A stretch of DNA of 64,000 bases. Origin: Methanosarcina vacuolata Z-761. GTDB taxonomy: Archaea > Halobacteriota > Methanosarcinia > Methanosarcinales > Methanosarcinaceae. This document shows positions 1 to 64,000 of this stretch, piece by piece. Within the stretch, counting starts at the first letter, position 1; every line of letters begins with the position of its first letter. A program made the translations under genes and the position numbers. The notes beneath the pieces are model-generated. The model was not told the DNA's origin. It saw nothing but the letters and a program-made list of their open reading frames with translations, and ran no database searches. The stretch lies in the NCBI RefSeq assembly GCF_000969905.1, contig NZ_CP009520.1, forward strand, positions 3,596,001-3,660,000, in the 5' to 3' direction.

Positions 1-55
1 AACATAAATAAATATTTATATTAATCAACTATATAATGGTTCTTTGGGTGATTAA

Positions 56-469
56 ATGGTAGATGAAAGTGGTCCAGTTATGGATATTTCGGACACAAAA
101 GAAGAGGTTCCGGTAGCTATGGGACCAAACGAACATGAAATGATAGAACTATTTAGAAGAATTAACGTTAGCAGGCCAATCGCTCTGACACTTGCATGCC
201 TTGCAAAAGGCAGAGAGATCTCATCTCAGAGCATTGAAATGGTATCAGGCTTGAGACAACCTGAAGTCAGTGTTGCAATGCGGTATCTCCGCGAAAATAA
301 CTGGATTGATATCCGGGAAGAAAAGAAATCAAAGGGTAAAGGCAGACCGGTAAAGTTATACAGGCTAACAGTCCCAATGGATTATATTGTCAGCAAGATC
401 GAAGAAGATATTGTAGCTGAGAGTACAATCGTGCTTAGAAATATTGAACGTCTGAAACACATTGCTTGA
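56..469 (+). CDS. winged-helix transcriptional regulator
   Basis: This is a 137-residue soluble protein with a predicted winged helix-turn-helix at about residues 30-110. The recognition helix lies near LRQPEVSVAMRYL, followed by a basic wing rich in K, G and R (KKSKGKGRP). The last 25 residues look helical and could dimerise. The family resembles archaeal ArsR/MarR-like or TrmB-like regulators; no effector-binding domain is present, so the ligand is unknown. The ATG at 56 is preceded by GGGTG at 46-50, five bases away. An AT-rich TATA-like stretch lies at about 11-21, which would give a very short leader. The next gene is an insertion-sequence transposase on the opposite strand, so context gives no hint of its targets. 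DNA-binding regulator is well supported; the regulon is unknown. Confidence 0.82.
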   Translation: MVDESGPVMDISDTKEEVPVAMGPNEHEMIELFRRINVSRPIALTLACLAKGREISSQSIEMVSGLRQPEVSVAMRYLRENNWIDIREEKKSKGKGRPVKLYRLTVPMDYIVSKIEEDIVAESTIVLRNIERLKHIA

Positions 470-672
470 AATTGTTCATGGGGATTCATCCCCACTATAA
501 TTTTTCCCTAAAGATTAATTCTTTTGTTACAGAGGTATTTAATTTCCGAGACTTTTGCTTATTTTAATTTTTTGAAATATGTAGGCCAACATCATCGGAA
601 TTAATGCTAAATTTTGGTGATCCCAGAAGATATTAAAAAATCTCTAATTTCCTAAATTAATTCTCTTATTTT

Positions 673-962
673 GGCTTTTCGTCATTCTCTATGGATAATA
701 CTATTTTTAATTCAAGACAGTGCTGGATTTTATGAGGCTTATGAGGATTTTATGAGGATTTTATGAGGATATTATGAGGATATTATGAGGATATTATGAG
801 GATATTATGAGGATATTATGAGGATATTATGAGGATATTATGAGGATATTATGAGGATATTATGAGGATATTATGAGGATATTATGAGGATATTATGAGG
901 ATATTATGAGGATATTATGAGGATATTATGAGAATATTATCAGGTAAGCTTCATAAAATCCA
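673..962 (+). repeat. dispersed repeat, left half, with expanded 11-bp array
   Basis: Positions 673-725 match the left part of a roughly 100-bp element found seven more times in the window, beginning with GGCTTTTCGTCATTCTCTAT. Inside it an 11-bp unit (ATGAGGATATT, first two units ATGAGGATTTT) is repeated 18 times from 741 to 938. An imperfect 18-bp inverted repeat (724-741 against 945-962) encloses the array. The right end of the element lies beyond the transposase gene at 2866-2906, so an insertion sequence appears to have split it. No coding potential is seen here. Confidence 0.8.
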
Positions 963-991
963 GAGCTGTGCTGGATGAAAAGTAGTATTGT

Positions 992-2644
992 TCATGAAGA
1001 ATGGCGGAAGGCCAACTGAGGATCGACTGAGGACCTATGAGAATCCTGACTTCCGCTTTTTAAGCGCATAAATTCAATTTTCCCATAATTTCTTTTGCTT
1101 TCTGTGAGTTCTGTAACTATTACCTCTCCATTTTGCAGTTCTACTTTTCTGATCTTCTCAAGCTCTAAAAGTAAACTCTCTACTGTATAATCCTCAATAA
1201 TTTTTGTTTCCTTCATCATACTCAGTAGCTTCATTCTAATAATTAGTCCGATAAAGCAGACAAAAATGAATCCCTTTGTTGTTGAATCTTTGTTTGTGTT
1301 TAGTGGAAGCGACTGAATATCATTTTTCATTACTTTGAATCCTTTCTCAACAATATCTCTTTCTCTGTAGTAAGTGAGACATTCTACCCAATCACGTTCT
1401 CCATAATAAAAAAGGAAAAACTTCCCCATTCTGTTTATTCTCTGCGATACTGCATTTTTCTTGATATTGATTTTGAAATGGTCATCTATCTTTTTCCACG
1501 AATAGAAACTTGCCATTTCCCTTGCTCTCTCTTTGAACACCTCTGCCGCATTTCTCCATCCTGGTATTGCTGTTTCTTCCAGTTTTTCCTTCATATCATA
1601 AAGACGGGAGTAAAATGTGCTTTTTTCTTCCATTTCTCTCTTTGGATCATAGAAACAGTATCCATTGATCTTGAATTCCTTTTCCTCAAGAGTCACTGGC
1701 TTTACAAATATTGGTTTTTTGTGAAACTTATGAAGATATTCCGGACTTTCGATGTCTTTTTGTACTGAACTCATAAGCTCTTTGACACTTTTAAGTGCCA
1801 TTGTAGCTGGCATAATAAAAGGAATCTTTTCCCTTACTAATTCCTCAATGTTTCCCTTGCTGAAAAAGCCTCTATCCATTACCAGTGTATAGTTTTCCAT
1901 TCCATGAGCTTCTATCTTTTTTAGAGTATTTTTAAGAGTTGTAACGTCTACAATACTTCCAGGATAGATGTCATACATCACCGGAATTCCTTTTTCCTTA
2001 TCCACAATCATGGAGAGATTTATTTGAGGAAGATCGCAATTGTCTCTATTGTATCCGTATTCAAGAAGATTAATTAGTTGTGAGTAGCTCGATAAACTGG
2101 TAAGATCGTACATTAATGTGCGTTTTGTCCCAAGATTTCTAAACATTTTACCCATAAACATGGATGGAATGTCGCTATTACCTACTTTTGCAAGTAGATT
2201 ACTGATGTTTTGACTTTTCAAGGGTAACTCAGGCCACTGGAGAGAAAGAACAGAATTCTCATACCAGGTTTTAAGGTTATACATAGCTGTAGGACGAATT
2301 ACACGATTAAGTGCCATTGAAAGTATCATGTTCCTGTCTTTTTCATTGAACAGATCACCAAGATACTCTTCAATTTTGAGTTCTTCTACTATTTTCTGTA
2401 ATGGAAGGAACTCACCATAGTTATAAGCATTTACAGGTTTGCTGGAAACGAAAGAAGTCTCATCTTGCACGATTTCATCGGAAGAGTTTAATGCGTCACG
2501 AACTCTAACAGGTTTACCGTTTATGTTTCTGCCAACATATTTGGATTTATGGCGAATTTGTTTCTTTTCCTTATCGTAATAAGGAATATCTTCGTACCAG
2601 TACTCAATTCCATTTATTTTCTTGATGCGGAGGATAGACTTCAT
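992..2644 (-). CDS. IS1634-type DDE transposase
   Basis: This is a transposase of about 550 residues of the IS1634 (IS4-like) group. The N-terminus opens with the typical YWYEDIPYYDKEKKQIRHKS segment. The DDE core follows: YDLTSLSSYS for the first acidic residue, VMDRGFFSK for the second, and a C-terminal YRERDIVEKGFKVMKNDI with the conserved glutamate. I chose the ATG at 2644 (MKSILRIKK); the open frame runs upstream to 2728 but enters a 77-bp tandem duplication. The start lies in a palindrome (ATGCGCTTA 2643-2651, TAAGCGCAT 2657-2665) that could be an operator. The last 15 or so residues (after SGSQDS) may be read from flanking DNA. The frame is intact, so it may be active. A shared TTTTAAGCGCATA occurs inverted at 1058-1070 and 2761-2773. 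Confidence 0.88.
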   Translation of the reverse strand: MKSILRIKKINGIEYWYEDIPYYDKEKKQIRHKSKYVGRNINGKPVRVRDALNSSDEIVQDETSFVSSKPVNAYNYGEFLPLQKIVEELKIEEYLGDLFNEKDRNMILSMALNRVIRPTAMYNLKTWYENSVLSLQWPELPLKSQNISNLLAKVGNSDIPSMFMGKMFRNLGTKRTLMYDLTSLSSYSQLINLLEYGYNRDNCDLPQINLSMIVDKEKGIPVMYDIYPGSIVDVTTLKNTLKKIEAHGMENYTLVMDRGFFSKGNIEELVREKIPFIMPATMALKSVKELMSSVQKDIESPEYLHKFHKKPIFVKPVTLEEKEFKINGYCFYDPKREMEEKSTFYSRLYDMKEKLEETAIPGWRNAAEVFKERAREMASFYSWKKIDDHFKINIKKNAVSQRINRMGKFFLFYYGERDWVECLTYYRERDIVEKGFKVMKNDIQSLPLNTNKDSTTKGFIFVCFIGLIIRMKLLSMMKETKIIEDYTVESLLLELEKIRKVELQNGEVIVTELTESKRNYGKIEFMRLKSGSQDSHRSSVDPQLAFRHSS

Positions 2645-2710
2645 GCGCTTATATAATAAGCGCATAATAGTATAGATAGTTTTTGAATTGTTGTTTGGAA
2701 ATGAGTAAGT

Positions 2711-2864
2711 TAGTATGCATCTGCACACGAATTAAATGAGCAAAATAGGGATACAAAAAGTATGCGCTTAAAATTTGGGAATTAAGGTAGTATGCATCTG
2801 CACACGAATTAAATGAGCAAAATAGGGATACAAAAAGTATGCGCTTAAAATTTGGGAATTAAGG
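2711..2864. repeat. 77-bp perfect-looking tandem duplication upstream of the transposase
   Basis: The unit at 2711-2787 is repeated at 2788-2864 with no difference that I can see. Each copy carries TATGCGCTTAAAA, which also occurs inverted just past the transposase stop. The duplication covers the promoter side of the transposase gene and probably the insertion-sequence end. Confidence 0.9.
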
Positions 2865-2865
2865 G

Positions 2866-2906
2866 AGAATACTATGAGGATATCCGCCCAAAACAACAAA
2901 GAGACC
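2866..2906 (+). repeat. dispersed repeat, right half
   Basis: The segment holds the ACTATGAGGATATCC and AAAACAACAAAGAGACC parts that form the right end of the dispersed element whose left half is at 673. The IS1634-type element lies between the two halves, so this marks the other side of its insertion point. Confidence 0.7.
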
Positions 2907-3035
2907 AGTTTTTAAAGAGACCTATTTTTTAAAGTGACCTATTTTTTAAAGTGAAAAAGACTCAGAAATACACGAAAAAGATTCAAAACAGAATGACATT
3001 AATAAAAAACAAAATAGCATCAATAAAACATATAG

Positions 3036-3109
3036 TGGGCCCGCTGCGATTCGAACGCAGGACCTCACGGTTATCAGCCGTGCGCTCCACCAGGCTAAGC
3101 TACGGGCCC
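3036..3109 (-). tRNA. tRNA-Ile(GAU), copy 1
   Basis: Read on the minus strand this is a 74-nt cloverleaf. The acceptor stem GGGCCCG pairs with CGGGCCC and is followed by discriminator A. The anticodon stem-loop CGGCTGATAACCG has GAT at the anticodon, so it decodes AUU/AUC. The T-arm contains GTTCGAATC. No intron is present. The 3' CCA is not encoded. A nearly identical copy lies 62 bp away on the same strand, and the two are probably co-transcribed. Confidence 0.96.
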
Positions 3110-3171
3110 AAATGAAGGATAACTGGGTTATAAAACCTGTAAACTCCTGAGAAAGGATTGTCATATTGTGG

Positions 3172-3245
3172 TGGGCCCGCTGCGATTCGAACGCAGGACC
3201 TCACGGTTATCAGCCGTGCGCTCCACCAAGCTAAGCTACGGGCCC
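3172..3245 (-). tRNA. tRNA-Ile(GAU), copy 2
   Basis: This is the same cloverleaf as the downstream copy at 3036-3109, differing by a single base in the D-loop (CTTAGCTTGG here, CTTAGCCTGG there). The anticodon is GAU. Being first in the transcript it probably carries the promoter: a TATAA-type stretch on the minus strand lies near 3340. Both copies keep all stems paired, so both look functional. Confidence 0.96.
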
Positions 3246-3415
3246 AAATGTCAGGTTTTTTAAAATTACCGAAGTAGAAAGGCTTTTCGGGAAAGCTTCC
3301 CAATCCGACAACACTTCTAATACTCAATTTACTACTTATAACTTTTGCTTGAAGCTCTTAAATTTCTAAGTTTCAAAAATTTATATGTAAGACGTCGAGC
3401 CTATGTGGCGACAGC

Positions 3416-3423
3416 TTTATATA
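3416..3423 (+). promoter_or_regulatory. TATA box for tRNA-Ala
   Basis: TTTATATA lies about 47 bp before the mature 5' end of the tRNA-Ala gene. Archaeal transcription starts 25-30 bp after the TATA box, so it would begin near 3445 and leave a short leader to be trimmed by RNase P. Confidence 0.5.
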
Positions 3424-3469
3424 AGATATTGAGTGTATGAGGGATGCTGATAAAGCATAAGCCTGATAT

Positions 3470-3541
3470 GGGCCGGTAGATCAGGGGAAGATCGCTACCT
3501 TGGCATGGTAGAGGCCTCGGGTTCAATTCCCGACCGGTCCA
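3470..3541 (+). tRNA. tRNA-Ala(GGC)
   Basis: This is a 72-nt cloverleaf. The acceptor GGGCCGG pairs with CCGGTCC and is followed by discriminator A. Base pair 3:70 is G-U, the known identity determinant of alanine tRNAs. The anticodon arm CTACC-TTGGCAT-GGTAG gives anticodon GGC, reading GCC/GCU. The T-arm has GGTTCAATTCC. There is no intron and no encoded CCA. Confidence 0.96.
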
Positions 3542-3967
3542 TTTAATAACTTTTAATAGTCTTGGACAACACTACTATTTTTCAAATGTCTATTTTACTT
3601 TCTAGTACTTTTTAAAGTCGATGGAAGCCAGAAAACCTCTATTCTCCTTTAAAATTATCTTTTTTGCTTAATGACAGGACATATCTTAAAAATTGAAATT
3701 AAAAGGCTAGTTAAATATTTGGAAATTAAAGGGACCCATAGCATAGAAGTTGGCTTATAATCAGCTTCTATTTTGTGTTTTGAGAGTTGTATAGGTCTGT
3801 TAAACATTACATCTATTTTGAAAGTGTTTATTACTGCCTCAAATGGTTCGTTATTTTCCATGAAGGCAGTACTCTGGAGTTGAGTTAGATTACCGAGGTA
3901 TTTATAATTCTAGCCCGACGAAGACAAAAAATAGACGAGCAGATTTCAGCAGGATAATATAAACGCT
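3542..3967. other. spacer between tRNA-Ala and the lectin gene
   Basis: These 426 bases are AT-rich, and I see no convincing gene in them. A 68-codon minus-strand frame (3655-3861) has no ribosome binding site and no recognisable motif. The T-rich run just after the tRNA (3540-3600) is a plausible termination region. Confidence 0.5.
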
Positions 3968-5074
3968 TTATTTCACTGTATCTGCCGTCACATCTCTATT
4001 GTGCCAGGTACTGTTAGAACTATGCCATGCATATTCGTAAACATGATAATTATTTCCAATATAGTAGACACGTGGATCTCCGCCGTAGATTATTGATGAA
4101 AGTTTATAACGTACTGCTGGCTGTCCACCAGAATCTACTGTCACATCTCTGTTGTGCCAGGTACTGTCAGAGCTATGCCATGCATATTCGTAGACATGAC
4201 TATTATCGCCAAAATAGTAGACACGTGGATTTTCACGGTAGGTTATTGATGAAAGCTCTCTAAAATTTTCTGCTGGTTGCCCACCAGAATCTACTGTCAC
4301 ATCTCTGTTGTGCCAGGTACTGTCAGAGCTATGCCATGCATATTCGTAGACATGGCCATTATTGCCATAATAGTAGACACGCGGATCTCCAACGTAAGTT
4401 ATTGATGAAAGCGGACTTGCAGGCAATGCTGGCTGTCCACCAGAATCTACAGTCACATCTCTGTTATGCCAGGTACGGTCAGAACTATGCCATGCATATT
4501 CGTAAACATGATAATTATTTCCAATATAGTAGACACGCGGATCTCCAACGTAAGTTATTGATGAAAGCAGACTTATAGACAATGTTGGCTGTCCACCAGA
4601 ATCTACAGTCACATCGCTGTTATGCCAGGTACTGTCAGAGCTATGCCATGCATATTCATAGACATGATAATTTTTGCCAAGATAGTAGACATGTCTATTA
4701 AACGGAGTATAATTGGTTGTTGATGAAAGCGAACTTATAGACAATGCTGGCTGCCCACCAGAATATGCTGTCACATCTCTGGAGTGCCAACTGCCACCAA
4801 CCCAACTACCACCAACCCATCCTTCATTGGCAAGTTCGTAGACATGATTGTTATTGCCAAAATAGTAGACATAAATATTATCAAATCCATCGTTTATTGA
4901 CGTAAATGCGCTTCCATCTACTGCTGGTTGTCCCCCTGCCTCTGCTGTCACATCTTTGTTGTGCCATGTACTGTCAGAGCTATGCCATGCATATTCGTAG
5001 ACATGACCATTATTTCCAATATAATAGACACGTGGATCTCCGCCGTAGGTTATTGATGAAAGTAGACTATTCAT
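3968..5074 (-). CDS. seven-repeat lectin-like beta-propeller protein
   Basis: This 368-residue protein consists almost wholly of seven repeats of about 46-58 residues. Each reads roughly LSSITY-DPRVYYIGNN-HVYEYAWHSS-TWHNRDVT-GGQPA. The W, H and Y pattern with YYxGxNxHVYEY resembles the blades of fucose/galactose-binding propeller lectins (fungal AAL and Photorhabdus PLL families). The seven blades would close one propeller with binding pockets between neighbours; sugar binding is inference. The second blade deviates, with a duplicated VGGSW motif. No signal peptide or anchor is seen, so it is cytosolic or exported by an unknown route. The DNA repeats are nearly identical, indicating recent duplication or ongoing gene conversion. 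The ATG at 5074 has GGGGGT about 11 bases upstream. Confidence 0.75.
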   Translation of the reverse strand: MNSLLSSITYGGDPRVYYIGNNGHVYEYAWHSSDSTWHNKDVTAEAGGQPAVDGSAFTSINDGFDNIYVYYFGNNNHVYELANEGWVGGSWVGGSWHSRDVTAYSGGQPALSISSLSSTTNYTPFNRHVYYLGKNYHVYEYAWHSSDSTWHNSDVTVDSGGQPTLSISLLSSITYVGDPRVYYIGNNYHVYEYAWHSSDRTWHNRDVTVDSGGQPALPASPLSSITYVGDPRVYYYGNNGHVYEYAWHSSDSTWHNRDVTVDSGGQPAENFRELSSITYRENPRVYYFGDNSHVYEYAWHSSDSTWHNRDVTVDSGGQPAVRYKLSSIIYGGDPRVYYIGNNYHVYEYAWHSSNSTWHNRDVTADTVK

Positions 5075-5270
5075 TTATTTTCATACCCCCAATTTAATCG
5101 TTATAGATTAAAATTGGCGGAATATTATATATATACTAGTATAAACGCTTGTGAATAATATTGGTATTTTTAAGTGGAATAAGAAGTAATTACCAAAATG
5201 CCTAAAAGTTGATTTTTCAAGTTTTTGCGATTGCCAAAAATAATTTTATCGTTATTTGAAAGGGGAGTTT

Positions 5271-5852
5271 ATGAAACACTTCATTACACAAGACACGCCT
5301 GTTACGGAAGAAGTGCTTAATGTCATTGCTCATTTGCCCACGAAAAGTCTTCCTGCGATAGTTGAAGATAAATTTTTTGTTAAACTGAGCGACCTAAATA
5401 TTATGCGTATAGCAGTTTTACTTGCGCAAAAAAGCTATGACGAAGGTGGGTGCCCCATCGGCGGCGTTATCATTGATAACAATACTCGCCGGATTATTGG
5501 AAAAGGACACAATACGCTTGTGCAGGATAACGATCCTTACAACCACGGTGAAACGTCAGCCATACGCGATGCAGGACGACAGGACTTCAGTAATACTACA
5601 ATTTTCACAACGCTTAGCCCATGTGACACTTGTGCCACGTTAATATATATGCGCCAATTCAGCCGCGTGGTCGTCGGCGATGTTACTAACGCCTCGGGTA
5701 ACGAACAGATGCTTCGCGAGAAGGGTGTCAAAGTCGATATCCTTGAAGACCCTGTGGGAATAGAATTGTATGCAAAATATCGTGCCGAAAAGCCGGAACT
5801 CGACATGGAAGATTGGAAAGGCCTGGCTGCCGTTCGTAAGGCTGCAAGATAG
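5271..5852 (+). CDS. cytosine deaminase-like zinc hydrolase
   Basis: This 193-residue enzyme belongs to the cytidine/cytosine deaminase fold. The zinc and catalytic signature is HGE at residues 92-94 and SPCDTC at 117-121 (H92, C118, C121 bind zinc; E94 is the proton shuttle). The flanking segments TTLSPCDTC and the VVGDVTNASGNE region resemble yeast cytosine deaminase (Fcy1) more than tRNA or riboflavin deaminases. It has an extra N-terminal stretch of about 40 residues. The expected reaction is cytosine to uracil for pyrimidine salvage; guanine or another nucleobase cannot be excluded. I chose the ATG at 5271 because GGGGAG lies six bases upstream; the frame also opens at TTG 5256. It is a stand-alone gene. 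Its base composition is a little richer in GC than its neighbours, compatible with transfer. Confidence 0.8.
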   Translation: MKHFITQDTPVTEEVLNVIAHLPTKSLPAIVEDKFFVKLSDLNIMRIAVLLAQKSYDEGGCPIGGVIIDNNTRRIIGKGHNTLVQDNDPYNHGETSAIRDAGRQDFSNTTIFTTLSPCDTCATLIYMRQFSRVVVGDVTNASGNEQMLREKGVKVDILEDPVGIELYAKYRAEKPELDMEDWKGLAAVRKAAR

Positions 5853-6102
5853 AATTAAAAAAATAGGCAGTCCAAATAACCCTGATCAATACCGCCTTTT
5901 TCGTTTCTTGAGCCATCTCTGAATGGCTCGATATTTGTCCTTGGAAACAGCAGTTTTGATCTGATTATATGCCTCAAAGGTTTTAGCGATCACATTCATT
6001 TTAGCAATCACATTCGTTTTAGCGATTACATTCCGCAAAGATGGAAAAAAAGAAGAAAGCAAAAAAGCGGTGTAACGTGGTTCACAAGGCTTGACCTGCA
6101 CC

Positions 6103-6303
6103 AATGAAGTATATTACGGGATCAGTTTTGAAGCTGTCCTGAATTTGCTTCATTTTACGGATACGCGTTAATGAAGTATATTGCGGGATCAGTTTTGAAG
6201 CTGTCCTGAATTTGCTTCATTTTACAGATTACGCGCAATGAAGTATATTACGGGATCAGAGTTCAAGCTGTCCTGAATTTACTCCAATTTACAGATTGCT
6301 CCC
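6103..6303. repeat. three tandem 67-bp repeats with internal hairpin ends
   Basis: Units start at 6103, 6170 and 6237. Each begins AATGAAGTATATT and carries CTTCATT (CTCCAATT in the last) about 45 bases later, so each could fold back through AATGAAG/CTTCATT. Units 1 and 2 are nearly identical; unit 3 has drifted. No coding frame is supported. Confidence 0.8.
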
Positions 6304-6431
6304 TCATGAACCAATTAATATTATATAGGTAACAATATAAAAAAGTAACGATAGAATTCAATTTTATTTAATCAGTGTTTATATTTAACAGGCTTATCCA
6401 CGAATTGGTTACCTGCAGTTACCGATTTGAG

Positions 6432-6495
6432 TATTATTTTTCAGAATTATTATTTTTCAGAATTATTATTTTTCAGAATTATTATTTTTCAGAAT
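6432..6495. repeat. four tandem copies of a 16-bp AT-rich unit
   Basis: The unit TATTATTTTTCAGAAT is repeated four times without change. It lies in the long spacer (5853-6760) upstream of the YVTN protein gene. The rest of that spacer holds the 67-bp repeats and no supported gene. Confidence 0.85.
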
Positions 6496-6760
6496 ATATC
6501 TTAAACAACCACTTGGTTGCAGATGACCTGATAGCAACCTTTTACTATTACATCTCCTTCTAACCTTGAAGAAAATAGATTTATCTCAGCATTTTGCTGA
6601 TACAAAGCACCCCCACTTTTTAATGTATGTAATCTATTATATTCTTGTATTAATATACTCTTTTTGTTCAAACGGGGGAATTTGCAAGTAGTTGTATAAA
6701 ATGATAAGACAGCTGCTGTAAGCTCTTTTCTCATCGCCAATAGTATTTTGGGGGATTAAA

Positions 6761-7759
6761 ATGAAAGAAAGAACATATGCTAAAACACACAGTGGACATG
6801 CCTTCATAAAAGTTTTGGGAATAGCAATGCTGGCTATTTCAATGATGGTGAGTATAGCAGGCGCAGAACCCTATGCATATATTACGAACTCCGGAAGCAA
6901 CAATATCTCTGTAATTGATACAACCACAAACACAGTTACAGCCAATGTGACTGTAGGAAACTATCCTGTTGGAGTTGCAGTCTCTCCAGATGGAACAAAG
7001 GTATATGTGACGAACTCATTCAGCAACAATGTTGCTGTAATTGATAATGCAACCAACACTGTTACATCAACAGTGAATGTCGGTAAATGGCCTCTAGGAG
7101 TTGCAGTCAGTCCGGATGGAACAAAGGCATATGTGGCGAACGGGGGCAACAACAGCGTTTCTGTAATTGACACTTCAAATAATACAGTTACATCAACGGT
7201 GGATGTCGGTAAATGGCCTCTAGGAGTTGCAGTCAGTCCGGACGGGACAGAGACGTATGTTACAAACGCATTCAACAACAATGTTTCTGTAATTGACACT
7301 GTAACTAACAATGTTACAGACACCGTGCCTGTAGGCTACATTCCTGTTGGAGTTGCAGCCTCCCCGGATGGAAAAATAGTGTATATTACTAACACTGGCA
7401 GCAACAGTGTTTCTGTAATTGACACTGAAACTAAAACTGTCACATCAACGGTAAGTGTTGGAGAATATCCTGTTGGAGTTGCAGTCTCTCCGGATGGAAC
7501 AAAGGTATATGTGGTGAACGCTGGCAGCAACAATGTTTCTGTAATTGACGCAGCAACCAATTCCGTTGCAGCCACAGTAAATGTAGGGAATATGCCTCAT
7601 GGTGTTGCAGTAACCTCTGACGGAACAAAGGCATATGTGTCAAACTCCGACTACAATGGAACCGTCTCTGTAATTGACACTGAAACAAACACAGTTACAG
7701 CTACTGTACCTGTAGGAAACTATCCTGTTGCCATCGGGCTGTTTATAGTTCCTCTTTAA
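6761..7759 (+). CDS. secreted YVTN beta-propeller surface protein
   Basis: This is a 332-residue exported protein. Residues 1-36 form a signal peptide: a basic N-terminus, a hydrophobic core near LGIAMLAISMMVSIAGA, and likely cleavage before EPYAY. It is followed by seven repeats of 42 residues with the pattern Y(V/I)TN-NNVSVIDT-TNTVT-TVxVGxxPVGVAVSPDGTK. Such YVTN repeats form a seven-blade propeller and are common in Methanosarcina surface-layer proteins. Here the seven blades are the whole mature protein: no PKD domain, membrane anchor or C-terminal sorting signal follows. It may be released, held through other proteins, or truncated. The ATG at 6761 has GGGGGATT just upstream. A short open stretch in another frame after the stop (to about 7862) could be a lost C-terminal extension. 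Confidence 0.88.
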   Translation: MKERTYAKTHSGHAFIKVLGIAMLAISMMVSIAGAEPYAYITNSGSNNISVIDTTTNTVTANVTVGNYPVGVAVSPDGTKVYVTNSFSNNVAVIDNATNTVTSTVNVGKWPLGVAVSPDGTKAYVANGGNNSVSVIDTSNNTVTSTVDVGKWPLGVAVSPDGTETYVTNAFNNNVSVIDTVTNNVTDTVPVGYIPVGVAASPDGKIVYITNTGSNSVSVIDTETKTVTSTVSVGEYPVGVAVSPDGTKVYVVNAGSNNVSVIDAATNSVAATVNVGNMPHGVAVTSDGTKAYVSNSDYNGTVSVIDTETNTVTATVPVGNYPVAIGLFIVPL

Positions 7760-8097
7760 TCAGGTAGAAGTTTACATCAAGAATGGAAAACTTTCGTCAG
7801 ATGGAGGACAGACGTTTATTGATCTGGCAAACATCGTAATCAATGCTTTAAAAACAAGCTGAGTAAGCAAAGATTATTAGGAATGCGCACACAACAAGCT
7901 GAGTAAGCCGTTAAAACTCGAGGAGGTAAAGAACTCCTCTTTAACTATTTAATTGAATATAATGTAGATAATGTAGACTCTGCTTAAAAATCTAGTAATT
8001 TTGAATTTTACATTTATCACTGGATATTGGTACTGAGTCAGCCAGGAGTCTGAACAAGGCCCTTAGAGATCCGTTATAACAAGTATAAATGGAGGCA
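7760..8097. other. spacer between convergent genes, possible coding remnant
   Basis: About 34 codons are open in the +1 frame right after the YVTN stop (beginning NQVEVYIKNGKLSSDGG, ending before TGA near 7862). They look protein-like and may be a frameshifted tail. The motif ACAAGCTGAGTAAGC occurs twice (near 7852 and 7890). The remainder shows no feature. Confidence 0.35.
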
Positions 8098-11000
8098 TTA
8101 GTCCATTAATTGTTTTAACGTAGCTTGTGTCTGATTATTATTTTCTTCTTTGACCGTGAACCTTATAGCAAATTCGGTTCCATCATTCCTTTTCAGCTCA
8201 AGTTCCCCATCTAACTGATCTACAAGGGTGGTTATCAGCTGAAACCCAAGACTATCAAGATCTTCAATATTAAGGTCTTCAGGAATACCAACGCCGTTAT
8301 CCGAGACGGTCAGAACAAAACTGGTATACCTATTGAATTCCTTTCTGTGTTCTCCATTTTCTTCTTTATGGAGTTCGATTTGGATCTCTCCATTGTCTCT
8401 GCCCGGAAATGCATGTTTGAGAGAATTGGAAACCAGTTCATTAACAATAATTCCTAGCGGGACAGCAATATCCATATCAAAGAATGCATTTTCTTCCAGA
8501 TCCATACACAGATGGATTTTCTTCTTACTAAGGCTGTAAGTCTGGAAAAGGTTTTCAGCCAGTTCTTTTATGTATGCCGAAAAGTCAAGTGTCTCAGTTT
8601 CTTCTCCTTTATAAAGCTCTTCGTGAATAAGAGCCATAGATATAACCCGGTTCTGGCTTTCCCTGAAAGCCTCAGTAACTTTAGGGTCATTGAACTTATC
8701 AGCCTGAAGATCAAGGAGAGAAGAGATAACCTGCAGGTTATTTTTTATCCTGTGGTGGATTTCTTTCTTACGGGCAGTCTCGATATTTGCCAGAGCTTCT
8801 TCTGCCTTTTTCCTTTCAGTAATATCAAGAACAAAAGCTACGCCTTCATTGCGTACCTGATCGAAGGTAGTTGCTCCAACAATGGCAGGTACTCGCGAGC
8901 CATCTTTACGGATGAATTCCTTCTCGTAAGGCGTATTTGAGCCTGTTGATTTGAGTTCCATTATGGCCTGCTCATCCAATCGACTGTACTCCGGTGGAGT
9001 CATCTTGTTCCATTTAACCCTTCCAGCCTTCAAGTCCCCGCGCGTGTAACCAACTATATCCAGTAACTTGTCATTGGCATCGGTGACCGAACCGTCCAGG
9101 TTAAAATAAAATGCACCAATCATATCCGACTCGTAATACTGGCGCAGGCGCGCTTCACTCTCACGCAGTGCTTCTTCCGCCTTGATACGCTCAGTAACAT
9201 CTCTTACAATAGCTGAAATGGCCACGAGTTTTCCAGCGATGTCAAACACAGGAGAGAGAGCTGCTGAAATATTTATAATAGTACCGTCCTTTCTTAACCG
9301 TGATGTTTCGTAGTGCTGAATCTTTTTTCCCTGTTTGATCTTTTCGGAAAACTGCTTAATTTCCTCTTTGAAATTTTCGGGTTCAAGTACGGATACATTT
9401 TTTCCCAAAATTTCCTCGGCTGAATAACCATAAACCTGTTCTGCCGCCTTATTCCAGCTGGTAATGATACCCTCAAGAGACAGAGTTATAATAGCATCAT
9501 TCGAAGATTCCACAGCGTTCGCCAGTATTTGAAGTTTCTCTTCTGCTCTTTTATGTTTAGTAATATCCTGAACTACTCCTTTTACTTGAACAGGTTTATT
9601 CTTTTCATCAAAAATAATTTCAGGTTGAGAATGGACTGTACGTTCTTCTCCATTAGCCAGGACAATCCTGTAATCAATGCCAAAAGGCTTCTCATTTAAA
9701 GCTTTCTTGATAGCGTTATCAACATAATCTCTATCGTCGGGGTGTATATAATTTAAAAGTTCTTTGTAAGTTGCGCCTGATTCATGAGGATTACGTTCAA
9801 AAATCCGATACATTTCATCGGACCAGTATGTTTCACCAGTTACGAGATCCCAATCCCAATTTCCAATCTGAGCTATCTTTTGAGCTTCAGAAAGGCGTTT
9901 TTCACTTTCCTTCAATGAATTGTAAGCTTTCTCAAGCTCTGATGTCCGTTCTTTAACTTTTTCTTCTAGGTTCTCATGAACTCTTATTAGAGCTTCTTCT
10001 GCTTTCTTAAGTTCAGTAATATCACGTGCAGCTGCAAAGACCCCAATAACCTTCCCATTCTCGTCTCCATAAACTGAAGCATTGTACAAAACGGGAGTTA
10101 TATGTCCATCCTTATGCCGAATCTCCAGAGGATAGTCCCTGACCTCACCGTGCATGAACACCTGCTGATATCCTTTTCTAGCTTCCCCGGGCTCAGTGAA
10201 ATAATCTGAAAAATCAGTCCCAATCAAATCATTTCTTGAATATCCAGTAACCAGTTCAGTAGCGCCACTAACATCCGTAATCTTACCATCACGTCCAATG
10301 GTTACTAAGGGGTCCAGGCTGGCTTCAATCAGACTACGATTATAAAGATTTGATAATTTCAGAGCTTTTTCCGACCTTTTTCTCTGCAGAGCCTGCGTCA
10401 CAGCAGGCGCGATAGCTTCAAGATCTTCCTGCTGTTCGTAGCTATAGCCGTTTTCACGGTTTGCAACCGCAATCAAACCTATCGTTTTTCCATCCTGGAC
10501 AAGGGGGACGCCAAGAAACGATGTAATCGGCGGATGCCCATGCGGCAAACCAATACTGTCGGGGTGTGATAATGGATCATTGGTAAAGAAACCTTTCTCG
10601 TTGTTAATGACACTGCCATAAAGGCCATGAACAGCAAAATTGGTAGGAGGACTACGATGTCCTTTCTTGTCGTACATAAGGCACTGTTCCCATGCAAGCT
10701 CGCTTTTTGCAATATCGTGCAAGAACCCGTCAGCGCCCATTTCATTGATAAAACCAAACTGGCTGCTGGTTACTTCCAGGGCTACAGATAGACATGCTTC
10801 ACCCAGTTCTTCTTCTGTATTTGCCTGTACCACGTTCCTGAAGATCTGATTGATTCCTTCAAGAATACGGTTGTATCTACGAATACGATGCTCTTCTTGC
10901 TTGCGCCTTGTGATATCACGGGCGACGTAAACACTCCCAATGAGTTTTTCTTCAGAATCGTATAGTGGCGAGACATTTACTAAGAAATTATCACCAAGAC

Positions 11001-11862
11001 AACCTTCACAAATCTCTGCGATGTGCTCATCCCAATCCTTAAGCAGCTGCCTTTGTGGGCAAAAAGAAGGAGGCTTGTCTGTCCCATGGATAACACGATA
11101 GCAGGTTAACCCTATGCACTCTTCAGGTGTCATCCCTGATCTTGCCGCAATAGCTTTGTTCACACGAACAACTCTATGTTTATCGTCAATTATGGCTACC
11201 AGATCTGGCACAGCATCAAAGGTATATTCCCAATTTTTTGCAGCCTGAATAGCTTCTTTTTCTGCTCTTTTTCTTTCGGAGTTTTCTATCCTCTCCCATT
11301 TTCCGTCCCTTTTGATCAAAGCAAATTGATGGCTGGATACTACATCAATAATCTCGACCGTACTGCACATATCGAGATAATATGGGCATAGGGCTATCAC
11401 ATGGTGTTTGTCGAGAACAACATCTACTTTATTTTCATAATCAATAAATTCGTTCCAGCCTTCTTTTTCCAGCCAGCGATTGTCCCCTGCAACCCTCAAC
11501 CCATCATAACCCCTTGCCAGAGCCTGGTTAATTTTTTCAACCCAGCTATTTACAACTCTATCCAGATCGAAAATACCCTTCTTTAAAAATCCACTGGTGT
11601 AAGGGATGATTTCTATTTGTCCTTTCTCCAGATAAACATCAAAATCAGGACCAGCCGTTATCATGGATGTTTTTGCCTCTTCCACTTCCAGAGGCTGTGA
11701 GGTAATCCATATGCATAACTCGTTATTTTCCAGCCCGGCTTTAAAATAAGGGACAAGTATATCCATCAAATCTTCTTTTGTCTGGTAGAACTGGCAGAAG
11801 TGTGTTCCCCAGGGTACTTCGCCAACAGTATCAATCCCAGAATCTCGAATGTTTTTTCTCAT
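8098..11862 (-). CDS. MEDS-PAS-GAF-PAS sensor histidine kinase
   Basis: This is a 1254-residue soluble sensor kinase without membrane segments. The order is: MEDS domain (about 10-195, with GTHFCQFYQTKEDL), PAS (about 215-325, cysteine-rich GLTCYRVIHG and SFCPQRQ), GAF (335-500), PAS (505-625), a short coiled coil, and three more PAS domains (665-770, 775-895, 905-1020). A HisKA_2 phosphoacceptor helix follows (EIHHRIKNNLQ, histidine near 1036), then a HATPase domain with NELVSNSLKHAFPG and SDNGVGIPED. MEDS domains occur in sensors of methanogens and methylotrophs and may sense one-carbon or redox cues; PAS and GAF can bind heme, flavin or small ligands. No response regulator gene is adjacent. 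The ATG at 11862 has a GGAG about 12 bases upstream inside a 49-bp duplication, which also creates an upstream overlapping frame. Confidence 0.92.
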   Translation of the reverse strand: MRKNIRDSGIDTVGEVPWGTHFCQFYQTKEDLMDILVPYFKAGLENNELCIWITSQPLEVEEAKTSMITAGPDFDVYLEKGQIEIIPYTSGFLKKGIFDLDRVVNSWVEKINQALARGYDGLRVAGDNRWLEKEGWNEFIDYENKVDVVLDKHHVIALCPYYLDMCSTVEIIDVVSSHQFALIKRDGKWERIENSERKRAEKEAIQAAKNWEYTFDAVPDLVAIIDDKHRVVRVNKAIAARSGMTPEECIGLTCYRVIHGTDKPPSFCPQRQLLKDWDEHIAEICEGCLGDNFLVNVSPLYDSEEKLIGSVYVARDITRRKQEEHRIRRYNRILEGINQIFRNVVQANTEEELGEACLSVALEVTSSQFGFINEMGADGFLHDIAKSELAWEQCLMYDKKGHRSPPTNFAVHGLYGSVINNEKGFFTNDPLSHPDSIGLPHGHPPITSFLGVPLVQDGKTIGLIAVANRENGYSYEQQEDLEAIAPAVTQALQRKRSEKALKLSNLYNRSLIEASLDPLVTIGRDGKITDVSGATELVTGYSRNDLIGTDFSDYFTEPGEARKGYQQVFMHGEVRDYPLEIRHKDGHITPVLYNASVYGDENGKVIGVFAAARDITELKKAEEALIRVHENLEEKVKERTSELEKAYNSLKESEKRLSEAQKIAQIGNWDWDLVTGETYWSDEMYRIFERNPHESGATYKELLNYIHPDDRDYVDNAIKKALNEKPFGIDYRIVLANGEERTVHSQPEIIFDEKNKPVQVKGVVQDITKHKRAEEKLQILANAVESSNDAIITLSLEGIITSWNKAAEQVYGYSAEEILGKNVSVLEPENFKEEIKQFSEKIKQGKKIQHYETSRLRKDGTIINISAALSPVFDIAGKLVAISAIVRDVTERIKAEEALRESEARLRQYYESDMIGAFYFNLDGSVTDANDKLLDIVGYTRGDLKAGRVKWNKMTPPEYSRLDEQAIMELKSTGSNTPYEKEFIRKDGSRVPAIVGATTFDQVRNEGVAFVLDITERKKAEEALANIETARKKEIHHRIKNNLQVISSLLDLQADKFNDPKVTEAFRESQNRVISMALIHEELYKGEETETLDFSAYIKELAENLFQTYSLSKKKIHLCMDLEENAFFDMDIAVPLGIIVNELVSNSLKHAFPGRDNGEIQIELHKEENGEHRKEFNRYTSFVLTVSDNGVGIPEDLNIEDLDSLGFQLITTLVDQLDGELELKRNDGTEFAIRFTVKEENNNQTQATLKQLMD

Positions 11863-11911
11863 GGGTATTGTCTCCGGGTTTTAAGAATACCAGGATAGTT
11901 TTTTTTCTCAT
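11831..11911 (-). promoter_or_regulatory. upstream overlapping short frame at the kinase start
   Basis: A 49-bp unit covering the kinase start is duplicated (11852-11900 and 11901-11948). The outer copy therefore carries a second ATG (at 11911) with the same CCCGGAGACAATACCC leader. Because 49 is not a multiple of three, this ATG opens a 26-codon frame that overlaps the true start and ends at TGA 11831-11833. If ribosomes use it, it could lower kinase translation. That effect is inference. Confidence 0.6.
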
Positions 11912-11952
11912 GGGTATTGTCTCCGGGTTTTGATAATACCAGGATAAAATTT

Positions 11953-12053
11953 GGCTCTTCACCACTCCCTATAGATAAGATGATTTTCAATTCAAGGCCA
12001 CATTGGTTTTTATGAGGAAACTATGAGGATAGCTACACAAAACAACGAAGAGC
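11953..12053 (+). repeat. dispersed ~100-bp element with inverted ends
   Basis: This is a full-length copy. It runs from GGCTCTTCACC to AACAACGAAGAGC, and the two ends are inverted copies of each other (GGCTCTTC/GAAGAGC). The internal GATTTTCAATTCAAGGCC and TATGAGG blocks match the other copies in this window. Confidence 0.85.
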
Positions 12054-12524
12054 AAAAAATTCTTTTGCACCAGTGTATTTGATTTCATTTTTACTTTATG
12101 ATTTCTATTATATCTAAGTGCACTCTCTAAAGGTCTCAAGAGAAACTCAATAGTGCACAAGTCCTCTCGAAAGCTTACTATAATATATTTTGTGAATTTA
12201 AGAAGATCTCTATTTACCTTACAACTTTTTCTTCCTGACTACTGGAACTTATTATTTTGGAACTAACGGATTCTTATTCAAATGCTTTTACAGCCACAAG
12301 AACAAAAATGAATTGAAAATTATCCAAATTATAATATAAAAGTAATAGATATATTAAGTTTATTGACGTTAGTTACAGACTTTAGTTACAGGAAAGATTA
12401 ATTCCCGCATCTCAAATGAGACACAGCCAAAAAGCTGAGATTCCAAATGATTAACTGAGTTTTCTGATTCTGGAAAATAATCATGAAACTTTGCTGATTT
12501 AACTTTGCTGATTTAAGAAAAAAT
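12054..12524. other. AT-rich spacer without gene
   Basis: I see no supported coding frame in these 471 bases. They lie between two copies of the dispersed element. Short direct repeats (AACTTTGCTGATTTA twice near 12490-12515; ACTTTAGTTACAG-like near 12370) are the only structure. Confidence 0.5.
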
Positions 12525-12623
12525 GGCTCTTCGCCATTCCCTCTGAACAAGACGATTTTCAATTCAAAACCTCATTGATTTTTATGAGGACATTATGAGG
12601 ATATTCACAAAACAATGAAGACC
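12525..12623 (+). repeat. dispersed ~100-bp element with inverted ends
   Basis: This is a second complete copy (GGCTCTTCGCC to AACAATGAAGACC) with the central GATTTTCAATTCAAAACC and two ATGAGGA motifs separated by 11 bp, the unit that has expanded at 741-938. Confidence 0.85.
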
Positions 12624-12660
12624 CGAAAAAATTATTTTTGAGATAAACTCATCAAGTAAA

Positions 12661-12762
12661 CGATGGGATAATTGAAACGATGAAGTAATTGAAACGATGA
12701 AGTAATTGAAACGATGAGGTGATTGAAACGATGAGGTGATTGAAGCGATGGGATAATTGAAA
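12661..12762. repeat. six tandem copies of a 17-bp unit
   Basis: The consensus CGATGARGTRATTGAAA is repeated six times in exact 17-bp register just downstream of the stop of the gene at 12789. Variation between units is limited to a few transitions. Confidence 0.85.
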
Positions 12763-12788
12763 GGTCAGTTAATTAATAAACTAATTAA

Positions 12789-13361
12789 TTAACAGATAGT
12801 CTTATCCTCGCTATTGCAGGCAACTCTCAAACTCTTTTGGTTATAAAGATCTCTTTCCAGTGATTCTGTTTGTCCGATAGTATCTTCTCCCCACTTTTGT
12901 TTAACTGCCTCACTCCACTGGAGTTTATCGTCCCCAATCATAGATTTTGGAATTGCAAAAATGTTTTCTCTCGTTGTTCTGGAAATCCCGGATTTTGACA
13001 ACTTATACTTATTCGTTTTCTGATCGTATACCATCTGGTGATCGAGTTTAAATGCACTAACGGCCTCTGAAAACTTGCAGTTAACCTGGTTTAATTCTTC
13101 GTTTGGATCTTTTCCCTTCCTTCGCTTCATTTTTTCTATTTCAATCTCTTCTTTTCGTATATCCTCCAGGTACCATAAACTCCTATCAACTTCACTTTTA
13201 AATACAATCATATGCCATTTGAGAGACAACGAGTACGGTTTTCTTAAATATTCTTGCAATTCGGCAATCAGATCGGAATCATCTGTCGTACTTTCAATTT
13301 CTTCCATTATTCTTTTCATTTTGGCCAGATTTGCCTTCTGTCTTTCCTGACTTGTTACCAT
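12789..13361 (-). CDS. hypothetical protein, helical and charged
   Basis: This is a 190-residue soluble protein that I do not recognise. The N-terminal two-thirds are highly charged and helical (KRIMEEIESTTDDSDLI, KEEIEIEKMKRRKGKDPNEE), probably with coiled coil. The C-terminal third contains KSGISRTTRENIFAIPKSM and WSEAVKQKWGED. There are no membrane segments, cysteine motif or signal peptide. I prefer the ATG at 13361; the frame also opens at TTG 13373. The gene stands alone between repeat-rich spacers. The reading frame is long and protein-like in composition, so it is probably real; no function can be assigned. Confidence 0.6.
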   Translation of the reverse strand: MVTSQERQKANLAKMKRIMEEIESTTDDSDLIAELQEYLRKPYSLSLKWHMIVFKSEVDRSLWYLEDIRKEEIEIEKMKRRKGKDPNEELNQVNCKFSEAVSAFKLDHQMVYDQKTNKYKLSKSGISRTTRENIFAIPKSMIGDDKLQWSEAVKQKWGEDTIGQTESLERDLYNQKSLRVACNSEDKTIC

Positions 13362-13373
13362 AGCTATCCACAA

Positions 13374-13857
13374 CAGATTAACTTTTATTAGACTGTTATA
13401 TACAGAAAGTATATTTTAAACCTTCGATAATAGATCATAAAAGTTAAATTTAGAAAAAATTTCGACTTGTTTGCCACAAAATCTCACGAAAATTAGGGTC
13501 GCAGGAATAGTTGCTGTGATTTGAGCCTTTTCTCTGGGTTTGAATCCATTTTAATTTTATTGTCGAGTCAATCATCAAGGATTCAATAATTCCGAATAAT
13601 TGCAATCGATTTTATACGACATTTTGTTGTTGACTCAACAGTGGGGCCTGCGCTCTTTATTGTGGGGTTCACATTTGTTTACTCATATATTGAATATCAA
13701 AAAGAATAACGGAACCAAATCTCAAATTAAAACTTAAAAATGAAGATTACAGGAATTCCTGTAATTCCGGATTCTGAAACTTCTGTTTACTCGGTTTTTG
13801 ACTTTTATTTTATCATCACGTTTATCTAGCATGTTCTCGTTTGTTTTATTGATTTAT
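13374..13857. other. spacer with divergent promoters
   Basis: No gene is supported in these 484 bases. They separate the minus-strand hypothetical gene from the plus-strand FKBP cluster, so both promoters should lie here. AT-rich stretches suitable as TATA boxes are too common to choose one. Confidence 0.4.
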
Positions 13858-14340
13858 ATGGCCGAGGATATAACAAAAGATACCAGTAGAATAATTAAGA
13901 ATGGGGATACAGTCTCAGTTAATTATGTAGGAAAACTTGAAGATGGTACAATCTTCGATACTTCCTTAAAGGAAGTTGCTATCGAGGCAGGGAAATACAA
14001 TCAGATGAGAAATTATGAACCCCTTACATTTACCGTCGGCGTAGGCCAGATGATAAAAGGATTTGATGAGGGCGTTGTCGGAATGCAAGTGGGAGAAGAA
14101 AAAACCCTTACAATCCCGCCTGAAGAAGCATATGGAGAGTACAGAGAAGAATTTGCAAGAGAGATCCCGAATAATACTGTTAATTTTACTCCGGAAGTCG
14201 GGATGAAGCTGGCTACGGACAATGGTCTGACAGGCACTATCACGGATGTAAACGAAAATAACTTTGTTGTAGACTTCAACCATGAGCTTGCAGGCAAGAC
14301 CCTGATTTTCTCAGTCACAATCGTTTCTGTGGAGGAGTGA
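13858..14340 (+). CDS. FKBP-type peptidyl-prolyl isomerase (cytosolic)
   Basis: This is a 160-residue FK506-binding-type prolyl isomerase of the SlyD-like archaeal group with an inserted flap domain. It shows DTVSVNYVGKLEDGTIFDTS, then VGVGQMIKGFDEGVVGMQVGE, EKTLTIPPEEAYGEY (start of the insert) and a C-terminal FNHELAGKTLIFSVTIV that returns to the FKBP core. It should speed proline isomerisation and act as a folding chaperone. No signal peptide is present if translation starts at ATG 13858 (MAEDITK); a longer frame to 13798 would add a hydrophobic stretch (MFSFVLLIY) but has no better start signal. It is the first of three FKBP genes. Its stop overlaps the region carrying the ribosome binding site of the next gene, suggesting coupled translation. 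Confidence 0.9.
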   Translation: MAEDITKDTSRIIKNGDTVSVNYVGKLEDGTIFDTSLKEVAIEAGKYNQMRNYEPLTFTVGVGQMIKGFDEGVVGMQVGEEKTLTIPPEEAYGEYREEFAREIPNNTVNFTPEVGMKLATDNGLTGTITDVNENNFVVDFNHELAGKTLIFSVTIVSVEE

Positions 14341-14345
14341 AAGTG

Positions 14346-14915
14346 ATGAAGGCCAGGAAAAAAGCAGTTTTCTTCATAGCTATACTGCTCCTGGTAAGTA
14401 CAATTCTTGGCAGCGGATGCACGGATAGCGGGAGCAAGGGAGGAGACAGCAGAGCAGTAAAGTCCGGAGATTCTGTCAAGATCGACTATACCGGGAAGCT
14501 TGAAGACGGCACGGTTTTTGATACCTCAAAAGAAGACGTTGCAAAGCAGGCAGGTATATACGTTGAAGGACGGGAGTATACTCCTCTTAACTTTGTCGTT
14601 GGCTCGGGACAGGTAATCCCTGGTTTTGACGAAGGTGTAATCGGAATGAAAGTAGGGGAAGAAAAAACCCTGACGATCCCTCCAGATAAAGCTTATGGGG
14701 AATATGAGGAAGCAAGAGTCCTTGCTGTCCCGATTGAAGAATTAAATCTAACAAACCGATCCCAAATTCCTGAAGTGGGGCAAACCTTGAGAGATATGTA
14801 CGGAAATCAGTACAAAGTAACAGCTGTAAACGATACGCATATCACTCTTGACGCCAATCATGAGCTTGCAGGCAAGACCCTGATTTTTGATATAAAACTA
14901 ATCTCAATAGAATAA
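14346..14915 (+). CDS. FKBP-type peptidyl-prolyl isomerase, lipoprotein
   Basis: This 189-residue paralogue of the preceding gene has an export signal: a basic start, a hydrophobic core (AVFFIAILLLVSTI) and a lipobox-like LGSGC with the cysteine near residue 25, so it is likely anchored on the outer face of the membrane. The catalytic core shows DYTGKLEDGTVFDTS, VGSGQVIPGFDEGVIGMKVGE and NHELAGKTLIFDIKLI. Here the flap insert is longer (VLAVPIEELNLTNRS). Its likely role is folding of exported proteins. ATG 14346 is favoured because GGAGG at 14331-14335 sits ten bases away; GTG at 14337 or 14343 are alternatives. The gene follows the previous stop within a few bases, so the two form an operon. 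Confidence 0.9.
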   Translation: MKARKKAVFFIAILLLVSTILGSGCTDSGSKGGDSRAVKSGDSVKIDYTGKLEDGTVFDTSKEDVAKQAGIYVEGREYTPLNFVVGSGQVIPGFDEGVIGMKVGEEKTLTIPPDKAYGEYEEARVLAVPIEELNLTNRSQIPEVGQTLRDMYGNQYKVTAVNDTHITLDANHELAGKTLIFDIKLISIE

Positions 14916-15039
14916 ATTTAAGTTACTGAAGAGCAAATTGAGAGTTAGAGTATTTTTTTAAAATGTGCATCATTTCGGTATCTGGATAGATTTTGAAATG
15001 GCGTGGGTACCAGAGAAAAATGCACAGGAGAAAGAGATA

Positions 15040-15510
15040 ATGGAAAATTCTCGTACTGTGAAAAAAGGGGATTACCTGCTTATTGATTATACTGGAAAAT
15101 TCGAAGACGGAACGGTCTTTGATACCACTTTGAAGGAAAAAGCCCTCGAAGCAAGGATCTATGACGAAAAAAAAGGCTACCGGCCTTTTTTTTTCAGAAC
15201 GGATACATTCCAGGCAATAAAAGGTATCGATATGGGAGTGCTTGGAATGAAAGAGGGTGAAGAAAAAACCCTCATAATTCCGCCTGAAGAAGCCTATGGA
15301 ATGTATAAGAATTACCTTGTCCAGGAGATCCCTCTCGAAAAGCTTGGACTCCAGACCCCTCCTGAGCCAGGAACAAAAATCATAACACCCGCTGGGAGTG
15401 AGGTTAAAGTGCTCAACTCCACGGAAACTTCTGCTACCCTGGATTTTAACCACGAACTTGCAGGCAAAACCCTCATCCTTGAAATAAAACTGGTCTCGAT
15501 CATAAACTGA
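15040..15510 (+). CDS. FKBP-type peptidyl-prolyl isomerase (cytosolic, divergent)
   Basis: This is the third FKBP paralogue, 156 residues. It retains LLIDYTGKFEDGTVFDTT, KGIDMGVLGMKEGEEKTLII, PPEEAYGMYKNY and FNHELAGKTLILEIKLV. The usual VGxGQxIxGFDEG is altered to TDTFQAIKGIDMG, so some active-site residues have changed; its isomerase rate may be reduced and chaperone function retained (inference). ATG 15040 has GGAG nine bases upstream; the frame continues to 14965 without a better start. It lies 124 bp after the lipoprotein gene on the same strand. No signal peptide is present. Confidence 0.88.
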   Translation: MENSRTVKKGDYLLIDYTGKFEDGTVFDTTLKEKALEARIYDEKKGYRPFFFRTDTFQAIKGIDMGVLGMKEGEEKTLIIPPEEAYGMYKNYLVQEIPLEKLGLQTPPEPGTKIITPAGSEVKVLNSTETSATLDFNHELAGKTLILEIKLVSIIN

Positions 15511-15538
15511 TTCCAGGCCCAAAATCGGGGGGTAAAGG

Positions 15539-15946
15539 ATGGAAAAAGAAGAAAAAGTAATGGTACTGCTGCTGTTCATGACATTGACTTCTCTTATGAC
15601 AGCTTATCTTTGCTTTGGGTCGGAACTTACAGCTTCTGGACAGGAGACCGGAGAAGAAGCCACGCCGTATAGCCGTGAGTCCGGTGAAGGGGAGAAGGTG
15701 TTCCTTGAAGCCCAGGTTTTGAGCAAACGGTTAACCTATACAGGCGGGCACCTGCTTTTACAGGTAGACTGCAACTCCGAAGTCCTGAGCGTCTTTATTC
15801 CGAAAACCGCAGGCGCAGAAGCTCTGAATAATTCAATTCAGAAAGGAGATTTCATCAGCGTAACTGGCACCGTTTCGGAGTATGAAGGGAAAAGGGAAAT
15901 CAAGGTGGAAAGAAAAGAAGATATTCTTCTGAGTTATCAACGTTAA
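15539..15946 (+). CDS. secreted or membrane-anchored OB-fold protein
   Basis: This is a 135-residue protein with an N-terminal hydrophobic segment (VMVLLLFMTLTSLMTAYLCF, about residues 8-27) that serves as signal or anchor. A charged linker follows, then a domain of about 80 residues (VFLEAQVLSKRLTYTGGHLL to IKVERKEDILL) matching the OB-fold of the tRNA-anticodon/nucleic-acid-binding type: GDFISVTGTVSEYEGKREIKV is the characteristic strand pair. Exported proteins of this type are known but uncharacterised; ligand unknown. The ATG at 15539 follows GGGGGG and AAAGG. It lies 28 bp after the third FKBP and is probably in the same operon. Confidence 0.75.
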   Translation: MEKEEKVMVLLLFMTLTSLMTAYLCFGSELTASGQETGEEATPYSRESGEGEKVFLEAQVLSKRLTYTGGHLLLQVDCNSEVLSVFIPKTAGAEALNNSIQKGDFISVTGTVSEYEGKREIKVERKEDILLSYQR

Positions 15947-16149
15947 TCTGATTTCGTCATTAATCTGATTTCGTCACTAATCTGATTTCGTCATTGATCG
16001 GATTTCGTCATTAATCTGATTTCGTCATTAATCTGATTTCGTCATTAATCTGATTTCGTCATTAATCTGATTTCGTCATTAATCTGATTTCGTCATTGAT
16101 CGGATTTCGTCACTAATCTGATTTCGTTATTCATCTGATTGATCGTCAT
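15944..16149. repeat. twelve tandem copies of a 17-bp unit
   Basis: The unit TAATCTGATTTCGTCAT repeats 11 times in exact 17-bp register from 15944, plus a degenerate twelfth. Units 4 and 10 share the variant TGATCGGATTTCGTCA, suggesting block duplication of several units at once. The array begins in the stop region of the preceding gene (TAA at 15944-15946). Confidence 0.9.
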
Positions 16150-16236
16150 TAATTGAATAACCATTATCAATAACCTTTGAGACAACGACAACAAAATCGT
16201 TAATAATATATTCATATAAGGACATTTGGGAAAAAT

Positions 16237-17415
16237 ATGAAAGCGTGTATCATGTGTGGAGGGGCTGGGACAAGGCTCAGACCGCTAACTTTCAAGCATC
16301 CTAAACCCAGCATACCGATTCTTAATAAGCCGTCAGTCCTGCATCTGATAGAGCATCTTTCAAGGGAAGGGTTCAATGAAATAGTCATGACCCTGGGGTA
16401 CATGGGAGATCTCATAGAAGAGCAGCTCGGAGATGGGCACATGTTTGGGGTACATATCGAATATGTGTATGAGAAAGAAAAACTCGGAACTGCAGGCGGT
16501 ATTAAAAATGCTGAAGAATACCTGAAAGACGAGCCGTTTATCGTGCTTGGTGGGGATCACGTCCTCAACCTGGACCTGCGGGAGATGTACCGTTTCCATG
16601 AAGAAAACGATGCTCCGATAACCATAGGGCTTATTTCGATTGACGACCCGAGAGAATTCGGAATTGCGGATATGGACATTAACAACCGGATCCACCGCTT
16701 CCTGGAAAAACCGAAAGCAGGCCAGATATTCAGCAACCTTGCAAGCACCGGCATTTATGTTTGCAGCCCTTCGATATTTGAATGGATACCTGAAGGCAAG
16801 AAATTCGACTTTGCAAAAGACCTTTTCCCCTTCATGCTGGCAGCCGACAAAAAAATCAATGGTGTACTTGTGCGGGGACAATGGACTGACGTTGGAAGTT
16901 CGGCAGCTTACAGGCAGGCACAGCGCTGGATGCTCGATGCCCTTCCTGGAACAACAATCGAAGGGAATTTCACAACCCGGAACGCAAGAATAAAAGGTCC
17001 TCTGTCCATAGGAAACAATGTATGCATAGGTTCGAATTCGTCCCTTGTAGGGCCAATAGTAATAGGGGAAAATACAACTATAGGCGATAACGTCCTTATC
17101 GGGCCTTACAGTGTTATAGGCTCAAACTGCACCATAGAGGACAATACAAAAATCCTTTCATCCTATCTTTTTGATAATGTGTCCATAGGAAAGGGATCCA
17201 ATATCTCAGGCGGGGTAGTGGCAGACGAAACAATCATCGGAGAACACTGCTTCCTTGAAAATGGAACTGTTATTGGACATAAAGTACTGATCGGAAGTAA
17301 TTCAACAATACATTCCGGAGTTAAGATCTGGCCCGAAGTTGTTATAGATAAAGACTCAAGCATAAAGGAAAACGTGATCAATTCCGGTTATGACGCTGCA
17401 CATGAAGGTTCGTAA
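16237..17415 (+). CDS. sugar-1-phosphate nucleotidylyltransferase
   Basis: This 392-residue enzyme makes an NDP-sugar from a sugar-1-phosphate and an NTP. The N-terminal Rossmann-like domain (1-235) has the signature GGAGTRLRPLT at 8-18, KPSIPILNKP, GTAGGIKNAEEYL and GGDHVLNLDL. The C-terminal domain (250-385) is a left-handed parallel beta helix built from hexapeptides such as IGNNVCIGSNSSLVGP. This architecture is shared by archaeal mannose-1-phosphate guanylyltransferase-like and glucose-1-phosphate thymidylyltransferase-like enzymes. The sugar and base are not decidable from sequence alone; no GlmU-type acetyltransferase residues were recognised. It would feed surface glycan or glycoprotein synthesis. 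The ATG at 16237 follows AAGGACATTTGGG. It is a single gene, preceded by a tandem-repeat array. Confidence 0.88.
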   Translation: MKACIMCGGAGTRLRPLTFKHPKPSIPILNKPSVLHLIEHLSREGFNEIVMTLGYMGDLIEEQLGDGHMFGVHIEYVYEKEKLGTAGGIKNAEEYLKDEPFIVLGGDHVLNLDLREMYRFHEENDAPITIGLISIDDPREFGIADMDINNRIHRFLEKPKAGQIFSNLASTGIYVCSPSIFEWIPEGKKFDFAKDLFPFMLAADKKINGVLVRGQWTDVGSSAAYRQAQRWMLDALPGTTIEGNFTTRNARIKGPLSIGNNVCIGSNSSLVGPIVIGENTTIGDNVLIGPYSVIGSNCTIEDNTKILSSYLFDNVSIGKGSNISGGVVADETIIGEHCFLENGTVIGHKVLIGSNSTIHSGVKIWPEVVIDKDSSIKENVINSGYDAAHEGS

Positions 17416-17416
17416 A

Positions 17417-17640
17417 ATTTGGATTTCAAAGATTTGGATTTCAAAGATTTGGATTTCAAAGGACAGAATCCAGTCGAAATATCAACTGGATTTCTGAATC
17501 CGCATTTTTCAGGTTGATTCAGGGTGAAATTGCTTTTTGGAATCCGGGTTGATTCAGGGTGAAATTGCTTTTTTGGAAGCCTGGTTGATTCAGGTTGAAC
17601 TTACTTTTTTAGGACCCTGGTTGAATTTCGCTTTTCTGCT
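17417..17640. repeat. two adjacent tandem repeat sets
   Basis: ATTTGGATTTCAAAG (15 bp) repeats three times from 17417 to 17461. From about 17511, a 40-50 bp unit beginning GGTTGATTCAGG and containing TGCTTTTTTGGA is repeated four times with drift. The spacer 17416-17757 has no supported gene; a 62-codon frame at 17537 only follows the repeats. Confidence 0.75.
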
Positions 17641-17757
17641 GTTTATTTTTCATATTCATCTTTTGACAGGCACATGTGAAGTTTTCAGGACACGTAGAAC
17701 GAAAGACATACTGAAACAGATATAACTTTATACTAGATCCTGACAAGTCTTTTTGCC

Positions 17758-18354
17758 ATGTCGTCCAGAGAATTTATCTTTGAAATCCTTAGAAAAAGTG
17801 TGCATCTGGTTTCAATCCTGATCGTGCTTATCTACGAACTTTACGGAAAAGAAGCCATCCTATGGGCACTCATGCTATTTCTTGTAACTGTTATTATTCT
17901 TGACTACTTCCGGGTTGAGCATGGAATTCGAATACCTTTTTTCCATATTATGTACAGAAAAAGTGAAGCTGACCGCTTCGGAGGACATATCTTCTTTGCG
18001 CTCGGGGCAATTTCAGTAATATCCCTGTTCAGTCGAGAGATCGCTTACGCTGCAATTCTTATGGCCACCTTCGGGGACCTGGCTGCAGCTCTTATAGGAA
18101 AATTCTATGGAAAGAGGAAAGTTTTTCAAAGAATATTTAAAAATGACAAATCGATTGAAGGCTCAGCTTCGGAATTTCTTATTGATTTCCTCATAGGGCT
18201 GCTTATTCTCGGGAATCCCATTGTCTCTCTAATGATGGCGTTTCTTGCAACCCTTACGGAAACGGCAGTCAATAAAATTGATGATAACCTTATAGTGCCG
18301 GTTTTCGCAGGTTTTTTCGGGCAGATAACCCTGAATTTTCTGGCATATTTATAA
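17758..18354 (+). CDS. dolichol/polyprenol kinase-like membrane protein
   Basis: This 198-residue integral membrane protein has about six hydrophobic segments. It matches the SEC59/dolichol kinase and CTP-dependent lipid kinase superfamily: the N-terminal FEILRKSVHLVSI, the central HIFFALGAISVISL, and the signature FGDLAAALIGKFYGKRKVF followed by KSIEGSASEFL. These enzymes phosphorylate polyprenols or diacylglycerol using CTP or ATP in the membrane. In archaea, dolichol (phosphate) is the carrier for N-glycosylation, so a role in carrier recycling is plausible but inferred. The ATG at 17758 begins the frame (MSSREFIF). It lies 342 bp after the nucleotidyltransferase on the same strand, with repeats between, so it probably has its own promoter. 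Confidence 0.82.
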   Translation: MSSREFIFEILRKSVHLVSILIVLIYELYGKEAILWALMLFLVTVIILDYFRVEHGIRIPFFHIMYRKSEADRFGGHIFFALGAISVISLFSREIAYAAILMATFGDLAAALIGKFYGKRKVFQRIFKNDKSIEGSASEFLIDFLIGLLILGNPIVSLMMAFLATLTETAVNKIDDNLIVPVFAGFFGQITLNFLAYL

Positions 18355-18507
18355 TCAAAGTTGCGCTGGCGTCTTCGCTGAAAGCAACGGATTATGTTCA
18401 CGCCAAAGCTCCAAAAAATGGACTTGATAAATTATATTATCATTACCTGTTTTCGGGAAAGTTTTCCATCCCTGCAGCAAGCTAGCGGGGTATTCGACTG
18501 AAATAAC
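18353..18507. repeat. dispersed hairpin repeat, long form
   Basis: AATCAAAGTTGCGCTGGCG at the left and GCAGCAAGCTAGCGGGGTAT plus TCGACTGAAATAA at the right are shared with 42680-42737, where the two halves are contiguous. Here about 100 bp are inserted between them. The halves contain GCGCTGGC and GCTAGCG, which can pair. Confidence 0.7.
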
Positions 18508-19003
18508 TGTTATATCAGTCCACAATATATAAATCATTAATTTTAGATGAAAACAAAATATAATATAAATTGGTTAAATATTAATATTTTTGAATATAAA
18601 TAGTTATAAATTACATAAATTTATAGTATTTTTAATTAAAAAGATTCTTAAATAGATTATAACTAAAGATCGTAGTAGTTACACAGAAAAACGCAAACAA
18701 AAAGAGGATTAGTAAACTAGAAAAAAGACAAATCTACTCTTCTTATTTAATTCAATCAATAGATCACTGATCCGACCTAAAATAGTGGACTATTTTACTC
18801 ATAATAAATGTATATTAAATATTTAGGGATGATTATCTGGACTGATGAGAAATCAATATGATAAAACCTTATTGTCCAAAACACGGAACTATCATGACTC
18901 CTATGAATATGGATTCCTTGTCAGGTGCATATAAATCCCTTGAAAATAGTTGCGTAAGAACCCCCATTTTTGAATCAACGTTTATTCTCTCTGGTTCGGT
19001 TAT
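18508..19003. other. AT-rich spacer
   Basis: These roughly 500 bases are very AT-rich, and I see no convincing gene. A 60-codon frame at 18858-19040 runs into the end of the following insertion sequence and is not supported as a gene, though its first 35 residues (PYCPKHGTIMTPMN) could be a remnant. Confidence 0.45.
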
Positions 19004-19009
19004 TTTTAA

Positions 19010-20728
19010 CCTAGCTTCGGCAGGTAAACATATAAGTTAATATAATTAATTTTCGTATCTCTTTTCTTGATCTTCCATGGCAGCTAAAAACAACAGTAGA
19101 AGAGTTGAATCCTCAATAAAACGTACAGGCTTCTTAGGTCACCTTGGTCTCATTGCTGGAGTTTTCCGCGAACTTGAAGTTGACAAATTGATCGATGAGA
19201 AACTTCCTAAAGAACGAGATCACAAGGTTCCTCACTCCGTCTGTATCCTTGCCATGGTACTCAATGGTCTTGGTTTCATAGGGCAACGTCTGTACCTTTT
19301 TCCTGATTATTTCAGGACTATTTCCATAGGAAGACTTTTTGGAGACAGCGTCACACGAGAAGACCTGAATCAATATGCTATTGGAGAAACTCTTGACAGA
19401 ATAGTAAAGTATGGTCCTACAAAACTGTTTACGGAAATCACTCTTCACATTATGGCTCGTCTACCTATTCCTCTCCATTGTTTACACGCTGACACTACAA
19501 GTGTCAGCGTTTATGGCGATTATGAAGACGAAGAAACTGAGTATATTGATATTACTTTTGGAATACCAAAAAACGGAAGATGGGACCTCAAACAATTTGT
19601 TTTGAGCTTGATTGTAAATCAGCATGGGATACCACTTTTCATGAACACCCATTCAGGGAACGCTTCAGACAAAAGCACAATTCTGGAAGCAATCAAGTCT
19701 CTCAAATCAGCTTTAAGCCCTGAAGCAAAGTGTACTATGTAGCTGAATAGTTCTTTTTACACTGACAATAATATCAAGAACATAGGAAAGTCATTCTGGA
19801 TCAGTCGTGTTCCTGCAACAATTAATGAAGCAAAGGAACTGCTAACTGCAAATCTAAACCTGAAAACGTGAAAAGCGACGAAAGATACTCATTTTATCAA
19901 ACCTTTGTGGAATATGGTGGAGTTAAACAAAAATGGGTTTTGTTACTCTCTCATAAAATGAAAGAAAAAAAAGAGGCAACTCTAACAAGAAAGCTTGAAA
20001 AAGAGCTTGAAAAAGCAGAAAAGTCGCTTAAAAAGCTGGCAGGAGATGACTTTTTCTGTGAAGAAGATGCATTAAAAGCAGCAGAAAAATGGATTGCAGA
20101 TTTCCCTTCTGTTCTTTTTGAAAAAGTAGATTTGAAAACCATTAAAAAACGTGAAGCAGGTAAAAGAGGCAGAATTTATAAAGATGAGAAATTGAAGACA
20201 TGTTATAGGATTGATGGAATTATAAAGGTTAATGATGCTTTTGTTTTGAATGAAATGGAAAAAATGGGACTTTTCATTCTTGCAAGTAATGATATCCGTC
20301 TTTCCCCTGAAGAGATGCTGAAGTATTACAAAGGACAGGATAAAGTAGAAAAAGGATTCCGATTTTTGAAAAGTGATACCTTTAGCATATCGAAGGTGTA
20401 TCTCAAGAATAAATCAAGAATTGAAGCGTTGACAATGATAATGGTTCTCTGCTTAATGATTTATGCAATTGCAGAATGGAAATTAAGGACAAAGTTAGAA
20501 GAAGAAAATGAAACGGTTCCAGATCAAAAAGGGAAACCAACAAAAAGACCAACAATGAGATGGATATTTTTCAAGTTTCAGGGAATTACAGAACTTATAA
20601 CGCAGAAAAAAGGGAAAACAAAGTCAGAAATACTGAATATGGAAGAAATTCACTGGAAAATATTGAGGCTCATGGGGGAGGAATATGAAAATATATATCT
20701 CTAGTTGCGTTAACCTGCCGAAGCTAGG
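19010..20728 (+). mobile_element. IS1634-type element with intact ends, dead transposase
   Basis: The element is bounded by 16-bp perfect terminal inverted repeats, CCTAGCTTCGGCAGGT at 19010-19025 and its complement at 20713-20728. TTTTAA flanks it on both sides (19004-19009 and 20729-20734), fitting a 6-bp target duplication. Ends intact with a broken transposase means it could move only if a related transposase acts in trans. Confidence 0.88.
19077..20704 (+). pseudogene. IS1634-type transposase, broken
   Basis: The first part (19077-19742, 221 residues) opens with RTGFLGHLGLIAGVFRELEV and holds LHADTTSVSVYGDYED, the segment with the first catalytic aspartate. It ends at a stop after EAKCTM. 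Reading continues weakly to about 19868 (SFWISRVPATINEAKELL) in the same frame. A frameshift then leads to the second part (19868-20704, 278 residues) with YYKGQDKVEKGFRFLKS, the catalytic glutamate region. Part of the middle around the second aspartate appears deleted. The same C-terminal half recurs at 45656-46216 and, more distantly, at 49229-50148. Confidence 0.85.
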
Positions 20729-20788
20729 TTTTAAATAAAGAATTATTTCAACCCACAAAACAACGAATACACGTCAAGGGTTACAAAT

Positions 20789-21010
20789 ATGATTGCTGGT
20801 ACAATAAACAATACCCTGAAAGCAAAAGATCCGACGAAAACAATAGCAGAAGATTCGGTGAAAACAGCAGAAGATTCGGTGAAAACAGCAGAAGATTCGG
20901 TGAAAACGAAAGGGCCAATGTGGAAAAAAGAAGATTTAGGTACCCAAATACGCTCATTTGAATATCAAATTTATGGAATAATGGAAAAAGTGGTGTCTTA
21001 TGAGTCCTGA
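20789..21010 (+). CDS. small hypothetical protein with AEDSVKT repeats
   Basis: This is a 73-codon frame that overlaps the start of the next gene by 11 bp. Its middle is a 21-bp DNA repeat encoding AEDSVKT three times. The tail (WKKEDLGTQIRSFEYQIYGI) looks protein-like. It may be a real leader or partner of the phosphoesterase, translated in a coupled way, or a chance frame through a tandem repeat. No known family was recognised. Confidence 0.3.
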   Translation: MIAGTINNTLKAKDPTKTIAEDSVKTAEDSVKTAEDSVKTKGPMWKKEDLGTQIRSFEYQIYGIMEKVVSYES

Positions 21011-22091
21011 GACGGAGTCAGCTTACATAGTTGTCTCAGATGTGCATTTGGGTAGTGAACAATGTAATCAAAATGAGTTTTGTTGTTTTCTTGAGTGGAT
21101 AAATAGTTTAAGCAGTCAAGAAAATACTGATCAGATTGTAAAATGTAAGAATAAAGAAGTCAAAATTAAAAAACCTTGCAAAATAATTCTGCTGGGAGAT
21201 ATTGTGGAATTGTGGGATCCTAAAGATGGTGATAGAGATAACGTTATTAAAGATTCTATGAGACCTCTCTCCTTACTCACAAGTGTCGGTTGTGACAAAA
21301 TATACGTGGTTGGGAATCACGACTATTCTCTGGGTGAACTGGAAGGAAAGATTAACTGGGAACACCTGTGCAATGAAACAGAACTTGATATTTATGATAG
21401 TCACTATCCTAAAAAGGATAAAAATGGAATTGCCCATGGTTTCAATATAGGAAACAGGTCTTATTTCTTCCTTCATGGTCATCAATTCGACAAAGAGCAA
21501 GCAGTTCTTGCATATGTGTCTCATCTCATCGGTGAACTTTGGAATCCATTAAACTGGTTTCAGGTCCTTTATAATATCCCATTTACTAAAAAACACTGGA
21601 AAAGAAATTTTGTTATATTTTTAGGCCTGGTTTTTGGTGGAAAATATCTTATGTGGAGTGCGTTTCTACAATCCAGCTTCTGGGTCACTGCAATATGGGC
21701 TATAATTACTGGTTTTTTTGCATTTAGCTCCATTCCCGGTATTGTTGCACATACACAAGAAATTATATATAAGCATATAAATCCCCTGGATAAAACCGCA
21801 GAAGAAGTTATAACCGATGAATATTACAAGAAAAAGAAGGATACTATACAGGCAGATGTTGTTGTTTTTGGGCACACTCACTTTGCAAGTTACTATCCCC
21901 TTGATCTCTCTGAAAAAGAGGGTCAGAAAAAGAAAAAGTTATTTGTTAATAGCGGATGCTGGGTTGGAACAGATGAAGATATAAATGGAAAAATGCGTTA
22001 CTCAAATACGTTTATATATATAGATAAAGGCGGAGCATATATTATGAGGTGGTGTGGTTCCGGTAAAATCGATTGTATTGATGTTGTGTGA
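21000..22091 (+). CDS. membrane-associated metallophosphoesterase
   Basis: This is a 363-residue calcineurin-like phosphoesterase. Metal-binding motifs appear in order: DVHLG (D14, H16), GDIVELW (D67), GNHD (106-108), LHGHQF (about 157-162) and GHTH (about 291-294), the full set for a dinuclear metal centre. Between the fourth and fifth motifs lies a hydrophobic insertion (about 205-255) containing two likely membrane helices (VIFLGLVFGGKYLMWSAF and FWVTAIWAIITGFFAF). This places the active site on the membrane surface. The arrangement recalls LpxH-like and archaeal lipid-phosphate phosphoesterases, but the substrate is unknown. Its start ATG overlaps the preceding small frame. It converges on the VWA operon, with a repeat array between them. 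Confidence 0.85.
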   Translation: MSPETESAYIVVSDVHLGSEQCNQNEFCCFLEWINSLSSQENTDQIVKCKNKEVKIKKPCKIILLGDIVELWDPKDGDRDNVIKDSMRPLSLLTSVGCDKIYVVGNHDYSLGELEGKINWEHLCNETELDIYDSHYPKKDKNGIAHGFNIGNRSYFFLHGHQFDKEQAVLAYVSHLIGELWNPLNWFQVLYNIPFTKKHWKRNFVIFLGLVFGGKYLMWSAFLQSSFWVTAIWAIITGFFAFSSIPGIVAHTQEIIYKHINPLDKTAEEVITDEYYKKKKDTIQADVVVFGHTHFASYYPLDLSEKEGQKKKKLFVNSGCWVGTDEDINGKMRYSNTFIYIDKGGAYIMRWCGSGKIDCIDVV

Positions 22092-22170
22092 ACTGCCTAC
22101 TACCTGCTGATGAAAGCGAGGATGGAATTTTCCGCTGTTTCTCAGTCTCACAAAGTTAAAAGAACCCTTT

Positions 22171-22320
22171 GGGGTTCTTACTTTCAGGATTATTACTTTT
22201 GGGATTCTTACTTTCGAGACTCTCACTTTCGAGACTCTCACTTTCGAGACTCTCACTTTCGGGATTCTTACTTTAGGGATTCTTACTTTAGGGATTCTTA
22301 CTTTAGGGATTCTTATTTTT
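22171..22320. repeat. about ten tandem copies of a 15-bp unit
   Basis: The unit GGGATTCTTACTTTA and its variant GAGACTCTCACTTTC alternate in blocks (variant three in a row, then three of the main type). The array fills the gap between the convergent phosphoesterase and VWA genes and touches the last codons of the latter. Confidence 0.85.
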
Positions 22321-24808
22321 CAGCTCCAATCTCAACCTGCGCATTCTTGAGATTTCTCATTTCCCTTATGCGCCTGGCAAGGATTTCTCCCAGATAAAGC
22401 ACAAGCGCAGCAAGGAGTACATACACTTTCAGGCTTACCTGCTCATCAGATTGTTTCACTGAATTCTGCCGCGCATCTTTCAGTAGAAGGGCCCTTGCCT
22501 CTTTCTCATTGTAAATTTTCCCTCCGGTCGCAAGGACAAGAGGCTCTATATCCTCATTGAGCCCTACATCCCGATACTCAAGCTGATAATTTACCGCAAG
22601 TGGGTAGCCTGAGATATCATGAATCCCAATACTATCCGGATTCACAGTTGTCTCATAGGTATTTCTTCCGGTTAGAGCAAGGTCCAGAGCATTACCATCA
22701 AGTTTTAACTTCGGAATTCCTTCATCGTACATTTTAAGCGTCAGGTTGGAAGGAGTGCCGAGCCAGGTATCCGGGCTGTCCACAACAGTCCCTTCTTCAG
22801 CTCTCGGGTTCGCTACTGCCCAATTGATCATGCTCGAAATTAGTTTGGCACTCGACCCATTATAAACATTAGTCGCCCAGCGAGAACCGTCACCTTGTCC
22901 ATTATCTGTGGTAAAAGCCGCAACTCTTCCCAGTCCGAAGCGCCATGTAGTAAGTACTGGTTTTCCATTTGAAGTAGTTATGACCAGGCGTTCAGCCCCG
23001 GATTTTGGAGTCACGTCGTTATATCCCGTGATATTGGAAGTAAGGTTCACATCTTTCGTAATGAAGCTATTTGGAGAATAAGTATAGAGAGAATAGTCAG
23101 ACGTTACATTTTCTTCTTTATCTTTATCTTCTTTATCTTCTTCCTGAGACTTATTGGTTGACTCAAAGACTATATTTGCCCTTTCACTCATATTAATGTG
23201 GAAATAATTCTTTTCAAGCCCGAGTTCCTTCATAAACATCTCAGCATAATAATTTCTGGATTTGTCAGTCTGAGAAGGAGCTACAGAACGGACATGGATA
23301 AAATACAGGTTTACGCCGAGTTTCTGCAGTTCTTTTGCAGCCTGAAGGCCTGGCTCATAGGAATCCTCGATTGCTCCGTCTGAAATAATAATCGCATCAA
23401 GTTCACCTTCCTTGCCTGTAAGCATTTCCTTTGAAATGTTGAGTCCTGCGTCTAAGGATGTCTTGCTCTCCTCATCAGGAGTCAGCCGCTCAATTTTGTC
23501 TTTAAGAGTTGCCTGGTTCTGAGCAAGTCCAAGGAAAACAAAACCTCCGGAAACATCATATCCCTTGCTCCCGAATGCGATAACTTCAGCATTTGCATCT
23601 TTGAGATTTTCGTTCTGAAGAATATATATGGCATTTCCCAGGATGTCTCCCTGGGTTTTGTGGGCCGCAGTACTGGGAGAAACGTCAAGGATCAGGACAA
23701 GGTTTCTTCCTCCCTTATATTCGGAAGGCTTTGAAAGCACAGGTAGGATTTTTTCAAACGAGGAATTAAGATAATTGCCGTAATTATATGCTCTTTCTCC
23801 TCCTACAACTACCAGTCCACCCCCATTAGTAACATACTTCCGAATTTCTTTTACCTGAGTTTCCGTAAGATTATCGGCGAACTGGTTATCAAGTACAAGA
23901 GCTTTGCTACTATTCAGAGCACTTGCTCCAGGATAAGTAGTGAAAACAGAAGTATTGTAAAGTTTATTGAGGATTTGAGCGAGGGGTGAATTTGGCTCAC
24001 CGGTAACAAGAGTGAGCTTTGGTTTGGGAATTACATACACGGATTTATAAAATTCATTGTTAATATTGTTCAGATCTTCTCCGGAAGGAGTGATCTTTAC
24101 ACTGATATTGTGAGCACCAAGAGTGCTAAAAGTTTGCCTGAGATTGGGGGTAATACTATACTGCGTTGCGTTTTGAGTTATATCGCCGCTCTGGGAAAGT
24201 TCCCCATCTACGTACGCTTCATAGGAATAGCTAACACTTTGATTTGAAGCCTGACGGACAACTATTTCAAATTCGTTTGGGTTATCCACAACTACACTTT
24301 TGTCCCCAAGAATTTCGACACTGAGGTCATTTGTCTTGAGTTCAGGCTCGACAAGGTAGACTGAAGTATTGGTTTCTTTGGCAAACCCGAGAGCATCAAC
24401 AAGGCTCTTTCCTGAGTTATTGTTTCCATCAGTAATAAGAATAATCTGATTACCAGTGCCAGAATACTGAGTCACAGCATCTCCAAGATTTGTTTTATCG
24501 CCTGTAAGCTGGACTAAGGTAGTAGAGGTATCAGCTGCAAGGGCTTTATACAGGTCGGTACCTGTTTCATTAGAAAAAAGCTCCATACTTGAGGTCTTAT
24601 CCTGAATTAGTATAAGTGAAGGATTTTCTTCATTAGCAGTCTGCGTAACCGTTGTAAATGGAGCAGCCAGAGCGAGTATAAGGAGGAAAACTACAAGCAT
24701 CCTCCATTCCACAATCTTCGTTTTTGTCTTCCGCAGGAGATAAAACCCGGCAACTGTCACAGGAATGATGAGTAAAAGCATTTCCGGGTGTTCAAGGGAT
24801 ATGTTCAT
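22313..24808 (-). CDS. large VWA-domain membrane protein
   Basis: This is an 831-residue membrane protein. Two hydrophobic helices lie at the N-terminus (about 10-25 and 37-53) and one near the C-terminus (VYVLLAALVLYLGEIL). Between them sits a large extracytoplasmic region. It includes a glutamine-amidotransferase-like fold (VRKYVTNGGGLVVVGGERAYNYG region) and a von Willebrand A domain starting NLVLILDVSPSTAA, whose DxSxS metal-binding motif is complete (D near 373). Such two-part proteins accompany MoxR ATPases and are thought to be assembly or sensing partners, with function unproven. It is the last gene of the operon and its ATG overlaps the previous stop by four bases (24805-24808), so translation is coupled. 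A glutamate/lysine-rich linker (SQEEDKEDKDKEEN) interrupts the region after the VWA domain. Confidence 0.85.
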   Translation of the reverse strand: MNISLEHPEMLLLIIPVTVAGFYLLRKTKTKIVEWRMLVVFLLILALAAPFTTVTQTANEENPSLILIQDKTSSMELFSNETGTDLYKALAADTSTTLVQLTGDKTNLGDAVTQYSGTGNQIILITDGNNNSGKSLVDALGFAKETNTSVYLVEPELKTNDLSVEILGDKSVVVDNPNEFEIVVRQASNQSVSYSYEAYVDGELSQSGDITQNATQYSITPNLRQTFSTLGAHNISVKITPSGEDLNNINNEFYKSVYVIPKPKLTLVTGEPNSPLAQILNKLYNTSVFTTYPGASALNSSKALVLDNQFADNLTETQVKEIRKYVTNGGGLVVVGGERAYNYGNYLNSSFEKILPVLSKPSEYKGGRNLVLILDVSPSTAAHKTQGDILGNAIYILQNENLKDANAEVIAFGSKGYDVSGGFVFLGLAQNQATLKDKIERLTPDEESKTSLDAGLNISKEMLTGKEGELDAIIISDGAIEDSYEPGLQAAKELQKLGVNLYFIHVRSVAPSQTDKSRNYYAEMFMKELGLEKNYFHINMSERANIVFESTNKSQEEDKEDKDKEENVTSDYSLYTYSPNSFITKDVNLTSNITGYNDVTPKSGAERLVITTSNGKPVLTTWRFGLGRVAAFTTDNGQGDGSRWATNVYNGSSAKLISSMINWAVANPRAEEGTVVDSPDTWLGTPSNLTLKMYDEGIPKLKLDGNALDLALTGRNTYETTVNPDSIGIHDISGYPLAVNYQLEYRDVGLNEDIEPLVLATGGKIYNEKEARALLLKDARQNSVKQSDEQVSLKVYVLLAALVLYLGEILARRIREMRNLKNAQVEIGAEK

Positions 24809-26688
24809 AGTTCACCCCGCCGGCGCACGATTATAATTTCAGCTAGTATGAGAAGGAACATAACTCCTATCAGGTAATCAGTAATGTCATTTTTGACAGT
24901 ATAAGTATCAGCCCTTACAAGTGTGGACTTATCTTCCGCAACAGCCCGCTGAATAACGTCAGATGCATCAACTGTTGTGTTTGATTCCTTGTCATTATAA
25001 AGGTTGACTGCAATCTTCTTTCCTGAAATTTCGTAAATTCCCGATTCATCAAAGAGAATATGGTTTGAAGTGAAAGTTTTCGAGGGAGTTTTGATTTCCT
25101 CGGTCTTCGAAAGAGACGTCAAAGTACCTGTATTCAGGTTATATTCAGAAATATCACCTGTCCCTCCGAGCCATTCAACAAGTTTTATCCAGAACACAGG
25201 ATACTCAGGCAAGTTATGGAAATTGTTCCAGGCATCGTCTCCGAGCTCGTCATCCAGGCCCATATAGAAAACGGTCCCTTTACCTACCTGCCAGTAACTC
25301 AAGAGAGGAACTCCATTTTCTAGAGCTACCAGAGTTGTCGAACCGGTCCTTTCAGTTGCGTTCAGGTATGTGTGGACTGAGATCTCATCACTTCTAATGT
25401 CCGTTGTAATACTGCTTTGCTGAACTTCCTTAACTCCAAGATCGTTTCCGTTTGTTTCATTCTCAATCCCAGTAGGCTTTACAGGCAGGATCTTTATCAG
25501 GCCAACCTCAGTTTTCTCGGGGGCTAAGGCGCCGCTTGCAATGAAAACTGCATTACCGCCGTTTCTGACATAATTTTCAATTGTCTCTACTGAACCGCTA
25601 GCAATTGGAGTCTCTTTCTGCGCAAGCACTACAAGCGTGTAATTGTCAAGGGAAGAAGGCACGGCTTTTACGACACTGATATTGCTGTTAGGGAGCAGGG
25701 AAAGGGCAGTTCTCGAAGGCAGTTTCCCATCGTCAGTGACATAGAGTATACGCTGCTCTGAAGTATCTGGAATGGAAATGTAAGCTTTATTGTCAACAGA
25801 CAAACTATCCTTCACATTAAGCTGAACTGTTGTAATCCCTGGCCCAAGGTTTTCAAGCGTGAACTGGTTTGTCCCACCTGCGGGAACGTTAAGGGAAAAC
25901 GACGTTGAGTTTCCGGAAGTCCCGGTTCCAGTCTCGATTTTAACTTTTTCGGCTTGATCTTTGTAGTTTTTAATTACACCTGTGTAGCCGTATTTTCCGT
26001 CCGTGGATTGGATCCATCCGTTGATGATCCCTATATTATCGGCAGGCTTTCCGACTTTTACGAAATTTACTGAAATCCCATAAGACTCAGCCAGATTTTT
26101 GGAACTAACAGGATCGTCTCCTTTCGAATTCGTGAAATCCGAAATAACGATGATTCTTCCTCCTCCTTCCTTTGATAAAAGACGCATACCTGTAGTTATG
26201 GCCGCAGACAGGTCGGCAGTGCCTGCCCCTGGCTGAACTTTACTGAAAATACCCTTTGCAGAGGACGCGTCGCCTCCATCAAGAGCAAGAAGAGGCGTAT
26301 CCGAAGCCAGGATTATGCTGTTTTTCTTGCTCACATAGCCATCAGCAATCTTAACAGCATCAGCAAAGCGAGAGTCAACCTGCATACTTGCAGAGGTATC
26401 AAGGACCAGCACTGTATGCTCTCCACTCAGCGGTTCCTGTGAAGTATAATAATACCCTGCTGCGCCAATGGAAAGAAGAATAAGAATCAGGAGCTGAATA
26501 AGAAAAAGTGGGTCCTGCACGATTTTGGTAAGTGATGCATAAACCCGTTTTCTTTCCCTCTCAAGTTTAAGGACAAACATGAGAGAAGGAATTGCAAGTA
26601 CCTTCGGTCTGGGACGGAGCATGTAAATAATAATAAGCGGGATTACACTCAGGAGAGCGATAAGAGCAAGGGGGTTTTCAAAAGGCAT
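24805..26688 (-). CDS. BatA-like VWA-domain membrane protein
   Basis: This is a 627-residue protein. The N-terminus matches the aerotolerance-regulator (BatA) leader: MPFENPLALIALLSVIPLII, followed by the RPRPK motif and a second helix (FLIQLLILILLSIGAAGYYY). The VWA domain begins at HTVLVLDTSASMQV with intact DxSxS (D97, S99, S101). A long beta-rich extracellular region follows, then a C-terminal helix (LIGVMFLLILAEIIIV) and a basic tail RRRGEL. It lies two bases from the DUF58 gene and overlaps the next gene by four bases. Its partner role with MoxR is inferred from family context. Confidence 0.87.
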   Translation of the reverse strand: MPFENPLALIALLSVIPLIIIYMLRPRPKVLAIPSLMFVLKLERERKRVYASLTKIVQDPLFLIQLLILILLSIGAAGYYYTSQEPLSGEHTVLVLDTSASMQVDSRFADAVKIADGYVSKKNSIILASDTPLLALDGGDASSAKGIFSKVQPGAGTADLSAAITTGMRLLSKEGGGRIIVISDFTNSKGDDPVSSKNLAESYGISVNFVKVGKPADNIGIINGWIQSTDGKYGYTGVIKNYKDQAEKVKIETGTGTSGNSTSFSLNVPAGGTNQFTLENLGPGITTVQLNVKDSLSVDNKAYISIPDTSEQRILYVTDDGKLPSRTALSLLPNSNISVVKAVPSSLDNYTLVVLAQKETPIASGSVETIENYVRNGGNAVFIASGALAPEKTEVGLIKILPVKPTGIENETNGNDLGVKEVQQSSITTDIRSDEISVHTYLNATERTGSTTLVALENGVPLLSYWQVGKGTVFYMGLDDELGDDAWNNFHNLPEYPVFWIKLVEWLGGTGDISEYNLNTGTLTSLSKTEEIKTPSKTFTSNHILFDESGIYEISGKKIAVNLYNDKESNTTVDASDVIQRAVAEDKSTLVRADTYTVKNDITDYLIGVMFLLILAEIIIVRRRGEL

Positions 26689-26690
26689 TT

Positions 26691-27572
26691 TTAGCGTCTC
26701 CTTCTCCTGATGGTATGGTAGAAAGCATCAAAAATAGGGGTGTCGGTTGTAAAAGTATAGAATTCAGCCCCTGTCTTCATACAGGCTTTTTTAATTCTTG
26801 CGCTGTGATCATCGAGCTTTTTAATGTAGCGTTCTTTAAACTTTTCACTAACATATGTCCTGACTTCTTCTCCGGTTTCAAGGTCTATAAGCTTGCTGTT
26901 ACCCTGGATAGGGAGCACTTTTTCCGTGGGGTCGAGCACCTGGATCAAAATCAGGTCATGGTCAGATAACCTGGAAACTGCAGTTTCTATTGCTTCTGGT
27001 TCCTGAAGAAAGTCCGAGATAAGGATTACAAGGGATCTTGACTTGATTTCCCTGCTGTACTTTATAACAGCTTCCCCAATAGAAGTGCCTCCGGATAATT
27101 CAAGCTCTGTCAGCCTGTCAATTGCCCGCAGAAGGTTTTTTCGCCCGCGGCTGGGTTTGTGTATATCAATTTCCTGTGAAAAGGTTGAGATTGCAAACCT
27201 ATCGTTATATTTTGTTACCATGTAGGCATAGCCTGCAGCGAGCATGGCAGCATATTCGAATTTCGAAGTCCCTTTTTCAGGGTAGTCCATACTTTTACTG
27301 GCGTCCAGAAGGATATGGGTTGTAAGGGTTTTCTCTTCCTCAAACTGCCGCACATAGAGCTTTTCAGTTCTCGCATAGGCTTTCCAGTCGATATCTTTCA
27401 GGCTGTCGTTAAGATCATATTCCCTGAACCCGATGGTATCGATGCCGTGCCCGCTTCGGGTGGAGGGACGGTTTCCGGCGTAAACGGTTGATACCCTTTT
27501 CCGGACAGAGAAGGTAAAGCGGTCAAGCTGCCTGAAAAAGTCCGTTTCGATGTTTTGTTTTGTGCGAGTCAT
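26691..27572 (-). CDS. DUF58 protein with VWA-like domain
   Basis: This is a 293-residue soluble protein. It has the DUF58 signature GIDTIGFREYDLND-SLKDIDWKAYARTEKLYVRQFEEE at about residues 43-80, followed by a VWA-like domain with DASKS (D90, S92, S94) and a C-terminal part ending RRRRR. DUF58 proteins bridge MoxR ATPases and VWA partners. It is separated from the MoxR stop by about 110 bp and from the next gene by two bases. The start ATG at 27572 is the only good choice near the conserved N-terminus. Confidence 0.9.
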   Translation of the reverse strand: MTRTKQNIETDFFRQLDRFTFSVRKRVSTVYAGNRPSTRSGHGIDTIGFREYDLNDSLKDIDWKAYARTEKLYVRQFEEEKTLTTHILLDASKSMDYPEKGTSKFEYAAMLAAGYAYMVTKYNDRFAISTFSQEIDIHKPSRGRKNLLRAIDRLTELELSGGTSIGEAVIKYSREIKSRSLVILISDFLQEPEAIETAVSRLSDHDLILIQVLDPTEKVLPIQGNSKLIDLETGEEVRTYVSEKFKERYIKKLDDHSARIKKACMKTGAEFYTFTTDTPIFDAFYHTIRRRRR

Positions 27573-27683
27573 TCTGGATCGTCAATAAAAAGCCCGGTTT
27601 ATTCCGGGCCCGGAAAACCCTTCAGGGTTATTTTAACTTATTTTACAATTCCTTCACTGACCTGGGAATCCCAGGTTCAGGTT

Positions 27684-28658
27684 TCATTTGAGCTTCTGGA
27701 TAATCTCCTCAATAGCCTGATCAGGAGTCATCCCACTTCTTTCGGCTTCGAAGGTCAGGATGAGCCTGTGGCGGAGAACCGGATATGCCATATAATCGAT
27801 ATCCTCTTTGCTTACGAAGTTTCTGCCTTCTATAAGGGCTCTGGCTTTTGCGGCAAGGATAAGGCCGATGGATGCCCTTGGAGAAGCCCCGTACTCTATA
27901 TGTTCTTTGTCTTTTCTTGTCATGCCCACAATAGAAAGGACGCGCTGCTTGAGTTCCTCGGAGATTGGGACCTGCCTGGTGAGCTGCTGCAAATCGAGGA
28001 GTGTGGATTTCTCAAGGCCCCTGGAAATTTTTGGGACTTCGGATTTCGTATAGCGGTTTATTATTTCCATTTCTTCTTCATGGGAAGGATAATCTACAAG
28101 GATTTTTAAGAGAAAACGGTCGAGCTGGGCTTCAGGCAGGGGATATGTGCCTTCCATTTCTATGGGGTTCTCGGTGGCAAGAATAAAGAAGGGACGGTCA
28201 AGCATGAAGGTATCGTTTCCGACCGTTACCTGTTTTTCCTGCATAGCTTCCAGCATGGCTGACTGGGTTTTCGGGGATGCCCTGTTAATCTCATCCGCAA
28301 GAACAACATTTGCAAAAACCGGCCCTGGCTGGAACCTGAATTCTTTTTTGTTGTCCTTCTCTTCAATAACGTTTGTCCCTGTAATGTCAGAGGGCATGAG
28401 GTCAGGAGTACACTGGATCCTGCTGAATTTCAGGTTCATGGCCTTTGACACTGTGGAGATTATAAGCGTTTTTCCAAGCCCTGGATTGCTCTCAACGAGG
28501 GCATGCCCTTCGCAGAGTATTGCGATCACGATTTGCTCCACTACTCTATTCTGGCCCACCACAACATTTCCAATATCTTCAAAAAAGCTTTTGAAAATTC
28601 TGCCTGCGTTCTGGTAGGTCGTGGCAGCCTGGCCAGAATCGGTATTAGTTTCATTCAT
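27684..28658 (-). CDS. MoxR-family AAA+ ATPase
   Basis: This 324-residue AAA+ ATPase carries Walker A SNPGLGKT (57-64), Walker B VVLADEIN (118-125, D122 E123), sensor ATENP and the lid region containing GASPRASIGLILAAKARAL. MoxR ATPases act as chaperones that activate or insert metal in partner proteins with VWA domains. Its position ahead of DUF58 and two VWA genes follows the classic arrangement. The usual GxPGxAKT is SNPGLGKT here, still a functional P-loop. An upstream gap of about 195 bp suggests a promoter near 28700-28800, though transcription could also begin upstream of the membrane protein gene at 29747. Confidence 0.93.
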   Translation of the reverse strand: MNETNTDSGQAATTYQNAGRIFKSFFEDIGNVVVGQNRVVEQIVIAILCEGHALVESNPGLGKTLIISTVSKAMNLKFSRIQCTPDLMPSDITGTNVIEEKDNKKEFRFQPGPVFANVVLADEINRASPKTQSAMLEAMQEKQVTVGNDTFMLDRPFFILATENPIEMEGTYPLPEAQLDRFLLKILVDYPSHEEEMEIINRYTKSEVPKISRGLEKSTLLDLQQLTRQVPISEELKQRVLSIVGMTRKDKEHIEYGASPRASIGLILAAKARALIEGRNFVSKEDIDYMAYPVLRHRLILTFEAERSGMTPDQAIEEIIQKLK

Positions 28659-28853
28659 ATCCGCTTCACCCTTTAAGTTTCTGTTTTTAGAGGCTTAAGA
28701 AGCCCGCATTTTCTGGATGTTACCTGATCCCGCAGCAGTATATCTCCAGAACAGTATATCTCCAGTACACTGCCTGTTATTCAAAAACTGCTTTTAGACA
28801 ACCTTCGATTAACCTGAGTTCAGATAAATCCTACTTTAAATAAATTTTTCCAA

Positions 28854-29747
28854 TTATTCTTCTGCAAGTCCTTCAAAGTAACTCTGGATAACGTTCCTGT
28901 ATCCTTCCGGTAAATTATCATAATAAGCCTTGGAAGCCTCAGCTTCAGGATTTACCATGCCTGACTGGGTAAATGATTCGTTCATCTGTTCCCCTTCTTC
29001 TTGACTTGTAAAGCCCTGACCTGTGCCCGGAGGAATCGTCAGATCAACATCTTTGCCTTCCACCACAACAACGGCAGGCTTTCCGAAGATGTTTTCCTGG
29101 CTGGTGTTATTCGAGGTCCCGCCGTTTTCGTCCACTGGGTAAAGGTCAGAGTTTGAATTCGAAACTAAGGGAAGCTTGTCGATTACTCCGTTAAGGTCAG
29201 TAGGGCTGAGAGTTGTCTGGTATCCGGTCCCTACAACATATGCTAGAACGGTAACTGCAAAAACTATTACAATCAGGTCTTTTGTAAGTTTTCTTCTGTC
29301 AAGAAAGGAAGATGACTGTACGGGTTTTGAATCAATTATGACTCCGCCTATAAGGTCCCGGACAATAATGTTATCCGTATTGCGGTTATCATAGGCAGTC
29401 CTCAATCTCTCCCTGAGTACAGGGTGTGTCTCTTCTAGAAGGGCAATCGCATCTTTCTTTTCAGCCCTGTAATGCCTGATAGCTGTAAGGATAAGGGAGA
29501 GGGCAAAAGCCAGAAAAATAAGCCCCAGAGTTTCAAAAACAACCCCAAAGCCCAGAATGCTGTATTTCGCATCGGTATAAGGTTCGAAGATGCTAAACAT
29601 TAAAAATAAATCTCGCATATTGAAAAGCACGAAAAGGACATAAAGGACAAAATAAGTTGCAAGCAGGTCTGCAAAGGCATAGAGTCCTCTATATTTTTTT
29701 AAAACCGATTCGTGTTTATTTACTATTTCTTCAATACTCAGAGCCAT
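28854..29747 (-). CDS. membrane protein of the MoxR-VWA operon
   Basis: This is a 297-residue protein with probable helices at about 25-45, 60-85 and 88-100 in the N-terminal half, and one near 165-182 (LIVIVFAVTVLAYVVG). The C-terminal 115 residues are outside or soluble, with two clusters of S, N, T and Q. I do not recognise a catalytic motif. It directly precedes the MoxR gene on the same strand, so I infer an operon of five genes (membrane protein, MoxR, DUF58, two VWA). It could be the scaffold or substrate of the ATPase system. Confidence 0.75.
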   Translation of the reverse strand: MALSIEEIVNKHESVLKKYRGLYAFADLLATYFVLYVLFVLFNMRDLFLMFSIFEPYTDAKYSILGFGVVFETLGLIFLAFALSLILTAIRHYRAEKKDAIALLEETHPVLRERLRTAYDNRNTDNIIVRDLIGGVIIDSKPVQSSSFLDRRKLTKDLIVIVFAVTVLAYVVGTGYQTTLSPTDLNGVIDKLPLVSNSNSDLYPVDENGGTSNNTSQENIFGKPAVVVVEGKDVDLTIPPGTGQGFTSQEEGEQMNESFTQSGMVNPEAEASKAYYDNLPEGYRNVIQSYFEGLAEE

Positions 29748-30230
29748 CTCGCTCCTTTTTGCAGCCTGGAAAAAGACTGTGATTGGAAATAATTATGAGA
29801 AAGAATTATGTTTACGGAACATACAAATATACTATCAGAAGATATTCTAGGAAGAGAATAGAGAAAGATAGTATATAAAAGTACACGTTCCTGAATATGA
29901 ATTTTTTAGATTTGTACAACATTCCAATTTTTGCCATAGTTTGTGTTTAAATTCACGGTTTTGAATATGCTGTAACTCCTTTATTGCCTTCTGTTAAAGT
30001 TCACAGGATTTTGCTTCTAGCCTTTTACTTGTAAAGTTAAATAATTACGTAACTATTCAGCCTATATAAAACAACATCAATAGCCATCTTGTTTAATATT
30101 TAATGAGCACTTTTTGGAAGGTTCATTTTTTTAAATTGTTGGCTATTGATTGCGTTTTTCAGTCTTGCATGGGTTAGCAATTTCACGTATGTGACAACTT
30201 TGAATCAACATCAGTAGACTGATTTGGGGT
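29748..30230. other. spacer, probable promoter of the five-gene operon
   Basis: No gene is supported in these bases. An AT-rich TATA candidate on the minus strand lies near 29860-29880 (ATATACTATC when read on the minus strand). Nothing else is clear. Confidence 0.35.
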
Positions 30231-30440
30231 ACCTGAATAGTTACATAATTACTATCATTTAAGAATGGATAATTACGATCATTCAAGAATGGATAATTAC
30301 GGTCACATAAGTAGATAATTACGATCACTTAAGAATGGATCATTGCGATCATTTAAGAATGGATAATTACGATCATTCAAGAATGGATAATTACGGTCAC
30401 ATAAGTAGATAATTATGGTCACATAAGTAGATAATTACAA
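30231..30440. repeat. tandem array of 22-24 bp units
   Basis: About nine units alternate between AAGAATGGATAATTACGATC (plus ATTC) and the shorter AAGTAGATAATTACGGTCAC (plus AT). A pair of long units followed by a short one recurs, so the higher-order unit is about 70 bp. The array lies downstream of the prephenate dehydratase stop. Confidence 0.8.
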
Positions 30441-30528
30441 TTTTTTAACGGAATAAGTAGGCCCCTCAAAGATGAATGATAAAGATATTAAAGATGGATA
30501 ATTGCAGCGTTTTAAAGAAAGATGACTA

Positions 30529-31410
30529 CTATGCTTTAAAAGCGGGATAAGACCCCACTATTTTTAGAGTATCGGTTTTACTTTTTATGTCTTTTAAGGT
30601 CTCTTCTATAAGTACATCGCCTGTGTGCCCTTCAAAATCAATATAGAAATAATAATCCCCAAGTTCTTTTTTAGATGGCCTGGACTCGATCCTGGTCAGG
30701 TTAATCTTGTTCTTTGCAAAAGCCCCGAGAATTTCGTATAATGCTCCTGGCCTGTCTTTTTCCAGATATACTATAATAGAGGTCTTGAAGGCTGAATGGC
30801 TGGAATTCTCAGGCTTACCCGTTTCACCATCTGGAACACATAAAACCTGCTCAGCCGGGCTTTTTCCTGCGGCTCGCAAAGCAATGAAGCGGGTGTAGTT
30901 TTCTTTCCTGTCCTGTATATTTGGAAGAAGAACCTTCAGCCTGTAGCACTCTGCAGCCTCCGGAGAAGCTATTGCTGCCATTTCTTCAAACTCTCCTGCA
31001 AGCCTTGCTGCATGGGAAGTGCTGCCCGTGCTCCTTAGTTCAGCCTCAGGGAAATATTTTTTTAAAAAATGCCTGCACTGGGCAAGCCCCTGAGGATGAG
31101 AAAGAATGACCTTAATTTTCTCAGGCCCGCCTTTTGAGAGCAGGCAGTGCTCGATTTTGACAACAATCTCTCCGACTATCTCAACACCATTCTCAAGAAG
31201 TAAATCAAGAGTAACACCTACAGAACCTTCAATCGAGTTTTCTATTGGAACTATCGAGATATCGGATTTTCCCTGTACTACAGCCAGAAACGCATCCTCT
31301 ATATCTGAAAAGTACTGAATTCCTACACTATCTAGCCTATGTTTCAGGATCCAGGTTTGTGCTGCCTTTTCCGAGTATGAGCCTTCGGGCCCCAATACAC
31401 CGATAATCAT
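30529..31410 (-). CDS. pheA: prephenate dehydratase
   Basis: This 293-residue enzyme converts prephenate to phenylpyruvate in phenylalanine synthesis. The catalytic domain covers about residues 1-185 (GVLGPEGSYSEKAA at the start; SIVPIENSIEGSVG; ENYTRFIAL with the essential Thr-Arg-Phe). A C-terminal ACT domain (about 205-285) has the GALYEILG and RIESRP motifs that bind phenylalanine for feedback inhibition. I chose the ATG at 31410 because it is the conserved family start. The frame stays open another 46 codons to 31548, and ATG 31464 has a weak AAGGGA upstream, so a short extension cannot be excluded. It is a single gene. The upstream leader contains an inverted repeat (CTCCCGAG/CTCGGGAG, 31451-31458 and 31513-31520). 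Confidence 0.92.
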   Translation of the reverse strand: MIIGVLGPEGSYSEKAAQTWILKHRLDSVGIQYFSDIEDAFLAVVQGKSDISIVPIENSIEGSVGVTLDLLLENGVEIVGEIVVKIEHCLLSKGGPEKIKVILSHPQGLAQCRHFLKKYFPEAELRSTGSTSHAARLAGEFEEMAAIASPEAAECYRLKVLLPNIQDRKENYTRFIALRAAGKSPAEQVLCVPDGETGKPENSSHSAFKTSIIVYLEKDRPGALYEILGAFAKNKINLTRIESRPSKKELGDYYFYIDFEGHTGDVLIEETLKDIKSKTDTLKIVGSYPAFKA

Positions 31411-31676
31411 CTGAGGGGTTAATTGCGGCGATAGTAATAATATTTTTTGCCTCCCGAGTCCCATCACTTGATTCCCTTGGAGGGCGGGTCCGTTTCGCTG
31501 CCTGAGTTCCGTCTCGGGAGGAATCCCAGAATTATGCTTAAGGATCACAGAAAATTATAGATTTTCTTGGAGTTACGATGTAATCGCAACAGCATGCGGA
31601 TCTTTTCGCTACCCGAGTTGTATTTCGGCAGCTTGTAGCCCTTTTCTCTGCGTTTAATAGAACAAATTTATAGTAA

Positions 31677-32301
31677 GAGCCTATCCCAAAAGCAATATTA
31701 TGTTGAAATTATAAATTTACCTTTATGTCATTTCGTGAAATCGATGATTTTCTATGGGAATCCATGGAACCTTATCTTCCTCCACAGAAACCGCCTACAG
31801 GAAGGCCACGTGCAAATCTGAGGAAGTTAATGAACGGTATTTTGTACGTTGTTATGACAGGTTGTACGTGGAAAGATGTTCCCAGGAAATATGGATCTAA
31901 GTCAACAGCACATAGATTCCATCTATATCTGTGTGAACATGGCATCTATCAGAAGATTTTCAATGAACTTTTAAACAAAGGTTACGATTTGAATAAAATA
32001 GATCTTTCTCACTGTTTTACTGATACAAAGGATGTTCCAGCTAAAAATGGGGGAATATCGGCTACGATGGACATAAAAAATAAAAGGAATAAAAATAAGC
32101 GGTTTAATAGATTTGCAAGGTCTACTTCTCTCAATTATTATTGTTCCTGCAAATAAGAATGATTCTACAATTTATATTCCTAAACTTAAAAATTTCAATA
32201 TAAAGAGACATGTAGGAAGGCCTGCTAACAGGCATTCCAAAGTAACAGCTGATGCAATGTATGATACAGCTAAAATTAGAAAATATAACAGGAGAAGAGG
32301 A
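31677..32301 (+). mobile_element. IS5-type element, left part
   Basis: The left end GAGCCTATCCCAAAA at 31677 matches the ends of the 131-bp MITEs at 42461 and 61111. The element continues beyond the IS701-like insertion at 33441 (target duplication GAGGA at 32297-32301 and 33441-33445). Confidence 0.78.
31725..32301 (+). pseudogene. IS5-type transposase, frameshifted and interrupted
   Basis: The N-terminal part (MSFREIDDFLWESMEPYLPP; GRPRANLRKLMNGILYVVMTGCTWKDVP) is typical of short IS5 transposases, with the first aspartate in CFTDTKDVPAKNGG. Frameshifts after NGG move the reading to another frame, which resumes at LQGLLLSIIIVPANKNDS, the segment with the second acidic region. It is then cut by an IS701-like element after KYNRRRG. 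The reading resumes in register at 33446. Confidence 0.85.
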
Positions 32302-33440
32302 TAGGAGTTACGCAGTTGGCTCCTAGCATATCGTTTTTTCCAAACTTACAAATATCTGAATTAATTTAATGTGTATAGTGGATTCTTTAAATATGCTGTC
32401 ACTGCCACTCTTCTAATTTTCATAGCACTTTCAAACCAGGATATTCCACTTTTGATTCTTTGTAATTCCAGTCTGAGAAAAGCTCTTAATGAAAACATTA
32501 TATGTGCTCTTTGTGACTCTTCCTTTCTTGCCTGACATTTCTCCACACCACAAAACTGCTTTATCCCTCTATGATATTCCTCAATTTTCCATGACTTCTT
32601 TGCCAAGTCTTCACGTTCTGCTTCATCCATCTCCTGCACATCTGTAACCCAGTGTTGCGTGTCTCCATCTTTTGAAACTATCCTAAACACCTTTACAAAT
32701 CCATATGCTTTGAGGTGAACCACACGTCCTTTTTGAGGAATATCTACTGTTTCAAGTGGCACATTTCCTTTGTTGTCAGGATTTACTAAACGATTACTTT
32801 TCAACCTTGTAAGGAAATGCCATTCTTTCTTCCTGATGGCTTTAAGGTTTTTCACACTTGCATACCATGTATCAAACAAAACGAATTTGGGATTAAAACC
32901 ACGTTCTTCGGCTTTGTCAAGCATATCACGGAAATGGTCATTCTTTGTTTTGTCGTCTACATCGATGTTATAAATTCGAAAATCGATAGGTATAACGGTT
33001 TTACCGTCAGTCCAAACTAAGGTAACCAGACCTATTCCTTTTACAGTACGATGATGTTTTCCACTCCACATACGACGAACAAAAGCCATTTCTTCTGCGT
33101 ATGGTTTATCTAAAGTTGAATCATCAACAATTAGGCATCCTTCTTCAGGCTTGACGTAATTTTTTACTTCTCTCCATAGCGATTCTGTGTCTGAAGGTTG
33201 CCTTTGAAGTAAGCGAGTAAAAGAGTCATGAGAAGGAGCATTAGCTACGTTTGGATAACATCTAGCAGCTTCAGTACAACTAAAAACGTTAGAAGCAGCT
33301 ATGAGAAAATTAATGTAGTAAATGTCGGTACACTTAGGGGGATTTATGTCCATAACTCCGTACGTTTTTAGAGGGACACTAAACCATAATTATATTTTTA
33401 ATGATATAAAGTTTTTGGGACTTCAAGTGCGTAAGTCCTA
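32302..33440 (-). mobile_element. complete IS701-like insertion sequence with target duplication
   Basis: The ends are imperfect inverted repeats, TAGGAGTTACGCAGTTGG at 32302 and the complement of TAGGACTTACGCACTTGA at 33440. GAGGA on both sides (32297-32301, 33441-33445) is a clean 5-bp target duplication. The host sequence is an IS5 transposase gene. One further degraded copy lies at 44816-45655. Confidence 0.9.
32361..33353 (-). CDS. DDE transposase of the IS701-like element
   Basis: This is a 330-residue transposase with an uninterrupted frame. It shows the first aspartate in CLIVDDSTLDKPYAE, a second in FVLFDTWYASVKNLKAI, and the C-terminal glutamate in SWKIEEYHRGIKQF, the expected DDE spacing for IS701/IS4-type enzymes. 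The start MDINPPKC is kept in the degraded copy at 44903, which supports it. With intact ends and frame this copy is potentially active. Confidence 0.88.
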   Translation of the reverse strand: MDINPPKCTDIYYINFLIAASNVFSCTEAARCYPNVANAPSHDSFTRLLQRQPSDTESLWREVKNYVKPEEGCLIVDDSTLDKPYAEEMAFVRRMWSGKHHRTVKGIGLVTLVWTDGKTVIPIDFRIYNIDVDDKTKNDHFRDMLDKAEERGFNPKFVLFDTWYASVKNLKAIRKKEWHFLTRLKSNRLVNPDNKGNVPLETVDIPQKGRVVHLKAYGFVKVFRIVSKDGDTQHWVTDVQEMDEAEREDLAKKSWKIEEYHRGIKQFCGVEKCQARKEESQRAHIMFSLRAFLRLELQRIKSGISWFESAMKIRRVAVTAYLKNPLYTLN

Positions 33441-33445
33441 GAGGA

Positions 33446-33548
33446 ATAAAGTCCAATATACCAGTAAATAAAAGAAATAGGAAGAAAAAGAAGAGAAGAA
33501 GACCAATAAAAGTAGATCAAGAAGAATACAAAAAGAACAATTAAAAAT
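33446..33548 (+). pseudogene. IS5 transposase, continuation after the insertion
   Basis: Removing the IS701-like element and one GAGGA joins KYNRRRG to IKSNIPVNKRNRKKKKRRRP in frame, a basic segment expected near the C-terminus. The frame ends at TAA near 33545. The remaining C-terminal part with the last acidic residue is missing. Confidence 0.75.
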
Positions 33549-33759
33549 AGTTAAATGTTTGGGTGTGCTTGCTGCCGAATGTAGGTTATATTCTTAATGT
33601 CAAGGAAACTTAATGAAAAGTTTTTTATAATTTATTGCATCAATGTGATAATGATATAACAGTATTTCTAATAGTGTAACAGTATTCCAGTAGTATATTG
33701 TAATTCTAATAATCTTATAATATATGTGTTCAGGTGTTTATCACTTATCGGGTGTGTAT

Positions 33760-34020
33760 ATGTTACTAGGTGTTATCTTCACCAATGTTATGACGGATGT
33801 CATGCTTAATAGCGCAATTTCTATGATTACAACCCCTGGCATTCCTATGTACTCGAGTTTAATACTTATTGCGCTTACGGCCCTTCTCTCCTTAAAAGAT
33901 ATTTTATCTGCGTCTAAAATATGGAACAAACACCTTAATAACTCTTTCAACAATGCAATTGTACCTCTGCTTTTCAGTTTCATAGCTATTATTGTTTTCA
34001 AGGTAGCGGCCATTATCTGA
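33760..34020 (+). CDS. small hydrophobic membrane protein
   Basis: This protein of about 86 residues has three predicted membrane helices: LGVIFTNVMTDVMLN, YSSLILIALTALLSL and IVPLLFSFIAIIVFKVAAII. A polar segment between helices two and three (KDILSASKIWNKHLNNSFNN) looks conserved in style. I recognise no family with known function. ATG 33760 is preferred over 33724, though its ribosome binding site (GGGTGTG) is weak. It stands alone between an IS relic and a long spacer. Confidence 0.55.
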   Translation: MLLGVIFTNVMTDVMLNSAISMITTPGIPMYSSLILIALTALLSLKDILSASKIWNKHLNNSFNNAIVPLLFSFIAIIVFKVAAII

Positions 34021-35228
34021 TACTGGACTTTAGGAAAGATGTTTCTTTCCTTCTAATTCCTTTATGCAAACAATTTATACTTTTCAATCTATTTTCTATT
34101 ACTTTTCTACCTTTTTTGCAATTAGTAAGTTTTTTCAAGTTGTTTCATCATGAAGTAAGTGAAACAATATGGAATTACAGGCTTTACCATATTTCGGCTA
34201 TATTGGAACTCCTTTAACTGAACTTTCAAAGATGTTGGTTGGATGGTCCTCTTGCTAGTGAAAATGTGTTGTGCCTAACAAATATAATTAGAAAACTGGT
34301 CTTACTGATTGTGAAAAAAGATAGTCCATATGTTCAAATGTGTTTTAATCCATTATTTTTGGCCCATATGGGACAATTTGCTTGACATATGGGACATATT
34401 AATATTAAATAACTCCACTAACTTGCCATAATATATAATAAATTATTACAAAAAGGCCATTAATTTGAACGTGAAATGTAGTACCAACTTCAAAATATTA
34501 GAATGTTTTGTGAGCTTTACTCATATCGATTTTAAAACTTAAAAATTGATAAAAGTAATACAAAATCGTTATTATTAAGACCAGTTTTAGATAATATTAA
34601 CGGTTGCGCTGCTTACCGATATCGTTTTCATTCTATTTTTAAAACGTGAGTTTAAGATCCCTAACTCAGAGTAATCACTGGGTCTCTTAGTATGGAATAT
34701 AATTATGAGTTCTTATCAATTTGAGGATAAAACTGGTTTTTAGATAATCTTATTCATGTTTTAGATTATTGAGCTGAATTATATTCTCTATAAACTCAGT
34801 CTTTCTAATTTATGTTCTCCTTTTCTAATTCACAAATGCGGTGACTAGAATATTAAGATAGATATAGCCATAGAGATTCAGAGCTTCAAGAAAAATTCTA
34901 GGCTGGTAGGGCAACTTGTGAGATTGAAAGTACGAATATTTTGGACTCTTATGATACTGTTTTGGGACTGCTCTTTCTTATTTTTTGAGAGTTATATTTA
35001 ATATTTACGTTTGTGCTAATTCATGCATATAATTATCTTTATTATAATCACAAGTAATAGCAAAAATCTATGCTTCTTTACTCAATCTGCAAATAATATT
35101 ATTTTATTAATGATTATTTTATACAATAATATTCATAAACTTTATATAGTCATCATCTGATGTTTTATTATTACACCATTATGTTTATTAACTAACTTTA
35201 TACAATTGCTTTGTAATTTACAAATTAA
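34021..35228. other. long AT-rich gene-poor spacer
   Basis: No open frame of useful length is seen on either strand. The sequence is very AT-rich and shows no tandem repeat. With 35229-36087 it forms a 2-kb gap before the glycosyltransferase gene. Possible explanations are decayed genes or an untranslated regulatory region; I can support neither. Confidence 0.5.
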
Positions 35229-35328
35229 GGTCCTTTGTTGTTTTGTGTGGATATCCTCGTAATGTCTTCATAAAAATCAATGGATTCGAATTAAAAATCG
35301 CCTTATCCACAGGGAATGCCGAAGAACC
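35229..35328 (-). repeat. dispersed ~100-bp element, reverse orientation
   Basis: This copy reads on the minus strand as GGTTCTTCGGCATTCCC to ACAACAAAGGACC, with all internal blocks present (CTTATCC-type motif, the central AT block, and CATAAAAATCAAT on the plus strand). Confidence 0.85.
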
Positions 35329-35679
35329 AATACTCATTTCGAGATCCATATTCTCAAAAAGAACTTACGTAAATGCATAAGAATTTACACGAATTCATTA
35401 TTGAAATTTAAGTCCAATTGAAACAATTTTTGTTGTATCCTAGAATGATTTCGCAGATTCAAGACGATTTGAAAGTTAATATACAATACAACAACAGTCG
35501 ACTCAAAAAGTTAAACTTGAGTTAATTATATAATTTCATTTTAATACTATAGAATGATCATGTAAAATGAACCAAATTCGAAGTTAAATAAAATGGTGAG
35601 TTGTACACGACATACAATTGAAATAAAAGAAATTAAAACAGCGAAACAATTTGGGGACAAAACATTTGAAACAATTTAA

Positions 35680-35830
35680 TGGTATATATTTAAAACATTA
35701 ATATACATAAATATTTAAAACATTAATATACATAAATATTTAAAAATATTAATATACATATATATTTAAAACATCAGTATACATATATAGTTAAATATTA
35801 ATATATATGTATATATATATATTTAATACA
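35680..35830. repeat. AT-rich 26-bp tandem repeats
   Basis: The unit TAAAACATTAATATACATAA plus ATATT recurs about five times with drift. It is nearly pure A and T, so it may be easily melted DNA or simple-sequence decay. Confidence 0.65.
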
Positions 35831-35860
35831 TTTTGTTATTTACACTTAATTAGTTTAGTA

Positions 35861-36011
35861 GAGAGTGTCGTAAAAGTCTAGAGATTCTAATTAATTACAT
35901 ACTATCATCGAACTTTAATTTTATAAATTGGATCATATAAGACTATGAAAGTTATTTGCTATGATATGATCGGCTGAATTTTAATTAATTTTGGACTTTT
36001 GCGACGCTCTC
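35861..36011. mobile_element. 151-bp MITE-like element
   Basis: The ends form an 18-bp inverted repeat with two mismatches: GAGAGTGTCGTAAAAGTC at 35861-35878 and the complement of GAGAGCGTCGCAAAAGTC at 35994-36011. There is no coding capacity. The size and ends fit a miniature inverted-repeat element; no parent transposase with these ends is in the window. Confidence 0.6.
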
Positions 36012-36087
36012 AGGTAATATCTTAACCCACGTTCCTAAATTTTCCCCTAAAAATTCTCATAAACGACTTTAAGAAGAGGTATTATGG

Positions 36088-37677
36088 ATGAGTAACGAGC
36101 TTGGTACAGGTCAAAGCTCCCAACACATTATTACAAATGAAGGAAATTCTTACAAGGAGGTTACAGCTTCTGAGAACGTAACTGTAGTTCTTCCTGTACA
36201 TAACGAGGAAGTCTCTATCGGAAGTGTCGTCTTGCGGTCAAAAAAATATTCTGATAAAGTTATTGTTGTGGACGATGCAAGTACTGATCATACTATTGAT
36301 GTCTCCGAAATGGCAGGAGCCGAAGTAATCTGGAAACAAACGCACAAGGGAAATGATGTTTCTCTAAGGAAAGTGATTGAAAAAGCAACCAGTTCTGATA
36401 TTATCGTGATAATGAACCTTGGAGTTTGCCATGACCCGAGCCTGATCCCGAAGATGATTGCTCCTATAAAAGATGATAATTTTGACCTTTCAGTAGGAAT
36501 CTGCTTTTCAAAAGTAAAACCGGGTTCAGAAAACGTGCTTTTACTTAACAATAAAAATACCGAATCGAAACGGATTGGTTTTATTGCCCTCTCAAAAGAA
36601 TGCCTCTCAAAAATTGATCTTCCCCACTTATCCCTTTTCTCCATGCGTTCTCTTATAAGTATGGCCAAAAAAGCCGGTATCAAGGTATTACACATCGATA
36701 TTCAGGAAGAACACGAAGCTTCCCTTTTCAGAGCTTATAAAATTGGAGTTGTGGTGCCTGCCTATAATGAAGAGCGCCTTATCCAGGAAACGATTGGTGG
36801 CATTCCGGCTTACGTGGATAAAATCTACGTCATTAACGACGGAAGCACAGATCGCACAGCTGAGATCATTAATAATATGCCTGACTGCCGTGTAGTCCCA
36901 ATTCATCACGAAGTGAACAAAGGCGTAGGAGCGGCCATCATAAACGGCTATAAACAAGCCCTTGCCGATGAAATGGACCTAGTTGCAGTGATGGTTGGGG
37001 ACAACCAGATGGACCCTTATCAGCTCCCCAAACTCATCATGCCCATTATTGAAGACAAAGCCGATTATGCAAAAGGAAACCGCCTCCTTTCCAGGCAAAT
37101 GCGGCAGGGAATGTCTACCTGGCGAGCCTTTGGCAACGGCATGCTGTCCATGATAACTAAAATAGGCAGTGGATACTGGCATATTGCCGATCCCCAGAAC
37201 GGATATACAGTAATTTCAAGATATGCCCTGGAAACCATAGACCTTGATTCAATTTATACCTATTACGGTTACTGCAACGATATACTGCTCAAAATGAATG
37301 CCTTTGGCATGAGAGTAATGGATGTGACAATGCCAGCTCGCTATGGCAGCGAAAAGTCAAAAATCAAATACAGTAAGTACATTCGCAAAGTAGCTCCCAT
37401 GATCTTCAGAGGATTCTTATGGCGCCTGAAGATGAAGTACATGGTGCTTGACTTCCACCCGCTTGTGCTTTTTTACTTTGCAAGCATGATACTTGTCCCA
37501 CTGGGTTTAATTTTTGGATTCTGGATTGTCCTGGAAAAGTTGGTGTTCCATGGGTCTGTTTCTCAGAATTATCCTCTGCTGTTTGTGTTTATTTTCTTAG
37601 TAGGCATGCAGTTTCTTCTCTTTGCAATGTTTTTCGATATGCAGGCAAATAAAAAGAACTATTCGAAGATAACATGA
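36088..37677 (+). CDS. membrane glycosyltransferase with two GT2-like domains
   Basis: This is a 529-residue protein. Residues about 30-210 resemble a GT2 fold (TVVLPVHNEEVSIGSVV, VIVVDDASTDHT) but lack a clear catalytic DxD and may be degenerate. Residues 218-430 form a second, intact GT2 domain (VVVPAYNEERLIQETI, VINDGSTDRTAEII, VNKGVGAAIINGY, MVGDNQMDP as DxD-like, DPQNGYTVI) of the dolichol-phosphate mannosyltransferase type. Two C-terminal helices (LVLFYFASMILVPLGLIF and LLFVFIFLVGMQFLLFAMFF) anchor it. It probably transfers a sugar from a nucleotide to dolichol phosphate or another lipid. The ATG at 36088 has GAGG about ten bases upstream. It is monocistronic and heads a small set of glycan genes. 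Confidence 0.88.
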   Translation: MSNELGTGQSSQHIITNEGNSYKEVTASENVTVVLPVHNEEVSIGSVVLRSKKYSDKVIVVDDASTDHTIDVSEMAGAEVIWKQTHKGNDVSLRKVIEKATSSDIIVIMNLGVCHDPSLIPKMIAPIKDDNFDLSVGICFSKVKPGSENVLLLNNKNTESKRIGFIALSKECLSKIDLPHLSLFSMRSLISMAKKAGIKVLHIDIQEEHEASLFRAYKIGVVVPAYNEERLIQETIGGIPAYVDKIYVINDGSTDRTAEIINNMPDCRVVPIHHEVNKGVGAAIINGYKQALADEMDLVAVMVGDNQMDPYQLPKLIMPIIEDKADYAKGNRLLSRQMRQGMSTWRAFGNGMLSMITKIGSGYWHIADPQNGYTVISRYALETIDLDSIYTYYGYCNDILLKMNAFGMRVMDVTMPARYGSEKSKIKYSKYIRKVAPMIFRGFLWRLKMKYMVLDFHPLVLFYFASMILVPLGLIFGFWIVLEKLVFHGSVSQNYPLLFVFIFLVGMQFLLFAMFFDMQANKKNYSKIT

Positions 37678-37751
37678 ACGTTGTTCGCAGTATAAGATGT
37701 AATTTAGTAAAAAAGTGGAATTTCATCTAAAAATCAGTAAAGTGAACCCCC

Positions 37752-38345
37752 ATGAAAAAAAGTTTATCTATCACAGTTGACATAGAGGATTGGTATCATA
37801 TTCCCTCGGTATGCGGCTCTCCATTTTCCGTATTCAGAGATGTCAATGAATTTTTTAGAAAGTGGAATTCAAGATACGATTATTTAACTGAACCCACGAA
37901 AAGAGTTCTGGATCTTCTCGAGAAATATAATGCTACTGCCACTTTTTTTGTAGTTGCGGACACTGTTGAGCATTATCCTGAATTAATCGAGTCAATTGTC
38001 GATAGAGGGCATGAAATTGCTTGCCATGGGTTACATCATATGTGTAAAATTAATCCTAAGACAAAAGAGCCCCTTGTGACCAGTGACGAGTTCGAGTCCA
38101 GAACATTAAAAGCAAAGAAAAGTCTAGAAAAAGTTTCCGGTAAAAAAGTCGTTGGATACAGAGCTCCAAATGCTTTTGTCGGTGGCTGGATGCTGGACTC
38201 CCTAGAAAAACTCGGGTTCAAATATGATTCATCTGTATGTGTGAACTCAATTTACAATAAAACAGATTCTTGTTTACAAGGTGTCTTCTTTTCTTCTTAT
38301 CATCTAAGAAGAAATGAGCTTGAAGGAAACTGGTATTCAATATAG
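37752..38345 (+). pseudogene. polysaccharide deacetylase, truncated at the C-terminus
   Basis: This 198-residue frame has the NodB-type deacetylase N-terminal core: ITVDIEDWYH (metal aspartate), YNATATFFVVADTVEHYPEL, and HEIACHGLHHM with the metal-binding histidines, then KKVVGYRAPNAFVGGWML. The homology stops soon after YDSSVCVNSIYNKTDS. Family members continue for about 100 residues carrying the last active-site motif, which is missing here. It is therefore probably inactive or partial. The bases from 38346 to about 38600 hold no clear continuation in any frame. The ATG at 37752 follows GTGAACCCCC, a weak signal. Confidence 0.72.
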
Positions 38346-38687
38346 AAATGCATGATTATTACAATAAATGGATTTCTAAGGAGTCATTACAGAACAAACT
38401 ATGCACAGGTTTCGATTAGGTGCCTTGATTTAGTATGAAAATGATGCCATCTGCAAGCATTTTCATTGGCTGTGCATGTTATTCAAAGAATATCATGTTC
38501 GTTTTCAAGATCATCACCACCAATTGAAAACCAACTTTATAAAAAGATTGCCTAATCTATTTTGTGATAGTTACTAGATTACTAGAGATGTTTAGGTGGT
38601 AACTGCATGTTTGTTACTACACAATACTGTTGCTGGAGTTTCAGCAAAATGTTAAAAACTTTCTGTTTAATATTGGAACGTGATTGT

Positions 38688-39716
38688 GTGAGATTATTAA
38701 TAAATGTTTTACATCCTGCTGATGTTCATTTATTTAAACATTTGATATGGTTGTTTGAAAAAAGAGGACATGATGTTAAAATAACTGCCAGAAATAAGGA
38801 TTGTTGTAAGACACTTTTAGACCTATATGGTTTTGAATATGAATTGATTAGCAATGCTGGTAATGGTATCTCTGGTCTAGGTTTTGAAATGATATCGAGG
38901 ACTAAAAAATTTGTTTCAATAATTAAAAGGTATGATCCAGATCTTGTATTATCAATGATGGATCCTTCCTCAGCTATTGCATCTAAAGTATGTGGAAAGA
39001 AATACATTTCTTTAGAGGATACAGAACATTCTAAACTTGTTATTAACCTAACCCTTCCGTTCACAGATGTAGTTTTAACTCCGTCATGTTTCAAAAAAAA
39101 ATTAGGACTTAAACAGATTCGATATGAAGGTTATCATGAACTTGCATACTTACACCCTAATTTTTTTCAACCAAATCCAAATGTCCTTTCTGAACTTGGA
39201 TTAACTGAAAGTGATCCTTATATAGTCCTAAGATTTGTTTCATGGGGTGCAATCCATGATGTTGGGCAGCATGGGATCAGTAACAAAAAAGACCTCGTGA
39301 AAATGCTTGAAAAATATGGTAAGGTGTTCATCACTTCTGAAGGGGAAATAGATATTGAACTTGAAAAATATAAACTAAAACTTTCTTCGGAAAAGTTGCA
39401 CGACCTACTTTATTATGCAACTTTGTATATTGGAGAGGGAGCTACAACTGCTTCTGAATGTGCATTATTAGGAACCCATGCAATTTATGTGAATACTTTA
39501 AGATTGGGATATCTCAATGAAGAGGAGGATAAATATGATCTTGTATACAACTTTTCAACTAGATTTGACATTGAAAAAAAAGTATATGATAAGGCCTTAG
39601 AATTATTAAAGAATCCTAACTTAAAGCAAGAAGGGAAAATTAAACGAGAAAATATTATTAAGGATAAAATTGATGTTACTAAATTCATGGTTCAGTTTGT
39701 TGAGCAATATAAATGA
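38688..39716 (+). CDS. DUF354 glycosyltransferase-like protein
   Basis: This protein of about 342 residues belongs to the DUF354 family, which has a GT-B-like double Rossmann fold. The N-terminus LLINVLHPADVHLFKHLIW and the following KRGHDVKITARNKD are diagnostic. Later YIGEGATTASECALLGT and YVNTLRLGYL correspond to the nucleotide-sugar pocket region. These proteins occur in surface polysaccharide loci of archaea; their donor and acceptor are unknown. I favour GTG 38688 because the family core begins there and GGAA lies about ten bases upstream; the frame opens as far as 38607. The gene lies between the truncated deacetylase and an IS110 relic. Confidence 0.78.
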   Translation: MRLLINVLHPADVHLFKHLIWLFEKRGHDVKITARNKDCCKTLLDLYGFEYELISNAGNGISGLGFEMISRTKKFVSIIKRYDPDLVLSMMDPSSAIASKVCGKKYISLEDTEHSKLVINLTLPFTDVVLTPSCFKKKLGLKQIRYEGYHELAYLHPNFFQPNPNVLSELGLTESDPYIVLRFVSWGAIHDVGQHGISNKKDLVKMLEKYGKVFITSEGEIDIELEKYKLKLSSEKLHDLLYYATLYIGEGATTASECALLGTHAIYVNTLRLGYLNEEEDKYDLVYNFSTRFDIEKKVYDKALELLKNPNLKQEGKIKRENIIKDKIDVTKFMVQFVEQYK

Positions 39717-39724
39717 TACTTTTA

Positions 39725-39835
39725 GGCTCTTCGCTATTCTCTATAGGTAACATGATTTTTACTTCAAGACAGCATTGGTTTTACGAGAATATTAGGCAGT
39801 TTGCCAATTTAGCATGAAAGTACATGAGGATATCT
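39725..39835 (+). repeat. dispersed element, right end lost
   Basis: The left half (GGCTCTTCGCTATTCTCTAT) is intact and the middle is changed: a segment GGCAGTTTGCCAATTTAGC lies between the two GAGGA/GAGAA motifs. The right terminal block is missing where the IS110 relic begins. Confidence 0.7.
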
Positions 39836-39838
39836 CTC

Positions 39839-40893
39839 TCATGTGCTCCCTGCATCATCTTTTTCCATAATTGCAATTATTCCACTAATTATTTTGATAC
39901 GTTCATCAACTGAGAATATTTCAGTCTCAACAATCTTCCTCTTGTGGATCTCTCCCTTTTGATATCCAGATTTATCTTCATACATCTTGTCATTTGTAAT
40001 AAGATGCCAAATAATTGTGGCTATTTTCCTTGCTAGGGCAATAATTGCTTTTGCATGTCCAATTGAATTCTTTTTTCGGTTATAAAATTCTTTTAACTTA
40101 CTATTCTTCTTTCTTGCTGCTGCATTAGCAATCTGTGTTAGAATCCACCTAGCTACTTTTGAGCCTCTCTTTGTGATCCTACCGTTATGGTATTTATCTG
40201 CTGATTGATATACATTAGGAACTATTCCAAGCCAGGAAGCAAGCTTATCTCCAGAAGAAAAATCTTTGAAATCGCCAATTTCAGCAAGTAAAACTGCCGC
40301 ACCAAGTTCTCCAATGCCTGGAACTGACATTAAAATGTCCATTTCATGGTTAAAATTACTATAGGCATAATTAAAATTTCTTTTTCCAAAGCTTCGATTT
40401 CATCATCAAGACTCTTTATGAGTTGAAGACAGATCTGAAGCCGATAAACAGAACTTTGAGAGATTTCTCTATCCAGAATCTCTTTTATCTGATTATGTTT
40501 TTTACGAATAGTTGGAGAAAGATTTCCCAGAATTTGGTTGACATCTTTACCTGAAGAAATGCCGGATAGAATTATTCTGCCATTCTTACCAAAAATATCT
40601 GTCAACACACCTTTTAGATGCAACATTTCAGATGCAAGGATAGAGTGAGCTTCATTTTTTATATATGTTCTTTTTTCCACAAGTATTAACCGAAGTCGAA
40701 CGTATGAACGGAATTCCCTCTGAGTTTTCACAAAAACTCTTGATGGCTGAATCATTTTATTCAATGCAAGTTGAGCAATGAATTCTGAATCAAGCTTATC
40801 TGTCTTTTTATGTGTAAATGCTTTCATGTCTCGTGCATTTCCAATAATAACAGGTAGATGTTTTATTAAGGAATCATAACTTGACTTTGTCAC
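39839..40893 (-). pseudogene. IS110-type transposase, frameshifted and N-terminally truncated
   Basis: The upstream part (40330-40893) carries MKAFTHKKTDKLDSEFIAQL, the end of the RuvC-like DEDD domain, and a helical middle. A frameshift near 40335 leads to the downstream part (39839-40342) with LMSVPGIGELGAAVLLAEIG, the Tnp_IS116/110 helix-hairpin domain, and GRITKRGSKVARWILTQIAN. The first 60-70 residues with the initial acidic residues are missing, possibly removed when the IS701 at 40949 arrived. It is inactive. Confidence 0.83.
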
Positions 40894-40948
40894 ATTTCCT
40901 TTTCACGTCAACTGTGAAGTATAATTTTTCCTTTATAAATTCAGTTTA

Positions 40949-42169
40949 ATGAAACAAATAACAGATACCTTCATCAAGTCAAATAATATTTCTGTAAAAA
41001 AATACATTTCAGAGAAACATCTTGACTCCTGTTTTCAAACAAAAACTCGTTGTGTTGTTTCAACCGGCATTGATTACCTTAATGGTTTGGTTCTCCTCCC
41101 CTATAGGAAAAATATGAGAAAAATGGCAATCTATTGTTGTAAATGCTCTAACAACCAATCACTAAGCCATTTTGTCTCAACTTCTCCTTGGCATCCTGCA
41201 GATCTCCTCAAATCTGTTCGAACATATGCCATTAAAACTATAGGCAAAAATGGTGTTCTTATACTTGACGAATCAAGCATAAAAAAATCTGGAAACAGTT
41301 CTGTTGGAGTTTCTCATCAGTATTGCGGCAACCTTGGAAAAAAGGATAATTGCCAGGTTGGTGTGTTCCTTGCTTATTTTAAGAAACAGAAGAGAATGTT
41401 GATTGATGAGAGATTATATCTCCCACAAAAATGGATTGATGACAAGGAACGTTGTTTAAAGGCTAAAATTCCTCCTGAGAAAATAAAGTTCAGAACCAAG
41501 CATGAGCTTGGTCTTGAAATGATTGATAACGCAATAGAAGAAGGTATTCCTTTTTCCTATGTTACAATGGATGGATTCTACGGTGAAAATCCAGAGTTAT
41601 TGACAGAACTTGAGAATAGAGGCTTAACTTTTGTTGCGGATGTCGCTGTCGATACTTTTGTTTATGTAGAAAAACCCTTAGCTGAAGTACCTTTGAGAAA
41701 GGGAAAAAGTGGAAGAAAACCCACAATTCCCAAGGTTTTGAATACATTCTCAACAAGAATTGATTCTCTTTCCAGTTCAATTGAGGGATGGAAACTTATC
41801 AAAGTTAGAAAAACGGAAAGAGGGTACAAAAAAGTCTATTTTAAGGCTATAAAAGTTTGGAGACGCCAGAATAAATTACCTTGTGAGAAGCCATTATGGC
41901 TTCTCATAAGTAAAGATGTAGAATCTAATGACATTAAATATTCATTATGTAACGCTTCTGAGGATACTTCATTTGGCGAACTTGCAAAAATGCAGAGTTC
42001 AAGGTACTGGATTGAGAGAGCATTTCAAGACGCAAAAGGATATTGTGGAATGTCTGAATACATGGTGAGAAGCTGGAATGCATGGCATCATCATATAGCA
42101 TTGGTTATGCTTGCGATGCTTATTCTGTTGTCGTACAAAATCAAATTGCGGGCGGCCACCCCACCCTAA
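40949..42169 (+). CDS. IS701-family transposase
   Basis: This 406-residue transposase has a single open frame. It shows GVLILDESSIKKSGNSSVGV and HQYCGNLGKKDNCQVGVFLA, then FSYVTMDGFYGENPELL and RYWIERAFQDAKGYCGMSEY, the aspartate-aspartate-glutamate set of the SRSO17-like IS701 family. The last residues (KLRAATPP) are read into a GC-rich hairpin and may not belong to the original protein, so a small C-terminal truncation is possible. It lies divergently from the IS110 relic with only 55 bp between. Confidence 0.85.
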   Translation: MKQITDTFIKSNNISVKKYISEKHLDSCFQTKTRCVVSTGIDYLNGLVLLPYRKNMRKMAIYCCKCSNNQSLSHFVSTSPWHPADLLKSVRTYAIKTIGKNGVLILDESSIKKSGNSSVGVSHQYCGNLGKKDNCQVGVFLAYFKKQKRMLIDERLYLPQKWIDDKERCLKAKIPPEKIKFRTKHELGLEMIDNAIEEGIPFSYVTMDGFYGENPELLTELENRGLTFVADVAVDTFVYVEKPLAEVPLRKGKSGRKPTIPKVLNTFSTRIDSLSSSIEGWKLIKVRKTERGYKKVYFKAIKVWRRQNKLPCEKPLWLLISKDVESNDIKYSLCNASEDTSFGELAKMQSSRYWIERAFQDAKGYCGMSEYMVRSWNAWHHHIALVMLAMLILLSYKIKLRAATPP

Positions 42170-42205
42170 AGGATGGGGTATGCTTCGGACCGCCCGCCCG
42201 GTTAC
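42148..42205. repeat. GC-rich hairpin resembling an IS200/IS605 right end
   Basis: GCGGGCGG and CCGCCCGC pair around an inner ACCCCACCC/GGATGGGGT stem. This is far richer in GC than its surroundings. Nested subterminal hairpins of this kind mark IS200/IS605-type ends; no TnpA or TnpB gene is near, so it would be a remnant. Confidence 0.5.
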
Positions 42206-42347
42206 TTGGAGACAGATAATTAAGTATCCTTTAACAAGGTTTCCTTAACATAAGTGATTGAAATTTTTACCTCGGTTTCCTTATCCGATTTACTATCTAT
42301 ATAAAAGGAAACTATGGTTTAGATATTTAAAGAGAAAACGAAGAGGC

Positions 42348-42421
42348 GAGGGTTCACTTCATCCCCAACCTGAAGGATAGGGTATTCGTGACCCTCTGCG
42401 CTCCCGTAGTAATAAAATTTA
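42348..42421. repeat. dispersed hairpin remnant, copy 1
   Basis: GAGGGTTCAC pairs with GTGACCCTC around an AACCTGAAGGATAGGG core. The right part (GGATAGGGTATTCGTGACC, then CTCCCGTAGTAATAAA) recurs at 51680-51725. It may come from an IS200/IS605-like end. Confidence 0.55.
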
Positions 42422-42460
42422 AATTAAAAACTATTAAGTAGTGACCATGATATTAATAAT

Positions 42461-42591
42461 GAGCCTATCCCAAAACTCAAAATTTGCTTCTTTGGATCTT
42501 ATATTTTAAGCATCCAATCGAGCTTATAACTATGAAGCCAACCCTGTATATCTCTGATAATTGAGGACAAAATGAGTTTTGGGATGAGCTC
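42461..42591 (+). mobile_element. 131-bp MITE related to the IS5-type element
   Basis: The left end GAGCCTATCCCAAAACTCA and the inverted right end (GAGCTCATCCCAAAACTCA on the minus strand) form long terminal repeats. GAGCCTATCCCAAAA is also the left end of the IS5-type element at 31677. There is no coding capacity. A second 131-bp copy lies reversed at 61111-61241. Confidence 0.85.
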
Positions 42592-42679
42592 AATATATAT
42601 TTACATTTGGTAGGATAAATGACAAATTGAATTAGAGATCAAATCCAAATGATCACGATTTTCAAGTGAACTTATAACA

Positions 42680-42737
42680 AATCAAAGTTGCGCTGGCGCA
42701 CCCCGCAGCAAGCTAGCGCGGTATTCGACTGAAATAA
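42680..42737. repeat. dispersed hairpin repeat, short form
   Basis: AATCAAAGTTGCGCTGGCG is joined directly to CAGCAAGCTAGCGCGGTATT. GCGCTGGC and GCTAGCGC pair into a hairpin. The same halves, split by about 100 bp, are at 18353-18507. Confidence 0.7.
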
Positions 42738-42787
42738 TCTATCAGTATTTTAGAATGAGTTTGGCTGCCGAAAGTAGGACGATCATT

Positions 42788-44782
42788 ATGACCAATAAAA
42801 ATATTTCCATAGCTAATTTATTTCTTTATATCAAGCATACAATATACGTATATCCAATGCTTATAGGTATAGTTATTTTATATTTGTCTTATTTTCCTGG
42901 TATTGGCCAATATGGAATGGGATTTGCGTTTTTTTTGGGCTCAGTCTTTTATTATATCTTGAAAAATAATATGTATGTAGAAGTCACACCTAGTAGTAAC
43001 TCAACTTCTAAAAATTATAAACTATTATTAATTCTCAACATTGTCTTCTTCGTTAGTTTTTCTTTATCTCTTCTTGTACTCCATCAGAGTATATACTATC
43101 GATCAGTTTCATATTTTTCATTAATTACTATATCTTTTTTTTCGATATTTATGGAAATAATTCAAAGAAATTACAGCAGGTGTAGTTATTTCTTAATTCT
43201 AAAAATAATTCTTGTATCATTATCTCTCCGTATAGGGAGATTGTTTAATTATCCTACTATTCCTGGCTCAGACACACATTTCCATCTAAACATAGTAGAG
43301 TTAATTGTTCAAAATGGAACAGTTCCTAGCTACTATATAGCCAACAAATACAGTTTCTCTTGCTTGTTACATATACTCATGGCAATAGATAATATTATTC
43401 TAAGTGTTAATTTAAAAAATTTGCTTTTTTGTTCAATAGTGTTATCTACTACAATTATAGTTAGTTTGTTTATATATTGTATTGTTAATAAAATGTATAA
43501 CACTCAAATTGCGCTTATTTCAGTTTTATTTATAAATATTTCAGATATGTTTTTTAATTTAACCGTCACTAACATCAATCCAGGTTCTATTGTTTATTGT
43601 TTTTTTATTATGATATTATTTTGTATCATTCAACAAAAAAACAGGCCTACCTATTCTTCATTTGTTGTCTTAATGATTTTTTGTATGATCCTCTCTCATC
43701 AATTATCTACTTTCTGCGTTTTTTATATTTTATTTTCTTTGTTACTAGGTATAATATTTCACAATATTTATTTCACTAAAATTTTGAAAATAAATTTAAT
43801 AGATCGGGAGGTACATTTATATTATCCTACTTTAACTTTATTTTTCGTATCAATGATACTTCATTGGATCCTAATCGGAGGAACTCAAACCAGTGGTAGT
43901 TTTTTTGATCAAATAATTTATAGGCTAGATAGTACAATTGCATCAATGTTCCATGAATACGTATCAGAAGCAAGTGTTCCCACTAATAACTATGAAACAT
44001 TTTTCTCCACTTTTAATGTTTATTCAAATATATTGTACAACCTGGGATCTAATCTCTTACTAATGTTGGCTATTATCGGAATTCTTCTTATTATTGACTC
44101 CAAACTTAAGTCGCAATTTAATTTTTCGTATATTAGTGCGGCGTTTACGTTGTTTTGTCTTATATATGCTGGTACGTATGTAGGTCTTGGTTATTTATTA
44201 ATTCCGCATCGATTTTTGCCCTTCTTTCAATTATTTTGGGTGATTTTTGCGTCATACTCAACATATATTATTTACAATACAACTTCTCAAAAATGGAGAA
44301 AACTTAGTCTGATGGGTATAGTAATATTTTTAATATTTTTCATGATCACGGCTCCGTATCTGAACAACGGGGAGGCGATTTATTCAACAGACATGGTATC
44401 TAGAAATCAATTAATATATTCTGAACTGAAGTCGTTAGAGTGGTCTAACTATTTTCTTGAGAATCAAACAGTATATTGTGATTCAGCTGTAACTCAACTA
44501 CCAATATCCACCGTAGATTTTTTAAATATTTCTACTTACCAAATAATGAATCTTGATCTTAACTCTAACTATTTGCCAAAAAATATTTTAATACGACAAT
44601 ACGTAATAGATAATCCAAATTTAAATATAGGTGGAACATTTGGTACAATTCATAATCACAACTACCAAGAAAAATTAATAAAAATATTTCATGAGTATAA
44701 TTTAATTTATTCGAATAATTGTGCAAAAGTTTACCAAACAGGCTGTCTCAAAACTGCTTCTAATTGTACATTTGGGTCATAA
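42788..44782 (+). CDS. multi-spanning membrane protein, GT-C glycosyltransferase-like
   Basis: This protein of about 664 residues has 12-14 hydrophobic helices and a short soluble C-terminal domain of about 115 residues. An acidic loop after the first helices reads FNYPTIPGSDTHFHLNIVEL; an aspartate-histidine loop at this place is typical of GT-C enzymes (oligosaccharyltransferase and PMT types), which use lipid-linked sugars outside the membrane. No WWDYG-type motif was found, so it is not a standard AglB/STT3. ATG 42788 has AGGACG upstream; the frame also opens at 42755. Its very AT-rich composition, unlike the core genes, suggests transfer. It is flanked on both sides by mobile elements and has no operon partner. 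Confidence 0.65.
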   Translation: MTNKNISIANLFLYIKHTIYVYPMLIGIVILYLSYFPGIGQYGMGFAFFLGSVFYYILKNNMYVEVTPSSNSTSKNYKLLLILNIVFFVSFSLSLLVLHQSIYYRSVSYFSLITISFFSIFMEIIQRNYSRCSYFLILKIILVSLSLRIGRLFNYPTIPGSDTHFHLNIVELIVQNGTVPSYYIANKYSFSCLLHILMAIDNIILSVNLKNLLFCSIVLSTTIIVSLFIYCIVNKMYNTQIALISVLFINISDMFFNLTVTNINPGSIVYCFFIMILFCIIQQKNRPTYSSFVVLMIFCMILSHQLSTFCVFYILFSLLLGIIFHNIYFTKILKINLIDREVHLYYPTLTLFFVSMILHWILIGGTQTSGSFFDQIIYRLDSTIASMFHEYVSEASVPTNNYETFFSTFNVYSNILYNLGSNLLLMLAIIGILLIIDSKLKSQFNFSYISAAFTLFCLIYAGTYVGLGYLLIPHRFLPFFQLFWVIFASYSTYIIYNTTSQKWRKLSLMGIVIFLIFFMITAPYLNNGEAIYSTDMVSRNQLIYSELKSLEWSNYFLENQTVYCDSAVTQLPISTVDFLNISTYQIMNLDLNSNYLPKNILIRQYVIDNPNLNIGGTFGTIHNHNYQEKLIKIFHEYNLIYSNNCAKVYQTGCLKTASNCTFGS

Positions 44783-44815
44783 ATATTACAATATTTATCT
44801 TCCCTAAATATATAT

Positions 44816-45655
44816 TAGGACTTATGCAGTTGAAATGCCGAAAGATTTATATCATTAGAAATATAATTAGGGTTTAGTGTTTTTCTAAAAACGTACGGAG
44901 TTATGGACATAAATCCACCTAAGTGTAACGACATTGACTACAGTAATTTTCTCATTGCGGCTTCTAACTTTTTTAGCTGTACTGAAGCTGCTAGATGTTA
45001 TTCAGACATAGCTAATGCTCCTTCTCATGATGTTTTTACTCGTTGCCTTCAAAGACAACCTCCACACGGAAGCACTATGGGAGGAAGTAAAAAGTTATGT
45101 CAAGCTTAAGGAAGGATACCTAATTTTTGATGATTCAACGTTAGGTAAACCATACGCAGAAGAAATAGCTTTTGTTCGTCGTATGTGAAGTGGAAAACAT
45201 CATCGTACTGTAAAGGAAATAGGTCTGGTTACCTTAGTTTGGACTGACGGTACAGCCGTTATACCTATCGATTTTTGAATTTATAACATCGATGTAGATG
45301 ACAAAACAAAGAATGACCATTTCCGTTATATGCTTGACAAAGCCGAAAAACGTGATTTAAGCCAGAATTTGTTTTATTTGATACATGGTATGCAAGTGTG
45401 AAAAACCTTAAAGCCATTAGGAAGAAAGAATGGCATTTCCTTATAAGGTTAAAAAATAATCGTTTGGTAAATCCTGACAACAAAGGAAATGTGCCACTTG
45501 AAACAGTAGATATTCCGCCAAAAGGATGTGTGGTTCACCTCAAAGCATGTGGATTTGTAAAAGTGTTTTGGATAGTTTCAAAAGATGGAGACATGCAACA
45601 CGGGGTACAGATGTGCAGGAGATGGAGAAACAAGAACGTGAAGACTGGGCAAAAA
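44816..45655 (+). pseudogene. IS701-like element, degraded left portion
   Basis: The end TAGGACTTATGCAGTTGAAA at 44816 and the frame MDINPPKCNDIDYSNFLIAA at 44903 match the intact copy at 32302-33440. Several stops and frameshifts interrupt it. After QEMDEA-like sequence (about 45640) it is fused abruptly to IS1634 sequence. Confidence 0.83.
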
Positions 45656-46226
45656 AGAAAACGTGAAGCAGGAAAAAGAGGTAGAATTTATAAAGATGAG
45701 AAATTGAAGACATGTTACAGGATTGATGGAATTATAAAGGTTAATGATGCTTTTGTTTTAAAAGAAATGGAAAAAATGGGACTTTTCATTCTTGTAAGTA
45801 ATGATATCCGTCTTTCTCCTGAAGAGATGCTGAAGTATTACAAAGGACAGGATAAAGTAGAAAAATGAGTTAGATTTTTGAAAAGTGATACTTTTAGCAT
45901 ATAGAAGGTCTACCTCAAGAATAAATCAAGAATTGAAGCATTGACAATGATAATGGTTCTCTGCTTAATGAGTTATGCAATTGCAGAATGGAAATTAAGG
46001 ACAAAGTTAGAAGAAGAAAATGAAACGGTTCCAGATCAAAAAGGGAAACAAACAAAAAGACCAACAATGAAATGGATATTTTTCAAGTTTCAGGGAATTA
46101 CAGAACTTATAACGCAGAAAAAAGGGAAAACAAAGTCAGAAATTCTGGATATGGAAGAAATTCACTGGAAAATATTGAGGCTCATGGGGGAGGAATATGA
46201 AAATATATATCTCTAGTTGCGTTAAC
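45656..46226 (+). pseudogene. IS1634 transposase C-terminal remnant
   Basis: It is nearly identical to 20148-20712, starting at KREAGKRGRIYKDEKLKTCY. It has in-frame stops near 45868 and 45903. Its terminal repeat is cut after GTTAAC by the group II intron and resumes at 48378-48391 (CTGCCGAATCTAGG). Confidence 0.87.
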
Positions 46227-48377
46227 GTTGAATAAGAAAGAGCGATTACTCGCTCTCCCTCTTCTAAGAACCGTACGTGAAAGTTTCCCTTCATACGGCT
46301 CAAGCATTCTATAACCTTTTCTGTATCAGGCAGCAGTTTTTTTTTCAAATGGAATGTCCTTTCCGGAAACTTAATTTGTATTGACGTTCACGGAAATAAT
46401 TCGTGTCAAGAAACGGATTCATTTTCAGCTTTAAAGGAATATGCCTACAGATTATGGTTTTGGATAAAAGCAATAAACCATTTATTCCTGTTCTGAAATT
46501 CCACCTTCTGGAAGTGCTTCTTTTCCAGTACTTGTTGACAATCCAATCTTTGGATTTATCTGGATGTCTTCTTTTAGCCCATTTCCATAACAGTTCCCAT
46601 ATTATGTGGTCAAGTTTCTGGAAAGTATCCGAAGAAACCACAGAATTATGGTAGTTGGACCAGCCTCTTATTATGGGATTTAATTTGGCAATTAAAACCT
46701 CCTGAGACCATGCTCTTCCTTCAGTTATGGTTTGACTGATTGTTTCAGTAAATCTTTTAATGGACTTTTTGGAAGGTTTAGTCAGAAGCTTACCTTTATA
46801 CTTGCGGAAATTCCAGCCGAGGAAGTCAAAGCCTTCATTAATGTTTGTGATAAGGGTTTTATCATCGGAGAGCTCAAGACCTCGTTCTTTAAGAAAAGCA
46901 ACAATTACATCCTGGATTTCTTTCGCGGTTTCTTCGGAATTAGCAGTGACTATGAAATCGTCAGCGTATCTTATGAAGTTGACCTTTTTGGAATTTTTCC
47001 CTCTTTTAGGGTACTTAGCAAAAAGCAACTTCTCGATGCCATCCAATGTCATATTTGCCAGAATAGGAGAGATAATCCCACCTTGCGGAGTGCCTGCTTT
47101 CGTTGAATTCAAATGACGTTTATATATAAAACCTGCTTTCAGAAATTGAGTTAGTATAGCTTTTTCCATTGGAATATTAGTCAGCAACCACTGATGATTT
47201 ATATTATCGAAACATCCTTTAATATCACCTTCCAAAATCCATTGAGCTGAAGTCTTCTTACTAAGACATAGAAAGATTTGCTGACAGGCATCCTTGGTAC
47301 TTCGATGTTTTCTGAAGCCAAAAGACCGTAGGTCAGACTTAATTTCAGCTACTGGTTCAAGAGCTAATGCGTATAGAGACTGCATAGCCCTGTCATATAT
47401 TGTAGGGATACCTAAGGGACGTTTCTTCTTCTTACCAGGTTTATTGATGAAGACTCGTTTAAGCGGTTTGGATTTGTATCTTTTACCAGTGAGAATAAGG
47501 ACAGCTTTCATTTTGGAGGCAGAACTTAACCATTTTTCACCATCAATTCCAGATGTCCTTTTTCCTTTATTTTGAGTAACTTTTCTTACTGCCAGAAGTT
47601 TGGCATAATAAGAATGAGTCAGTAAATACTGTAATCTCTTGGCAAGATTCCATTTGTTTTGTAGGACTGCTTGTGTAATCCGGGTTTGCAACTTATTAAC
47701 TCTCTTTTCGACTTGATGCCAGTTAATAGTTTTCCAATTCTGGCAGAGTTGAGCGTTTGTAAGCTTCTTATCCAGAGAGGATATCGTTGAATAACTTACA
47801 TTCAGAAGTTTGCCTCCTTTCATACAATAGAATACCAATAAGCAAGTATGCACCCTTTAGGGTAGGGCAAAGTTCGAACCCCTATCCATTCCATTACAGA
47901 ATGGCTTTCGCTTTTTGCCTAAATCCTCTGCCCTCTATGCCATTAATTTCCTTCACAGGATCTCTACCTTTCCTTTTTTTTTCAAAAAAAAAAAAAAAAG
48001 AAGAAGGAGCATATAGGGTTTACCAAGTTCTATACTACAAATAATGTAAATACCTTAGAAGCCATCTGTAAACCGAGAATCATTTGTCCATTTGCTATAA
48101 TGTCGGCAGACCCATTACAGCCTGATTCTATACCTTTTGGTTTAAGCGCATCAACCTGCTTTCGCTTGTTCTACTTCACGATTCTTACGATGGTTCACTT
48201 TACGTTCTTCATAGTATTCTTATCCTAACCAATTATCAAAGTCAGGTTCCTTGAGTTCTTGATATTGTCATGTGAGCTTCACACACAAACGTTACCATTT
48301 ATGCATGTCACAGTAGGATTACCTCAAATGGAAAAGGTAGCGTCTGACGCAATTCATAGTATAGCTTCTTGTCGCAC
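46227..48377 (-). mobile_element. group II intron, 2151 bp, full length
   Basis: On the minus strand it starts with GTGCGACAAGAAG at 48377, the conserved 5' boundary, and ends CTTATTCAAC at 46227, ending in the usual A-pyrimidine. A 34-nt domain V hairpin lies at 46268-46301 (GAGCCGTATG paired to CGTACGGTTC), followed by a domain VI stem (AGAGCGAGTAATCGCTCT). An intron-encoded protein is present in the middle. The empty site reads CCTAGATTCGGCAG/GTTAACGC, which is the terminal inverted repeat of the IS1634 relic, so both boundaries can be fixed to the base. The intron is antisense to the IS1634 transposase. Confidence 0.9.
46345..47823 (-). CDS. group II intron reverse transcriptase/maturase
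   Basis: This is an intron-encoded protein of about 492 residues. The reverse transcriptase part shows GIDGEKWLSS, KRPLGIPTIYDRAMQSLYALAL, GDIKGCFDNINH, AGTPQGGIISPILANM and the catalytic FIRYADDF (near residue 286). The maturase (X) region follows, with RGWSNYHNSVVSSDTF, and a basic DNA-binding stretch. No HNH endonuclease domain is evident at the C-terminus (ends LSFRKGHSI), so target priming would use another way of nicking. The protein should help its intron splice and retrohome. ATG 47823 is chosen; the frame extends to 47853. No frameshift is seen, so it may be active. Confidence 0.9.
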   Translation of the reverse strand: MKGGKLLNVSYSTISSLDKKLTNAQLCQNWKTINWHQVEKRVNKLQTRITQAVLQNKWNLAKRLQYLLTHSYYAKLLAVRKVTQNKGKRTSGIDGEKWLSSASKMKAVLILTGKRYKSKPLKRVFINKPGKKKKRPLGIPTIYDRAMQSLYALALEPVAEIKSDLRSFGFRKHRSTKDACQQIFLCLSKKTSAQWILEGDIKGCFDNINHQWLLTNIPMEKAILTQFLKAGFIYKRHLNSTKAGTPQGGIISPILANMTLDGIEKLLFAKYPKRGKNSKKVNFIRYADDFIVTANSEETAKEIQDVIVAFLKERGLELSDDKTLITNINEGFDFLGWNFRKYKGKLLTKPSKKSIKRFTETISQTITEGRAWSQEVLIAKLNPIIRGWSNYHNSVVSSDTFQKLDHIIWELLWKWAKRRHPDKSKDWIVNKYWKRSTSRRWNFRTGINGLLLLSKTIICRHIPLKLKMNPFLDTNYFRERQYKLSFRKGHSI

Positions 48378-48401
48378 CTGCCGAATCTAGGTAAAATAAT
48401 C

Positions 48402-49141
48402 GGTATTGTTAACTAATTATAGCTACATTTTTATTTCTATGTTTTATTAATAGAAGAACAGAGTACTTTGGCATTTCAAGACTCTTCGTATAACATTTTG
48501 TCTTTCGTCTCAACCTTGCCAGAAAGTGCCTCAATATGCTGTTATATCCTTCAACTGTATATGTTTCGGCTTTGGATTGAGTATGAATATTTTCTGGAAG
48601 AAACTCTGCATATGCTCTCCAGTGATCTGTCATCACTCCTCCAATCTCTTTCTGCTTTAATTTTTCCCATATTAGTTGCCCAGTTTCTGTTCCTCTGCTA
48701 CCAAAAGAGCAGTTGATGAATTTTTTCCCAACTCTATCAACAGCAATCCAGATCCAGCAATATTTTTTTTGTTACCGATGTAAGTGTGCATCTCATCCAT
48801 TTCAACAATAGATATCTCATTTTCGCTTTTTAGGTCCTCCAACTCCTGGCCAAATTTCTTTATCCAGTTTTGGACAGAAACATGACTTACTTCTAAAAAT
48901 CTTCCTATTGAGCGAAATCCTAATCCTTCAAAATAGAGTTGCAAAGCCTGTCTCTTTACAGACGGGGAGCAAGCAGTTGATTTAAACTCTACTGTATAGT
49001 TATATCCACAATCATAGCATTTGTAGCGTTGACGTCCAAAAACTATACCATTCTTTTTGTGAGTGGAACTATTACACCTTGGGCAGTTCATACAGAAATA
49101 TATGTTCTAATGATACATATCTATAATTATGTACCAAAGCC
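48402..49141 (-). mobile_element. IS1-family element, copy 1, with 8-bp target duplication
   Basis: The ends are inverted repeats of about 24 bp around TAACTAATTATAGCT, less well kept at the right. AAATAATC is duplicated on both sides (48394-48401 and 49142-49149), the 8-9 bp expected for IS1. It sits between an IS1634 end and an IS701-like end, adding one more layer to the nested region. Confidence 0.92.
48409..49091 (-). CDS. IS1-family transposase made by -1 frameshifting
   Basis: The upstream frame (49091 to about 48672) encodes a zinc-ribbon start (CPRCNS and YKCYDCGYNY), a helix-turn-helix, and the beginning of the catalytic domain (VEMDEMHTYIGNKK). At 48763-48770 the minus strand has eight adenines. 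Slipping back one base there continues as KKYCWIWIAVDRVGKKFINC and runs through MTDHWRAYAEFLPEN and YTVEGYNSILRHFLARLRRK to 48409. The joined product is a complete IS1 transposase of about 227 residues. Without slippage, a protein of 139 residues is made that could act as a DNA-binding inhibitor, as InsA does in bacterial IS1 (known for that family; inferred here). Confidence 0.85.
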
Positions 49142-49149
49142 AAATAATC

Positions 49150-49228
49150 CACTATACAAATTAAATTAATTCAGATATTTGAAAGTTTGGAAAAAACGAT
49201 ATGCCAGGAGCCAACTGCGTAACTCCTA
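49150..49228 (+). mobile_element. right end of the degraded IS701-like element
   Basis: CCACTATACAAATTAAATTA through GCCAACTGCGTAACTCCTA matches the terminal 80 bp of the intact element at 32302-32385 on the opposite strand. Together with 44816-45655 it brackets the IS1634 remnant, intron and IS1. Confidence 0.85.
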
Positions 49229-50148
49229 ATAATGTCAAAGAGATAAGAAATAACGCTTTTTTCATATCGAAAGTACCTGCAACCATCAATGAAACAAAGG
49301 AATCATTGACGACAGATTTAGTTCTGGAAACATGCTCTGATGAACGTTATTCTTGTTATGGTGGAGTAGAACAGTTATGGGTTGTATTCTGTTCAGAGGA
49401 AATGAAAAAGAAGGAAGAGAAGACATTTGATGAAAAGGTTCTTAAGGAATTTGAAGCAGCAGAAAAATCTCTTAAAAAGCTTTCTAATCGTGAATTTGCC
49501 TGTGAAACCGATGCAAGAATAGCGGCTGAACACTGGTTGAAAGAAAATAAATTGTATGAGTTCACGAAACTTGAGATAAAAACTAAATCTCAGAGACTCA
49601 AAAACAAGGAAGGAAGACCAAGGAAAGGGGAAGATGTACAGACTTTCTATATGATAGAAGCAGAGATAAAATCTGATCAGAAGAAAGTACAGGAAAGAAG
49701 AACGAAGTTAGGAAGGTTCATTCTTACAACCAATGATATGGAGTTGACTCCAGATCAACTCCTAAAATACTATAAAGAACAGGGAACCGTTGAAAGAGGG
49801 TTCAGATTCCTTAAGGATAAGAGTTTCAGAGTGTATGAGTTATATCTGAAAAAAGAGTCCAGAATAGAAGCACTTGCAATGGTAATGGTTCTATGTTTGT
49901 TATTATATTCAATAGCTGAATGGAAACTGAGAACAAGATTGAAAGAAGAAAAAGAAGCTATTAGAAACCAAGTTAAGAAGAAAACGCAGACTCCAACAAT
50001 GAAATGGGTATTCTTCCTCCTCAGAAGAATAACAGAAATAACGATCGAAATTGATGGAAAAAGGGTAAAGAAGGTATTAAATCTGGATGAAGAAACAATT
50101 AAAGTACTGAGACTGATGGGACAAAAATACGAAAAATATTATGTGTAA
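49229..50148 (+). pseudogene. IS1634-type transposase, C-terminal half, second subfamily
   Basis: The open frame starts at 49201 within the adjoining IS701-like end, but transposase homology begins at NNVKEIRNNAFFISKVPATI. It continues through YYKEQGTVERGFRFLKDKSF, with the catalytic glutamate, to KYEKYYV. It is about 60 percent similar by eye to the copy at 19868-20704 and is the longest uninterrupted fragment (over 300 codons). The N-terminal half with both aspartates is absent, so it is inactive. Confidence 0.82.
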
Positions 50149-50345
50149 AAAAATAGTGCGGAAAGTAGGATCAAAAGGTGGGGAAAAGTAGTCCGGCCAA
50201 AATGAGGAAAAGTAAACCGACCTTGACAAGATTAGGCCCACTGCCCAAAGCTACCTGAATCGGTTCCAAATTCATAGACATTTCAGAAACTATTTCCCCT
50301 GATCTGAAACTCGATCGAATTTAAAAAACGAACTTATTCCAAGCT

Positions 50346-51110
50346 TTAGAGGATTGATCTACATTTCAGGAAGACTTTACTACAGATAGATATAAGAGTG
50401 AGTGTTAATTTATAATTGCATATATTAAAATATTCTTTTAAAACTGTTTCATGTTCTTCAATAAGAAGGCTTGAAAATTTCTTAGAGCTAGACATACCTC
50501 CATGCAGATATATTGATATTATATCCCTACAGTATTCTCTTTTAATATTGTATTTATAAAAAGCTCTTAACTCCCATTCATAATCACCTACAATTTTATA
50601 AGTCTCATCGAATTGCCCGCATTTTTTAAAAAGATTGGCTTTGTAAAAGATGCCCTGCTGACATATTACGCTATAAATAAAAAAAAATTTTGTAATATGT
50701 TTATGTGATTTTATAAATGACTTATTTGTTATGGGATCTCTAACAATAACAGGACCATAAATAAGTTCAGTATCCTTATTGTTCTTAAACATTTCTACAA
50801 TCCTTTTTATGACATATTCATCATAAAATATATCATCTGAATTCAAAAAATATAATATATCACCAGTGGCAGCTGTTATTCCTTTATTCATTGCTTCATA
50901 TATTCCATTATCTGGTTCACTTAATAAAAATGCTATGTTTGATTTATATTTATCTATAATTGATAATGTGTTATCCGTTGAAGCACCATCAATTATTATA
51001 TATTCAATATTTTCATATTTTTGTTTCAAAACGCTATTAATGGCATTTTCAATAAATTCTTCAGCGTTATGACAAACTGTTATTATTGAAACTTTTGGAT
51101 CCATAATCAT
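50346..51110 (-). CDS. GT2 glycosyltransferase
   Basis: This 254-residue GT-A enzyme has KVSIITVCHNAEEFIENAIN at the start, IIIDGASTDNTLSIID, ISEPDNGIYEAMNKGI-like LSEPDNGIYEAMNKG, LNSDDIFYD (the DxD-equivalent), and CQQGIFYKANLFKK followed by VGDYEWELRAFYKY. These are features of bacterial-type polysaccharide glycosyltransferases (WcaA/WfaP-like). The donor is unknown. ATG 51110 or the in-frame ATG 51104 could start it. It is the farthest downstream gene of the minus-strand glycan locus, separated from the next gene by 658 bp of repeats, and is very AT-rich. Confidence 0.88.
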   Translation of the reverse strand: MIMDPKVSIITVCHNAEEFIENAINSVLKQKYENIEYIIIDGASTDNTLSIIDKYKSNIAFLLSEPDNGIYEAMNKGITAATGDILYFLNSDDIFYDEYVIKRIVEMFKNNKDTELIYGPVIVRDPITNKSFIKSHKHITKFFFIYSVICQQGIFYKANLFKKCGQFDETYKIVGDYEWELRAFYKYNIKREYCRDIISIYLHGGMSSSKKFSSLLIEEHETVLKEYFNICNYKLTLTLISICSKVFLKCRSIL

Positions 51111-51337
51111 ACCCTAAGATTGAAGTTTTTCGCGTTATATTAAAAAACTTAAAATATATACAGTTAAAATATAAAAATTATTACAAAATTAAATAGTGTT
51201 GCGATTTAATACTAAGATTTCAAAGTACATTCATATCGCCTTTCTTTTTTATTTATATACTAATCGACGAATTTTCTGCTACAAATGACTTATTTTGGAA
51301 ATTAGTGAACTCACTTTATAATATAACTTAATTATTG

Positions 51338-51438
51338 GGTTCTTCGTCATTCTCTATGGATAAGATAATTCTCAATTCAAGACCGCATTGGTTTTCATGA
51401 AGGTATTACGAGAATATCCACACAAAACAACGAATACC
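51338..51438 (+). repeat. dispersed ~100-bp element
   Basis: This is a complete copy, GGTTCTTCGTCATTCTCTAT to AAACAACGAATACC, with the central AATTCAAGACCGCATTGG block. It lies in the spacer between two glycosyltransferase genes. Confidence 0.88.
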
Positions 51439-51536
51439 AATTATTGTTCATAGTATTTAGACATTTTATATTAATAGAATATCTTGCTAGTGTTAAGAAA
51501 ATTTAGCCTAGATTCGGCATGTTGACATAAGAAATT

Positions 51537-51613
51537 GGCTCTTCGTCATTCCCTGTGGATAAGATGATTTTCAATTTAAGATTGCATTGATTTTTATGAA
51601 ACTATAAAGAAAA
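51537..51613 (+). repeat. dispersed element, truncated right end
   Basis: GGCTCTTCGTCATTCCCTGT and the following block to TTTTTATGAAACT match the family. The right terminal block is absent. Just upstream (about 51505-51520) GCCTAGATTCGGCATG matches the IS1634 terminal repeat, a possible solo remnant. Confidence 0.8.
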
Positions 51614-51652
51614 AAATTCCAACATGCCAATAGACGATTTTATTTCATTACT

Positions 51653-51725
51653 AATACTAATTGTCGGACAAACTGTAAAGGACAGGCTATTCGTGAACCT
51701 CTAAGCTCCCGTTGTAATAAATTAT
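51653..51725. repeat. dispersed hairpin remnant, copy 2
   Basis: AAAGGACAGGCTATTCGTGA and CTCCCGTTGTAATAAA match 42375-42421. No gene accompanies it. Confidence 0.5.
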
Positions 51726-51768
51726 GTTAAATTATGTTTTATTTTGAAGGGGGGTCGAAATGTAAATT

Positions 51769-52686
51769 TCAAATAACATAACTCGTCAACATTTCCCATT
51801 TATCTCCAGTCCAAACAACCATATTTGCAGGATAAGTAAGCCCCACATTGACAAGGGCTTTAGGGATGATTTTAGGACAGAGGTATAGGAAATAAAGTTT
51901 GTCTCCAATAGCAAAATTTACATATTTTCTAATTGTACTATTTATTTTTCCGTACGGACGCCCTGAATAATCACTCAAAAAACAGCTTTTTGCTTCTTTC
52001 AAATAATGTTCCATACCAAGTCCTGTTTTTTGATCTCCGTACTTACGAAATCCACCGATAAGAGCATTTACTGCATATAGATCGGTGTTTTTGTAAAAAC
52101 GCGCCCATAATTCGAAGTCTCCTGCATAATTAAGGGAATCTTTTATATGTCCTCCAGATTTTTCCCATAACGATCTTCTCCAGAAGGTTGATTCCTGCTG
52201 GATCCAGCCACGGGCATACCAGTGGCATCCTGGCAGATTTGTACCTCGGAAAAAGGAGGCACGGTTAAATCCCCCTGAATTGCCGCACGTAACAGCTTGG
52301 CCGTATATGTTCCAGTGTACAGGAAAGTTACTTGTTAGCCATTCTATTTGTGAAAACGTAGAAAATATACTTGCAACAGCTGATAATGCCCCTGGCAAGA
52401 GTTTATCATCACTATTTAACCAAGCCATGATTTCCCCTGTTGATTTGGCAAAACCTTTGTTTATGCCGTTGTACTGACCCTGATCTCGCTCACTTACCCA
52501 GTATGCAAGCTTATCTTCATATTTGCGAATTACGTCTACACTACCATCAGTGGAACCACCATCAATGATGATGTATTCCAGATTGGGGTAATTCTGATTT
52601 AGAATAGATAGTATTGTTTCCTCCAAAAAGTCAGCTTGATTGTAAGATGGTGTAACAATTGATATTTTTGGATATTTCTCTTTCAT
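51769..52686 (-). CDS. GT2 glycosyltransferase
   Basis: This is a 305-residue GT-A enzyme: [59 protein letters not shown], and [14 protein letters not shown] as the metal-binding DxD equivalent. The C-terminal half has [19 protein letters not shown] and [11 protein letters not shown], typical of surface-polysaccharide transferases. No membrane helix. The next upstream gene is the GT4 enzyme, 82 bp away, so the two are probably one transcript. Confidence 0.9.
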
Positions 52687-52768
52687 AGTTTTTCGCCCTA
52701 AAACTCTTCTTATCGTTCAAATTTTTTGATTTGACCCCGTTTTACTTTGAATTATTGTCCAAAAATAT

Positions 52769-54115
52769 TCAACGTTTATTTATTTCGATAACATACTTGT
52801 ACCAGTCTAAGTACTTTTCTACTTGTATACCTAAGTTAAATTTATTATATGCTACTTCACTTGCTTTTTGACCAAATTTCTTTCTTAAGTAATCATTTTG
52901 AAGAAGGTCATTAATTCTAGCTGCCATTAGATCTCCATCCCCCGCTGGAACTAAAAAACCTGTAATTCCATCTTCGATCTGTTCTGGAATTCCACCTACT
53001 TTTGTAGCTATAACAGGAGTTCCACATGCTAAAGACTCTAGGATTGTATTTGGAAATGTATCTGCGAGAGAAGCATGAATGTACATATCTGCAGCTTGGT
53101 AATAGCGTGCTATTTTGACTGGGTCCTTTTGATAAGGTATAAACTGCACTTTTGTGTGACCTATTTTCTCTGGAGGTGCAGTTTCACCAAGTGCCAAAAA
53201 TAATATTTTTTTATGAGTATATATTTTAGAAACTTCTGAAATCGCTCTTTTCAATGTGTTATAATCTTTCCATGGATTTTTTCGAATTCCATTGGCAGCA
53301 AAAAGTAATATTTTATCTTCTTTTGGCAACCCCAGTTCTTGCCTAGCTTTTGATTGGTTATACGGATGAAATATCCATAAGTCCACTCCGTTATTAATTA
53401 CTTTAGACTTTATTATTGCTGATTTTAAAATAGATTTATTAACTTTTTCCATAAGCCATTGAGAAGGAGTTGTTATATAAAGCCTGCTTCTTTCGAAAAT
53501 TTCTTTTTTTCTTATCCAGTTATATGCTGTAGCATCCTTTCGAATTCCTGGATAGATTGTTATGTCCGGACAGTTTCCACAGCCTATTTTCCAACGATCA
53601 CAATTAAATGAATGAGCACAATTTCCACTGAGAAGCCATGCATCGTGAAGAGTCATTACTACAGGTACATGATGACTTAGTGATGGAAGCATTCGAAGAT
53701 CGAAGTAACCCCCATGCAGGTTATGACAATGAACAATATTTGGCTTTCTCGTTGTTATTTCAAGAACATGTGAAGTTCCCGGATAATTAAAGTCCTCTAT
53801 ACCATTAATTTTATTGATTATCCTTTTTGTTTCTCCAATAGTCTTTAAATTTTTATTAAATTTTTTACCAAGTGGGATTTTTTTTACAAAGGGATCAAGG
53901 CAATTCCCAATTGAAATAAATATTTTTGCAGTCAAACTGCGGTATTCGTCATTTGGAATACAAAAAACAGAGGGATCATTAGATCTTTTTGTACCAACTA
54001 CCAATGTAGATTGATACTCCAAATCTTTATACGCTTGAAAAAGATCCCATGCTACTTTTTCAGCACCACCAGCAATGTCAAACGTGTTAATTTGCAGAAT
54101 GCTGAGTTTATTCAT
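52769..54115 (-). CDS. GT4 glycosyltransferase
   Basis: This is a 448-residue retaining glycosyltransferase of the GT-B fold. The N-terminal domain has INTFDIAGGAEKVAWDLFQA and HCHNLHGGYFDLRMLPSL. The C-terminal nucleotide-sugar domain shows FPNTILESLACGTPVIATKV, GGIPEQIEDGITGFLVPAGD, with the glutamate pair of the EX7E motif. A cysteine cluster (NCAHSFNCDRWKIGCGNCPD) in the N-terminal domain recurs in a subset of GT4 enzymes and may bind metal. Its start overlaps the stop of the next upstream gene by eight bases. Confidence 0.92.
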   Translation of the reverse strand: MNKLSILQINTFDIAGGAEKVAWDLFQAYKDLEYQSTLVVGTKRSNDPSVFCIPNDEYRSLTAKIFISIGNCLDPFVKKIPLGKKFNKNLKTIGETKRIINKINGIEDFNYPGTSHVLEITTRKPNIVHCHNLHGGYFDLRMLPSLSHHVPVVMTLHDAWLLSGNCAHSFNCDRWKIGCGNCPDITIYPGIRKDATAYNWIRKKEIFERSRLYITTPSQWLMEKVNKSILKSAIIKSKVINNGVDLWIFHPYNQSKARQELGLPKEDKILLFAANGIRKNPWKDYNTLKRAISEVSKIYTHKKILFLALGETAPPEKIGHTKVQFIPYQKDPVKIARYYQAADMYIHASLADTFPNTILESLACGTPVIATKVGGIPEQIEDGITGFLVPAGDGDLMAARINDLLQNDYLRKKFGQKASEVAYNKFNLGIQVEKYLDWYKYVIEINKR

Positions 54116-55046
54116 AAAATCCTCTTTTTAAATTTTCTAAAAGATATCTTTGAAACAGTATTCTAATGCTTCTAAAAATAGAAGTTCTTCCATAATATTT
54201 TACAATATTTTTGTCATACTCGGCGTTTCTAGAGATATATGGTGGATGTACTAATGGAAACACAAGTTCATTATTTTTTACTTTTGCAAGAGGAGAATGC
54301 TCATCTTTTGTATGTGTTGCTTCTTTGCCAAATCCAATATTTGTTACTAAACTTTTGTTAGGTACAACTGAAAGTGCATTATTTATCCAAGACATGAATA
54401 TCCATTGATAATCCCAAACATCAAATGAGCAAGTATTGTGATATATTGAATCAAATATTTCTTCCCAATATTTTTGTTGTATTGGTGATAAAAATAAATT
54501 ATTTAATATATTTTGTTTCTTTGCTGTTGGCCATAGATCTATTTTTATATCGTAATTACTCCAAGCTCTTTTCCACGATGCCCATCCCCATTGACTTGCA
54601 TGTCCTGAAAAAGTATAACTATAATCATTAAAACATTTGTTGCTAGGCATGGCATTGAATCCACTAATTGTCCATATTCGTGTATCATTTTCGTAGCGTG
54701 TTAACATTTCTTCACAAAAAGGAAAAAACGATTTTGAAGGTACGCAATCATCTTCCAAAATAATCGCTCTATCCACTTGATCAAAAACCCAATCCAAACC
54801 TCTCACAATTGTCTTACTGCAACCCAAATTTATATCAGAATATAATTTATGCATTTGACATGGCCAATCCACCATATTTTCAACTGCAGATCTTACATTT
54901 AAGCATACTTCATGTTCTGCTGATGTTATTCCCCCACCCGCAACTATATACAGGTCTGATGGTTCATATTCTCTAATCTTCTCTAAAACAGCAAGTGCAG
55001 TCATGCGCTTATAAATAACTAATACCACAGGAACTTTATTATTCAT
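54108..55046 (-). CDS. GT-A glycosyltransferase with EDDC motif
   Basis: This is a 312-residue protein similar to GNT-I/hemolytic-protein-like sugar transferases. VPVVLVIYKRMTALAVLEKI starts the fold, and RAIILEDDCVPSKSFFPFC carries the acidic metal site. GHASQWGWASWKRAWSNYD is the acceptor-side tryptophan-rich motif. The C-terminus ends basic and aromatic. It overlaps the GT4 gene by eight bases and lies one base from the HAD gene, so the cluster is transcribed together. Confidence 0.85.
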   Translation of the reverse strand: MNNKVPVVLVIYKRMTALAVLEKIREYEPSDLYIVAGGGITSAEHEVCLNVRSAVENMVDWPCQMHKLYSDINLGCSKTIVRGLDWVFDQVDRAIILEDDCVPSKSFFPFCEEMLTRYENDTRIWTISGFNAMPSNKCFNDYSYTFSGHASQWGWASWKRAWSNYDIKIDLWPTAKKQNILNNLFLSPIQQKYWEEIFDSIYHNTCSFDVWDYQWIFMSWINNALSVVPNKSLVTNIGFGKEATHTKDEHSPLAKVKNNELVFPLVHPPYISRNAEYDKNIVKYYGRTSIFRSIRILFQRYLLENLKRGFYE

Positions 55047-55047
55047 T

Positions 55048-57093
55048 TCAACTTCTCCACTTATTTGCCTTCTTTAGCAATATGCCAAATTGACGGGTAA
55101 CAAATGCAAATACTATACTTGATAATGTAACAAATGCAAATACTATACTTGATAATTTATCACTTCTAACAAAAGTTCCTTCTAACCAATATGTTTCAAA
55201 GTGTTTACCTTTGATCTTCATTTTGATATAATTCGTAACATCAAATTTAGGCGCAAACTGTACTACTCTACTTTCTGACTGGTCACTTGCAAACAAGTAA
55301 CTACCAATGACATCTGCCTCTTTAGGTGTTGGGGTATGCACAAGTAGATTCATACATTTCGAAAATCGTTCTCTATATTTATCGAAATCAAATTTTGTAC
55401 CAGCTGCATTCTGTTTATATAAATTTGTATAGGTAAATATTCCATCTCGAAGACTTGGAAGACCCCATGCAATCACTTTAGTATCAATTTGTTCTTTTAG
55501 CACTGGAACTATGCAACTATCTTCTTTTTTCTCATATTTCATGGTTAACCCATGGTCAGCTGATGCAAATAACTCCATAAAGCTAAAGTATCTAAAACTA
55601 AAAGGTGAATTTTTAGGGTACTCAGATTTGTTGGAATATTTTGGATCGAAGAAAAAACCTTCCATACTACATTCTGGACAACTTCTTTTCACCAAGCCAA
55701 AATAGAAACCAAGTATATTATGTCCTTTAGAGAAAGAATCGACAACTTGTTTTAATGATTTCTGAATGTTTCCATGCCATCCTAGATCAACTATTCCCGA
55801 TGCTGGAGTTTCGATGAATTTTTCTTGTATGAGATAATTCACCATTAGTTCCCTTCGCTTCTTAGCTTCATTGAGTATCAAGTCTTCAAGTGGATTTTGT
55901 AATAATAATTTTTTCAATAATTCAGTTTCACTCGAATTAAGAATAGAGTTAGCCGACCAATTTCTCTCTGAAATTTCGTTCAATTTCATCATAAATTCAT
56001 CACAATTTATTCCCAATCTAGATGCTACTACAGCTATGGTTAAATCTACATCTGCCCGAAGTAAGATCCACTCTAATTCTTTATTGGTGATGTTGAATGT
56101 TGATGCAATATGCCAAGCTTGTCTAGATCCATAAAGATAGCGTAGTTCAAGATTGTCAACTGTGTTTATCAGTTTTGCGATTTCGAACAATATTTGTCCA
56201 TCTCGAGAAATGAAATATAATTTTTCTAACCCTACATTTACCGCATTTTTCAAAGTCCATTTTACATATGGGACTAATATAGGACCAGCAACATTTGCTC
56301 CTATATCAAATAGCGTATTACGCGTATCATTTTCAGGATAATTTTTGCTTAACCGCGTTAATCTAGATATGCCAGCAGTTAACTGACCCTGCAAATCACA
56401 ATACCTTTTTTCATCATCACCGAGTAAAACTTGTTCGTAACGATTTAATTTTGTATCAGGAAAGTATTCGACATTAATACCAATCTTACTCCCAGATTTG
56501 ATGTCACTATTTAAATTATCACCTATGTGTAACAATTCTGTATATTCACATCTCTCTTGTTCTAAAACGTACTTAAATAAATTTCCAGAAGTTTTAGTCA
56601 AACCAACTTCACTCGAATTGTAAAAGTGATCTACGTTTTCGTAGGCACCTACTTTTAAAAGCATGTCGAGCACAGAACTTGTTGGAAGATATGTGTCTGA
56701 TATAAATATGATTCTTGAACCAGAATCCCGTAGATTTTTAATTCGATTTATTATTTTAGGAACGCCATATATCGAATCAATTTCTTCCTTGATTTCGATT
56801 TCAATAAGTTCTTTAATCGCTTTTTCAGTTAGATTATATTCTTTTCTAACTATATCATAAATTAAATAAATCGTTACTTCTTCTAAGTGCGTTATTTTTC
56901 TTGCTTCAGCTTCTGCATTTATTCGTATTTCTGCATAGTTTTGTATTATATTGTGTGGGAGTTCTAATTCGTATGTTCCTTCCACCATTTTTTGTTGAAT
57001 TAAACCAAATATTCCAGTCGGCTCGGCTGTCACTCTTGTAAGAACTGTATCAAAAACATCAAAAGAGTAAATGGATACATGTAAATTGGTCAT
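55048..57093 (-). CDS. HAD-like protein with large C-terminal region
   Basis: This is a 681-residue protein. Residues 1-220 are a HAD-superfamily phosphatase-like domain: SFDVFDTVLTR (nucleophile aspartate), IIFISDTYLP (second motif), and LLHIGDNLNSDIKSG (metal-binding aspartates). The remaining 450 residues contain YFISRDGQILFEIAKL, a segment often seen in surface-polysaccharide HAD-like proteins, and VDLGWHGNIQKSLKQVV. The function is unknown; a phosphatase or glycan-modifying role fits the locus. A 30-bp tandem duplication near the C-terminus repeats LSSIVFAFVT. It overlaps the methyltransferase stop by four bases (57090-57093). Confidence 0.75.
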   Translation of the reverse strand: MTNLHVSIYSFDVFDTVLTRVTAEPTGIFGLIQQKMVEGTYELELPHNIIQNYAEIRINAEAEARKITHLEEVTIYLIYDIVRKEYNLTEKAIKELIEIEIKEEIDSIYGVPKIINRIKNLRDSGSRIIFISDTYLPTSSVLDMLLKVGAYENVDHFYNSSEVGLTKTSGNLFKYVLEQERCEYTELLHIGDNLNSDIKSGSKIGINVEYFPDTKLNRYEQVLLGDDEKRYCDLQGQLTAGISRLTRLSKNYPENDTRNTLFDIGANVAGPILVPYVKWTLKNAVNVGLEKLYFISRDGQILFEIAKLINTVDNLELRYLYGSRQAWHIASTFNITNKELEWILLRADVDLTIAVVASRLGINCDEFMMKLNEISERNWSANSILNSSETELLKKLLLQNPLEDLILNEAKKRRELMVNYLIQEKFIETPASGIVDLGWHGNIQKSLKQVVDSFSKGHNILGFYFGLVKRSCPECSMEGFFFDPKYSNKSEYPKNSPFSFRYFSFMELFASADHGLTMKYEKKEDSCIVPVLKEQIDTKVIAWGLPSLRDGIFTYTNLYKQNAAGTKFDFDKYRERFSKCMNLLVHTPTPKEADVIGSYLFASDQSESRVVQFAPKFDVTNYIKMKIKGKHFETYWLEGTFVRSDKLSSIVFAFVTLSSIVFAFVTRQFGILLKKANKWRS

Positions 57094-57857
57094 GATCTCT
57101 TATCCGCTGTTGCAAGTATGTTCAAAGATAATGGAATGACTTTACCTTGTCCCCAGCCTAGCTCTGCAATCATTTCTATTCTTCGTAAGGCACGGACTGA
57201 ACGAAAACAAAACCAATGAATGACGGAACTCCAAAAACACTTCGTTAAAATGAGATGACTAAATATAGACGAAAGTCTCGGCGCCTGAAAAAATTCAGTT
57301 TCAAAAACTCTTACATTCTTAAATCCAGCGTTGTATAAAAGAAAATCTAAGCTGTGCTCTGTAAAGCTTATGTGGTGAGTCCAGTCAATATACCTCCATC
57401 TACTTGCTAATGTTGAATTAGCATTTGGGACAGTACATACCAGAATTCCGTCTGATCTTATAGCTTTTTGAATTGCAGTAACGAACTCTAGCTGGTATTG
57501 ATGTGGTACATGCTCTATCACATCAAAAGCAAGTATCATATCGTAAGTATCTTCTTTCTTTGAAAGATATTCAATTGAATCTTCAACCAGTGTCACATTC
57601 AACATTTTATTTAAACAGGATTGTATCTGCTTGGAATCGATATCTATACCTTCGATATTTTTAAATCCCATATCTTTTAATGCTATCAAAGAAAATCCCA
57701 TTCCACAGCCTACATCCAAAATGAAACTGTTTTTGTCTCGCGGTATATAGGGCATCAATAATTTCTCATAATATATTTTCATATTTTCGATATGTTCCGG
57801 ACTGTCAGAATGCCAAATTGAATACTGTCTTGAATAATCAATGTTCATATAACTCAC
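57090..57857 (-). CDS. SAM-dependent methyltransferase
   Basis: This 255-residue class I methyltransferase has motif I FILDVGCGMGFSLIALKDMG, motif II with EGIDIDSKQI, and motif IV ILAFDVIEHVPH. A helical and aromatic C-terminal part follows (CFWSSVIHWFCFRSVRALRR). It probably methylates a sugar or the glycan carrier. Its start is followed upstream by a spacer with a dispersed element and IS1 copy 2, so transcription into this gene may now begin within that spacer. Confidence 0.88.
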   Translation of the reverse strand: MSYMNIDYSRQYSIWHSDSPEHIENMKIYYEKLLMPYIPRDKNSFILDVGCGMGFSLIALKDMGFKNIEGIDIDSKQIQSCLNKMLNVTLVEDSIEYLSKKEDTYDMILAFDVIEHVPHQYQLEFVTAIQKAIRSDGILVCTVPNANSTLASRWRYIDWTHHISFTEHSLDFLLYNAGFKNVRVFETEFFQAPRLSSIFSHLILTKCFWSSVIHWFCFRSVRALRRIEMIAELGWGQGKVIPLSLNILATADKRS

Positions 57858-57888
57858 ATTTTGTTAAATTTGTTATTCACCTATTTAT

Positions 57889-57989
57889 AGCTCTTCACCA
57901 TTCTCTATGGATAAGATGATTTTCAATTCAAGACCGCATTGATTTTTATGAGAATATTATGAGATATCCACACAAAACAACGAAGAACT
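57889..57989 (+). repeat. dispersed ~100-bp element
   Basis: This is a complete copy, AGCTCTTCACCATTCTCTAT to AACAACGAAGAAC, with GATTTTCAATTCAAGACCGC inside. It lies between the methyltransferase gene and the second IS1 element. Confidence 0.88.
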
Positions 57990-58058
57990 CTTTTGATTAA
58001 TATGAATATTTCTTCATAAGCAAAAAACCATGTGTGTACAGTCAATCATTAATGATTT

Positions 58059-58798
58059 GGTATTGTTAACTAATTATAGCTATCTCTTTATTTCTATGTT
58101 TCATTAATAGAAGAACAGAGTACTTTAGCATTTCAAGACTCTTCGTATAACATTTTGTCTTTCGTCTCAACCTTGCCAGAAAGTGCCTCAATATGTCGTT
58201 ATACCCTTCAACTGTATATGTTTCTGCTTTAGATTGAGTATGAATATTTTCTGGAAGAAACTCTGCATATGCTCTCCAGTGATCTGTCATCACTTTTCCA
58301 ATCTTTTTCTGCTTTAATTTTTCCCATATTAGTTGTCCAGTTTCAGTTCCTCTGCTACCAAAAGAGCAGTTGATGAACTTTTTCCCAACTCTATCAACAG
58401 CAATCCAGATCCAGCAATATTTTTTTTGTTACCGATGTAAGTGTGTATCTCATCCATTTCAACAATAGATATCTCATTTTCGCTTTTCAAGTCCTTCAAC
58501 TCTTGACCAAATTTCTTTATCCAGTTTTGGACAGAAACATGACTTACTCCTAAAAATCTTCCTATTGAGCGAAATCCTAATCCTTCAAGATAGAGTTGCA
58601 AAGCCTGTCTCTTGACAGAAGGGGAGCTAGCAGTTGATTTTAACTCTACTGTATAGTTATAGCCACAATCAGAGCATTTGTAGCGTTGACGTCCAAAAAC
58701 TATACCATTCTTTTTGTGAGTGAAACTATTACACCTTGGGCAATTCATACAGAAATATAGGTTCTCATGACATATAGCTATAATTAGTTACCAAAGCC
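58059..58798 (-). mobile_element. IS1-family element, copy 2, with 8-bp target duplication
   Basis: GGTATTGTTAACTAATTATA at 58059 and the inverted GGCTTTGGTAACTAATTATA ending at 58798 are the terminal repeats. AATGATTT is duplicated at 58051-58058 and 58799-58806. It is about 95 percent identical by eye to copy 1 and inserted into the 3' end of a fucosyltransferase gene. Confidence 0.93.
58066..58748 (-). CDS. IS1-family transposase made by -1 frameshifting, copy 2
   Basis: The arrangement is the same as in copy 1: zinc-ribbon CPRCNS and YKCSDCGYNY, helix-turn-helix, VEMDEIHTYIGNKK, then eight adenines on the minus strand at 58420-58427. After slipping back one base the frame continues to 58066 through MTDHWRAYAEFLPEN and YTVEGYNDILRHFLARLRRK. 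Both copies preserve the A8 run and an uninterrupted second frame, which argues for programmed slippage rather than decay. Confidence 0.85.
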
Positions 58799-59678
58799 AA
58801 TGATTTTTATCTTTATTGACATCTATGATGATCGAAAAGGAAGGTTGAATGCCCGGATGTGATTCTATTTTCTTTTTCCAACCGTACCAATATTTCGGTG
58901 CTATTACCAAGTTTCTTTCATTCATCAGATACGCACCCCACCACGAAAAAGAACTATTCGAAATGACTCCTGCTTTGCACAAGGTCATTATTGCTAAGTC
59001 AACTTGCATAGATTTTTTTGAAATAATTTTTGGTTCTATTTCTTGAAAACAGCATTCTATATATGAAGGATCGTCTGACAAAAAGATAAAAAAAGGATTT
59101 TTTATTTTTTCTTTGATGAGATTTATAGCATTTTCAAAATAATACTTTGGAAGATCTATTCCTCGTTCTTCCATAAAAGATTCTCTTATATAATCTCCTC
59201 TCCTAATGTGAACAAAAACTTTTGTATAATTATCAGATATTTCTGATAGAAATTGCCTAGCTTCTGTTAAATATTTTCCTTTGATTTGCAAATTTGAAAT
59301 GTTTATTTGACTCTGATTAAAGAATATCTCTGATTGGAAGAAATCAGTATTTACATACCTGATATAAGAGAATAATCCTTTTTTTTCTCTCCAATCAGGC
59401 AGTGGACGTAAATTGAGATCTTTTTTTTGTTCAATGTAGTTTATTATTCTAACCTTAGATAGTGGCCTAAGCAATAATGGTATAATAATCTTCTGAATTA
59501 ACAAACATACGTACTTATCTGAACTATGCCAAATAATATGTTTGTCAAAATCAAATGATTTAAAAAGCATCTTCATATTCAAACAAATTATTCGCTCATT
59601 TTTTTTTGATATTGTTTTTAAAAACATGTATTGAAAGATTTGATTACCCAACCTTCCATCTGCCAAAAAAATTAACAT
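58788..59678 (-). CDS. GT11 alpha-1,2-fucosyltransferase-like, 3' end cut by IS1
   Basis: This enzyme of about 296 residues has the GT11 motifs FLADGRLGNQIFQYMFL (start), KVFVHIRRGDYIRES (GDP-fucose binding) and VISNSSFSWWGAYLMN. It would move fucose (or a related GDP-sugar) to a galactose residue. The last four codons (HWLW and the stop) come from the IS1 insertion, so a short original tail has been lost; all three motifs remain. ATG 59678 has AAAGGGA five bases upstream; the frame also opens at 59711. Its base composition is strongly AT-rich. Confidence 0.88.
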   Translation of the reverse strand: MLIFLADGRLGNQIFQYMFLKTISKKNERIICLNMKMLFKSFDFDKHIIWHSSDKYVCLLIQKIIIPLLLRPLSKVRIINYIEQKKDLNLRPLPDWREKKGLFSYIRYVNTDFFQSEIFFNQSQINISNLQIKGKYLTEARQFLSEISDNYTKVFVHIRRGDYIRESFMEERGIDLPKYYFENAINLIKEKIKNPFFIFLSDDPSYIECCFQEIEPKIISKKSMQVDLAIMTLCKAGVISNSSFSWWGAYLMNERNLVIAPKYWYGWKKKIESHPGIQPSFSIIIDVNKDKNHWLW

Positions 59679-60210
59679 TTTATCCCTTTCAGTAGGCGAT
59701 TTAATATACATCTATAGTTTTCATAGCTAAGCTCTCTTATCTTTAGATATGTGAAATGATTTCGAGATAGAATAGTCAAATTAACAAGGGTTAATACTAT
59801 ATAAAGAGACAAATCCAAAACTCAAAATTTGGTGCGAGTTCAAAATAGCCCGAGAGTTGATTGTACGCATGTTTGAAGATTTCCCAAAGACGGAATTTCT
59901 GCAATTCTATGTTTTTTTAAGAGTCCCTCATTCAGTTTACTAGAGAGGATAACATGTTTATTTTTGGTATTACTAACAAAACATCTCCACATTTTTTTAA
60001 GCATGATGTCAATCCTTTTATGGCATAGATTCAACTAAAATGAAAAGTATCCGATGACCCATCATTATTTTTTGTAAACTGGTCAATATTAAAAGCATAA
60101 TTCCTATGTCAAGAGACTGGATTAACGTTTGTTTTTTGTCTGTATATTTTTCTCTATCTGCGACATACACCAAATTATGAAATAGATCTTCTATTTGTGC
60201 TCATGTATTG
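59679..60210. other. spacer with MITE fragment and possible gene relic
   Basis: CCAAAACTCAAAATTTGGTG near 59814-59833 matches the left end of the 131-bp MITEs. A 64-codon minus-strand frame (59840-60034, KHRIAEIPSLGNLQ) has no recognised homology and no good start signal, and could be a decayed transferase. The rest is AT-rich. Confidence 0.4.
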
Positions 60211-61083
60211 TTACCGATTATAACTATGAAACGAAACCGATCTATATTTTTTACTTAAATTTATTGCAATTCTATCCAATTCTACTATTTTTTTAGAATT
60301 TAAACTTATATTGAAAAAATACTCCCTTTTAATGTTTTGAGGATAATTTGAAAGAACAAAGTTCCCGTATGTTTCATATTCTGAGAAACCAGAGGTTTCA
60401 TTTTTATCTATATTATTAATTATTGCGCTATACCATGAACTTTGAGTATTTTCTTCAATTTTCTTCTTTAAGGCATATAATTTTGGTTTGTGAAATAGCA
60501 TCTGATGACTAACAAATGAAACACATGAATTCGCTTCAACACCTACTATCTTTTTATACATTTTGAAATAAGGTAAATGATACTCATCCGAGTACATGAA
60601 TAATGTTTTATTTTTGATTAAAAATGTATGTGGTTTAAGGAGAACGGTATCAGCATCTATAACTAAAAAATATTCTTGTGTGCAAATTTTATCCCCACTT
60701 AATTTCAGTAATTGCTGGAAAAGCCATCCTGACCTATCTATGTCTTTAACTTTGTAATCTATGTCTTTTTTAGTTATTGGTAAAATAGCATCTTCATTTA
60801 AGTATCTACATTTTTCTTTGGAACACACTGATTTTATCTTCTCTGAATCTGGTGCTATAACATATATAGTGGTAATTGGATGCTTTATATACAATCTAAC
60901 TGATTTAATAGTACACGGAAGAGTAGCCAAATCTTTTTCTGTAGCAGGTATCAGAATATCAATTGGAATATTACTATTACTATTTCTATTTTGGTTAAAA
61001 TAAAAAATTTTTTGCAATTTTTTATAAATAAAAAGGTACCATATCCTACGGACAATGATGAGTTTAATTATAGTATTTGCCAT
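60211..61083 (-). CDS. DUF6492-like putative glycosyltransferase
   Basis: This is a 290-residue protein. The core reads IDILIPATEKDLATLPCTIK, then GWLFQQLLKLSG and EYFLVIDADTVLLKPHTF, where the DxD-like DADT fits a metal-binding site of a GT-A fold. NSCVSFVSHQMLFHKPKLY and FSEYETYGNFVLSNYP follow, matching the pattern of the DUF6492 family found in polysaccharide loci. The activity is unproven. The N-terminus may be a hydrophobic anchor (IIKLIIVRRIWYLFIY). It is separated from the next upstream gene by about 290 bp containing a MITE. Confidence 0.72.
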   Translation of the reverse strand: MANTIIKLIIVRRIWYLFIYKKLQKIFYFNQNRNSNSNIPIDILIPATEKDLATLPCTIKSVRLYIKHPITTIYVIAPDSEKIKSVCSKEKCRYLNEDAILPITKKDIDYKVKDIDRSGWLFQQLLKLSGDKICTQEYFLVIDADTVLLKPHTFLIKNKTLFMYSDEYHLPYFKMYKKIVGVEANSCVSFVSHQMLFHKPKLYALKKKIEENTQSSWYSAIINNIDKNETSGFSEYETYGNFVLSNYPQNIKREYFFNISLNSKKIVELDRIAINLSKKYRSVSFHSYNR

Positions 61084-61110
61084 TTGTAATACCTTCTATA
61101 TATACTAGAG

Positions 61111-61241
61111 GAGCTCATAGCAAAACCAATTTTTAGCCTTATACCAATAAATTTTTAGAATTGTTTTTCGTGATACGAGATTCGATTGGTTATCCGGAAT
61201 ATAGGATTCAGAGAAGCAATTTTGAGCTTTTGGATAGGCTC
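61111..61241 (-). mobile_element. 131-bp MITE, reverse copy
   Basis: On the minus strand it begins GAGCCTATCCAAAAGCTCAA followed by ATTGCTTCTCTG, aligning with the MITE at 42461. Its other end GAGCTCATAGCAAAACC is more diverged. The length is exactly the same, 131 bp. Confidence 0.78.
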
Positions 61242-61372
61242 GATCATGAATGCTTGTCTCATTTTGACTTTGTGTAATAATGACACTTTAAATTCTCTTT
61301 TTTGGAAGGTTTAAGAATCTCATTGAATCGCGACCATAGTAATTGTCATAAAGGACAAAATCATTGTATTTT

Positions 61373-62146
61373 TTACACAAAGCTTACTATTCTATATGCT
61401 TTATATTTTAAATGAGTGTATTGATTCAAAATATTACATTTCAGTTTTTTGAAATAGTTGTCAAAATACTTACCATTTACAAAAATTGCATCTCCTGAGT
61501 ATTTCCCTATGTTTGTAAATCCAACTAACAAAAATCCTTTTTTATTTAGAAATGCTCTTAAGTCATCATAGAGTGGCTGATCTTTATATATCTCAAAAAA
61601 TTCAATTTCTAAATATACTAATTTAAGCTGTTGAATTCTATCTCCTAATCCTTTTAATGCTAATAATTCAGCTCCTTGTATATCCATCCACATCAAGTCA
61701 ATTGTATCTATTGAATTTTCTTTGATAAAATCCTCTAGTCTAATTGATTCTACTTCAATTTCATCCTGAATATACTTCTCCACTGGATATTTTCCTGATG
61801 CTTTAAATATTGATGAAGCACCTGGATTCCCATTAGCCCACGTTGTTATGGTTTTTGACGGATTAATTGGATAAAATTTAATAATCCCTGTAACATTTGA
61901 AACAGCTTTCTCAATCAAATTTATACGTGGCTTATTTTTTACCGCCGCTCGACAATCAGGAAGCGTTTGAGGATTACATTCAAAAGTATAAATATTTGCA
62001 TTTGGCAATAATTTGTAAAAGCTAAGTGTTTCCCGACAATCTCTTGCTCCGACCTCCACAAGCACTTTAATTGATTGCTTCCCTAAAAGTTCTTTTGCAA
62101 TTTTTACCACTTTATCTACACTTGATTCATAATTCTTCAACGTCAA
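61373..62146 (-). CDS. FkbM-family methyltransferase
   Basis: This is a 257-residue class I methyltransferase of the FkbM type: VLVEVGARDCRETLSFY (SAM loop), IYTFECNPQTLPDCRAAV, EVESIRLEDFIKENSIDTID and LMWMDIQGAELLALKGLGD, the hallmark of FkbM domains. Such enzymes O-methylate sugars of surface glycans. Its start overlaps the stop of the exporter ATPase gene by 20 bases, so it is translated with the export system. Confidence 0.9.
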   Translation of the reverse strand: MTLKNYESSVDKVVKIAKELLGKQSIKVLVEVGARDCRETLSFYKLLPNANIYTFECNPQTLPDCRAAVKNKPRINLIEKAVSNVTGIIKFYPINPSKTITTWANGNPGASSIFKASGKYPVEKYIQDEIEVESIRLEDFIKENSIDTIDLMWMDIQGAELLALKGLGDRIQQLKLVYLEIEFFEIYKDQPLYDDLRAFLNKKGFLLVGFTNIGKYSGDAIFVNGKYFDNYFKKLKCNILNQYTHLKYKAYRIVSFV

Positions 62147-63398
62147 TTTTTTCAGTCTCCCAAAAAAGGTATGGTCTTATAACGCCGTGCATTTGAAGTT
62201 TATAATCGCCTCTTGTTATAGCATTCAAATCATCTTGGACACTAAATAAAATTTCTGTTTGGCAATGGATATACACAGGATTGTGTGTTGTGAGTGCAAT
62301 ATTAAGAATATAAGTTTCATTGTTTAGCAAATTAGCTGGAATCCACGCAATTGATCTATATTTTCCTTTTGTAAAAATACCCTCAGTTTTAGTTTCTAGG
62401 GATTGGAAAACTTTAGTTCCTGCTTGAGTACTTATCAGAAAATTTGCTGAAGGTTTATAACCTTCTTCCAATATTTGGTAAGTTGTTTCTATCCCAAAAT
62501 TTTCATTCACTACTATAGTATTAGAAGTTGTACGATCTTTTTTTATAATTCTTACTCTCAAAAGTTTCGTAAATTTATCCCCGATATTTTTTTTATTATA
62601 ATCTACATCTAATTTTTTTGGTGATTCTTTAAGCATGTATAAAGATACCATTTCGGTAGGGGTTCCATCTGCAACATTTCTTCCTCCATTCAATAAAATA
62701 ACTCGATTGCAAAGAGTAGTGATTGCATCCAGATTATGACTCACAAACAGCACCGTCTTTCCTTTTTTTGCTACATCCTCCATTTTTCCAAGACATTTTT
62801 TCTGAAATTCTGCATCTCCCACCGCGAGTATCTCATCCACGAGCAAGATCTCAGGATCAAGATTTGCTGCAACCGAAAAGGCAAGCCGAACCTGCATTCC
62901 GCTTGAATATCGTTTTACGGGTGTGTCTAGAAATTTCTCGACGCCTGAAAACTTTACTATCTCTTCAAACTTCTCGTCTATCTCTCTCTTCTTCATTCCG
63001 AGGATAGCTCCATTAAAGTAAATATTCTCTCGTCCTGTAAGCTCAGGATGAAAACCAGTTCCTACTTCAAGGAGACTTCCCACACGACCTCTCAGGATAA
63101 TCTCACCCTCTGTAGGATATGTTATGCGGGAAAGAATCTTAAGAAGAGTACTTTTCCCCGCACCATTTCTACCAATGATGCCAACTATTTCTCCTTGTTC
63201 AATTTCGAAGTTCACATCATTGAGTGCCCAGAATGTATCATTCGGCTTGTGACTTTCCTTCAGCATCTTTAGCGGGTGCCTCACAGCGGAAGTAAAGCTG
63301 TCACAAAATGTCTTGTATGTTCCATCCACACCAATGTTATACTGCTTTGAGAGATGCTTTACCTCTATTATCGGTTTTTCCTTTTTTGACGCCGCCAT
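62127..63398 (-). CDS. ABC polysaccharide exporter ATPase (Wzt-like)
   Basis: This is a 423-residue ATPase of the O-antigen/teichoic acid export type. The nucleotide-binding domain (1-245) has Walker A IIGRNGAGKSTLLKIL, the signature KRYSSGMQVRLAFS, Walker B EILLVDEILAVGD and the switch histidine in VLFVSHNLD. The C-terminal 170 residues are a beta-sandwich like the Wzt carbohydrate-binding domain (NFGIETTYQILEEGYKPSAN, ILNIALTTHNPVYIHCQTEI), which recognises the modified glycan end in bacterial systems. The start ATG abuts the permease stop (TGAATG). The finished lipid-linked glycan is its probable cargo. Confidence 0.93.
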   Translation of the reverse strand: MAASKKEKPIIEVKHLSKQYNIGVDGTYKTFCDSFTSAVRHPLKMLKESHKPNDTFWALNDVNFEIEQGEIVGIIGRNGAGKSTLLKILSRITYPTEGEIILRGRVGSLLEVGTGFHPELTGRENIYFNGAILGMKKREIDEKFEEIVKFSGVEKFLDTPVKRYSSGMQVRLAFSVAANLDPEILLVDEILAVGDAEFQKKCLGKMEDVAKKGKTVLFVSHNLDAITTLCNRVILLNGGRNVADGTPTEMVSLYMLKESPKKLDVDYNKKNIGDKFTKLLRVRIIKKDRTTSNTIVVNENFGIETTYQILEEGYKPSANFLISTQAGTKVFQSLETKTEGIFTKGKYRSIAWIPANLLNNETYILNIALTTHNPVYIHCQTEILFSVQDDLNAITRGDYKLQMHGVIRPYLFWETEKIDVEEL

Positions 63399-64000
63399 TC
63401 AGACCAGATCCGCAAAGTATTTTTCTGTATGCTTGAGGTAGAGTATTCCGCTGACAAAGATAACGATCGTCAGAACCGCCGAGATCCCCAGGCCGACAAA
63501 GTCCACTGAAGTGTATCCAAGTATACATGCACGGTGTGCGTTTATTATCCCTGTTAGAGGATTCAGATAGAGCAGAAATTGCAAATTTTTTCCTGCAATA
63601 TTAGCAGGGTATATTACCGGGGACAAAAACATAAGCAATTGTATAAAGAAAGGAAGGACAAAAATCACATCCCTGTATTTGACACAAATAGATGAGAGCC
63701 AGTAACCTATGCCTGAGGCAAGCAAGAATGTCATTAGCACAATTACCGGTAGCAGGACTATTGTAATATTTGGAACAAACCTATAGTAGAGCATCATTAA
63801 CGCAAGGATGCTCAGAGCAATAGTGTAATCAACAATGCCTGCAAGACATGGAGCCGTTGGAATGAATATCCTTGGCATATAAACCTTTGACAGAAGATTG
63901 GCATTAGTAACTAGACTGTTACTGGATTGGGAAAGGGCATTAGAAAAATAAGTCCAGAGAAGAAGACCTGAGTATGAAAATATAGGATATGGAATTCCTT
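63399..64000 (-). CDS. ABC-2 type polysaccharide exporter permease (Wzm-like), partial
   Basis: About 200 C-terminal residues are visible, and the gene continues past the right edge of the window. Reading from the edge, PIFSYSGLLLWTYFSNAL leads into SSNSLVTNANLLSKVYMPRI, then four hydrophobic segments, including GIVDYTIALSILALMMLYYR and FVLPFFIQLLMFLSPVIYPA. This is the typical ABC-2 polysaccharide permease layout. It pairs with the downstream ATPase to export glycan across the membrane. Confidence 0.9.
   Translation of the reverse strand, partial: GIPYPIFSYSGLLLWTYFSNALSQSSNSLVTNANLLSKVYMPRIFIPTAPCLAGIVDYTIALSILALMMLYYRFVPNITIVLLPVIVLMTFLLASGIGYWLSSICVKYRDVIFVLPFFIQLLMFLSPVIYPANIAGKNLQFLLYLNPLTGIINAHRACILGYTSVDFVGLGISAVLTIVIFVSGILYLKHTEKYFADLV

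Follow-up and report, generated by a model that had tools for sequence, protein, structure and literature searches.

The propeller lectins of the AAL/FleA family (PF07938), which include AAL, AOL, AFL, SapL1 and AofleA, have six blades, each with a common set of strands, an arginine 12 residues before a glutamate, an aromatic residue three positions after this glutamate (Glu+3) and a tryptophan further downstream. In SapL1, an Arg/Glu/Trp triad binds O2 and O3 of fucose (PMC8352872). The fungal members have no leader peptide, and fungal fruiting-body lectins, AAL included, are described as cytoplasmic proteins without a signal sequence that serve in defence (PMC6272156). Furthermore, AAL produced in a fungus slows the propagation of nematodes (PMC6238071). 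The PLL/PHL lectins of Photorhabdus (DUF346, PF03984), which correspond to class PropLec7A in LectomeXplore (PMC7778903), are propellers of seven repeats, and the CV39L lectin is represented by a separate NCBIfam model (NF052350). Recently amplified propellers have been described from various phyla, among them Euryarchaeota (Pereira and Lupas 2022, PMC9218822), and the multiplication of propeller blades is for this reason already known in itself; the text of that paper mentions neither Methanosarcina nor fucose. The literature that we searched says little about lectins of archaea, and PMC8728848 states that its data set contained none.

The DNA analysed here, a stretch of 64,000 nucleotides from Methanosarcina vacuolata Z-761 that we refer to as the window, belongs to a genome of 4.56 Mb in two contigs. 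It carries one intact, ATG-started frame (Table 1) for a protein of 368 aa that consists of seven HVYE-centred repeats, spaced 53, 60, 52, 52, 52 and 51 aa apart, with a blade length of approximately 52 aa. The gene was independently flagged by a tandem-repeat finder (156-bp period, score 969) and is present as a single copy in the genome. The original prediction had described a stand-alone archaeal protein encoded by a single reading frame of seven repeats, without an export signal and next to tRNA genes, and all of this was confirmed: frame, HVYE spacing and tandem repeat agree, the host is of one genus with Methanosarcina sp. UBA11020 (see below) and thus a Methanosarcina, the 368 aa hold no further domain, and two tRNA-Ile genes and one tRNA-Ala gene adjoin. 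The N-terminus leads directly into blade 1 without any hydrophobic segment: its best 11-residue Kyte-Doolittle mean is 0.5, compared with 3.3 for a secreted, lectin-like protein that this genome also encodes. Weak family matches to DUF2947, Caud_bapl16_3rd and PHROGs were attributed to the composition of the repeats, and PADLOC returned no match.

Table 1. Positions of the lectin gene, its blades and related features; numbers refer to the window unless a contig handle precedes them.
Feature	Position	Strand	Basis or remarks
Lectin-bearing stretch, in place of which the syntenic congener G028 has 279 bp	3561..5250	.	Synteny comparison
Seven-bladed lectin-like protein, leaderless	3968..5074	-	ORF, repeat count, putative site residues
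Blade 1	4910..5065	-	Putative site residues R15, E27, W30, W37
Blade 2, most diverged, 8-aa insert	4730..4909	-	Y68 replaces Arg, E80, N83 replaces aromatic
Blade 3	4571..4729	-	H128 replaces Arg, E140, W143, W150
Blade 4 (in modelled segment)	4415..4570	-	R180, E192, W195, W202
Blade 5 (in modelled segment)	4259..4414	-	R232, E244, W247, W254
Blade 6 (in modelled segment)	4106..4258	-	R284, E296, W299, W306
Blade 7	3971..4105	-	R335, E347, W350, W357
Glycosyltransferase of family GT11 (fucosyltransferases), which could make a self ligand	58788..59711	-	PF01531, E 6.6e-22
Wzt-type polysaccharide-export ATPase with Wzt_C domain, on the strand of GT11	62127..63398	-	Gene annotation
UBA11020 blade stretches	L009:3-1001, L008:4076-4550		Blades before C70 protease; leaderless gene start on second contig

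The claim that the seven blades are near-identical applies to blades 1, 4, 5, 6 and 7, which share 70-85% of their residues and 80-88% of their nucleotides (ungapped), but not to blade 3, which is 54-63% identical to these five at the protein level (ungapped), and even less to blade 2, whose ungapped identity of 23-26% to every other blade is an underestimate owing to its 8-residue insert. The core of blade 2 has its highest identity (78%) to a blade from UBA11020. Over the 21 ungapped pairs, the median blade identity is 63%, which lies above the threshold of 60% for highly repetitive propellers and is in this respect like the recently amplified cases (PMC9218822). Codon-level identity between several blades, another part of the original prediction, exists to the extent that the five alike blades use the same codon at 27-35 of 44 codons, but silent change is present as well: among their ten pairs, dS is 0.10-0.52 and dN/dS 0.17-0.94, thus below 1 in every pair. 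The five alike blades are old enough for silent change, and purifying constraint is acting on them. From codon identity and dS together it follows that the copies are not fresh; their likeness is maintained by selection, conversion or both.

The putative sugar-site residues link these blades to the AAL/FleA lectins. The glutamate is conserved in all seven blades and is preceded by an arginine at Glu-12 in five of them (1, 4, 5, 6 and 7); tryptophan is found at Glu+3 in every blade but blade 2, and at Glu+10 in six of the seven, blade 2 having tryptophans at +6, +11 and +16. In line with the lectin reading of the original prediction, the full Arg/Glu/aromatic/Trp fucose-contact pattern stands at the correct spacing in five of the seven blades. 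In the AAL-family segments that we inspected, the glutamate follows the arginine by 12 residues in 11 of 11 cases, and one SapL1 segment has a tryptophan at +10. An AofleA mutant (7c3e, R97A/R150A/R203A) differs from the wild type, over the 73 residues compared, only at the arginine positions that align with those of the window protein. The UBA11020 blades have histidine in the arginine position (three of three compared), and blades of the VDS type, from the genomes G246 and G406, carry lysine or arginine in the position of the site glutamate.

For the full-length protein, AlphaFold2 run on the single sequence gave no usable model (pLDDT 41.1). A segment comprising blades 4-6 was modelled with an alignment made up mostly of pieces of the protein itself in shifted register, to which two UBA11020 blades were added, and the best of five models had a pLDDT of 86.9 and a pTM of 0.82 (the others reached 68.8, 59.8, 55.1 and 51.9). 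Four strands are present in its first and second blade, and three or more in its third. Among the best 50 Foldseek matches, ranks 1-27 were occupied by FleA, AofleA, AFL, AOL, AAL and PLL/PHL lectins; LGI1 was the first protein outside the AAL and PLL groups, at rank 28, and CV39L appeared at ranks 43-45. The top match in VIA was AofleA (Z 17.0-17.3 over 141 aligned residues, 2.2-2.3 Å, 16-18% identity), with PLL2 at Z 16.2 (9% identity) and AAL 1iub at Z 14.4 (20% identity), where rows less than 1 Z apart count as tied and absence from the VIA list was not taken as exclusion. The structure matches thus place fucose lectins ahead of LGI1, kelch, nucleoporin and sialidase propellers. The expectation of a lectin propeller in the predicted structure was borne out for the three-blade segment, the part of the chain with a usable model, and no family of non-sugar-binding propellers outranked the lectins for this segment. 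It is the three-blade model only that matches the AAL/FleA blade fold and the packing of neighbouring blades.

At the sequence level, a profile of the blades searched against PDB sequences ranked AofleA (7c37, E 0.0017), the AofleA mutant, AAL 1iub, SapL1 6trv and AAL 1ofz as the first five; their E-values of 0.0017-0.042 are marginal, and later ranks contained antibodies, the Kordia fucose lectin 6htn (0.41) and others. A comparison of blade profiles, which covered seven blade types by one method, related the lectin blades to AAL at 95.1%, VDS at 94.9%, CV39L at 78.0%, a third Methanosarcina type at 54.5%, PLL at 17.2% and a Nocardia type at 2.1%, with segments chosen by hand rather than every repeat taken, the SapL1 pieces coming from the blade-profile matches themselves, which favours AAL, and the AofleA, AAL and AOL pieces coming mainly from a separate search. 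For AAL, VDS, CV39L and PLL, none of 60 column shuffles each reached the observed score. Because VDS propellers, which have no site glutamate, score 94.9%, blade likeness alone is no proof of sugar binding. PF07938 was not listed for the lectin at E up to 10, and the DUF346 repeat (PF03984) did not match it, while the positive control, the protein L028 from the same genome, matched DUF346 at 2.5e-17. L028 is a secreted PLL-type protein (G000:C2 around 2653000; PDB match to PLL at 7e-52), and DUF346 matches occur in 3 of 30 genomes of the genus. As a control in the PDB search, L028 retrieved chains of the PLL family, the best of them at 7.3e-52, but, with E allowed up to 1, none of the AAL family. 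The best NCBIfam model for the lectin was that of CV39L (E 3.1e-19), with 69.3 bits against a cut-off of 350.

The protein thus shares with the AAL/FleA lectins the blade strands, the arginine, glutamate, aromatic and tryptophan positions and the missing leader of the fungal members, and these lectins are its nearest PDB relatives by both blade profile and three-blade fold; it differs from them in having seven repeats rather than six blades, in its archaeal origin, in the missing PF07938 match and in the near-likeness of five blades. With the PLL/PHL lectins it has the number of repeats and a high place in the fold search in common, but DUF346 is unmatched, the blade profile reaches 17% and the VIA identity 9-11%, and L028, the PLL-type protein of its own genome, is separate from it. 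AAL and PLL types are barely separable by fold, but separable by sequence. CV39L, though the best NCBIfam model, remains at 69 of 350 bits and at 78% in the blade profile.

Taken together, we consider that the gene probably encodes a stand-alone, cytoplasm-made and multivalent lectin of AAL/FleA blades, with seven blades instead of six and with a predicted fucose-type specificity. Each blade would be a four-stranded meander, and the sugar, fucose or a fucose-like one, would be gripped at the blade edge by Arg and Glu (and Trp) and stacked on aromatic residues, like fucose in AAL, SapL1 and AofleA. Five sites would be complete, blades 2 and 3 having no arginine, and the seven blades would presumably close the ring. 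The blades would have multiplied within their own lineage, with selection, conversion or both upholding their likeness. That the protein binds glycans, but has another deoxy or methylated sugar as its main ligand, is fairly unlikely in our estimate: the PLL-family lectins, whose ligands in crystals include 3-O-methyl-glucose and rhamnose, also stand high in the fold search, and tyrosine and histidine replace the arginine in blades 2 and 3, but five blades have the whole pattern of the fucose lectins.

Turning to the locus, the lectin gene lies between the tRNA-Ala gene and a cytidine-deaminase-like gene; the tRNA neighbours are uninformative with respect to the function of the lectin. An AT-rich, TATA-like stretch upstream of the lectin ATG (5121..5137, minus strand) was picked out by eye and is a candidate archaeal TATA box when set against the consensus. 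The tRNA block of the congener G028 reaches up to window position 3560, and homology returns at 5251, such that there 279 bp stand in place of 1690; in G027, G001 and G015, the tRNA block is followed by homology to the deaminase gene, again without the lectin. The gene is thus missing at the syntenic place in these four relatives; in G008, the fifth stretch compared, the right flank alone matched. Elsewhere in the window, an 11-bp unit, TTATGAGGATA, is repeated 18.7 times with 97% match at 739-944 and adjoins a DDE transposase gene (992-2728). Another repetitive propeller, of the YncE/lactonase type and with a likely leader, is encoded at 6761-7759 and has many similar stretches in the genus.

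The same blade type was seen elsewhere only in Methanosarcina sp. UBA11020 (G019). A protein search of 59 relatives, including the genome itself, gave matches in three, namely itself, UBA11020 and G027, and the blade profile matched the own genome and UBA11020 among 30 genomes of the genus and nothing in the other 28. The G027 match (L003) belongs to a different propeller type, the third Methanosarcina type, and was not counted; this protein (L003:271-2544, minus strand) has no evident leader and continues into a further domain with a GHSRGA motif, which we take to be lipase-like. Over 392 genomes of the phylum, the blade profile matched the own genome and G246 (E 4.7e-5), and the protein search the own genome and G406 (L007); both are propellers of another type, namely VDS, and were left out of the family. 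Homologues in other archaea were thus found in UBA11020, but by the blade profile not in 28 of the 30 genus genomes, nor with the same blade type in other genomes among the 392 of the phylum. A scan of a contig collection with one short peptide pattern, which relatives, bacterial ones included, could escape, matched 16 stretches, of which two were confirmed, both from UBA11020. Plasmids and phages gave no tblastn match to the lectin, two scans of viral contigs gave no confirmed relative, and a Foldseek search against viral models had no lectin-like leading match; one viral DNA-pattern match lay antisense to an ORF that by eye resembles a topoisomerase and was taken as chance.

In UBA11020, the blades are found on the contigs DUGT01000155.1 and DUGT01000194.1. 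On one contig they open a leaderless gene, and on the other they precede a papain-like C70 domain (PF12385, E 3e-13); both contigs hold runs of N, and the two ends may or may not be one gene. This is a lectin-protease architecture in an archaeon, and it resembles that of the fungal chimerolectin MOA, a lectin joined to a cysteine protease (PMC12964528), though the lectin of MOA is a beta-trefoil and the lectin of the window has no protease. A plasmid search with the C70 part gave seven records, and among the three inspected, a Nocardia sp. plasmid (NZ_CP109569.1, L029:1933-3474) encodes a leaderless propeller of near-identical blades of another type before a C70 protease, which is 48% identical to the UBA11020 kind over the match. 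The top C70 score in the genus was obtained at G021:C25:198453-198887, within an open frame of 1657 aa.

As for the role, the missing export signal is not odd in itself, since it is the norm among the similar fungal lectins (PMC6272156). We favour the idea that the lectin, when released by lysis or feeding, would bind the fucosylated surface glycans of others and act in a defence-like manner, because fungal lectins with the same blade do so and because the UBA11020 blades precede a papain-like protease. In Streptomyces, the propeller lectins of umbrella toxins aim at surface sugars (PMC13274773). Fungal lectins, MOA and umbrella toxins bear on the role as analogies. The wider idea that some Methanosarcina hold leaderless fucose-type lectins, alone or, as in UBA11020, fused to a protease, as a fungus-like arsenal that is released upon damage against the fucosylated surfaces of predators or competitors is in our estimate doubtful.

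A different role would be the recognition of self glycans, as had been proposed from a fucosyltransferase-like gene in the window; here, the lectin would act outside of the cell, cross-link the organism's own fucosylated polysaccharide and aid clumping. That gene indeed belongs to glycosyltransferase family 11, and it shares one strand, from 58788 to approximately 2.4 kb past the end of the window, with Wzt, a Wzm-type permease gene that crosses this end, and fcl and gmd just beyond it. The gmd of this export cluster scores 621.9 bits (cut-off 415) and fcl 517 bits (cut-off 500), and a second gmd and fcl pair is located at 905-908 kb in the genome. From its gene content, the organism appears capable of producing a fucosylated polysaccharide and of exporting it, so that this side of the proposal gains in substance. 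However, fcl exceeds the cut-off in 11 of the 30 genomes of the genus, and ten of these lack the lectin, the own genome being the sole exception; in UBA11020 (assembly 87% complete), the blades occur without an fcl above the cut-off; and the lectin gene lies 54 kb from GT11 and encodes a leaderless protein. We therefore hold self-recognition to be unlikely.

We regard it as quite improbable that the protein is a propeller without sugar binding, for instance an intracellular protein-binding scaffold derived from the secreted VDS-type propellers of archaea. The high blade-profile likeness to VDS, the leaderless N-terminus and the fact that the sole other blade-profile match in the phylum is the VDS-type protein of G246 are compatible with such an origin, but VDS blades lack the site glutamate and the structure ranking sets the fucose lectins first. 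The secreted VDS-type proteins (G246 and G406) have a leader peptide and further surface domains, neither of which the lectin has. A functionless, decaying remnant of a lectin-protease fusion, conceivable from the order of blades and C70 protease in UBA11020, is very improbable in view of the intact frame, the dN/dS values of the alike blades, the lack of a meaningful C70 trace in the window (best tblastn E 7.3) and the absence of PF12385 from the genome in a domain search.

What seems new here is that an archaeal protein of seven repeats carries fucose blades of the fungal type. We recognised no description of this protein in the literature on Methanosarcina or archaea in combination with lectins, propellers or fucose, in a search that covered the minority of subscription journals. 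If the fucose sites are real, the AAL type of lectin would reach into the archaea, and the protein would be an unusual case of sugar recognition in this domain. It would also offer a near-symmetric scaffold for the study of propeller multiplication. Finally, it opens the question of defence or self-recognition by lectins in archaea, which is sharpened by the apparent export of a fucosylated polysaccharide in the same organism.
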